30,416 nucleotides of DNA from a virus, in IMG/VR virus record IMGVR_UViG_3300029981_000266, positions 1 through 30,416 of that record; one strand, written 5' to 3'. The notes under the pieces are model-generated. The model ran no database searches. It was not told where the DNA came from and saw only the letters and a list, made by a program, of their open reading frames with translations. The translations under genes and the position numbers were made by a program. Below, in pieces: positions 1 through 30,416 of the stretch. How positions within the stretch are numbered: the first letter of the stretch is position 1; each line of letters opens with the position of its first letter.

Positions 1-490
1 CAGAGAACATTGGTATCCCTGCTTTGAGATATTGTATGTCTTCCTTGCCATCCATCTCCTTAACAATTTTTGACCAATCTCCTTCGTCTGAATAGTTGTC
101 TAACAATAGATGGTTGATGCCTGCTTCTTTTAAAGCTTCTATTTTTTCGTGTATGAAATCTTCTTCTTTTGCGATACCGTACCCGTTCGTTATTAAATGA
201 AATATTGTCTTTGGCAAAGCAAACCTGAAAATACTAATTATGTCCAATAATTGCGGGTTCAAAGTTGGTTCCCCGTGCATTGCGAAGATTATCTTACTTG
301 GCCAATTTGCTTTAGCTATTTCGCCCGCTATTTCTTTTGCAGTCTTTAGCGTCATAAAATTCCAAGGAGTAGTACCTTTTTCTCGCATTCCCCTTAACCC
401 GCAAAAACTGCAACCAAGATTACACCCCTCGGTCGGCTCAATTTGTATTGAGTATGGGGCATGTTGTAATTCTAAATCTTCTAATGCCAT
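1..490 (-). CDS. Radical SAM domain protein, C-terminus cut by window edge
   Basis: The frame opens with ATG at 490 and runs off the left edge after about 163 codons, so the C-terminus is missing. Near residues 23-30 the sequence reads CNLGCSFC, the CX3CX2C cluster that ligates the 4Fe-4S centre of radical SAM enzymes. It is preceded by IEPTEG, as is common in the family, and followed by HGEPTLNP, which fits the GE/GGEP motif that contacts SAM. Known family members cleave SAM to start radical chemistry. The substrate cannot be read from this fragment. Its ATG lies 6 bp after the stop of the 70-aa gene upstream, so the two are probably co-transcribed. A 7-deazaguanine (QueE) role is possible in phages but nothing here shows it. 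Confidence 0.85.
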   Translation of the reverse strand, partial: MALEDLELQHAPYSIQIEPTEGCNLGCSFCGLRGMREKGTTPWNFMTLKTAKEIAGEIAKANWPSKIIFAMHGEPTLNPQLLDIISIFRFALPKTIFHLITNGYGIAKEEDFIHEKIEALKEAGINHLLLDNYSDEGDWSKIVKEMDGKEDIQYLKAGIPMFS

Positions 491-496
491 AATGTA

Positions 497-709
497 TTAA
501 TCTTTTTTAAAAATTTCAAATATATAGCCAGTTGACGAACTGTAAATCGTTGCCTTTGGTTTATCCATCAACTCTATTTTTCGGTTAGTGAAAGGCATGT
601 CTTTTAGTTCTTCGCTACTTATAGAGGCAGTAATTGACATGTCTTCGGGAATCTTTATGCCCGACATTGCTAAATTTATAGCAAATTGTTCAACTTCGTT
701 TAGTGTCAT
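497..709 (-). CDS. Hypothetical protein, 70 aa
   Basis: This small soluble protein has no family I recognise. The first part looks helical (MTLNEVEQFAINLAMSG), and the C-terminal half looks like short beta strands ending in basic residues. It starts about 32 bp after the terminator that ends the tmRNA gene, and its stop lies 6 bp before the radical SAM start codon. It is therefore the first gene of a short operon with the radical SAM gene. No function is proposed. Confidence 0.6.
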   Translation of the reverse strand: MTLNEVEQFAINLAMSGIKIPEDMSITASISSEELKDMPFTNRKIELMDKPKATIYSSSTGYIFEIFKKD

Positions 710-741
710 AATGTATATTTTTCTTTATTAACTCTGGTGAC

Positions 742-770
742 AAAAATGGGGAGCCTTTTCGCGGCTCCCC
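742..770 (-). terminator. Rho-independent terminator after the tmRNA coding piece
   Basis: Read on the minus strand, GGGGAGCC and GGCTCCCC form a perfect 8-bp GC-rich stem around a 7-nt GCGAAAA loop, followed by ATTTTT. It lies 13 bp past the stop of the tmRNA tag frame, so it ends the tmRNA transcript and probably defines the 3' side of the coding piece before trimming. Confidence 0.9.
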
Positions 771-782
771 TTGGTTCACGTC

Positions 783-830
783 TTATGCTACTGCTCTGAG
801 CGGTGCATTAGAAAAGTTGATTGTTTTGCC
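783..830 (-). other. tmRNA tag-peptide reading frame
   Basis: The frame starts at the resume codon GGC (830-828), encodes GKTINFSNAPLRAVA and stops at TAA (785-783). Its GKT start parallels the Bacillus subtilis tag (A)GKTNSFNQNVALAA. The hydrophobic small-residue end AVA fits a C-terminal degron, although most bacterial tags end in LAA or VAA. The non-templated first alanine would come from the charged tRNA-like domain. The resume codon is inferred from the position in the molecule and the tag ending. Confidence 0.8.
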
Positions 831-893
831 CGTTATAGACAACGACTTTCTCTTTTTACCCTACTTATAACGCTGTCAAAACCAAACAGCCCC

Positions 894-978
894 GTATAAT
901 TGTAACTAACATTCCCGTAGTCTAAGGCATAATCGGAATGCAGTTGCCTTCTGTTAGTTACTCCTCTGGCGAAGGATG
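894..978 (-). other. Intervening segment of the permuted tmRNA
   Basis: This 85-nt stretch joins the CAGCTCCA acceptor end to the GGGGCTG 5' end and must be removed to give a two-piece RNA. It has its own structure: TAACTAACA near 960 is complementary to TGTTAGTTA near 902, and an inner CATTCC can pair with GGAATG, partly competing for the same bases. It holds no ORF. Its length and hairpin agree with the processed loops of known permuted tmRNA genes. Confidence 0.75.
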
Positions 979-1063
979 TGGAGCTGGAGGGAGTCGAACC
1001 CTCGTCCAAACGTATTTCAAATAAACGTCATAGATTGTCGTGTAATATTAATAACCTTGGTAG

Positions 1064-1996
1064 TTATTTTGTGACTTTTATGTCAAGCTTCACACCTTGA
1101 AGTCTTGGATTTTTAGCAATATATTTTGGAGCAATAGAGAACGCCCGTAAACCTGAATCCCAAAGATAACCTTTTTGCTTATGGTTTATTGTGCAACGAC
1201 AGTACGGGTGAACTGGAGAAATTGTCGCCTTATAATCAGCCGCCTTGAGTCCTATGTTATTCCCGTTCGCTATTACATCATCCAATACATAAACTATCGG
1301 TTCGCTATTTGGGTCTTCTGGGTCTGTCAAGTAAAGCTCTTTGCAATGTTTACAAGCTCCTTCATAAACATCAAAATAGACTTCGGAATCAACGCCGTGG
1401 TTCTTTACGATACTTTGAGCTATTCCGGAGTTATACGCTTCGTGTAATAAGTAGTAAGCAATACGCAGCCAATCCCTTTCCCAGTCCTTAGTCGCTTCCC
1501 CAAGTTCCGCTGCTAGAGTACGCCCGCTTTTTCGTAATTCGACAGCCTTCGCCGCCTTATCCTTGATTAACGCCTTTATTTTGAATTGGTTCTTTTGATT
1601 GCCACGAACTATGATATTTGAAGTACCTTGTCTGATACGACTACCCAGCCCACCAATATCATTATATGCTCGGTTCTTGATTTGTTCAAGAGCAAATCTT
1701 TCTTGTTCGGTCAAAGGTATGAAGTTACCAGAACCTAAAAACTTTGTAAACTGCGAGTAATTCAATCCCTTTGCTCTTTTAGAACCTAATGCGTCGGACA
1801 ATATTCCAAAGTAGAATGCATGGTCTATTATACCTTGACTATTCTTATACAAATTTACGTCAATTCCGGAAGCTAGAAGTAACGCTTTTTCGTTAGCCGA
1901 CAGATAATTGTATCCAAGTTGTTTACCCACGAATATGCATTCCCACCTTTTGAGTATTCCGAGTATATCTTGTATTTGGTTATTGTTGAATATCAT
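1064..1996 (-). CDS. Phage Mu gpF-like minor head (head morphogenesis) protein
   Basis: This 310-aa protein ends in the features of the Mu gpF/SPP1 gp7-like head family: a CKHC pair near residues 216-219 and HPYCRCT at about 263-269, a metal-binding-type Cys/His signature. The long helical middle (residues 90-200) is rich in charged residues. Family members are minor head components linked to the portal and to DNA packaging or ejection. Its start overlaps the end of the metalloprotease gene by 4 bp. Downstream the transcript runs into the permuted tmRNA, whose acceptor piece begins within tens of bases of this stop. Confidence 0.8.
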   Translation of the reverse strand: MIFNNNQIQDILGILKRWECIFVGKQLGYNYLSANEKALLLASGIDVNLYKNSQGIIDHAFYFGILSDALGSKRAKGLNYSQFTKFLGSGNFIPLTEQERFALEQIKNRAYNDIGGLGSRIRQGTSNIIVRGNQKNQFKIKALIKDKAAKAVELRKSGRTLAAELGEATKDWERDWLRIAYYLLHEAYNSGIAQSIVKNHGVDSEVYFDVYEGACKHCKELYLTDPEDPNSEPIVYVLDDVIANGNNIGLKAADYKATISPVHPYCRCTINHKQKGYLWDSGLRAFSIAPKYIAKNPRLQGVKLDIKVTK

Positions 1997-2889
1997 TTTT
2001 TGATAGGCTTAATAATTTCGTTGATTAATTTTTTGTACCTCGAATTAATCTTTTTGTCCAATTCTTCGAATACGGTTGGCAATTCCTTTTTCAACCAATC
2101 AGGCGCGATAAAATAATGCATAAAATTTTCTGCAAACACTTCATTGCTCTTGCTAATCTCATAAGGGCTGCTTGCGTGCGTAATGGTTTTAGCAAACCCC
2201 TTGTACCCCTTACTTTCAAAGTGGTCATAATGATGTCCTAATTCATGCACAAACGTATTTGCATCCAATTTGGAAGGCATAGAGATAGTATCTATCAAAT
2301 CATGTCCAGCTATATTTCCAGAGCCGCCGTTGTACTCCCTCAACACCAACTTTAATTTAATATCCCTTGTTATTTTTTCAGCTTCATCGAACGAAATTTC
2401 AATATCTAAATTAACAGGCTGTTCTAAATTTCTTAGTTGATATATCTTCTTAGCGTATTTTATGTAATTGTCAAAATTCAAAAAATCTGTTTTGTGCTTA
2501 ATGTCTTTTAAATTCGCACTTTGTATATAACTATCATCTTTGTCTAATTCATCATAATTAATATCGAATTTAGTTTTTAGCAAATCTTTGTATTTTTGAT
2601 ACTTATCAAGTTTCGGATTTAACGAAATAATATCTATGTACGCTTGAGCTTCATCATTTATTTCGTGTTTCTTAGCAGCGGGTTTCGCATCGCTCTTGCT
2701 GACATTACGCCAATCATACTTCCCTGAAGGAAGCTGTTTCCAGACCCATTTACCGTTCGGATGAATATCTCCCACGTTATGCCCCTTTTCAATGTCGTTT
2801 TCTTGCGCCTTATCGATGTCCTCGTCTTTGGTGTCGACTGCCGCTGATTTAGCGATATACTTTAACACATCCGCAACCGCCCCCGACAA
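1993..2889 (-). CDS. Zincin-type metallopeptidase with N-terminal DWRN module
   Basis: Counting from a TTG at 2889, HELGHH lies at residues 215-220, the HExxH zinc site of metallopeptidases. A downstream NEVFAEN (glutamate near 254) could be the third ligand. Residues 32-62 hold a module, DIEKGHNVGD through GKYDWRN, repeated in the 326-aa protein at 11400. No ATG is available close to the start. The same frame extends up to an ATG at 2979, one base after the preceding stop codon, which is the normal junction here, but a TAA at 2925-2923 interrupts it. The gene therefore either starts at a weak TTG, is read through, or carries a nonsense change. Its place between a lysine-rich protein and the Mu gpF-like protein suggests a virion role, either cell-envelope opening or head maturation. 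Confidence 0.75.
   Translation of the reverse strand: MSGAVADVLKYIAKSAAVDTKDEDIDKAQENDIEKGHNVGDIHPNGKWVWKQLPSGKYDWRNVSKSDAKPAAKKHEINDEAQAYIDIISLNPKLDKYQKYKDLLKTKFDINYDELDKDDSYIQSANLKDIKHKTDFLNFDNYIKYAKKIYQLRNLEQPVNLDIEISFDEAEKITRDIKLKLVLREYNGGSGNIAGHDLIDTISMPSKLDANTFVHELGHHYDHFESKGYKGFAKTITHASSPYEISKSNEVFAENFMHYFIAPDWLKKELPTVFEELDKKINSRYKKLINEIIKPIKK
2708..2797 (-). repeat. Diverged 90-bp repeat encoding the DWRN module, copy 1
   Basis: Aligned without gaps, this stretch matches 12184-12273 at 75 of 90 bases by my count. It encodes the end of DIEKGHNVGD through the DWRN segment in the metallopeptidase gene. Since the DNA itself is still similar, the copies look like a domain duplication or recombination within this genome rather than a distant family resemblance. 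Confidence 0.8.
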
Positions 2890-2922
2890 ATTAGTGTTGT
2901 ATTCTGAAATGAACTTGTTTTT

Positions 2923-2979
2923 TTATTCAGTTACAACTTTGAAGGGTGAAGGTATGAAATGTGAATCTTTCTTTGCCAT
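2923..2979 (-). other. 18-codon frame upstream of and in phase with the metallopeptidase
   Basis: The ATG at 2979 encodes MAKKDSHFIPSPFKVVTE and then TAA (2925-2923), followed in the same frame by 11 sense codons up to the TTG at 2889. The ATG sits one base after the stop of the upstream gene, the usual spacing here, so it is probably the original start of the metallopeptidase. The stop abuts a run of seven A residues. It could be a separate tiny peptide, but nothing supports that. Confidence 0.5.
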
Positions 2980-2980
2980 A

Positions 2981-3997
2981 TTATTTATCGCCTTTTTTGC
3001 TTTTTGATATTTCAACCGCTTCAGTCAGATATTTGTAATAATCTAAATAACCAGCTTTTTCTTGGCTCAACTCTTTATAAAAATCTAGAGACCTTTGTAT
3101 TTTTTCGTCATCAAATTTAGAAACGAATGGCGCAAACATATCTGGCCATAAAGGTCTTTCGCCAAGCATGTTGACTAAATCGTCTTGTTTTATTTTTTTG
3201 CTTATTGCCAATTCGACTTTTCTTAATATGGCATATCTCGCCCCATAGTCTATATCTCCAGCTTTCGTGCCCTCATCGTAAATTCTTTGAGATTCTTTTA
3301 ATTGGTTTGCTAACCCTTTAAAATCAAATCCGCTTTTTTTATCTTCAACGTCTTTTGAATCAGGTTTTTCATCAAACTCGTACGAAGCTTTTTCGTGAGC
3401 ATTACGCTGGTCGGTCAAGCTTTTTGCTGATTCTTTAGCTTCCGGAGTATCAACGCCCGACAGTTTCTCAATTGCTTCATTGAATGTTTTCACATGTCCA
3501 GCGTGTTCTTCCTTTGTCATGCCCATAGAAGATTTCTTGTCCATGCTGACCCCGCGTTTCTCGAGCTCTTTCTTTGCAGCTGAAACTAACTCTTCTTTTG
3601 CGTCTTTTGATTCCAAAACCTTTTTCAAAGTTTCAGTATCGGTCGTTGCAGCATGTTCTTCAAGTGTCTTCGTAATCGGCTTCTTCTTGCCGTTTTCGTC
3701 CAACTCAACTTTTTTGTTGTCTAAAAATTCTTTTGCCTTTGCTTTTTGTTCTGGAGTTGAATCATCTGAATCCATAACTCGCCTTGCTCTTATGGTTTGT
3801 TCAGAAGAAGCTGCCGACTTGACTTTCTTTGAGTCAACTTCGTTACCGTCTTTCTTTTCAGCCCCATACTTTTGTCCAACTCGGTTGAGTTTTTTGTTTT
3901 CCGGAGTATTTGCATAAACTCCGCTGCGAGATTTTTCAATTTCGTCTTCAAACCCCTTTAATATGTTTCTTCTTTTATCGTCTCCAATGTTTAACAT
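2981..3997 (-). CDS. Lysine/glutamate-rich probable virion protein with leader motif
   Basis: This 338-aa, highly charged, largely helical protein begins MLNIGDDKRRNILKGF then EDEIEKS. That is a short version of the N-terminal leader shared with the proteins at 10627, 11400 and 18376. Residues 40-230 are low-complexity and rich in K, E, D and S. The last 100 residues look globular, with GERPLWPDMFAPF. I recognise no family. Its position between the lysis genes and the metallopeptidase, and the leader it shares with two other virion-block proteins, suggest an internal or minor head component. The antisense 145-aa frame over it is a shadow. Confidence 0.7.
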   Translation of the reverse strand: MLNIGDDKRRNILKGFEDEIEKSRSGVYANTPENKKLNRVGQKYGAEKKDGNEVDSKKVKSAASSEQTIRARRVMDSDDSTPEQKAKAKEFLDNKKVELDENGKKKPITKTLEEHAATTDTETLKKVLESKDAKEELVSAAKKELEKRGVSMDKKSSMGMTKEEHAGHVKTFNEAIEKLSGVDTPEAKESAKSLTDQRNAHEKASYEFDEKPDSKDVEDKKSGFDFKGLANQLKESQRIYDEGTKAGDIDYGARYAILRKVELAISKKIKQDDLVNMLGERPLWPDMFAPFVSKFDDEKIQRSLDFYKELSQEKAGYLDYYKYLTEAVEISKSKKGDK

Positions 3998-4009
3998 GAT
4001 TTTGCGTGT

Positions 4010-4597
4010 TTAGAATTTTATACCAACATTTATTGTGTACCCTACTTGAGGACCTGAAACACCAACGTAACGTATTGCCGAAGCCCCAATCATATACTTT
4101 TGACCTAAATCAATCCCCGCTTGCACCTGATTCAAACTTAAATCTATCGACGACCCGACCATACCGTAAAACTGAATTGCCGGAATACGAGTTATGGTAT
4201 TGGTGGTCGTTATGTATTTAACAATCGGTTGTATGGTTGATTTTGCTTTTATTATTTTATTTCCCACAACTTTTACATCAACCTTAAACGTACCTAAACT
4301 GTCAGTTGAATAATCAAGATTGTAATCTCTTTCTAAATGGTAATCAGCCAAAATTGCTGTTGTGTCAACCTTTTGAATAATTGTTTTACCTGCTACAGCA
4401 TACGGAACGGTATCATGCACCGCATAAGGAACTGGGTTATCCAATGTTTTAATAATCTCGTACGGAACTTTCTTAGTTACCGTTACCGTTTTAGTGTTTA
4501 TTGCAGTTTTTACTGTTAAACGCCCCGTAAACAATCCAGCGAAAAATAAAACTACGATAGTGATTCCTGCGGTCAAAAATTTGTTTCCTGTTGTCAT
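4010..4597 (-). CDS. Single-pass membrane protein, possible inner-membrane spanin
   Basis: This 195-aa protein has one hydrophobic segment at about residues 9-26 (AGITIVVLFFAGLFTGRL), then an extracytoplasmic region with repeated VPYAV segments and mostly beta-type sequence. It overlaps the holin gene by 4 bp. A membrane-anchored periplasmic protein right after a holin is the usual place for an i-spanin, and similar proteins follow holins in Bacteroides phages. The usual helical spanin ectodomain is not obvious, so the function rests mainly on context. Confidence 0.55.
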   Translation of the reverse strand: MTTGNKFLTAGITIVVLFFAGLFTGRLTVKTAINTKTVTVTKKVPYEIIKTLDNPVPYAVHDTVPYAVAGKTIIQKVDTTAILADYHLERDYNLDYSTDSLGTFKVDVKVVGNKIIKAKSTIQPIVKYITTTNTITRIPAIQFYGMVGSSIDLSLNQVQAGIDLGQKYMIGASAIRYVGVSGPQVGYTINVGIKF

Positions 4598-5112
4598 TTT
4601 TCTTCTTGTTTAAAATAGTTTTCTACATCGTCTTCGTGTACTCCTAACTTATGAGCTATTTCGCCTGACAGTAATTTCTTCATCATTTTTACCGCTGGCA
4701 AATCAGGCTTTATTATTAACATATGAGCGCATACAGAAAAGAACTCGGCTGCACATAATAACGCTGTTACGAAAACAGTCCCTATACTTATGTCGTTGTT
4801 GATTAAAACTTTTTCTAAGACCAACGGCATAAAAAATAAAACAAAATACATTACCAATTTCACCGCTGTTGAATAAAGCGCGATGCTTATTTTAAATTTA
4901 CGAACCTTCAAAGAAGACCAACACCCAAAAAATAAATCGATAAAAAGAGCCAACAGCACCCAATGAAATAATTGCGCCTTTACGCCAAACGTTGCGGCAA
5001 CGAACATCATAAACATCATCCCCCAACCCATGACAGTACTGAAAATAAGTCTTAGTTTTAAGACTAAATCGTCTATTGTTAAAACAACTTTTTGAAAAGC
5101 ATTCAATTCCAT
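4594..5112 (-). CDS. Holin, Cph1/TcdE (phage holin 4)-like
   Basis: This 172-aa membrane protein has about four hydrophobic segments: residues 27-42, 47-62 with LLALFIDLFFGCW, 78-100 and 108-130. A charged tail follows, ending YFKQEEK. The LFIDLFFGCW plus basic KVRKFK pattern between the second and third segments is typical of Cph1/TcdE holins, which perforate the inner membrane to time lysis. It lies after the fibre gene and overlaps the spanin-like gene by 4 bp. No endolysin is recognisable nearby, unless the HELGHH protein contributes. Confidence 0.7.
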   Translation of the reverse strand: MELNAFQKVVLTIDDLVLKLRLIFSTVMGWGMMFMMFVAATFGVKAQLFHWVLLALFIDLFFGCWSSLKVRKFKISIALYSTAVKLVMYFVLFFMPLVLEKVLINNDISIGTVFVTALLCAAEFFSVCAHMLIIKPDLPAVKMMKKLLSGEIAHKLGVHEDDVENYFKQEEK

Positions 5113-5156
5113 CTCATATTACTATTTTATGCAAATTTATAGCCCTGTATATCTAT

Positions 5157-6905
5157 TTATTTGTACACAACTGTGCTGTCTATGCTATAATCTTCGGTCA
5201 AATCGCTGGTCGGTGCTAAGCTATTTATCGACACTGAATAATCTACCCCAGCCACAGCATTTTCCTGCTGGTTAGCGGGATTATACACATCGTCGATAAT
5301 GTATGTTTCCGATTCTACTCCTCCAATTGGTATGGTTATATTATGGTCTACGGTGACGTCTGGACCAGTCGTCCTAGCGTAACCTATTATATTAGAAACT
5401 AATGCGCTACCAACCGCCTCGCTGCTAGTAGCCTTGATGTGTATCTGGTCTCTAAATGGACCATCAGTTTGGTCATATTTAACAAACAATACATTAAGCG
5501 TTATCAAATTTTGTATTTTGGTAGACCCCGAAACAACCAAAGTGTCATCGGATATCAAAGTCAATGCAACCACATCCAGTTTTAAAATTTGGTTTGCTGC
5601 GTATGTAGTGGCAAAATATCTCCAAATCGATGCCGAATCGCTTTTATGAACTTCTGCCGCCCAAACTGTTGATGATACTTTAGTAATGCGTAACCAAAGA
5701 GGATATTGTCCAGCCTTGAATATAATTTGTATTATTGGACGTTTTGAAGAAATAAAGTCGGCTTGAGAAGCCCAAATATTCATAACATCGCGTACAGAAC
5801 TCCAAGCGTATGAAAAATCTGCGTAATACACTTCTACAGATTCACCAACTGCTAAGTTTTGAGCTAACCAAGTTGATTTATCTCCGGAAAGTTGTTTCCT
5901 GTAAGTCTTGGAAAAATTGCTAACAAACGCATTAGTGTTATTTATTTGAGCTTGCGTTTTTCTGAAAGCCGAATCCACGCTGTCATTGTTGTTTATGGCG
6001 GAAACAGAAGAAGATGGGGAAAAATCAAGCGACAATTTAATTCCTGTCGCTTCTTTAAATTTGTTTATCCAGCGTTGAAACTTGGACACTATTATTAACA
6101 AAGAATCGTTTAATAATATGTCCGTCGCTTCTCCCGTTGCGACAAGAGATGGGACTGTCTTTGAATAAATCTCATTAGACGAAGTTTGATTATTAATTTC
6201 TTCAGCGGTCTTAGCTACAATACTTTGATAGTTAGAACCTATCGCTGTTGTATCTCGGGACACCAAATCCATGTCGGTATCATATTTTTCTTTAGATACA
6301 AATCCCCCCGCCTTATCTTTCCAAGAATCCAACGCCCATTTGAAATTGAAATACAATCCATTATTCCAAGATATCAAATTGCCTTGACCCTCCGATATCA
6401 GCTTAGATAATTTGTATTTTGCTAACGAAAATATCCCCTCGACTTTTGATTTACCGAAAATATACCCATCAGTAAAATCAAAGTCGACTTCATCAAATGT
6501 GAATATTAATTTCTTATTGGTTAAATCAAACACGCCTGCCAAATCATCAATCAGTAAATTAGATGACGTAACGTGGTATTGTATGTTAGTTCCTAAATCA
6601 TCAACAACGATATTTCCTAATGCGTCTGTGTATTGAACCTTGGTGGTTGTAATTGCAACTGCTATCGCATTTAATTTATCTGTTATTCTATAATGAGCCC
6701 CCAATGACAACCCATCACCCGAAGCAAGATTAACTAACTCGCTGTATTGAATAACGGATATAATTTCTTGCTTCAAAACAATCCAATTCAAAAGAAAAAA
6801 ATCATAAACTTTATGACATTTCTGAGAAGGGGTTGTGTCAAACCAAATTAATGTAGTATCTTCCGGAGCGTTAGCTCCTATATACAAACCTGAAGTATCA
6901 GCCAT
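5157..6905 (-). CDS. Tail fibre / receptor-binding-type structural protein
   Basis: This 582-aa protein opens with GLYIGANAPEDTTLIWFDTT, a short N-terminal segment I associate with fibre or appendage proteins of Bacteroidota phages, where it probably attaches the protein to the virion. The centre (about 210-330) is N/S/T-rich and helical, with AEEINNQTSSNEIY and QINNTNAFVSNF. The remainder is beta-rich. There is no catalytic signature. It ends just before the holin gene and follows an 83-aa structural protein. It could instead be a baseplate or head fibre. Confidence 0.65.
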   Translation of the reverse strand: MADTSGLYIGANAPEDTTLIWFDTTPSQKCHKVYDFFLLNWIVLKQEIISVIQYSELVNLASGDGLSLGAHYRITDKLNAIAVAITTTKVQYTDALGNIVVDDLGTNIQYHVTSSNLLIDDLAGVFDLTNKKLIFTFDEVDFDFTDGYIFGKSKVEGIFSLAKYKLSKLISEGQGNLISWNNGLYFNFKWALDSWKDKAGGFVSKEKYDTDMDLVSRDTTAIGSNYQSIVAKTAEEINNQTSSNEIYSKTVPSLVATGEATDILLNDSLLIIVSKFQRWINKFKEATGIKLSLDFSPSSSVSAINNNDSVDSAFRKTQAQINNTNAFVSNFSKTYRKQLSGDKSTWLAQNLAVGESVEVYYADFSYAWSSVRDVMNIWASQADFISSKRPIIQIIFKAGQYPLWLRITKVSSTVWAAEVHKSDSASIWRYFATTYAANQILKLDVVALTLISDDTLVVSGSTKIQNLITLNVLFVKYDQTDGPFRDQIHIKATSSEAVGSALVSNIIGYARTTGPDVTVDHNITIPIGGVESETYIIDDVYNPANQQENAVAGVDYSVSINSLAPTSDLTEDYSIDSTVVYK

Positions 6906-6916
6906 GATTTTTATTT

Positions 6917-7168
6917 TTAGCGAGTGTAAACGTAATCGGATCTGTCATTCCAAACCGAAATAAAATCCATTGTTGATTGCGCATATTCAACGATCGTCAC
7001 AGTTCCAGTAACGGTAGTTTTTGATATCCTCCAACCTGCTCGAGATGGGTCTGTCCCTAGAGGTGCATACCCTTTATAAGTACCGCCCACTTGAACATCT
7101 ACGATAGGTTCTGGCATGGTATCGCTCAAAAGTTGTACTATTGGTGCGTTAGTTTTTTGTACTTCCAT
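6917..7168 (-). CDS. Small phage structural protein, 83 aa
   Basis: The middle reads YKGYAPLGTDPSRAGWRISK and the end WNDRSDYVY. This resembles the short 'IGYAPPGT...WRIKRI...WDNR' proteins found next to fibre genes in many tailed phages. I recall these from sequence pattern only and cannot name the family. The gene overlaps the end of the portal gene by 20 bp, so translation is coupled. It probably contributes to a tail or head decoration. Confidence 0.6.
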   Translation of the reverse strand: MEVQKTNAPIVQLLSDTMPEPIVDVQVGGTYKGYAPLGTDPSRAGWRISKTTVTGTVTIVEYAQSTMDFISVWNDRSDYVYTR

Positions 7169-8846
7169 CTTCTTCTTGTTTTAAAAAATTGTCAAATGCT
7201 TTTATAAATGAATTGTCTTCTGCTTTTTCTGAATCCTCGTCGTCGTTGTCGTATTCGCTACCTGAAGCGTCCTCGTCAACAACAGCTTCGTCAAATGGGT
7301 TATAAGTATCTTCTCCAGCTCCATTCATATTTGCTTGCTGTGTAGCCTGAGCGGCTTGTGTCTTAGCCGAAATATAAACTGCGTTTTCGATTATTTCACC
7401 TTCTTCGCCAATTGGTTCAAGTTCCCATTTCTCGCGGATTTCATTAATCTTCATGAAACTTCCAAGCTTCTTCACGTCCAAATCAACCTCTTCTGAAATG
7501 GTCATTCCATTTAACCCTACGAATTGGAACTCAAATTCGGGATTTACTTGTTCTACAATGTATTTGTTTATTTTACGTTGAAGAAATTTCAACAGCGGAT
7601 ATAACCCCTTATCCTTAGAATTTTTGAGACGTTCAGCTTGACTTCCTTCAAACATTCCTCCGCCACCCGATTTTGATATGTCCCACCCTATTTCAGTTGG
7701 GTCAATAGAATAAATGGCACATGCGAGTTTTATTAAGTATTCAATCCAAGCCGTATATTCCATATCCCGATTGTTCTTCTGCAAGTCAATCCAGTCTATG
7801 TCGCCTTCTACCACAGGAGTCTTCCAGCTTTGCATAACGCCCGTAATCATAGATTGCCATTGTTGCTTAAATTGTTGAAGAGACGCTTCGTTGACATTAC
7901 CCTTAACACGCAACAACCCTTTAGGAGCCGAACCTTGTGAAAAGAACCTACGATTATACTCATCTCCCCACAACATGGAAGTAACTACATTTATCAATTC
8001 TTCAAGTTCTGAAGTGCCATACCCGTTTGCGTAAATACTAGACGAAGGATTACGTACACCGAAACACATTTCCCAAGGCAAAAATTCGCTTACTACTGCG
8101 TTTTGATATATTTGTACGTACGACGGTTTATAACCCTTTACCATCTGCCCTAGCATACGGTCTTGATTCGTAAAGGCAGTATTCCTTTTAAAGAAAACGT
8201 TTGTTGAATTATTGTCGAAGTAAGACTCAGCCATTCTGAAAGATGAAGCGTCCGTCGCCATAAATTGAGTAAGTTTCCCCCTTCGGTTACGGATGCACTC
8301 AAAAGTCATCTGGTCGTAAACTAATGAATCATCGACAGATTTTCGTATGAACGTATCAAAGTCATCGTGTTCCCAAGAATTAACTTCCCCGCAATTTAGA
8401 ATAAAGTCAGTTATCGCATTAGCTATCCTTTTGTCCTTATCATCCATTTTAGAATTAACCCCAAACTTCGGTTTCTTGCGAATTACGAATCCCGTTGAAT
8501 ACTTGTCGGATTGAGGCTCGGCAAAATCAGCAATTTGATTCTTACGAGTTTTTATTATGGCGTTTATAATGGGAGCTTTTGACATCCGTTTCAGCGTGGT
8601 GTAAGATAGCGAAAACGGTTTATCCTTGAATCCTAACGAGCTTTGAAATTCGAGAGGGTCTACAAAGAAGGATTTTGAATCATCGGGTTGTTTAGGTTGT
8701 ATAGACGCTAATGAATTAGCCGCCTTTATCATGTCGTCTGGATGGTCTGACTTTAACGCCTTTTCGAGCGTCCTCAGTTTTTTATAGTGTAAAAGCTGTT
8801 CCGCCTTTTCTATCGCTTCAATTTGTGTCGCTAATTTGCCAGCCAT
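7149..8846 (-). CDS. Portal protein
   Basis: At 565 aa the size fits portal proteins. It shows SKAPIINAIIKTRKNQIADF near residue 90, a central CFGVRNPSSSIYANGYGTSELE segment, and a later stretch with PTEIGWDISKSGGGGMFEGS before a helical stem-like region. This order matches portals of the SPP1/HK97-type superfamily: the NAII-R-N-I-F helix, the NGYG-SEL turn, and the wing/stem leading to the crown. The last 70 residues are very acidic. Portals form the dodecameric DNA gate with which TerL docks. Confidence 0.8.
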   Translation of the reverse strand: MAGKLATQIEAIEKAEQLLHYKKLRTLEKALKSDHPDDMIKAANSLASIQPKQPDDSKSFFVDPLEFQSSLGFKDKPFSLSYTTLKRMSKAPIINAIIKTRKNQIADFAEPQSDKYSTGFVIRKKPKFGVNSKMDDKDKRIANAITDFILNCGEVNSWEHDDFDTFIRKSVDDSLVYDQMTFECIRNRRGKLTQFMATDASSFRMAESYFDNNSTNVFFKRNTAFTNQDRMLGQMVKGYKPSYVQIYQNAVVSEFLPWEMCFGVRNPSSSIYANGYGTSELEELINVVTSMLWGDEYNRRFFSQGSAPKGLLRVKGNVNEASLQQFKQQWQSMITGVMQSWKTPVVEGDIDWIDLQKNNRDMEYTAWIEYLIKLACAIYSIDPTEIGWDISKSGGGGMFEGSQAERLKNSKDKGLYPLLKFLQRKINKYIVEQVNPEFEFQFVGLNGMTISEEVDLDVKKLGSFMKINEIREKWELEPIGEEGEIIENAVYISAKTQAAQATQQANMNGAGEDTYNPFDEAVVDEDASGSEYDNDDEDSEKAEDNSFIKAFDNFLKQEEDGSTKN

Positions 8847-8873
8847 TTAGATAATTAAATTTAGTTTCATTAT

Positions 8874-9188
8874 CTATATAACTGCTAAACCAATTTTAAT
8901 TTTGCGAAGATCTTTATTTTCACAAATTACATATTTGTCAGTCAATGTTTCGTGAGTAGCCAACACCGCATCCTCAATATCGTATAATTCGGTATCATCA
9001 TCAAAGCTACTGAAAGACTCAAATTCTTTTAGTTTTTCCCAAATAGAGTCAAACTCTTCAATGTCTTCAATGGTCATAGCGCTAAAATCTGAAAGAAATA
9101 CCAAGTCTTTAACTTGCGTATCCATTTCTCCTGCTAACAACTGCAAGTCTATATCTAAATTAATAGTTTTATAATCGTTCCACTTCAT
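8874..9188 (-). CDS. Acidic hypothetical protein, 104 aa
   Basis: The protein is rich in D and E, with a central EDIEEFDSIWEKLKEFESFSSFDDDTELYDIED segment. I recognise no family. It starts one base before the stop of the hypermodification-type gene and lies just upstream of the portal gene, so it is part of that operon. An acidic virion-assembly or DNA-mimic role would be speculation. Confidence 0.6.
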   Translation of the reverse strand: MKWNDYKTINLDIDLQLLAGEMDTQVKDLVFLSDFSAMTIEDIEEFDSIWEKLKEFESFSSFDDDTELYDIEDAVLATHETLTDKYVICENKDLRKIKIGLAVI

Positions 9189-9189
9189 G

Positions 9190-10200
9190 TCATTTACCGA
9201 TTACGCCCGTTGATTGTGGTACAAATTTAGACCTTTGTTTGCCTTCTCCAATTGTCATTTTCCAATACTTTTGAAATTCACATAGCCACATCTCTATCTG
9301 ATGCAATGTGATATTGCATTCCTTGTCTGTGTAGTATTTACCTTTATCTTTATTCCAATAGAGGTAAGGCATCGAACCGAACCTCTTCAGCTCAACTTCA
9401 GCTAAATCTCTAAGCATATAGATTCCTATTTTTTGAGCCTTCCCTTTTAAGTTAGGGAAAATTAACCGTATCCCCACGCTAGCGCCAGGACCGACATTGG
9501 TGTAATCGTCTTGAGTGAACTTCATGAACCTTCGATTTGTGTAGCGAAAGATGTAAGTAAAATCTTGATAAAATTCGTGCGCTATGAAATCAGCAACCCC
9601 AGGATATGACTTCAAATGTTTAATTATATCTTCCGGAGTTTTAGCGGTCAAAACTGTCTTTACTATGTTGTTGATATTTTTATGAAGCGTTGGGATTACA
9701 ACTCGAGTATAACAATAATCGCGGGTGTGGTGAGGTGAGGCTTGTGAATTTATTAGATAAGCGTTGGTGAAAGGGTTGGCGTTGCAATCTCTTACTTCTT
9801 GTATTACTTCAGCAAAATCATCTTCATCAAAATCTTCCCAATTCTGGATACCCGCCTTCCAGCCGCGAGTCATTACCGCATATTCAAAAGTATTGGGATT
9901 GTTAAAATAGCGAAAGAACATTATCTTCCATATCAGGTTCCGGAGCGATAAACTATCATCCAGAATAATATTCTTGATTTGCCATTGTGAATTTTTATCC
10001 AACTCACGATAAACGTTTGTAAACTTTGATTCAGATAGTATCTTATTTTTAGTCCATGGCGCGGGAGTCTTGTCTATAAAACGTTTCTTCCATACATTTT
10101 GGCGCTCAAACATTACATTGAAAAACAATTCCAGATTTGGTCTATAAACTTCCAAATCTTCTTCAGGCAAAGAACTATGCCAACTATTTCTTTCAAACAT
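9190..10200 (-). CDS. Alpha-glutamyl/putrescinyl thymine pyrophosphorylase-like (5-hmdU DNA kinase helical-domain type) protein
   Basis: This 336-aa protein carries ERQNVWKKRF (about 32-41), PAPWT at 46-50 and KFTNVYRELDK at 59-69, with Q-W close behind. I associate this block with the helical aGPT-Pplase/HMUDK domains, a DNA-glycosylase-like fold used in thymidine hypermodification in phages such as SP10 and phiW-14. A GVADFIAHEFYQDF segment near 200 and GPGASVGIRLIF near 240 fit the HhH-type core and its GPGA loop. No P-loop kinase is fused to it. In known pathways such enzymes act on phosphorylated hydroxymethyl-dU in DNA. Here it sits inside the head-gene block between two unknown small genes. 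The identification comes from motif recall and needs profile confirmation. Confidence 0.65.
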   Translation of the reverse strand: MFERNSWHSSLPEEDLEVYRPNLELFFNVMFERQNVWKKRFIDKTPAPWTKNKILSESKFTNVYRELDKNSQWQIKNIILDDSLSLRNLIWKIMFFRYFNNPNTFEYAVMTRGWKAGIQNWEDFDEDDFAEVIQEVRDCNANPFTNAYLINSQASPHHTRDYCYTRVVIPTLHKNINNIVKTVLTAKTPEDIIKHLKSYPGVADFIAHEFYQDFTYIFRYTNRRFMKFTQDDYTNVGPGASVGIRLIFPNLKGKAQKIGIYMLRDLAEVELKRFGSMPYLYWNKDKGKYYTDKECNITLHQIEMWLCEFQKYWKMTIGEGKQRSKFVPQSTGVIGK

Positions 10201-10207
10201 ACGCTAT

Positions 10208-10513
10208 TTAATTTTTTCTTGACCTAATTATTAATTCTCTTTTTGCTTCGATATTGCCTTTGGAAAGAAGTTTTATTATTACTTCTTTCTTCAACTTAAT
10301 AAATGGTCTTCTATAAGAATTAATTAATTTAGTATCGGACAATGTAAAATTACAAGTGTTTTTTATGCAGATTGGTTTGTTTGCAAAATGAACTGAAAAC
10401 TCAGGTTGATATTTGTTACCGTGAAAACCGTGTATGACGAATAATATATCGCCCCATACGCTTTCATTCTTTACAATATCGCCCTCCTTAAAATACCCGT
10501 GAATTGACTCCAT
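10208..10513 (-). CDS. Hypothetical protein, 101 aa
   Basis: I recognise no family. The first half is beta-like, opening with GYFKEGDIVKN as in small SH3-like folds. The second half is basic and helical (FIKLKKEVIIKLLSKGNIEAKRELIIRSRKN). It is the first gene after a terminator and lies 7 bp before the hypermodification-type gene. Confidence 0.6.
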   Translation of the reverse strand: MESIHGYFKEGDIVKNESVWGDILFVIHGFHGNKYQPEFSVHFANKPICIKNTCNFTLSDTKLINSYRRPFIKLKKEVIIKLLSKGNIEAKRELIIRSRKN

Positions 10514-10550
10514 GCTATATGACTCTTTTTATTTTATAAAACTTTGAACT

Positions 10551-10582
10551 AAAAAGAAGAGCGAACTTCACAGCCCGCTCTC
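10551..10582 (-). terminator. Rho-independent terminator
   Basis: On the minus strand GAGAGCGGGC pairs with GTTCGCTCTT over 10 bp, including three G-U pairs, around a TGTGAA loop. Five T residues follow. It ends transcription of the 253-aa protein gene upstream and separates it from the 101-aa gene downstream. Confidence 0.8.
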
Positions 10583-10626
10583 TCTCAATTGACAAATCTT
10601 AAATTTAACCAAATCACCCTATGAAA

Positions 10627-11388
10627 TTATTTTCCAAACCCAAATGCAATAACCTGTCTTGGTGACAACTCGTAACTTGAAGTATCTTTTATTTCTTGAA
10701 GCAATTCGCAAGCCTTAATATCAGTCATGATATTACAAATCTTTGAAACCGTGTCGTTGTATTTTCTGCGCGTATCAGCTTCAGCTTTTGAGGCAGGGCA
10801 ACAATTTGGTTTTGACTGTGCGTCGGTTACCGATAGGCTTTCAGCCACAGCGCCGCAATTTTCTTTTAAATTCGTGTCTTCCCAATCGTACACCTTGAAG
10901 GGAACTGACAGTTTCATGTCTTGTGTCCACCAAGGCGATACGTCTTTGGTAGGAGCTGCTCCGCAATCTTCAAGTAAAGTATTAGCAGCGGCGGTTTGAA
11001 CGGCAAGGTCGGCATTTAAAGCGGGTAAAACCCCCGTATTAATCTGATCTTTTATTTCCTTGCCAGTTTTACTGAACTTTATACCACCGTCGTTCATTGC
11101 ATACAGAATATCCGACTTCTCTACGTCGTCAACGGGTGCACCTTGAGTATCATCTTCGCTGACTGCCTTTTCAAAAGGGTTTTCGTCGACTTCTTCGACA
11201 ACCTCAACCGCCTTTTCAATTTCGGCTTCGTCCACGTCGTCAACTGCTTTTTCAATGTCAACCTCAGCGGATTTTGCTAAATTAGATTCAGCGTCATCAG
11301 CTTTCAGCTGGTCTGAATTTGTAAAACCGTTGGCGATATGTAACCGCCGCGCTTGTTGCGCTTTTCTTATTTCGTCTCCTACGTTCAT
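10627..11388 (-). CDS. Acidic probable virion protein with N-terminal leader motif
   Basis: This 253-aa protein starts MNVGDEIRKAQQARRLHIA then NGF, the longest form of the leader shared with the proteins at 2981, 11400 and 18376. Residues 35-90 are acidic with repeated IEKA/FEKA units (VDIEKAV, AEIEKAV, PFEKAV). The C-terminal half looks globular and contains a Cys-Cys pair (KPNCCPASK) among six or so cysteines. The gene is followed by its own terminator, which suggests an abundant product. A scaffold, head-internal or decoration role is plausible from location only. Confidence 0.7.
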   Translation of the reverse strand: MNVGDEIRKAQQARRLHIANGFTNSDQLKADDAESNLAKSAEVDIEKAVDDVDEAEIEKAVEVVEEVDENPFEKAVSEDDTQGAPVDDVEKSDILYAMNDGGIKFSKTGKEIKDQINTGVLPALNADLAVQTAAANTLLEDCGAAPTKDVSPWWTQDMKLSVPFKVYDWEDTNLKENCGAVAESLSVTDAQSKPNCCPASKAEADTRRKYNDTVSKICNIMTDIKACELLQEIKDTSSYELSPRQVIAFGFGK

Positions 11389-11399
11389 GGTTTTATGTT

Positions 11400-12380
11400 T
11401 TATCTGCGTTTTATTCTATATGATACTGAACCTGAATATTCGTTATCTTCGTAATCATCCCAATCGCCGTCCGATTTTCCTTTCTTCATCAAATCAGAAA
11501 AACTTGTAAACCCTCCTCCGAATGGATTCCACACAGAGGTTGTGTCTACCCAAAATCCTTTTGGCGGAGAAATTAAAGCTTTTGCGGCTGCCTTGCGAGT
11601 TGCATCCGCTACAGTTCCTCTTTTTGAATCATAAGACACGCCCAAGGCAACTATACCCTTGCCTACTTTCTCAGTATAAAATTGATAATTGTTATCGTTT
11701 TGTTTACTGTAGTGGTCATTTATGAGTTTTAATTCTTCTTTGGTAAATGGGTCGTCTGATTTAGGTTTATCGGCTTCTTTTGTTGGTTGCTTCTTGATAA
11801 CGTCCGTATCCGTTTTTGGGGTTGGTTTTGTTGTAGTGCGATGCGATAATATCTCGGCTTCCCGCTTTTTCATTGATTCATATTTTTTAGCGGCAACTGG
11901 GTTTTTGGTTGCAAAGTCAGGAGCATTGACAGGATATTTTTTTCTATAATTAGCTATGTCAACTCTCAACCCTGTATATTCAATTTCTTCTTTATCCGAA
12001 GCTTGAGCTGGCTTGCCTCCGATAGCCTTATCATGATATTGTTTTGAAGACGGGTCGTCTCCGTTTCTATCATCGCTGTCGTCTTGTTTCCCCGCTGAGT
12101 GTGTCTTGTTATCAGGCATATGAACATAAGGTTTGTTTGGGTCTGCATTAGCAGCGGGTTTTGAACCCGTCTTAGCTGCATTTCGCCAATCGTACTTACC
12201 TGATGGAAGTTGAGTCCAAACCCATTTACCGTTGGGGTGAGCGTCTCCCACATTATGACCTTTTTCAATGTCGGTTTCTTCAGCCTTTTCGATGCGGTCT
12301 GAACTTGAAACCACGAACCCCTTCAAGATATTCATCTTGCGGTCGTTTTGCGCCCTTCTAATGTCGTCGTTTATGCTCAT
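11400..12380 (-). CDS. Probable virion protein with leader motif and DWRN module
   Basis: This 326-aa protein has three parts. Residues 1-22 are the leader MSINDDIRRAQNDRKMNILKGF. Residues 39-73 carry DIEKGHNVGD, then HPNGKWVW and LPSGKYDWRN, the module shared with the metallopeptidase at 1993. A hydrophilic linker follows, and then a C-terminal domain with a G-I-V-A-L-G-V-S-Y-D-S-K core. It is 11 bp upstream of the 253-aa leader protein and 2 bp downstream of the exonuclease gene, so it sits at the boundary between replication and virion genes. No enzyme motif is visible. Confidence 0.7.
   Translation of the reverse strand: MSINDDIRRAQNDRKMNILKGFVVSSSDRIEKAEETDIEKGHNVGDAHPNGKWVWTQLPSGKYDWRNAAKTGSKPAANADPNKPYVHMPDNKTHSAGKQDDSDDRNGDDPSSKQYHDKAIGGKPAQASDKEEIEYTGLRVDIANYRKKYPVNAPDFATKNPVAAKKYESMKKREAEILSHRTTTKPTPKTDTDVIKKQPTKEADKPKSDDPFTKEELKLINDHYSKQNDNNYQFYTEKVGKGIVALGVSYDSKRGTVADATRKAAAKALISPPKGFWVDTTSVWNPFGGGFTSFSDLMKKGKSDGDWDDYEDNEYSGSVSYRIKRR
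12184..12273 (-). repeat. Diverged 90-bp repeat encoding the DWRN module, copy 2
   Basis: This is the partner of 2708-2797, with 75 of 90 bases identical in an ungapped alignment. It encodes the same GHNVGD-to-DWRN segment. It follows a leader motif here, whereas in the metallopeptidase it follows a different N-terminus. Confidence 0.8.
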
Positions 12381-12382
12381 AA

Positions 12383-13363
12383 TTATTTTAATAACATACC
12401 GTAAAATTGTTCTAATGTGAATGCCTTATTATAGTTGTAGTTTTCTTTTTGGTTATTCACATCATCCAACATATTTTCTAACAAGCTTTTCCCATTCTTC
12501 GTTTGATAGTCAGTATTGTTGTAGACTGAAAGGTTCAACCATGTCATTTTCAAATTGAATAACACCTGTCCTAAAACTACCTTTTCGTCTAACTTAGCAT
12601 ATTCAGAGAACCGCCCCGCTAACCATTGTGACATTTTTATCAGGTCTGGATTGTCATGTACAAATTGAGGATATGGCTTGATTGATGTTACGAATTTTTC
12701 AAACGCCTTCTTGCCGAACCCCTTCAAAAGTTTAGGTATATTGTCGGAAGTGTCTCCCAATATCACCTTACCTAACAGAACCTGTATTGGGTCAATTTCG
12801 TTGACAGGTAAATTCATTTCAAAGTACCGCTCCCATTTATTCATATTTTCCGGAAGGCACGTCATCATTAACCGATTGGAAGCGTTGCAAAAGCAAGATA
12901 CATTTTTAGTGCACATTTGAGTTATATCTGAATCGCCTGTAACGATTACCAATTCTTCGTCCAATATGTAACCGAAGTACAAACTCCAAACATAGAGAAG
13001 GTCATCACCTTCGGCTCCCCAAACTCGGCTCACGATTAACCCCTTCTTGCGAAGTAACGCTTCGAACTCATCCAACACTTGCAGAAACAACTTATAGAAG
13101 TCGTCGCGCACCTTTGTCAGAGCGTACTTATAATCGTCATATAAGGAATAACGCCAACTTGAGCTGTCAATTACGAACGCAACGCGGTCAATGTCCTTAA
13201 ATCGGTTGAGAGTAAAGCACATATCGATTACGCACTTTCGCAATAAAACTTGTTGGTTTTCTTTAACAGATAAAACCGAGGACATATCTTGCCCTCGGTA
13301 ATAAGTTGTAAATACGTTATAAACTTTGTGAAAAAGGAAATTTCCGTCAAATAGTATATTCAT
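12383..13363 (-). CDS. FEN-family 5'-3' exonuclease (T4 RNase H / T5 D15 type)
   Basis: The 326-aa protein has the acidic-residue order of the PIN-like FEN superfamily: D6 in NILFDGN, D66 in VAFVIDSS, E118/D120/D121 in WGAEGDDLL, D144/D146 in VTGDSDITQM, and D204/D207 in LGDTSDNIPK. A helix-hairpin-helix-like LLKGFGKKAFEKF follows. These enzymes remove RNA primers and 5' flaps with two metal ions. A basic arch is present around residues 70-95. It is coupled to the DUF2786 gene by a 4-bp overlap and shares the promoter at 14168. Confidence 0.9.
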   Translation of the reverse strand: MNILFDGNFLFHKVYNVFTTYYRGQDMSSVLSVKENQQVLLRKCVIDMCFTLNRFKDIDRVAFVIDSSSWRYSLYDDYKYALTKVRDDFYKLFLQVLDEFEALLRKKGLIVSRVWGAEGDDLLYVWSLYFGYILDEELVIVTGDSDITQMCTKNVSCFCNASNRLMMTCLPENMNKWERYFEMNLPVNEIDPIQVLLGKVILGDTSDNIPKLLKGFGKKAFEKFVTSIKPYPQFVHDNPDLIKMSQWLAGRFSEYAKLDEKVVLGQVLFNLKMTWLNLSVYNNTDYQTKNGKSLLENMLDDVNNQKENYNYNKAFTLEQFYGMLLK

Positions 13364-14136
13364 TTGAGCATTTTTATTTTGTTAATTTGGTCGTCCTTTG
13401 ATTCTTTAACCGCTTTATTGATACTTGTATTCTTGCCGTCTTTAACTCCGTGCATGAATATGTTGTTAACCTTAACGTTGGTTTGACGCCCCTTATTCAT
13501 TTTATATTTGGTAGCCACAAACTCATCAATCGCCGCATCATTGCGTAAAACCAGAGCCGTTACCTTACCTGCAAAAATGGCGTCTTGGGATTTATCTGCA
13601 TTTGCTTCTTCTTGAAACTTGACATCAAGTCCGGAAACACAACCGCCAAGATAATGACGTAAATAAGTGTCGAGACCGATTGGCTTAAATTTGAAATCAA
13701 TTGTGTCCTGATATAATTTGTATTTCAACTTTCCTAATTCCACGAACCGTTCGCAAAGCATGGTGTGTAACCATTTCACAGTTTCCATGTTTTGAGGCAG
13801 ACCCAAAATCAACATACGCCTATCTTTGCGGTCGCCGTGAATAAAACACTTACAAAAATTCCATTTGCAACATACGTACATCAAGCGAAACTCCCAATCA
13901 CCGCCTATGAATTTATACTTGTACCAAGAGTCCATGTTTTCTTCAACTCCAGCTTTTGGTTTATCCTTCAAATCGAGTTCATCGATTGACAGATTATAAC
14001 TGAGTAATAAACGTTGAATGGCGGCTGCTGCGGCTGTCGCTTCGTTTTCATTACCCACCTTGATTGCACTTTCCTGAAGCTTGATGAGCTTGCGTAATTT
14101 GTTCTGAATTTGGTCAATTTGATTTACAGTTTCCAT
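13360..14136 (-). CDS. DUF2786-containing protein
   Basis: Residues 10-57 (KLRKLIKLQESAIKVGNENE, then AATAAAAAIQRLLLSYNLSIDEL) fit DUF2786, a short helical domain of unknown role found in phage and bacterial proteins. The rest has several Cys and Trp residues and a C-terminus rich in lysine. The domain often accompanies proteins with a C-terminal metallopeptidase-like region, but no HExxH is visible here. The start codon is 32 bp downstream of one copy of the repeated promoter. Confidence 0.75.
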   Translation of the reverse strand: METVNQIDQIQNKLRKLIKLQESAIKVGNENEATAAAAAIQRLLLSYNLSIDELDLKDKPKAGVEENMDSWYKYKFIGGDWEFRLMYVCCKWNFCKCFIHGDRKDRRMLILGLPQNMETVKWLHTMLCERFVELGKLKYKLYQDTIDFKFKPIGLDTYLRHYLGGCVSGLDVKFQEEANADKSQDAIFAGKVTALVLRNDAAIDEFVATKYKMNKGRQTNVKVNNIFMHGVKDGKNTSINKAVKESKDDQINKIKMLK

Positions 14137-14167
14137 TTATTTGTCATTTTATGGATTAATACTATTT

Positions 14168-14249
14168 GGATTACGATACAAAGATATCGCTTTATTTGAA
14201 TACTACCTAATGTTTTATTGATTATTTTTCGCTTAGAGCCAAGATTTAA
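14168..14249 (-). promoter_or_regulatory. Promoter-bearing intergenic repeat, copy A
   Basis: On the minus strand a conserved 5' block (GTTAAATCTTGGCTC) is followed by an AT-rich middle and by AAATAAAGCGATATCTTTG. TATCTTTG (14186-14179) matches the Bacteroidota -7 box TAnnTTTG exactly. A clear -33 TTG is not at the usual spacing. The element aligns along its length with 15754-15836. It lies between the helicase stop and the DUF2786 start and would drive DUF2786, the exonuclease and beyond. Confidence 0.75.
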
Positions 14250-15737
14250 CTATTCGCATTTAAAATCGGTTACAAATCCTAAATAATGTTTTGCCCGCGT
14301 ATATGCCACATAAACCAGATTTCGTTCTTGTTCTGCCATCCAAGGAATTTTCATACAATGTTTCAAGTACATTTTATCTTCACATATGATAAACACCTTA
14401 TCAGATTCGAGCCCTTTGGATTTATGAATGGTTGACAAACATATACCGTTTTTATTGTCGTCTTTGAAAATGGTTTCAATGCGCGAAATAACTTCATTGA
14501 CAGTTGTCAACCCTTGCGACAATATATCAATCACCTTTAGTTTGTCTGAATAATTCTTGTACATATCCGACTCCATAGCCTCAGCCTGAGTGCAAGATGT
14601 TTTAGCTATTACCTTGCCAATGATTCTTGATAACTCCTTGCTCAAAACGTCTTGAACATCGGCTATCTGTTTACGGTTTGTTTTCTTTATCATGTTGATA
14701 AGGTTAGTTCCAATATCGCGACCCTTAACGTATGCTTTTGTGCCTTCGCTGATATACTTCATACACAAACTAACAAGCGGAGCGGTAACTCGGCAAAGAA
14801 CCATATCGCCATCCTTTATATCTGCCGTTTTAGCGTCGCGGTCTACTATCCCAACGGGAGCATTATCGCGTGCTAATATCTGTGGTACTATGCCTTTTGC
14901 TAAATCTATGATTGATGAATCGCAGCGGTAACATATTGATAATGGCATTTTAGCGGTGTGCGGAGTATTTTTAAGTAGGTTGAAGCTTTCAACATCGGCT
15001 CCAGCAAAACCGTAAATTGCTTGGCGTGGGTCGCCTACCGCTATAAATCTTCCCGTTACTGGTTTTACGCATTGCAAAAACATTTCGCGTTGAGCCGAAT
15101 TAAGATCTTGGCATTCGTCAATAAATACCCAATCAAACTTTGGCATGCGTAACTGCTTTACGTTGGGGAAATAAATCATGTCGGTAAAATCTATGACGTT
15201 GGTTTCTGATTCGCCCCAGGATATAACTTGCATTGCGGCTGCGCATTCGTTATCCACTATATCCAAATCATGTTTTTCAGCTAAATCAGCCAATTGGTAT
15301 TCTGACTTACATAAGCTTGAACGACCGAGATCGGCAAGCTTGGCAATATTTGAACGATACTGTCCTTGAGCTTCAAACGATATGGAAACATTTGGGCGAA
15401 TTGCCCCGTATTTAACCGCGTTATTGATATAAGTAGTATATTTGTCGCCCTGAATTTGTGACTTGAAAGTCTTCATTATTGCCGAAGCTCCAAGGGAATG
15501 TAAGGTACGTACATCAACATTTGGCAGATTACCTACTTTTATTTTCAGTTCCTCAACAATAGCTTTATTGAAAGCCAAGAACAACACGGATTGAGTAGAT
15601 GGGATAAGTTTTAAAGCGTTTACAATTGTGGTGGATTTTCCGGAACCTGCGACTGCGTCTATGACCGCATTGCCTTTACCTACTTGAACGTATGTGTAAA
15701 CGGCTTTCTGATAACGGGAGGGAGTTTGAGTTGACAT
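14250..15737 (-). CDS. UvrD/PcrA-like superfamily 1 helicase
   Basis: The 495-aa protein shows Walker A AVAGSGKST at 28-36, motif II VFIDECQD at 205-211, motif III GDPRQAIYGFAGA at 235-247, a late STIHKSKGLESDKVFI segment (motif V) and VYVAYTRAKH (motif VI) near the C-terminus. It is a compact SF1A 3'-5' helicase missing large insertions. I start it at ATG 15737 (MSTQTPSRYQ). The frame is open for 30 codons further to a TTG at 15827, but that stretch is the repeated promoter region. Its stop abuts promoter copy A. Likely roles are replication or recombination of phage DNA. Confidence 0.9.
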   Translation of the reverse strand: MSTQTPSRYQKAVYTYVQVGKGNAVIDAVAGSGKSTTIVNALKLIPSTQSVLFLAFNKAIVEELKIKVGNLPNVDVRTLHSLGASAIMKTFKSQIQGDKYTTYINNAVKYGAIRPNVSISFEAQGQYRSNIAKLADLGRSSLCKSEYQLADLAEKHDLDIVDNECAAAMQVISWGESETNVIDFTDMIYFPNVKQLRMPKFDWVFIDECQDLNSAQREMFLQCVKPVTGRFIAVGDPRQAIYGFAGADVESFNLLKNTPHTAKMPLSICYRCDSSIIDLAKGIVPQILARDNAPVGIVDRDAKTADIKDGDMVLCRVTAPLVSLCMKYISEGTKAYVKGRDIGTNLINMIKKTNRKQIADVQDVLSKELSRIIGKVIAKTSCTQAEAMESDMYKNYSDKLKVIDILSQGLTTVNEVISRIETIFKDDNKNGICLSTIHKSKGLESDKVFIICEDKMYLKHCMKIPWMAEQERNLVYVAYTRAKHYLGFVTDFKCE

Positions 15738-15753
15738 GACTGTTTTGTTTTTA

Positions 15754-15836
15754 CGATTATGGTATAAAGATATCGCTTTATTTAATACGCTCAAAACTTT
15801 TTGCCAATTATTTTTGGTTGGAGCCAAAGATTTAAC
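15754..15836 (-). promoter_or_regulatory. Promoter-bearing intergenic repeat, copy B
   Basis: The copy has GTTAAATCTTTGGCTC, an AT-rich middle and AAATAAAGCGATATCTTTA. The -7 box is TATCTTTA (15772-15765), and a TTTTG lies 19 nt upstream, at the spacing expected for the -33 element of Bacteroidota sigma factors. The helicase ATG at 15737 follows after about 28 nt. The conserved outer block is too far upstream for core promoter contacts and may bind a regulator. Confidence 0.8.
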
Positions 15837-15844
15837 GTTTGTTG

Positions 15845-16153
15845 CTAATAATTCATGATAAGGTTGTTTTCATTGGCTAATCTCAACAAATAGTCTTCAG
15901 ACATCGAGCAATAACAAAATGCAACATTTATGCCTTTAGCTTTAGCTGCTTTATGGTATGCCTTGCTGAATGTCTTAAACCTTTTATCTTGCGCATAAAA
16001 AGCATAATCATTTACCGCTATCCAATACCAGCGAAGTGAGCCGTCGGGATAGTAGTCTTCATGCGCTATACAAATAACGCCTTCCTTGAGGCTTTCTATT
16101 TTTTGTAGAATGCTCAAAAGGAAGGCTTCTTTATTTATTTTAGTTATCGACAT
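15845..16153 (-). CDS. Hypothetical protein, 102 aa
   Basis: I recognise no family. It is aromatic-rich, with YYPDGSLRWYWIAVNDYAFYAQDKRF in its middle, and a Y-C-Y-C pair near the C-terminus. Its start overlaps the end of the methyltransferase gene by 10 bp. Its stop lies just upstream of the helicase promoter. Confidence 0.65.
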   Translation of the reverse strand: MSITKINKEAFLLSILQKIESLKEGVICIAHEDYYPDGSLRWYWIAVNDYAFYAQDKRFKTFSKAYHKAAKAKGINVAFCYCSMSEDYLLRLANENNLIMNY

Positions 16154-16650
16154 TTTCTTTCAACGCTCGCTATCGTATCATGAATTGCACCGCCGTGGGA
16201 GAATAAACATATTTTTTCCACTTCGAACCCTCTATTGACGCCGAACGTATTTGAATGATATCCGAAAGTAATTACTTTCCCGCCCATTTTTAAAACATTC
16301 GACACTTCGTCTTTAAGTTGCCTAAATGGACTACATCTCATTCCTTTGTACATTTCCATACTTTTGCGATAGGCATATGGCGGGTCAAGCAAAATGGTGT
16401 CAAATTTTTCTCCTTCCCATGTTCTTAAAAATTCGACCGCATCTAAATTATAATCCGCTAATGATTCAACGTCTAAATCATTCCTTATTTCGTCAATCTC
16501 TAATTTAGTTATGCCGGCAAAAAGATTTAAAGTTTTCCCTTCACAATTCTTCTCTACCCAACTTCTTATGGGTTTAACAGAAAATGTATATCTGTGAAGA
16601 GGACATTTGATATAATCGAAATCTGGAATTTCTTGAACCGTCTTTTTCAT
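16144..16650 (-). CDS. Small SAM-dependent DNA methyltransferase-like protein (DPPY motif)
   Basis: The 168-aa protein has LNLFAG at 41-46 in the position of the SAM-binding motif and LLDPPYAYRKS starting at residue 87. DPPY is the catalytic motif of N6-adenine and N4-cytosine amino-methyltransferases. A later NVLKMGGKVITFGYHS matches the strand that follows the motif in this fold. It has no obvious target-recognition domain, so specificity is unknown, and an RNA or nucleotide substrate cannot be excluded. It overlaps dut by one base (TAATG). It could protect phage DNA from host restriction. Confidence 0.8.
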   Translation of the reverse strand: MKKTVQEIPDFDYIKCPLHRYTFSVKPIRSWVEKNCEGKTLNLFAGITKLEIDEIRNDLDVESLADYNLDAVEFLRTWEGEKFDTILLDPPYAYRKSMEMYKGMRCSPFRQLKDEVSNVLKMGGKVITFGYHSNTFGVNRGFEVEKICLFSHGGAIHDTIASVERKCR

Positions 16651-17162
16651 TATTTCGAATAATTTGCGTCGCCCTCGCTCAAATTGGGAGCACCATAACC
16701 TGAATCCCCAAACCCTTTTGCTCCACGAGCTGTTTCGTCAAGTTTTTCTACGACTACGAAATCACCTTGTATAACTTTGTCTACAATTACCATTTGTGCT
16801 ATGCGGTCACCATCATGTACGCCGTACATTATTTCACCAGAGTTGTAAATTATTACCCCAACTTCACCGCGATAATCAGCGTCAATTGTTCCTGGTGCAT
16901 TTAATACCGTAATTCCATTTTTCAGAGCCAACCCGCTACGAGGGCGAATTTGAGCTTCACAGTCGTCCGGAAGTTCAAGAAATACGCCAGTACCTATCAA
17001 AGCACGTGTATGCGGAGGAATGTGAATGGTAGGTTGTCTGTCTTCAGGAGTTGTGAAATCTGTAATGTGAGCAAATAAATCAGCCCCTGCTGAATTTTCT
17101 GTAGCGTACCAAGGAGCCTGAGCCCCCGTTGCTAATTTGATATTAATCGTTCGTTTGTTCAT
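16650..17162 (-). CDS. dut: dUTPase (deoxyuridine 5'-triphosphate nucleotidohydrolase)
   Basis: All five motifs of the trimeric dUTPase family are present in 170 aa: AGADL at 25-29, PRSGLALKNG at 74-83, GTIDADYRGEV at 91-101, GDRIAQ at 118-123 and the C-terminal RGAKGFGDSGY at 146-156. It hydrolyses dUTP to dUMP and pyrophosphate, which keeps uracil out of DNA and feeds thymidylate synthesis. A 14-residue tail follows motif 5. It overlaps its neighbours on both sides, so it is part of the glycosyltransferase-methyltransferase operon. Confidence 0.95.
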   Translation of the reverse strand: MNKRTINIKLATGAQAPWYATENSAGADLFAHITDFTTPEDRQPTIHIPPHTRALIGTGVFLELPDDCEAQIRPRSGLALKNGITVLNAPGTIDADYRGEVGVIIYNSGEIMYGVHDGDRIAQMVIVDKVIQGDFVVVEKLDETARGAKGFGDSGYGAPNLSEGDANYSK

Positions 17163-17622
17163 CTTGCTGATACGGTGCGTTTAAAATATGTATTTGTATA
17201 ATTCTTACTCCTAATTTTTGGGCGATAAGGTATTCTTCTTTCACCCCGTCAATTTGAGCTCCTATGAAGAATGCCGTTCCTTTCAGTTTTGCTAAATTTT
17301 CGAGCATAGTCCAACGGTCACGCAAGATTGATTCTTCTTTTTCGCTTTCACGATACGCAACATCGCCTTCTGTTGTTCTATACCAACAAATCCTTTTGAA
17401 GGGATTTATTTGTCTTAAAAAATCCAAAACTTCGGTAGTCCAACCGCGTTGCTCTACTACAATTCTTGGTAAGAAACAATGATGCAGAACGTCATCGGTT
17501 TCTTTAACCAAACTTTCAGTCATCAACAATATATCAAAAGCTTCCTTGATTTGCTCAAGAGTTTGCCCTTTCAATGTGAAGTGTACTGAATAGTCCTTAA
17601 ATGCAATTAACCCATTTTTCAT
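17143..17622 (-). CDS. Hypothetical protein, 159 aa
   Basis: I do not recognise it with confidence. The C-terminal GTAFFIGAQIDGVKEEYLIA, followed by KLGVRIIQIHI, has the alternating strand-helix pattern of a Rossmann-like or nucleoside-deoxyribosyltransferase-like fold. The N-terminal half has LKGQTLEQIKEAFDILL and VVEQRGWTTEVLDFLRQI. It overlaps dut by 20 bp and lies between it and the glycosyltransferase, a context of nucleotide and DNA modification. Confidence 0.6.
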   Translation of the reverse strand: MKNGLIAFKDYSVHFTLKGQTLEQIKEAFDILLMTESLVKETDDVLHHCFLPRIVVEQRGWTTEVLDFLRQINPFKRICWYRTTEGDVAYRESEKEESILRDRWTMLENLAKLKGTAFFIGAQIDGVKEEYLIAQKLGVRIIQIHILNAPYQQDEQTND

Positions 17623-17624
17623 AA

Positions 17625-18344
17625 CTACAATTTTTTATATTTTATTTTTAAATCCAGCCGCCCGAATTTTTCGACCACGGTGCAGTTTAATGGATAACGT
17701 TGGACCATTATTTCATTATACTCCAAGTCTTTTTTGTCTCGATAAAAATCGGAAAAACCGCCGCTATTAGCTACCATTGTATGGTCGTATGCAAACGTGT
17801 TAAAACGCATTACAATTTTGTCGGCATAAATGTTCTTCAACGTGAAGTCCATGTCCTCTTTGCATTTCAACGTTTCGTCGTACCAAATATCGGTCTTGGA
17901 GTTTATTAATGTAATAGTCCCCACGAAACAATTAAAAGCATACGGGTTTTTTGAACTCCACACGAATTGGCGCATGCCGAGGGTCGCTATGTCGAACGAT
18001 AAGTCTTGAGCCTCATATTCTAGTAACGATAGATATTCAAGAGTAGGTTTCCGGTTAGAATTATTGGTAAGGCGACTCGTAACTTGATCTAAGATATCAA
18101 ACTTTATAATGTCGTCGTCAATCATCATTAACAGTTCACCGCGATACCGCCTTTTTATGAAATTCCGGACATAAGATATCCCCATATCGTTTTTAGGCAA
18201 TACGAGGATATTTTGTTTTTCATGCCCCCCTTTTAGGTATAGCTCAAAATCTTGAGGTTCTACTACTACTGTGTATTTGATACCCTGAAGCAGACTGAAT
18301 GTCTTTCCGTTGGGTCTGTTCTTTGAGGGAATGTATATGTCCAT
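17625..18344 (-). CDS. GT-A glycosyltransferase, TET-associated (TAGT)-like
   Basis: The 239-aa protein begins MDIYIPSKNR, then YTVVVEP at 24-30, GISYVRNF at 55-62 and LLMMIDDDI at 71-79. The IPSK-R start, VVEP strand, GI-RN helix and triple-Asp motif match the TET/JBP-associated glycosyltransferases that phages use to glycosylate hydroxymethylated bases in DNA. The DDD at 76-78 would bind the metal and nucleotide-sugar. A later CKEDMDFTLKN gives a plausible catalytic acidic pair. No TET/JBP oxygenase is in this window, so the acceptor base would have to be made elsewhere, or the sugar goes on another target. Confidence 0.7.
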   Translation of the reverse strand: MDIYIPSKNRPNGKTFSLLQGIKYTVVVEPQDFELYLKGGHEKQNILVLPKNDMGISYVRNFIKRRYRGELLMMIDDDIIKFDILDQVTSRLTNNSNRKPTLEYLSLLEYEAQDLSFDIATLGMRQFVWSSKNPYAFNCFVGTITLINSKTDIWYDETLKCKEDMDFTLKNIYADKIVMRFNTFAYDHTMVANSGGFSDFYRDKKDLEYNEIMVQRYPLNCTVVEKFGRLDLKIKYKKL

Positions 18345-18375
18345 TTTGTTGTGCGATTTTACTTAATAACGTTGT

Positions 18376-18522
18376 TTACTCTTCAACCTCTTCGACCTTA
18401 GTTTCGTCAACTTCAGTTTTTGCCTTTTCGAGCAATGAATCACTTTGTTCAAATCCGAAGCCTTTCATTATGGCTTGTTTGCGAGCTTCTTGCTCTTGTT
18501 TAATGTCTTCTCCTGCGTACAT
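18376..18522 (-). CDS. Leader-motif mini-protein, 48 aa
   Basis: The protein starts MYAGEDIKQEQEARKQAIMK then GFGFEQSDSLLEKAKTE and ends in an acidic tail. Nearly all of it is the leader motif found at the N-termini of the proteins at 10627 and 11400 (GD-I-R-x-AQ-x-x-R, I-x-KGF, then S-D, EKA), with no body attached. The match across proteins is what supports such a short gene. It lies 4 bp after the 53-aa gene and 31 bp before the glycosyltransferase. It could be a remnant of a larger virion protein or a working peptide. Confidence 0.75.
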   Translation of the reverse strand: MYAGEDIKQEQEARKQAIMKGFGFEQSDSLLEKAKTEVDETKVEEVEE

Positions 18523-18526
18523 AATT

Positions 18527-18688
18527 TTATTTGTTAAGTTTATATTTTTCAGCGGCTTTATCTACCGCATATTTGAATCCTTCAATCACTGGTAATAACG
18601 TTGGGTCTATTGTCACTAATAACTTTTCTAATGCGATACGTTTTGATTTTACGCTCGCTCTATATGCCTCAAATTCTTCGTGTGTCAT
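18527..18688 (-). CDS. Hypothetical protein, 53 aa
   Basis: It starts MTHEEFEAYRASVKSKRIAL and ends KAAEKYKLNK, and is predicted largely helical. Its ATG overlaps the stop of the DUF6527-like gene as ATGA, the standard coupling in this genome, which supports it as a real gene. No family is recognised. Confidence 0.65.
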   Translation of the reverse strand: MTHEEFEAYRASVKSKRIALEKLLVTIDPTLLPVIEGFKYAVDKAAEKYKLNK

Positions 18689-18990
18689 ACAAAGTTTGCT
18701 TTATTTTTAGTTATAATATAATGGCTACGATTTGGACAATGTGTATTTAGGATTGATGGCGTGAACGAATATACGTCAGAATCGTTTTTTACTAAATCCC
18801 ATCCATTTTCCCACATTGGCTTTAATGACATTGATGCTATTTCACCACACCCGCATAAACATTTATGTTGCGTACAACCATGTTCAATAGATACATAAAT
18901 GGTGACTTTATTCATTTCATCATGCGGCGGTAATGGTTCGTTGCCTATGGTAAATTCAAATTTAACCTCAACACTTTTTATTGTTTTCAT
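18685..18990 (-). CDS. DUF6527-like zinc-binding-type protein
   Basis: The 101-aa protein has CTQHKCLCGCGE near residues 40-51, W-x-LV in the middle, SFTPSILN and then THCPNRSHYIITKNK at the end. A CxCGCG cluster followed by a PSI-N and a C-x-S-H-Y-x-I-x-x-N segment is the pattern of DUF6527, presumably a structural zinc site. Some relatives lie in bacterial ubiquitin-like conjugation and defence operons. Here it is encoded 1 bp after terL. Its role in the phage is unknown. Confidence 0.7.
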   Translation of the reverse strand: MKTIKSVEVKFEFTIGNEPLPPHDEMNKVTIYVSIEHGCTQHKCLCGCGEIASMSLKPMWENGWDLVKNDSDVYSFTPSILNTHCPNRSHYIITKNKANFV

Positions 18991-18991
18991 T

Positions 18992-20662
18992 TTACAAGAA
19001 ATTAAATTTGAATCCCGTTGTCATTTTAGTAGCCCCTAATTTAGCAAGCCAAAAGCTTGAAGAAATATCATCATGTTCGCCTACGGACTCAAGCCCTTTC
19101 TCTGTAAATGCAACGCTACCAAGGTCGGTAAATATCAAGTCCTTCATGTCTTGTGAAAACTTGTCGCCTATCGGTATGTGAATCTTGTTACGTTCAAAAT
19201 CCAAAGCCAATCCTGGCCAACCAGTCTTTAGGTCGTATTTATCAATCCCCGTGGTATGTCCTATAACTGGCAGCCCCGCCCTGTCAGATTCTTGCACAAA
19301 TATTTGTTGGAATACGTTTTGTTCTAAAACCATTACATCTGGACGATACCTAACATTCAGCCCCCTCAAGATTTGCATTTGTTCATAAAAGCTTCGCCCC
19401 TTTTCGCGGTGCAACCAAAGCAACCAGCGCTCTCCCGTTTCGTCATCGACTCCCCACACGCTAAATACAGTATAATCCGCGCCGACAGAAGATGATATAG
19501 AGAAGTCACAGCCAACCACTACCTTGCTGAACTTCATTGGGAAATCGTCCCTATTCTTTACCAACGTGTAGTTCTCCATACGAACCAAAGAACGTATCAA
19601 AATCGACATTGGGAAGATTGAAGCTTCATTCGTAATTGGGCGACAAAGGTTTTCCCTTGAGAAAATAATGTTCCCTTGAGATTCCTTTTTGTCCATCAGG
19701 TCTTTGAAGTTCCACCTATGTGGCCAAAGTATTCTTCCGTCAGGGAATATGGCTGGATATTCAATAACGAACCAACCTTTCTTTGTTTTTAAATCCCCGT
19801 ATAAATCGCTACTATGGAATGGTGTTCCAACTACTACAATTTGCCCACCAGGAACAAGCATGTTCATAATTACTGAATGGAAGTAGTCAATACCCTTGGT
19901 ACGTTGAAGCGAACTATATATCACATTATCTTTTAATCCGTCATCTACCACAATCCAATACGGGTGTGCCCCGCGGACAGATGACCCGAACCCTTTTACC
20001 GTTAAACGAGCTCCGTTTCGACATACGATATTAGTATTGGCCCAACCGCCGTTGTTAGTCTTAGGCATTAACCGTTCGTTCAATATGTCGTTTCCTTCAA
20101 TAGTCCCCTTTAGGATTTCAAGAAGGTCGATGCCTTGTTGCAATGAGAATGAGAATATAAACCCACGGTTGGAGTTTGAAAGCGAAGGTCTAGCTGAATA
20201 TGCCCCCGATTTAGGCTTTCTGTATTTGTATAACTGCCAAGCAGCGTATGCATTTGAAAAGTAATAAGATTTTCCGTGGTCACGCGCCGCTTCTACGCAT
20301 ATCTTTCGGTGACGCTGAACGAGGTCTCCCCATTCAAGATGATGCCAAGACATTTGAAAATCTGGCATTACAGAAGTAATGAAATAACTAAGACTTGAGT
20401 TTCTTAATGTTTCTTCAATCGACTCGGAAAGTCTTTGTGTGTATTTAGGGCTGAAATCAATTTCGCCCTGCCCCGTATAAAGAACCCCATAGGCATCCTT
20501 CATCAAGTTGTCAAGTACAAAATCTAAATCTCCGGAAGACCCCTGAAGTAACTCATCAAGCCCTCGGTCGTCCATCCCGTTTATAATTTCATCAACTATC
20601 CCTAAACATTCCATGCGGTGCATGGGCGATTGCAATAAAGTTTGTCCAATGTCAAGTACCAT
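18992..20662 (-). CDS. terL: Terminase large subunit
   Basis: The 556-aa protein has an ATPase half with an atypical Walker A, ARDHGKS at 126-132. The Walker B is WIVVDD at 236-241, and the coupling motif is VVVGTPFHSSD at 276-286. A RNase H-like nuclease half follows, with VVGCDFSIS (D386), ADYTVFSVWG (D396), VLEQN (E447) and a late EHDD at 529-532. It cuts concatemers and drives DNA into the head through the portal. The ATG at 20662 follows a terminator, so its promoter lies within the preceding ~30 bp or depends on read-through. No small terminase subunit is recognisable next to it. Confidence 0.92.
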   Translation of the reverse strand: MVLDIGQTLLQSPMHRMECLGIVDEIINGMDDRGLDELLQGSSGDLDFVLDNLMKDAYGVLYTGQGEIDFSPKYTQRLSESIEETLRNSSLSYFITSVMPDFQMSWHHLEWGDLVQRHRKICVEAARDHGKSYYFSNAYAAWQLYKYRKPKSGAYSARPSLSNSNRGFIFSFSLQQGIDLLEILKGTIEGNDILNERLMPKTNNGGWANTNIVCRNGARLTVKGFGSSVRGAHPYWIVVDDGLKDNVIYSSLQRTKGIDYFHSVIMNMLVPGGQIVVVGTPFHSSDLYGDLKTKKGWFVIEYPAIFPDGRILWPHRWNFKDLMDKKESQGNIIFSRENLCRPITNEASIFPMSILIRSLVRMENYTLVKNRDDFPMKFSKVVVGCDFSISSSVGADYTVFSVWGVDDETGERWLLWLHREKGRSFYEQMQILRGLNVRYRPDVMVLEQNVFQQIFVQESDRAGLPVIGHTTGIDKYDLKTGWPGLALDFERNKIHIPIGDKFSQDMKDLIFTDLGSVAFTEKGLESVGEHDDISSSFWLAKLGATKMTTGFKFNFL

Positions 20663-20680
20663 ATACGATTTTGATTAAAA

Positions 20681-20711
20681 TAAAAAAGGTTACGAAATTT
20701 CTTCCGTAACC
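20681..20711 (-). terminator. Rho-independent terminator upstream of terL
   Basis: On the minus strand GGTTACG and CGTAACC form a perfect 7-bp stem around a short GAAGAAATTT loop that can extend it slightly. TTTTTTA follows. It ends the transcript of the 333-aa gene and sits just before terL, giving partial termination or separate control of the packaging gene. Confidence 0.85.
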
Positions 20712-20733
20712 CCCTTATAACTGGTCAAAACTC

Positions 20734-21735
20734 TTAGTATTCGATACTGAACTTTCTTTTCACGTCTTTCATCAATTGAGCTGTTAAATCCAATTGTTTC
20801 ATGACATCTGGCTCAACTTGCCCTACAATTGTCCTGAATCTTGTTTCGTTAAACTTAAGAGCTTCACAAGAGGCAAACACATCTTTCCTCACGGCATCAA
20901 TAGCTACTTTAGGGTCTGCGTTGAACTTAAACTCGTGATGTCCTTTTGTGAATGTAATAAACCCAAATACACTTAATAAATTGAGCACCTCAGCTGTTTT
21001 GGAATGTGTCAAGGTTGTTTTTCTTACCACTTCAGTTTCGGTGTGTATTAATCCGACAGGGTCAATAATATTAGCAGGAGTTATCAGAACAAACAATTTT
21101 TTGCAATGTTCTTCAGCTTGTTTGAAATTGTTTACATCCCCAACAAACTCTTCCATAGTTTTAGCGCGGCTTTCAGATAACGCAGCTTTCGCTTCACGCT
21201 CAGCCAATACCTTAAAATCTTCTTCGGTCAATATAACTATGGTCATGCCTGTCTTTTCAGCTTGCTTTTTTACCATGTCCATTAACTTGACGTTTTCGGT
21301 ATAAATGAAAACAATCTTTTCTTCTTCAGTTAATTTAGGTTTTGCAGGTCTCTTCAATCTCGCTGGCGTTAAACATTCCAAAGTTGCGTCCGTTATCACA
21401 GAATGGTCTTCGCTTTCAACTCCAAGGTCAACTCCCAAAACCATAACTTCTTTCACATCACCAACGGGTAATTCAGAACCCATTATGATTTTCCCAGCAA
21501 TTTTGCCAGCTCCTAATACCAAATCATTTGCATGTTCGGTGTTAATTTCTACACCAGCGGCTAAATAATTTTCAGCTTCTTTGTCTTCAGCGGTGGAGGT
21601 TGCGTCCGCCGTACATCCATTACAACTACTGTAAATGCAACCTAAACATTGTCCGTCACACTCATTACCTGCTGAATCGTGATGAGTCGCAACAGGTCTC
21701 GTTACTTGTACTAATTCTTCTTCTAATCCTTTCAT
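20734..21735 (-). CDS. Unknown protein with N-terminal Cys cluster, 333 aa
   Basis: Five cysteines lie within 16 residues (26, 30, 33, 38, 41) in NECDGQCLGCIYSSCNGC, a spacing that could hold zinc or an Fe-S centre. Next is a D/E-rich stretch and a strand-helix region around KIVFIYTENVKLMDMVKKQA, then TGMTIVILTEEDF. The C-terminal third, with TAEVLNLLSVFGFITFTKG then HHEF, looks like a winged helix. I recognise no family. It is followed by a terminator and precedes terL, so a regulatory or packaging-linked role is possible. Its start overlaps the upstream stop by one base (TAATG). Confidence 0.7.
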   Translation of the reverse strand: MKGLEEELVQVTRPVATHHDSAGNECDGQCLGCIYSSCNGCTADATSTAEDKEAENYLAAGVEINTEHANDLVLGAGKIAGKIIMGSELPVGDVKEVMVLGVDLGVESEDHSVITDATLECLTPARLKRPAKPKLTEEEKIVFIYTENVKLMDMVKKQAEKTGMTIVILTEEDFKVLAEREAKAALSESRAKTMEEFVGDVNNFKQAEEHCKKLFVLITPANIIDPVGLIHTETEVVRKTTLTHSKTAEVLNLLSVFGFITFTKGHHEFKFNADPKVAIDAVRKDVFASCEALKFNETRFRTIVGQVEPDVMKQLDLTAQLMKDVKRKFSIEY

Positions 21736-22373
21736 TATTTTAGTTTTGATATGTTTTCATTTAAAAAATTTAACAATAATTCTGATGTTTGGAAAAGCTC
21801 CTTTGAATCAAACACTTGTTTTTCTGTAACGGCACCTGAAAACGGATTAATGAAACGTACTTTGTGCACAAAATTACCAACTTTAGCTTTTTCAACGGCA
21901 AAAACTTCAGCTTGGCAAATACAGTGTGAGTAACCGTCAACAAACAAAAAGTAACAAACATCATCTATTTGGTATTGTTCTTTTTTATTGAAAACGATCG
22001 GCGCTAACTTTCTTATTTCAATATCCTTAAAAACTTTGTTATTTTCAAGATAACGCACAGGAAACTTTTGTATTCTTCTTTGAGTTTCAAAAATGCCGCT
22101 GCAAATATCACCTAATAGGAAAGATGAGTCCAAAGAACGATAATGGGTTTTGACAGACGACTTCCGTGTTCGTTTAGCGTGAAATTCAAATATTTTGTTT
22201 TCTTCCAAAAACACAAATAACGCTGGAATAAACTGCGGCTTTAACTCGAACTTTTCAGCTAATTTGTATATGGAATTGGATTCTATTAAGACCCATTTAC
22301 CTTTTGACAAACTATACATTTCTTTCAGTACCCTTTCAATCAATGGTACGGTTTCTTCTTTTTCAATTTTCAT
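21735..22373 (-). CDS. Hypothetical protein, probable N-terminal winged helix, 212 aa
   Basis: Residues 10-70 (LIERVLKEMY...IYKLAEKFELKPQFIPALFVFLEENKIFEF) fit a small winged-helix fold, and a basic stretch RTRKSSVKTHYR follows. The C-terminal part is beta-rich with VCYFLFVDGYSHCICQAEVF. It is encoded directly before the Cys-cluster protein and may act with it. I recognise no family. Confidence 0.6.
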   Translation of the reverse strand: MKIEKEETVPLIERVLKEMYSLSKGKWVLIESNSIYKLAEKFELKPQFIPALFVFLEENKIFEFHAKRTRKSSVKTHYRSLDSSFLLGDICSGIFETQRRIQKFPVRYLENNKVFKDIEIRKLAPIVFNKKEQYQIDDVCYFLFVDGYSHCICQAEVFAVEKAKVGNFVHKVRFINPFSGAVTEKQVFDSKELFQTSELLLNFLNENISKLK

Positions 22374-22398
22374 GATACGATTTTATTTTTACGATTTA

Positions 22399-23055
22399 TT
22401 ATTTTGCACATTTAAACTCAAAAAAATCTGCCCCCTTTTCCCTTTGTTTTATTTCAGTTGAGGAAGTTGAACCTTTATTGGAACGCATCTTCTTTACAAA
22501 ATACCTAAACAACTCCGCGGTAGCCATAACATCATTCATAGCTCCGTGAGCGTCAGTAAGCTTTATTCCGGCAAATTCACAACAAGCATTCAGGTTTATT
22601 TTCTCTTCGCCCGTTAAACACCAAACCGCTTTAGACAGTTTCATTGTGTCAATAGCTTCTTCGTATATGAACGAGTAAAGATTTAATTTATGTAGGTTAA
22701 GAGCATACGATAAAAAACCATTATCAAATCCCACATTGTGGCCAACTGGAACTAACCGCCCGCGTTCAGAACTATTGCCCGAAGCGTTATGCATTTTAAA
22801 GAACTGAGAGAACGTTTCGTCGAATTGCTTTACCGTTATACCAGAATTAATGTCCGACATGCTTACCATCGTCTTATCAAGCGATTTTTGTGTAATCTTA
22901 AGACCCTCGTACGGCTTAACGAAAGTTTCCCATTGGTCTACGACTTTCAATGTCTTGAAGTCTAATACTTGACAAGCGAACTGGGTGATTGGATTTTCAG
23001 TTTCTTCCAGCCCCCCAGTTTCACAATCATAAACAACGTAATTTGATTTATGCAT
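22399..23055 (-). CDS. DnaQ-like DEDDh 3'-5' exonuclease
   Basis: The 218-aa protein has the three Exo motifs: DCETGG with D10 and E12, GHNVGFDNGF with D111, and DAHGAMNDVMAT with H170 and D175, which makes it the DEDDh class. Family members proofread DNA synthesis or degrade single strands. It stands alone, with no fused polymerase, and has a short basic tail. Its ATG overlaps the last 8 bp of the 59-aa gene upstream. Confidence 0.92.
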   Translation of the reverse strand: MHKSNYVVYDCETGGLEETENPITQFACQVLDFKTLKVVDQWETFVKPYEGLKITQKSLDKTMVSMSDINSGITVKQFDETFSQFFKMHNASGNSSERGRLVPVGHNVGFDNGFLSYALNLHKLNLYSFIYEEAIDTMKLSKAVWCLTGEEKINLNACCEFAGIKLTDAHGAMNDVMATAELFRYFVKKMRSNKGSTSSTEIKQREKGADFFEFKCAK

Positions 23056-23227
23056 TTTCTTCCTTAAAAAGCGGTTCAGTTTTCTTTACTAACTCTGACG
23101 TCTTTTCGAAGTTATCTACGTCATGACGTTTACCAAAAGTGTAATTACTGAACTGAATAGCTTGCCAAATTAATTGTTTTTGGTCAGCGGTAAAGATTAA
23201 TCCTAATAAGAATTTTTTAAATTTCAT
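23048..23227 (-). CDS. Hypothetical protein, 59 aa, shorter paralog of the next upstream gene
   Basis: It starts MKFKKFLLGLIFTADQKQLI then WQAI. The neighbouring 119-aa protein starts MKLERFLLSTLLNPTQRQII then WNSL. The shared pattern MK-x-x-[KR]FLL, Q-[KR]-Q-[LI]-I-W shows a tandem duplication, with this copy lacking the long helical tail. The ATG lies 5 bp after the paralog's stop, and the end overlaps the exonuclease start. Confidence 0.75.
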   Translation of the reverse strand: MKFKKFLLGLIFTADQKQLIWQAIQFSNYTFGKRHDVDNFEKTSELVKKTEPLFKEENA

Positions 23228-23232
23228 GATTT

Positions 23233-23592
23233 CTAATTGTTAATTGTTTGTAATTGGGTTTCGACAGTTTTACGTACTTGTTCAAATTTTGTTGAGCCTT
23301 CTTGAACCCCGCGCTTGTAAATGTTTTCCAGCACCTCGTCGATGCTCGCTTCAGTCTTTAGACATAGCGCTTCAGCTATCTTTGTACGCATCATAATAGT
23401 GTGGTCGTTTAAGGGAGCGGGAGTAACATCAAGAATTTTTTCAGTCTGATGCATTACAAGTTCAATTTGCGCCATCTTTTCTAATTCCAAATCCGCTTTT
23501 GCGGTTGTGCGAACTTCTTCAAGTGAGTTCCAAATAATTTGGCGTTGCGTGGGATTCAACAATGTGCTTAACAAAAATCTTTCAAGTTTCAT
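23233..23592 (-). CDS. Hypothetical helical protein, 119 aa, tandem paralog
   Basis: After the MKLERFLLSTLLNPTQRQII start it is almost entirely helical and charged, with an ELEKMAQIELVMHQTEKILD segment. It overlaps the 93-aa gene upstream by 4 bp. The N-terminal segment shared with the 59-aa gene may be an amphipathic helix or a binding site. I recognise no family. Confidence 0.65.
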   Translation of the reverse strand: MKLERFLLSTLLNPTQRQIIWNSLEEVRTTAKADLELEKMAQIELVMHQTEKILDVTPAPLNDHTIMMRTKIAEALCLKTEASIDEVLENIYKRGVQEGSTKFEQVRKTVETQLQTINN

Positions 23593-23870
23593 TTCTTAAT
23601 TGTTTTTATACTTGTTACTAATTCAAAATTACACCATAATTCGCTATAATCTACGTCCCATTTACCGTCTGTACTTTTACGAAGTACTCTAACATACTTC
23701 TTCAAAAAATCTTTAGGTTCTAATATTGTAGATGTTTGTTCTGGGTGTACTTTAACCATTTCGCCCGATTTCCAAGGCATCAATAAATGTTTATTCCAAT
23801 CCGTCTTTTCAGGTTCAGAATTTACAATTAAAAACTTAGGTAATAATTCAATTTTCAAGATAGGATTCAT
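23589..23870 (-). CDS. Hypothetical protein, 93 aa
   Basis: I start it at ATG 23870 (MNPILKIELLPKFLIV). The frame stays open upstream to a TTG at 23930, but that stretch encodes the stem and T-run of the preceding terminator. The protein has beta-type segments with a GEMVKVHPEQTSTI turn and KYVRVLRKSTDGKWDVDY, like a small barrel. No family is recognised. It is the first gene of the run to the exonuclease. Confidence 0.65.
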   Translation of the reverse strand: MNPILKIELLPKFLIVNSEPEKTDWNKHLLMPWKSGEMVKVHPEQTSTILEPKDFLKKYVRVLRKSTDGKWDVDYSELWCNFELVTSIKTIKK

Positions 23871-23907
23871 AATAATACATTTTATACTATTAGTAACGTT
23901 GGGGCAT

Positions 23908-23947
23908 AAAAAAAGCTTGGAAAAGTTCAACCTTAGCCCAAGCTTTT
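23908..23947 (-). terminator. Rho-independent terminator after the exported-protein gene
   Basis: AAAAGCTTGG and CCAAGCTTTT form a perfect 10-bp stem on the minus strand, and the T tract totals seven. It lies 35 bp after the exported-protein stop. The next gene starts about 38 bp beyond it. Confidence 0.88.
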
Positions 23948-23981
23948 AATACATTTTACAACTTTTCTTTTTTGTTAGTGC

Positions 23982-24413
23982 TTAACAATAAAACCGCAGG
24001 AAATTCCGGTCGGCTACATTGTCTTTGGCAGCGCTTATCATATGGGTCTGTAGTACTGGATTAAAGTTTTGATTACAAATATACCCGATATTATTTAGCT
24101 TAACTTTTTGATTTATATAATTAATTGCGATGTAGCTTTGCCAACCAACGTCTCTATTCCTTATCAGGTAAACAGCCGTCGCTCGCTGACTTCTTATTAC
24201 TGATTCTACCATTACCCCCGCTTGAACGGACGGGTTGATAAACATCACTTGCAACTTGCCGGAAATCGTTACTGCTACTAAATTAATTGGCTGAACTATC
24301 TGTCCTACAATGTAGGCGTTCGACTCAATTTTCTGATTGCCCCCGCTTTCGAAGGCATTTGCCGCGACCGTGAACAGTAGCATGCAAAAGATAAAACCCA
24401 ATAGTCTTTTCAT
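23982..24413 (-). CDS. Exported protein of unknown function, 143 aa
   Basis: MKRLLGFIFCMLLFTVAANA is a classic Sec signal peptide with a likely cleavage after ANA (residue 20). The mature part is about 123 aa, with I-V-x-Q-I-V-Q-P-I-N strands, two cysteines (near 112 and the final residue) that could form a disulfide, and RNRDVGWQSYIAINYIN. The sequence resembles small secreted beta proteins but no family is certain. A phage gene for a secreted or periplasmic protein could alter the host envelope or exclude other phages. It stands alone, with a terminator after it. Confidence 0.75.
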   Translation of the reverse strand: MKRLLGFIFCMLLFTVAANAFESGGNQKIESNAYIVGQIVQPINLVAVTISGKLQVMFINPSVQAGVMVESVIRSQRATAVYLIRNRDVGWQSYIAINYINQKVKLNNIGYICNQNFNPVLQTHMISAAKDNVADRNFLRFYC

Positions 24414-24478
24414 AAATGCTTTGTTTTGTTAATACTAATTTTTAAAAACTCAATAGGACTTACTAATACTTGGAAATG

Positions 24479-24760
24479 TTAAACCAGTTTCTTCATTGTT
24501 GAAGTAGGCTGGAACTTAATAGTTTTTGATTCCGGAATTTCCAGCGCTGCTCCTGTTAAAGGATTACGTCCTGTCCGTGCTGGATTTGTTTTTTGTTTAA
24601 AGATACCCAAACCAGGAAGGTTAACTGAATCACCACCGTCCCGAACTTCAGACGTAATAATTTCTGGCATTGCGTCAACCATTTTTTCTACGTCACCTTT
24701 ACTCAAACCAGTTTTAGCTGCGATAGCTACTACAAAATCATACTTTTTCATTCTTTTCAA
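24479..24760 (-). CDS. HU/IHF-family DNA-binding protein
   Basis: The 93-aa size fits. FVVAIAAKTGLSKGDVEKMV matches the N-terminal helices, VNLPGLGIFKQKTNPARTGR then NPLTG gives the beta arm with the N-P tip, and ALEIPESKTIKFQPTSTMK ends the fold. HU-like proteins bend and compact DNA. In phages they assist replication, recombination or packaging. ATG 24760 encodes MKRMKKYDF, and the second ATG three codons later would be equally good. Confidence 0.93.
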   Translation of the reverse strand: MKRMKKYDFVVAIAAKTGLSKGDVEKMVDAMPEIITSEVRDGGDSVNLPGLGIFKQKTNPARTGRNPLTGAALEIPESKTIKFQPTSTMKKLV

Positions 24761-24777
24761 TTTTTAAAATTTAACAA

Positions 24778-25185
24778 TTACATTTTAATTATATTGAACC
24801 CCGACTCTTCAAGTTTAGAAAGCAAGGATTCATACTTCATATCTCTTAACTCTGGGGTAGAATACCAAACAGAAATATCAACTCTTTTCACAAACGACGA
24901 GGGCAAAACTCCCTTGTTTATTGTTATACCGTATTCCCAATGAGCTGACGGTTTCTCAACAAAACGAATATCAATGTCTATGGATTGTATGTCGAAAATA
25001 TTGATAACAACTCCCGTTTCCAATGCTAACATTGATTTCTTGTAACGGTCTCCTTCCTCATCTTCTTCCTCGTCTTCTTCATCCAAGAAAGTTTTGACTT
25101 TGTCGCCCTTAACTTCCTTCCAATTCTTGCTTTCGAATAACGGCTTTCCGCCTTCTTCGGGTATATTGCTATTCTTTACATTCAT
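24778..25185 (-). CDS. Acidic hypothetical protein, 135 aa
   Basis: A run of Asp and Glu (DEEDEEEDEEGD, near 35-46) splits a hydrophilic N-terminus from a beta-alpha domain with VVINIFDIQSIDIDIRFVEK and a C-terminal helix. I recognise no family. It overlaps the winged-helix gene upstream by 17 bp. The acidic stretch could be a flexible linker or DNA mimic, but that is a guess. Confidence 0.6.
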   Translation of the reverse strand: MNVKNSNIPEEGGKPLFESKNWKEVKGDKVKTFLDEEDEEEDEEGDRYKKSMLALETGVVINIFDIQSIDIDIRFVEKPSAHWEYGITINKGVLPSSFVKRVDISVWYSTPELRDMKYESLLSKLEESGFNIIKM

Positions 25186-25504
25186 ATTCTTTTCCTTCTA
25201 ATCTAGCTTTTAAAATTTGCTCTATGCGTGCCCGTCCTCGGTCTTTTACGGCTTGAATGGTTAGTAGTTGCGACGGCGATTCATTGATCCGATACGCCCC
25301 GTATTTCCATGTTTCCAGATAACCAGCATTTGTTAAATACCCCCGATAAGTGTCAACGGTTGTCAACCCCTTGTCAGAGTCGTTGAACGCAATACCTCTA
25401 TTCCGGACATTGTTCAAAAGATGCTGTCGGGTTATGATATTCCCTGCCCCGACGGAGCGTATGTGCTCTATAACTGTTAACCATAATGTTTCCCCGCCTT
25501 TCAT
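25169..25504 (-). CDS. Winged-helix-type DNA-binding protein, 111 aa
   Basis: Residues 6-70 (LWLTVIEHIRSVGAGNIITR, QHLLNNVRNR, VDTYRGYLTNAGYLE then KYGAYRI) have the order of a winged helix: helix, helix, recognition helix, and a wing ending in YRI. The C-terminal part is a basic helix. It probably binds DNA as a small regulator. It couples by 4 bp to the 214-aa gene upstream. Confidence 0.65.
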   Translation of the reverse strand: MKGGETLWLTVIEHIRSVGAGNIITRQHLLNNVRNRGIAFNDSDKGLTTVDTYRGYLTNAGYLETWKYGAYRINESPSQLLTIQAVKDRGRARIEQILKARLEGKEYECKE

Positions 25505-26145
25505 CTACCCAATTGTATTTTACGTTGTACTTTGATGAACGACATAGCAGCTCCCCAAGCTTGGTCCGATATTAGTTGCACGCTATTTCCCAAAGCCCAT
25601 ACGTGAGTTGTTATTTCTGAAGTGCAATCTTGAATTGCGTATCTAACTTGACGCTTTACAAGTTGCACTTCTATCGTAAAATTATAATCGTTAATTCGTA
25701 TTACCAAATATTTTAGATTATCTTTATTGTAACCGCCGTTGATTGGGTGATCGTACACTTTCCCTGTGACAAAATGAACTCCCCAAACATCATCTATTGA
25801 ACGAATATGCCTGCATAATTCATCATTAACATCTTTGGTAGGAACTAATGCCACGAAGTTAGGATCCGGCAACCAGTCAGAAATACCTTTGAACATATAA
25901 TTTGGAATTATAACCTTGCCGTGGGTAAAGAGCTGGTCTTTTAAACGGTTGCGTTCTTTGTCAACTTGCAAAGCATGGTTAGCAGAAGCTGACATATCTA
26001 CCCCCCTTTGTATTGCTATTGCTTCTGATTCTTCAAATTTTGAAACTAATAAATGTATCAACTTGCTTTGGTTAACAAGTATCTGGTCTGAGGCTTTTAT
26101 TTCATGCCGGAGTATCCAGCTGGCCAATTGATTTACGATTTTCAT
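25501..26145 (-). CDS. Hypothetical protein, 214 aa
   Basis: The N-terminal half is helical (WILRHEIKASDQILVNQSK, ALQVDKERNRLKDQLF), and the C-terminal half has GGYNKDNLKYLVIRINDYNF then TIEVQLVKRQ, with a TH-x-WAL end. The latter faintly recalls synthetase-fold segments, but the catalytic residues are not placed correctly. I give no function. It overlaps the UDG-like gene by 44 bp, unusually long for this genome, so the true start may be one of the later codons. Confidence 0.6.
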   Translation of the reverse strand: MKIVNQLASWILRHEIKASDQILVNQSKLIHLLVSKFEESEAIAIQRGVDMSASANHALQVDKERNRLKDQLFTHGKVIIPNYMFKGISDWLPDPNFVALVPTKDVNDELCRHIRSIDDVWGVHFVTGKVYDHPINGGYNKDNLKYLVIRINDYNFTIEVQLVKRQVRYAIQDCTSEITTHVWALGNSVQLISDQAWGAAMSFIKVQRKIQLGR

Positions 26146-26527
26146 TTACGGTTTTATTTATGATTTCTATTTGTACATTGCTAAGAGAACGACTTGCCGG
26201 ATGAGGCACGAATATCATCGGTCGGTTTAAAGCGGTTATTGTATCAAGATACCTGTTAACAGTTTCCTTTGCTTGATTACCGCAAACTAATATCATATCA
26301 AACTTGCCTAGCTTCAAGATAACCTTTTCAAAATGTTCATAGTTCGGTTTTGGCTTGCCTTTTGCAGTGATTGTCATTTCGTTTGTGGTGTTGCAAAAGA
26401 AAGCTTGATTATCTTCGCCTATCATTTTCTGAATTGTCCTTGCGCTCTTGTTGTGAGGGTTTGGGATAAATACCGTTGGCAAGTCTCTATCTCCCCAAGC
26501 GTTCTGAAGTATGCAAATTATTTTCAT
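26102..26527 (-). CDS. Uracil-DNA glycosylase superfamily-like protein (tentative)
   Basis: The 141-aa protein opens IICILQNAWG, has FDMILVCGNQAKETV near residue 80 and ends in FVPHPASRSLS near 113. A first strand with N-A-W, a central hydrophobic strand followed by G-N-x-A, and a HP-x-S-R-x-L-S loop match the layout of UDG-superfamily folds, with HPAS like the DNA-intercalation or catalytic His loop. It is shorter than classical UDG and lacks the GQDPYH motif, so activity is uncertain. It is the first gene after the structured leader at 26552. Confidence 0.5.
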   Translation of the reverse strand: MKIICILQNAWGDRDLPTVFIPNPHNKSARTIQKMIGEDNQAFFCNTTNEMTITAKGKPKPNYEHFEKVILKLGKFDMILVCGNQAKETVNRYLDTITALNRPMIFVPHPASRSLSNVQIEIINKTVNENRKSIGQLDTPA

Positions 26528-26551
26528 ATCTGGTTAGTTTTATTTTACAAG

Positions 26552-26672
26552 AAACATTCAGCAGAGTCGAGGGTTTTCTTTGTTCCTTAGCGCGCTCCCC
26601 ATTTCGAACCTACGACGCAGTAAAAGTGCGACATTGGTTCTGTTATCTTGCAAACTCCTCTGCTGAATGTTT
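26552..26672 (-). ncRNA. Structured RNA closed by a 15-bp inverted repeat, probable 5' leader
   Basis: AAACATTCAGCAGAG at 26552-26566 and CTCTGCTGAATGTTT at 26658-26672 are perfect reverse complements enclosing 91 nt. Inside, on the minus strand, GAACC...GGTTC encloses CGCA-CTTTTAC-TGCG, and a GAG/CTC step extends the outer stem. GGTTC can also pair with a later GGAAC, so two folds compete. A promoter-like pair lies upstream and the UDG-like start codon 25 bp downstream. It may be a riboswitch-like leader or an independent RNA. It is not a normal tRNA. Confidence 0.6.
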
Positions 26673-26729
26673 AATATCTTTCTGTCGGTATGAATAACGT
26701 TGGGGAGTCGGGGAAGGTATTTCATCAAC

Positions 26730-26763
26730 GAAAGATACAAGTTTCCTCTGGACTCCTTCAAAA
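26730..26763 (-). promoter_or_regulatory. Bacteroidota-type promoter upstream of the structured leader
   Basis: TTTTG (26763-26759) and TATCTTTC (26737-26730) are separated by 21 nt. The second matches the -7 box TAnnTTTG at all but the last base and is nearly the same as in the two repeat promoters. It follows the stop of the 129-aa gene by about 12 bp. Transcription would start near 26723, giving a leader of about 196 nt before the UDG-like ATG. Confidence 0.6.
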
Positions 26764-26775
26764 TCTTCCAATCTT

Positions 26776-27165
26776 CTATTCTTTGTTTCTCTCCTCTCGT
26801 ATACGCAGGCTCGCTTCGCTCGCTTTAACCCCCTTTAAATCCCCCTTGCTCCAATGCCATCTATCAAACAATTTTAAGCTGTTGTCAAAAGCATACGAAC
26901 CTTGGTTTTGCATTAAGAATGATATCAATGTTTCATCCCTTGGATTGTTCGGCTTCAACGTTAAAGAAGTGCTTTCTCCAAAACAAACAACTTTCAGCGG
27001 CGAATTTTGTACTCTGAAAAATCCAGCTGATGTTGGCTTCAATTGAACTATTTTACCGCCCCTTTTAACAGGCATATCTTTGAATGCTATATCGCAATGG
27101 TTCACAATATCGGGGAATATGACAGGGAAGGTGAAACCAACGGTCTCAAAAACAATGTATTTCAT
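26776..27165 (-). CDS. Hypothetical protein, 129 aa
   Basis: The N-terminal 60 residues are beta-rich and hydrophobic (YIVFETVGFTFPVIFPDIVNH, then RGGKIVQLKPTSAGFF). The C-terminal end is a basic-acidic helix. I recognise no family. It may contain a small barrel. It ends just before the promoter at 26730-26763, and its own upstream spacer (27166-27223, 58 bp) shows no clear promoter box. Confidence 0.6.
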   Translation of the reverse strand: MKYIVFETVGFTFPVIFPDIVNHCDIAFKDMPVKRGGKIVQLKPTSAGFFRVQNSPLKVVCFGESTSLTLKPNNPRDETLISFLMQNQGSYAFDNSLKLFDRWHWSKGDLKGVKASEASLRIREERNKE

Positions 27166-27223
27166 ATTGTATGCTTGCTAAATGATTATTAATACAGGTT
27201 GATACATTTTACCGCATTCGGGA

Positions 27224-27592
27224 TTAAAATTGCTTACCATCGTTAGGTTCGCCTTGGGATTGCGCTCTTAGAGCGGTTATAATATACATCTTCCCGTCAG
27301 ATTCATTCTTTTCAACTTTTATATTATTAACCCTGAAAAGTGTATCTATGGATATGTCAAAGTTAGAATCCCAAAGCTTTTGATTATACATAATGTAAAA
27401 CGTATGTTCATACCCGCGTGACTTACTCATAGAGCGGGTGAACGTAACATTTTTCATATGCGTCGGAAGTATGCTTTTAATCTTGTTCTTGATCTTTTCA
27501 AACTCTTCATAACTCAAAGTATTGAAGTCTGCATTCCGGAGAGCGTTAACCGCTTTAACAAAGCCAGTGGCATTAAATGTATTGCTTTTCAT
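27224..27592 (-). CDS. Hypothetical protein, 122 aa
   Basis: It starts MKSNTFNATGFVKAVNAL and has a helical LSYEEFEKIKNKIKSILP segment. A strand-rich part with YEHTFYIMYNQKLW follows, then a hydrophilic tail. I recognise no family. Its ATG overlaps the stop of the 42-aa membrane protein gene as TAATG. Confidence 0.6.
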   Translation of the reverse strand: MKSNTFNATGFVKAVNALRNADFNTLSYEEFEKIKNKIKSILPTHMKNVTFTRSMSKSRGYEHTFYIMYNQKLWDSNFDISIDTLFRVNNIKVEKNESDGKMYIITALRAQSQGEPNDGKQF

Positions 27593-27720
27593 TATCGTTT
27601 TAATATGTTTTTAATAAATTTGGCTAACTTGCTAGCTGGGTAGTTTAGTAGATACAATCCCAACATTGAGCCGAACAATATAAAGCCGTATAATAATACG
27701 GTCAAAGTTTCTTTTTTCAT
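27592..27720 (-). CDS. Small single-pass membrane protein, 42 aa
   Basis: MKKETLTVLLYGFILFGSML then GLYLLNYP forms one membrane span, followed by a basic tail (KLAKFIKNILKR). The gene is coupled on both sides: its ATG overlaps the preceding stop (ATGA) and its stop overlaps the next start (TAATG). That supports it despite its length. Its role is unknown. A membrane-disrupting or inhibitor peptide is one possibility. Confidence 0.7.
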   Translation of the reverse strand: MKKETLTVLLYGFILFGSMLGLYLLNYPASKLAKFIKNILKR

Positions 27721-28202
27721 GCTTTATAATGTATTTTGTAAGTTCCATAATCTTTGGTGACCAATAGACCGTATGTTTCTTCAGGAGTCCAAAAGTAAGC
27801 GGCGGTGGGAGTTACGTTAGACATTATCCAACCAGATCCCTTGTACTCGCTGTTTAGAGATGCATTTCTCTTTTCCATACGATAAAAATTACTAATTCTG
27901 AACTCTTTCAAAATAGCAAATGCGACTCCTATTTCTTCTTCTTTGATTTGCGCAAAAACAGATTCAAAATCTGACTTGAACTCTTTATATTCAAAGCGGC
28001 TGGTTTGCGGTTCGTTATTCGTGTTTCTTCTTTTTATCCCAATGTCAACTTTTTGGAATTGTTGATTTTGGGTAGTTCCTAAAATAGTATATCCCATTTC
28101 ATTGCAAATAGTTCTGACTCCTTCCGCTTGTTTGTCTAATCCTATTACATCTACCGAAATAAAACACCAAACGTATTTGGCTAAAAATTCTTCTTTTGTC
28201 AT
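27717..28202 (-). CDS. Hypothetical protein, 161 aa
   Basis: It opens MTKEEFLAKYVWCFISVDVIGLD and continues with TICNEMGYTILGTTQNQQF, an alpha/beta alternation. The C-terminal half has TAAYFWTPEETYGLLVTKDYG. I recognise no family. It is coupled upstream by a 4-bp overlap and downstream to the 42-aa membrane gene. Confidence 0.6.
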   Translation of the reverse strand: MTKEEFLAKYVWCFISVDVIGLDKQAEGVRTICNEMGYTILGTTQNQQFQKVDIGIKRRNTNNEPQTSRFEYKEFKSDFESVFAQIKEEEIGVAFAILKEFRISNFYRMEKRNASLNSEYKGSGWIMSNVTPTAAYFWTPEETYGLLVTKDYGTYKIHYKA

Positions 28203-28513
28203 TTGTATAAGTCTATTACCATTGTTCTATGGTCGTTAATACCTTTGTTATCTGTGTTAGGGTGGTACGTTGGGTCTATTGATACTACTACAACCCTCTT
28301 GCATTTATACGGAAGTTTGATTTGCTTCCAATTCCCATTCAAAACATAATTAATATGTAAATCAAACACCTCGTGTTTGACAAGTTTGCCGCTGTGATAA
28401 ACATATTCATTTTCACCTCGGCTGTGAAGCGGAACGACTATTCTTTTTACACGCTCAACTGAAAGTGAAAGATTCACTTCAAACTCCAATCCTGCAAATC
28501 TAATTGTTTTCAT
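28199..28513 (-). CDS. Hypothetical protein, 104 aa
   Basis: The sequence is beta-rich (IRFAGLEFEVNLSLSVERVK, DLHINYVLNGNWKQIKLP, RVVVVSIDPTYHPN). I recognise no family. Its ATG abuts the 71-aa gene's stop and its stop overlaps the next start. Confidence 0.6.
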   Translation of the reverse strand: MKTIRFAGLEFEVNLSLSVERVKRIVVPLHSRGENEYVYHSGKLVKHEVFDLHINYVLNGNWKQIKLPYKCKRVVVVSIDPTYHPNTDNKGINDHRTMVIDLYK

Positions 28514-28728
28514 TATTTCTTGTAGTGAATTGATTCAATAAAAAATATGTCTAAATCTTCCACCTTATAAAGCGGATGTCCTTCTATCCAAATTTTCTTT
28601 ACTTCATCGTGCAACAACGTTGGTGTTGATAATTTATCAATGTCCCTTGGCAGCTCTATTTCAATTTGTACGTTACCTTGAAAGAATATTTTTTGTTGCA
28701 CTCTGAAATTCATTAATACTTTCTCCAT
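28513..28728 (-). CDS. Hypothetical protein, 71 aa
   Basis: It begins MEKVLMNFRVQQKIFFQGNV then QIEIELP, two likely strands, followed by a short helix and a strand near the end (LDIFFIES). No family is recognised. It overlaps both neighbours by one base. Confidence 0.6.
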   Translation of the reverse strand: MEKVLMNFRVQQKIFFQGNVQIEIELPRDIDKLSTPTLLHDEVKKIWIEGHPLYKVEDLDIFFIESIHYKK

Positions 28729-29012
28729 TACCGTTTCTTTTTACGCTCTTGTTTACGGCGATCTCGCCTTGATTCTTTACCACTTTTATAATTCAGACAA
28801 TTAAAATTGCTTATAACCAATGATTCTCTTTCGATTAATCTTTCACATTTTTCTCGTATAGTTGCTTCCTCACGCGGTAACAATATTTGTTCTCCTTCGA
28901 CAATGATTACATGATGAGTCTCATGAACTCTAGCTAACAACTCGGCTCTTGCCATTAAATCGGCGGAGCGACATCCAATAAGAACAATTCGTTTGCCATC
29001 AGTTATTTTCAT
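28728..29012 (-). CDS. Basic hypothetical protein, 94 aa
   Basis: I start it at ATG 29012 (MKITDGKRIVLIGC). The open frame reaches a TTG at 29054, but that part lies inside the 38-aa membrane gene. The first 50 residues look like strand-helix-strand (RIVLIGC, ADLMARAELLARV, HHVIIVEGEQ). The C-terminus is extremely basic (ESRRDRRKQERKKKR), as in nucleic-acid-binding tails. No family is recognised. Confidence 0.6.
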   Translation of the reverse strand: MKITDGKRIVLIGCRSADLMARAELLARVHETHHVIIVEGEQILLPREEATIREKCERLIERESLVISNFNCLNYKSGKESRRDRRKQERKKKR

Positions 29013-29115
29013 CGTTTTTGTTTTTGCTGTACTTAATGTTATGAATTGCTGCAAACGATAATAGAGCTACGTAAAACAATACCGCCACTGTAATAGGTAT
29101 GTAATTTTCTTCCAT
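28999..29115 (-). CDS. Small single-pass membrane protein, 38 aa
   Basis: MEENYIPITVAVLFYVALLS then FAAIHNIKYSKNKN shows one hydrophobic helix with an acidic start and a basic tail. It starts 3 bp after the previous gene's stop and overlaps the next ATG by 14 bp. The support is this spacing and the clear span. No function is known. Confidence 0.6.
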   Translation of the reverse strand: MEENYIPITVAVLFYVALLSFAAIHNIKYSKNKNDENN

Positions 29116-29117
29116 GA

Positions 29118-29231
29118 TTAATTTTGACAAACGTAAAAAGCCATGTACTTGTACACCCATTGTTCAGGACAATTATTTACCGCTAATGCGTAATAATAAA
29201 ATGGAGCGTGTGGGTTGAATCCTTTCACCAT
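29118..29231 (-). CDS. Tiny hypothetical protein, 37 aa
   Basis: It reads MVKGFNPHAPFYYYALAVN then NCPEQWVYKYMAF, ending VCQN, so it is aromatic-rich with two cysteines. Its ATG follows the 90-aa gene's stop by 2 bp and its stop precedes the next ATG by 2 bp, which supports it as a gene. Confidence 0.55.
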   Translation of the reverse strand: MVKGFNPHAPFYYYALAVNNCPEQWVYKYMAFYVCQN

Positions 29232-29233
29232 GA

Positions 29234-29506
29234 TTACTCCATTGAAGAGGTTAATGACTCTTCAACTTCCTCCAAAGAGGACTCAACTGACTCAATAGCT
29301 TGAAATGCCACATCGAGATTTTCAACGGCTTGTTCTGAAGTTGAATAACGCTCCGAGCCTTGTAGGTTTTCCGGCACATTATCATAGTACTCTTGTTCTT
29401 CGTCTTTGATTCCTTCAACCATAGACTTAAACTCTTCAATTCTTTCCTTAATTCCAGTCAGCTCCTCAAGAGCTTTTTCGATTTGTTTTCTGCGAGTTTT
29501 ATTCAT
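29234..29506 (-). CDS. Coiled-coil protein, 90 aa
   Basis: The protein consists of two helices: TRRKQIEKALEELTGIKERI and a C-terminal VAFQAIESVESSLEEVEESL. They flank a YYDNVPENLQGSERY turn. This DN-PENLQGSERY hinge between two coiled-coil helices recurs in small phage and prophage proteins of Gram-positive and other bacteria, whose function is unknown to me. It sits in the small-gene cluster. Confidence 0.7.
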   Translation of the reverse strand: MNKTRRKQIEKALEELTGIKERIEEFKSMVEGIKDEEQEYYDNVPENLQGSERYSTSEQAVENLDVAFQAIESVESSLEEVEESLTSSME

Positions 29507-29513
29507 GACTTTG

Positions 29514-29750
29514 TTATTTAATTGATTCTTGTAAAATTGCTATTGTATCTTCTATTTTGTGAACGGCAGAATAAAGTTTTTGGTTTACCGCTTTTTGCGC
29601 CATCGTAACTTCGTTATGTTTGTTACCGTTCAATGCTATCTTTACTTTTGTATCAACCTTTTCAACCGCCATAATGCGGTATATTATTATAGATGAATCT
29701 GACAACCTCTTAATTTCAGCTTCTATTGCCTTCTTGCTTCTTTCTAACAT
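29514..29750 (-). CDS. Helical hypothetical protein, 78 aa
   Basis: It begins MLERSKKAIEAEIKRLSDSS and ends LYSAVHKIEDTIAILQESIK, two likely helices with a beta-type middle. No family is recognised. It overlaps the 95-aa gene by 7 bp. Confidence 0.55.
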   Translation of the reverse strand: MLERSKKAIEAEIKRLSDSSIIIYRIMAVEKVDTKVKIALNGNKHNEVTMAQKAVNQKLYSAVHKIEDTIAILQESIK

Positions 29751-30031
29751 ATAATTTTGTATTTCCCGTATAACTTATCTTCCAAAATTTCTTGGCTTTC
29801 TTTGTTAAGTGACGGAATTGTAGTTACTCCATTATTAATAACTTTGGAGAAACAATAACAATGCGCTGATACAATTTTGTACACCGTATGCAGCATAGAG
29901 CCGTCCTCTTGCTTTATAACGCGCAACCCGCAAACCTCGAAGTTTCCCATCTTTAAATGGCCACCGCTGGCAGTGTCTGTTAGTGTCAGCGGCTTGTTTA
30001 AACGGAGTAACCCGTATGTTGGTTTATTCAC
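29744..30031 (-). CDS. Hypothetical protein, 95 aa
   Basis: It begins MNKPTYGLLRLNKPLTLTDT, has GNFEVCGLRVIKQEDG and a HCYCFSKV cysteine pair, and ends helical. No family is recognised. It overlaps its upstream neighbour by 4 bp. Confidence 0.55.
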   Translation of the reverse strand: MNKPTYGLLRLNKPLTLTDTASGGHLKMGNFEVCGLRVIKQEDGSMLHTVYKIVSAHCYCFSKVINNGVTTIPSLNKESQEILEDKLYGKYKIIC

Positions 30032-30297
30032 CTTATTTGGTCTTGATTAATTATTAATACGTTACCGACGATTATGTCGGCGAGTCCAGCCTTTTGAGCT
30101 ATCATAGTCGCTTCTACGTTTTCGTCCAACCAGTTTACCTTACCTTCCTCGTTTAACACCATAATCTTTTGCTCCGGCAGGTAAACCACTTCTATGTAAC
30201 CTTCAACGAATTTCTGAAGTTCTTCCAATGTGAAGTAACTTCCATTTTGTGGTTCAACTTCGACGGAAGTACCGTCTACTCGTATATGCCTTGCCAT
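30028..30297 (-). CDS. Hypothetical protein, 89 aa
   Basis: The sequence MARHIRVDGTSVEVEPQNGS then FTLEELQKFVEGYIEVVYLP, followed by MVLNEEGK near residue 47, resembles the DUF3846-type fold (strands, a helix with LE-LQ-FVGG-IE, then NE-G). I assign this from the pattern only. The start lies 1 bp after the stop of the gene at the window edge. Confidence 0.6.
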   Translation of the reverse strand: MARHIRVDGTSVEVEPQNGSYFTLEELQKFVEGYIEVVYLPEQKIMVLNEEGKVNWLDENVEATMIAQKAGLADIIVGNVLIINQDQIR

Positions 30298-30298
30298 A

Positions 30299-30415
30299 TT
30301 ACTTGTAGATTTTATTGTGTTGGTCTTGATAATACTGACATTCCAATTTGTCTTTGGTCAAATTAACAGCGAAAGGAGCGGAGTAGTTTGAACTGGCCAA
30401 TACAAGATAGCGCAT
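30299..30415 (-). CDS. Hypothetical ORF at the window edge, 38 aa or longer
   Basis: An ATG at 30415 gives MRYLVLASSNYSAPFAVNLT and an end at YYQDQHNKIYK with TAA. Its stop lies 1 bp before the next ATG, which supports the frame. The ATG may be internal, as upstream sequence is missing. No family is recognised. Confidence 0.5.
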   Translation of the reverse strand: MRYLVLASSNYSAPFAVNLTKDKLECQYYQDQHNKIYK

Positions 30416-30416
30416 A

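Follow-up and report, generated by a model that had tools for sequence, protein, structure and literature searches.

The window, i.e., the whole stretch of DNA analysed here (a virus record of 30416 bases), contains a perfect 15-bp inverted repeat in a non-coding spacer ahead of a gene with a predicted uracil-DNA-glycosylase (UDG) fold. We tentatively propose that this element is an orphan, lineage-specific intercistronic RNA stem that acts as a passive mRNA stability or processing element, because the repeat is unique in the window, rare in Markov copies of it, non-coding, predicted to pair with high probability, and placed between same-strand genes with no terminator. This explanation is favoured only slightly over neutral DNA, since the leader is absent in relatives, the element is found in the same virus only, the folding score of the leader is matched elsewhere and the two strands fold equally well. 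By itself the element is of little importance; were it transcribed, it would add another lineage-specific mRNA stem, located in the accessory region of a phage. The case shows how a striking inverted repeat with inner tRNA-like words can mimic a regulatory RNA when the outer stem alone is unusual.

The inverted repeat and its non-coding spacer

The window is the reversed first 30.4 kb of a 46-kb contig (the two agree letter for letter over the overlap checked), and its minus-strand genes include those for the terminase large subunit, portal, helicase and exonuclease. The spacer holding the element (26528..26775, minus strand, 248 nt) is flanked by two minus-strand genes, and neither a terminator-like site nor an intrinsic terminator was found between them. 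Codon scoring detected no coding signal in the spacer, where no frame reaches a gene-typical score. A 67-aa open reading frame crossing the repeat (26558-26761, minus strand) was rejected as a gene, its codon score being -0.09 compared with 0.13-0.34 for most genes and 0.04 for the lowest; no relatives of this frame were found outside the same virus. A further gap (340 nt, 18345-18684), also between same-strand genes, contains no called gene; in the window only the tmRNA gap is larger.

The two arms of the repeat are complementary over all 15 positions and enclose a 91-nt interior, exactly as described in the initial annotation. In the minus-strand RNA they form a closing stem (P1), with the 5' arm at 26658..26672 and the 3' arm at 26552..26566. 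When perfect repeats of at least 13 bp within 250 nt were searched for, this was the sole case in the window, and repeats of at least 15 bp appeared in 2.3% of first-order Markov copies of the window (n=300). Related phage sequence (251 kb) contained a single such repeat, a hairpin with a 16-nt loop. Only 2507 of the 30416 bases of the window (8%) are non-coding and the repeat sits inside this share, so that a chance repeat in the non-coding part is less likely still. The Markov frequency of about 2%, together with this location, indicates that the stem is probably not due to chance. A serious alternative is that the spacer consists of non-coding DNA that was gained recently or is decaying, in which the repeat would be a chance event or a functionless relic. 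The Markov frequency applies per window, and the initial annotation had selected the striking features of the window, both of which are in agreement with such a neutral origin; however, a perfect 15-bp repeat of mixed composition in the small non-coding part would be unlikely (approximately 0.2% if chance is spread evenly).

Folding of the 121-nt RNA (123 nt folded) gave -40 kcal/mol with z = -3.9 for the minus strand and z = -3.6 for the plus strand, and since these values are similar the fold does not indicate the strand. P1 alone, closed over an empty loop, accounts for approximately -20 kcal/mol. In the 257-nt leader context, the pair probability of P1 is 0.8-1.0 and approximately 14 nt preceding the start codon are unpaired. 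Stable stem-loops in 5' UTRs and between cistrons occur in bacterial and phage mRNAs, as illustrated by the ompA 5' stem and the RNase III sites between T7 early genes. The element shares with them a long stem without mismatches, located in non-coding sequence ahead of a gene and followed by a predicted unstructured stretch for ribosome loading, whereas it differs by its 91-nt loop and its lack of conservation.

In the passive-stem explanation, the spacer between the small upstream gene and the UDG-like gene would have been acquired in this phage lineage. If transcribed, it would form a 15-bp long-range stem round a mostly unstructured 91-nt interior, leaving open an A/U-rich stretch from about 19 to 6 nt ahead of the start codon as a possible loading site for ribosomes. 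The stem would most likely be passive, the mRNA being stabilised or processed there and the UDG-like gene uncoupled from the preceding gene.

Interior folding, tRNA resemblance and promoter-like pair

The initial annotation proposed that alternative pairings in the interior make the leader a switching regulatory RNA, possibly a tRNA mimic or remnant. One of these pairings, between GAACC (26640-26636) and GGTTC (26610-26606), is in the sequence, as is the CGCA-CTTTTAC-TGCG hairpin (26630-26616). The resulting inner hairpin GAACC...CGCA-CTTTTAC-TGCG...GGTTC (26606..26640, minus strand) is predicted with high probability, but its stability is that of shuffled sequence; compared with dinucleotide shuffles, the whole 91-nt interior gave z = +0.1, with 253 of 500 shuffles equally good. 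This random-like interior is also what would be expected from neutral DNA. The other pairing, of GGTTC with the downstream GGAAC (26586-26582), consists of four pairs only (GTTC/GAAC, then G-A), its probability is approximately 0 and it costs approximately 6 kcal/mol, so that the competing folds, and with them a two-state switch, are unsupported.

Folding of the whole leader region gave z values of approximately -2.5 to -3, which are equalled by three other gene starts in the window, at 28513 (-2.48), 20662 (-2.75) and 8846 (-2.7). The long fold also showed an outer pairing of CTCCCCAACGTT (near 26706) with AACGC-TTGGGGAG, which lies in the coding region, but this pairing was rejected as not significant: once the element was removed, z was -1.2 and 48 of 400 shuffles were as good.

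The suggestion of a tRNA mimic comes from the presence of GGTTCGAA and the 7-nt CTTTTAC loop, short pieces like those of tRNA and tmRNA-like RNAs. Unlike these RNAs, the element has no cloverleaf, T-stem partner or acceptor stem. As read from the sequence, a T-stem would need the GTAGG ahead of GGTTCGAA to pair with the ATGGGG after it, which is not possible. ARAGORN found no tRNA at the element, and Rfam gave no tRNA, tmRNA or leader family there, at the gathering threshold or with E up to 10, permissive thresholds yielding chance matches only. The tRNA resemblance of the interior thus appears to be one of short words only. Riboswitches and attenuators have in common with the element a long predicted leader ahead of a gene, whereas the element has no competing fold of comparable energy, terminator, Rfam family or conservation. 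The candidate of a conserved cis-regulatory leader RNA was rejected, as no conserved structure, no terminator and no pair of mutually exclusive folds close in energy were found. Taken together with the homologous genes that have no leader (see below), these data make a switching leader or tRNA mimic the least probable of the explanations considered, and both readings are disfavoured.

A promoter-like pair had also been reported at 26730-26763, giving a long leader. It is indeed present as TTTG-N21-TATCTTTC (26730..26762, minus strand), one base off the -33/-7 consensus of Bacteroidota, the presumed host type. However, no sigma-70-like pair was found at 26730-26762, and the motif occurs at chance frequency, with 25 loose matches on the minus strand against approximately 20 expected, most of them within genes. 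Its function as a promoter is possible. Together with the closed terminal stem, this pair, 58 nt upstream, would be consistent with a free-standing small RNA of approximately 121 nt with both ends held together by P1, which would be either transcribed from a promoter of its own or released from the mRNA by cleavage. Such an RNA is nevertheless unlikely: a terminator-like site is absent, the folding of the interior does not exceed chance, Rfam gives no match, and no 12-mers are shared with other parts of the 46-kb contig in either orientation. It is more doubtful still that it would be a phage-specific small RNA of a family outside Rfam, controlling the UDG-like gene or acting in trans.

Flanking genes and distribution of the element

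The downstream gene (26102..26527, minus strand) encodes 141 aa, and the AlphaFold model of its product has a pLDDT of 82. With Foldseek alone, none of the PDB matches was significant, and nothing above cut-off was found in Pfam or NCBIfam. When the best 1000 Foldseek chains were aligned with VIA-align, ranks 1-37 were UDG-superfamily structures, with Z of 7.4-9.5 over up to 130 of the 141 residues, the highest Z being reached over 129. Because the model aligns best to these structures, the "UDG-like" label of the initial annotation is supported at the level of the predicted fold, and for the fold only the gene can be assigned to the uracil-DNA glycosylase superfamily. A search with the UDG alignment found no bacterial homolog.

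The upstream gene (26776..27165, minus strand) encodes 129 aa, compared with 96 aa for its relative in L065. It matches the phrog_3988 family over residues 1-94, while residues 95-129 lie outside the match, as if the gene had been fused to new DNA. Both this tail, beyond residue 94, and the spacer look as if this lineage had acquired them, which would suit the neutral explanation. Within the same tail, outside the family match, a G-rich stretch, GGGGGATTTAAAGGGGGTTAAAGCGAGCGAAGCGAGCC (26808-26845, minus strand), resembles intergenic repeat DNA that was joined to the reading frame.

Homologs of the downstream gene with 57-59% identity are present in L059 (a 355-kb record), L060 (217-kb) and L062/L061 (29-kb and 18.5-kb). 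L059 and L060 have nearly identical upstream sequences and are close kin, as are L061 and L062, so that they represent two independent contexts only. In L059, L060 and L062, the upstream open reading frame ends between 4 nt before and 4 nt inside the UDG-like gene, and no long inverted repeat was found upstream of it. Comparison of these upstream regions shows that the homologous loci do not keep the element, which speaks against a regulatory leader conserved ahead of the UDG-like gene. By BLAST and covariance model, the spacer is absent from related records. The structural and replication genes are well conserved in those records, and the terminase shares 40-80% identity beyond the same virus. 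Two further genes of the window (1993-2889 and 11400-12380, minus strand) have in common a segment of approximately 26 aa, which corresponds to the same positions in L024 (569-646) and in L029 (2181-2300) and suggests a shared small domain.

To follow the element itself, viral contigs were scanned with patterns for the paired arms, the inner 23-mer and a loosened hairpin; it was found in only two other contigs, of the same virus and with identical sequence. A covariance model built from one sequence type (R1) and run over 21 related virus records matched the same virus only, plus one chance-level match (E 0.43) in a 355-kb record. No paired arms were found in 84,980 genomes, bacterial genomes included, and DNA similarity to phages and plasmids was at chance level only. 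A search of the literature on such leaders gave nothing relevant. This lack of any homolog in viral, plasmid, phage and bacterial collections beyond the same virus is again in agreement with neutral DNA.

At the DNA level the repeat is just as apparent, and its arms are approximately 106 bp apart, near ten helical turns, as could be expected for two inverted protein-binding sites or for a miniature mobile element of 121 bp with the arms as its terminal repeats. We consider a DNA-level role very unlikely, since the window has no further exact copy of an arm, matches with 3 mismatches are near chance, the paired arms are nowhere else in the 84,980 genomes or the viral collection, and no target-site duplication was seen by eye (flanks GATATT / CTTGTA). 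A miniature inverted-repeat mobile element was rejected as a candidate, this locus being the only one in viral contigs, and the mobile-element reading is disfavoured.

A permuted tmRNA gene in the same window

Elsewhere in the window, a permuted tmRNA gene of the two-piece type was identified at 692-1070 (minus strand) by a match to RF04321 above gathering. It has an intact-looking tRNA-like domain and the tag GKTINFSNAPLRAVA. Permuted tmRNA genes were also observed in related records, at 212-580 in L006, 139-507 in L015, 971-1218 in L016 and 127-585 in L017 (all on the plus strand); L006 and L015 are the same contig, and the predicted tags in L006/L015 and in L017 are of the form GK...LRAxx. 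Permuted tmRNA in phages is already known from Melnitz (PMC9004378), and the phage carrying it here appears to belong to a different phage group. A phage-borne permuted tmRNA is more noteworthy than the 15-bp stem. The 3' part of the standard tmRNA model, RF00023, gave a further match immediately ahead of the permuted gene, at 976-1300 (minus strand) in the window (31 bits, below gathering) and at 1-305 in L006 (49 bits), and the tmRNA may therefore extend further upstream than the ARAGORN call.
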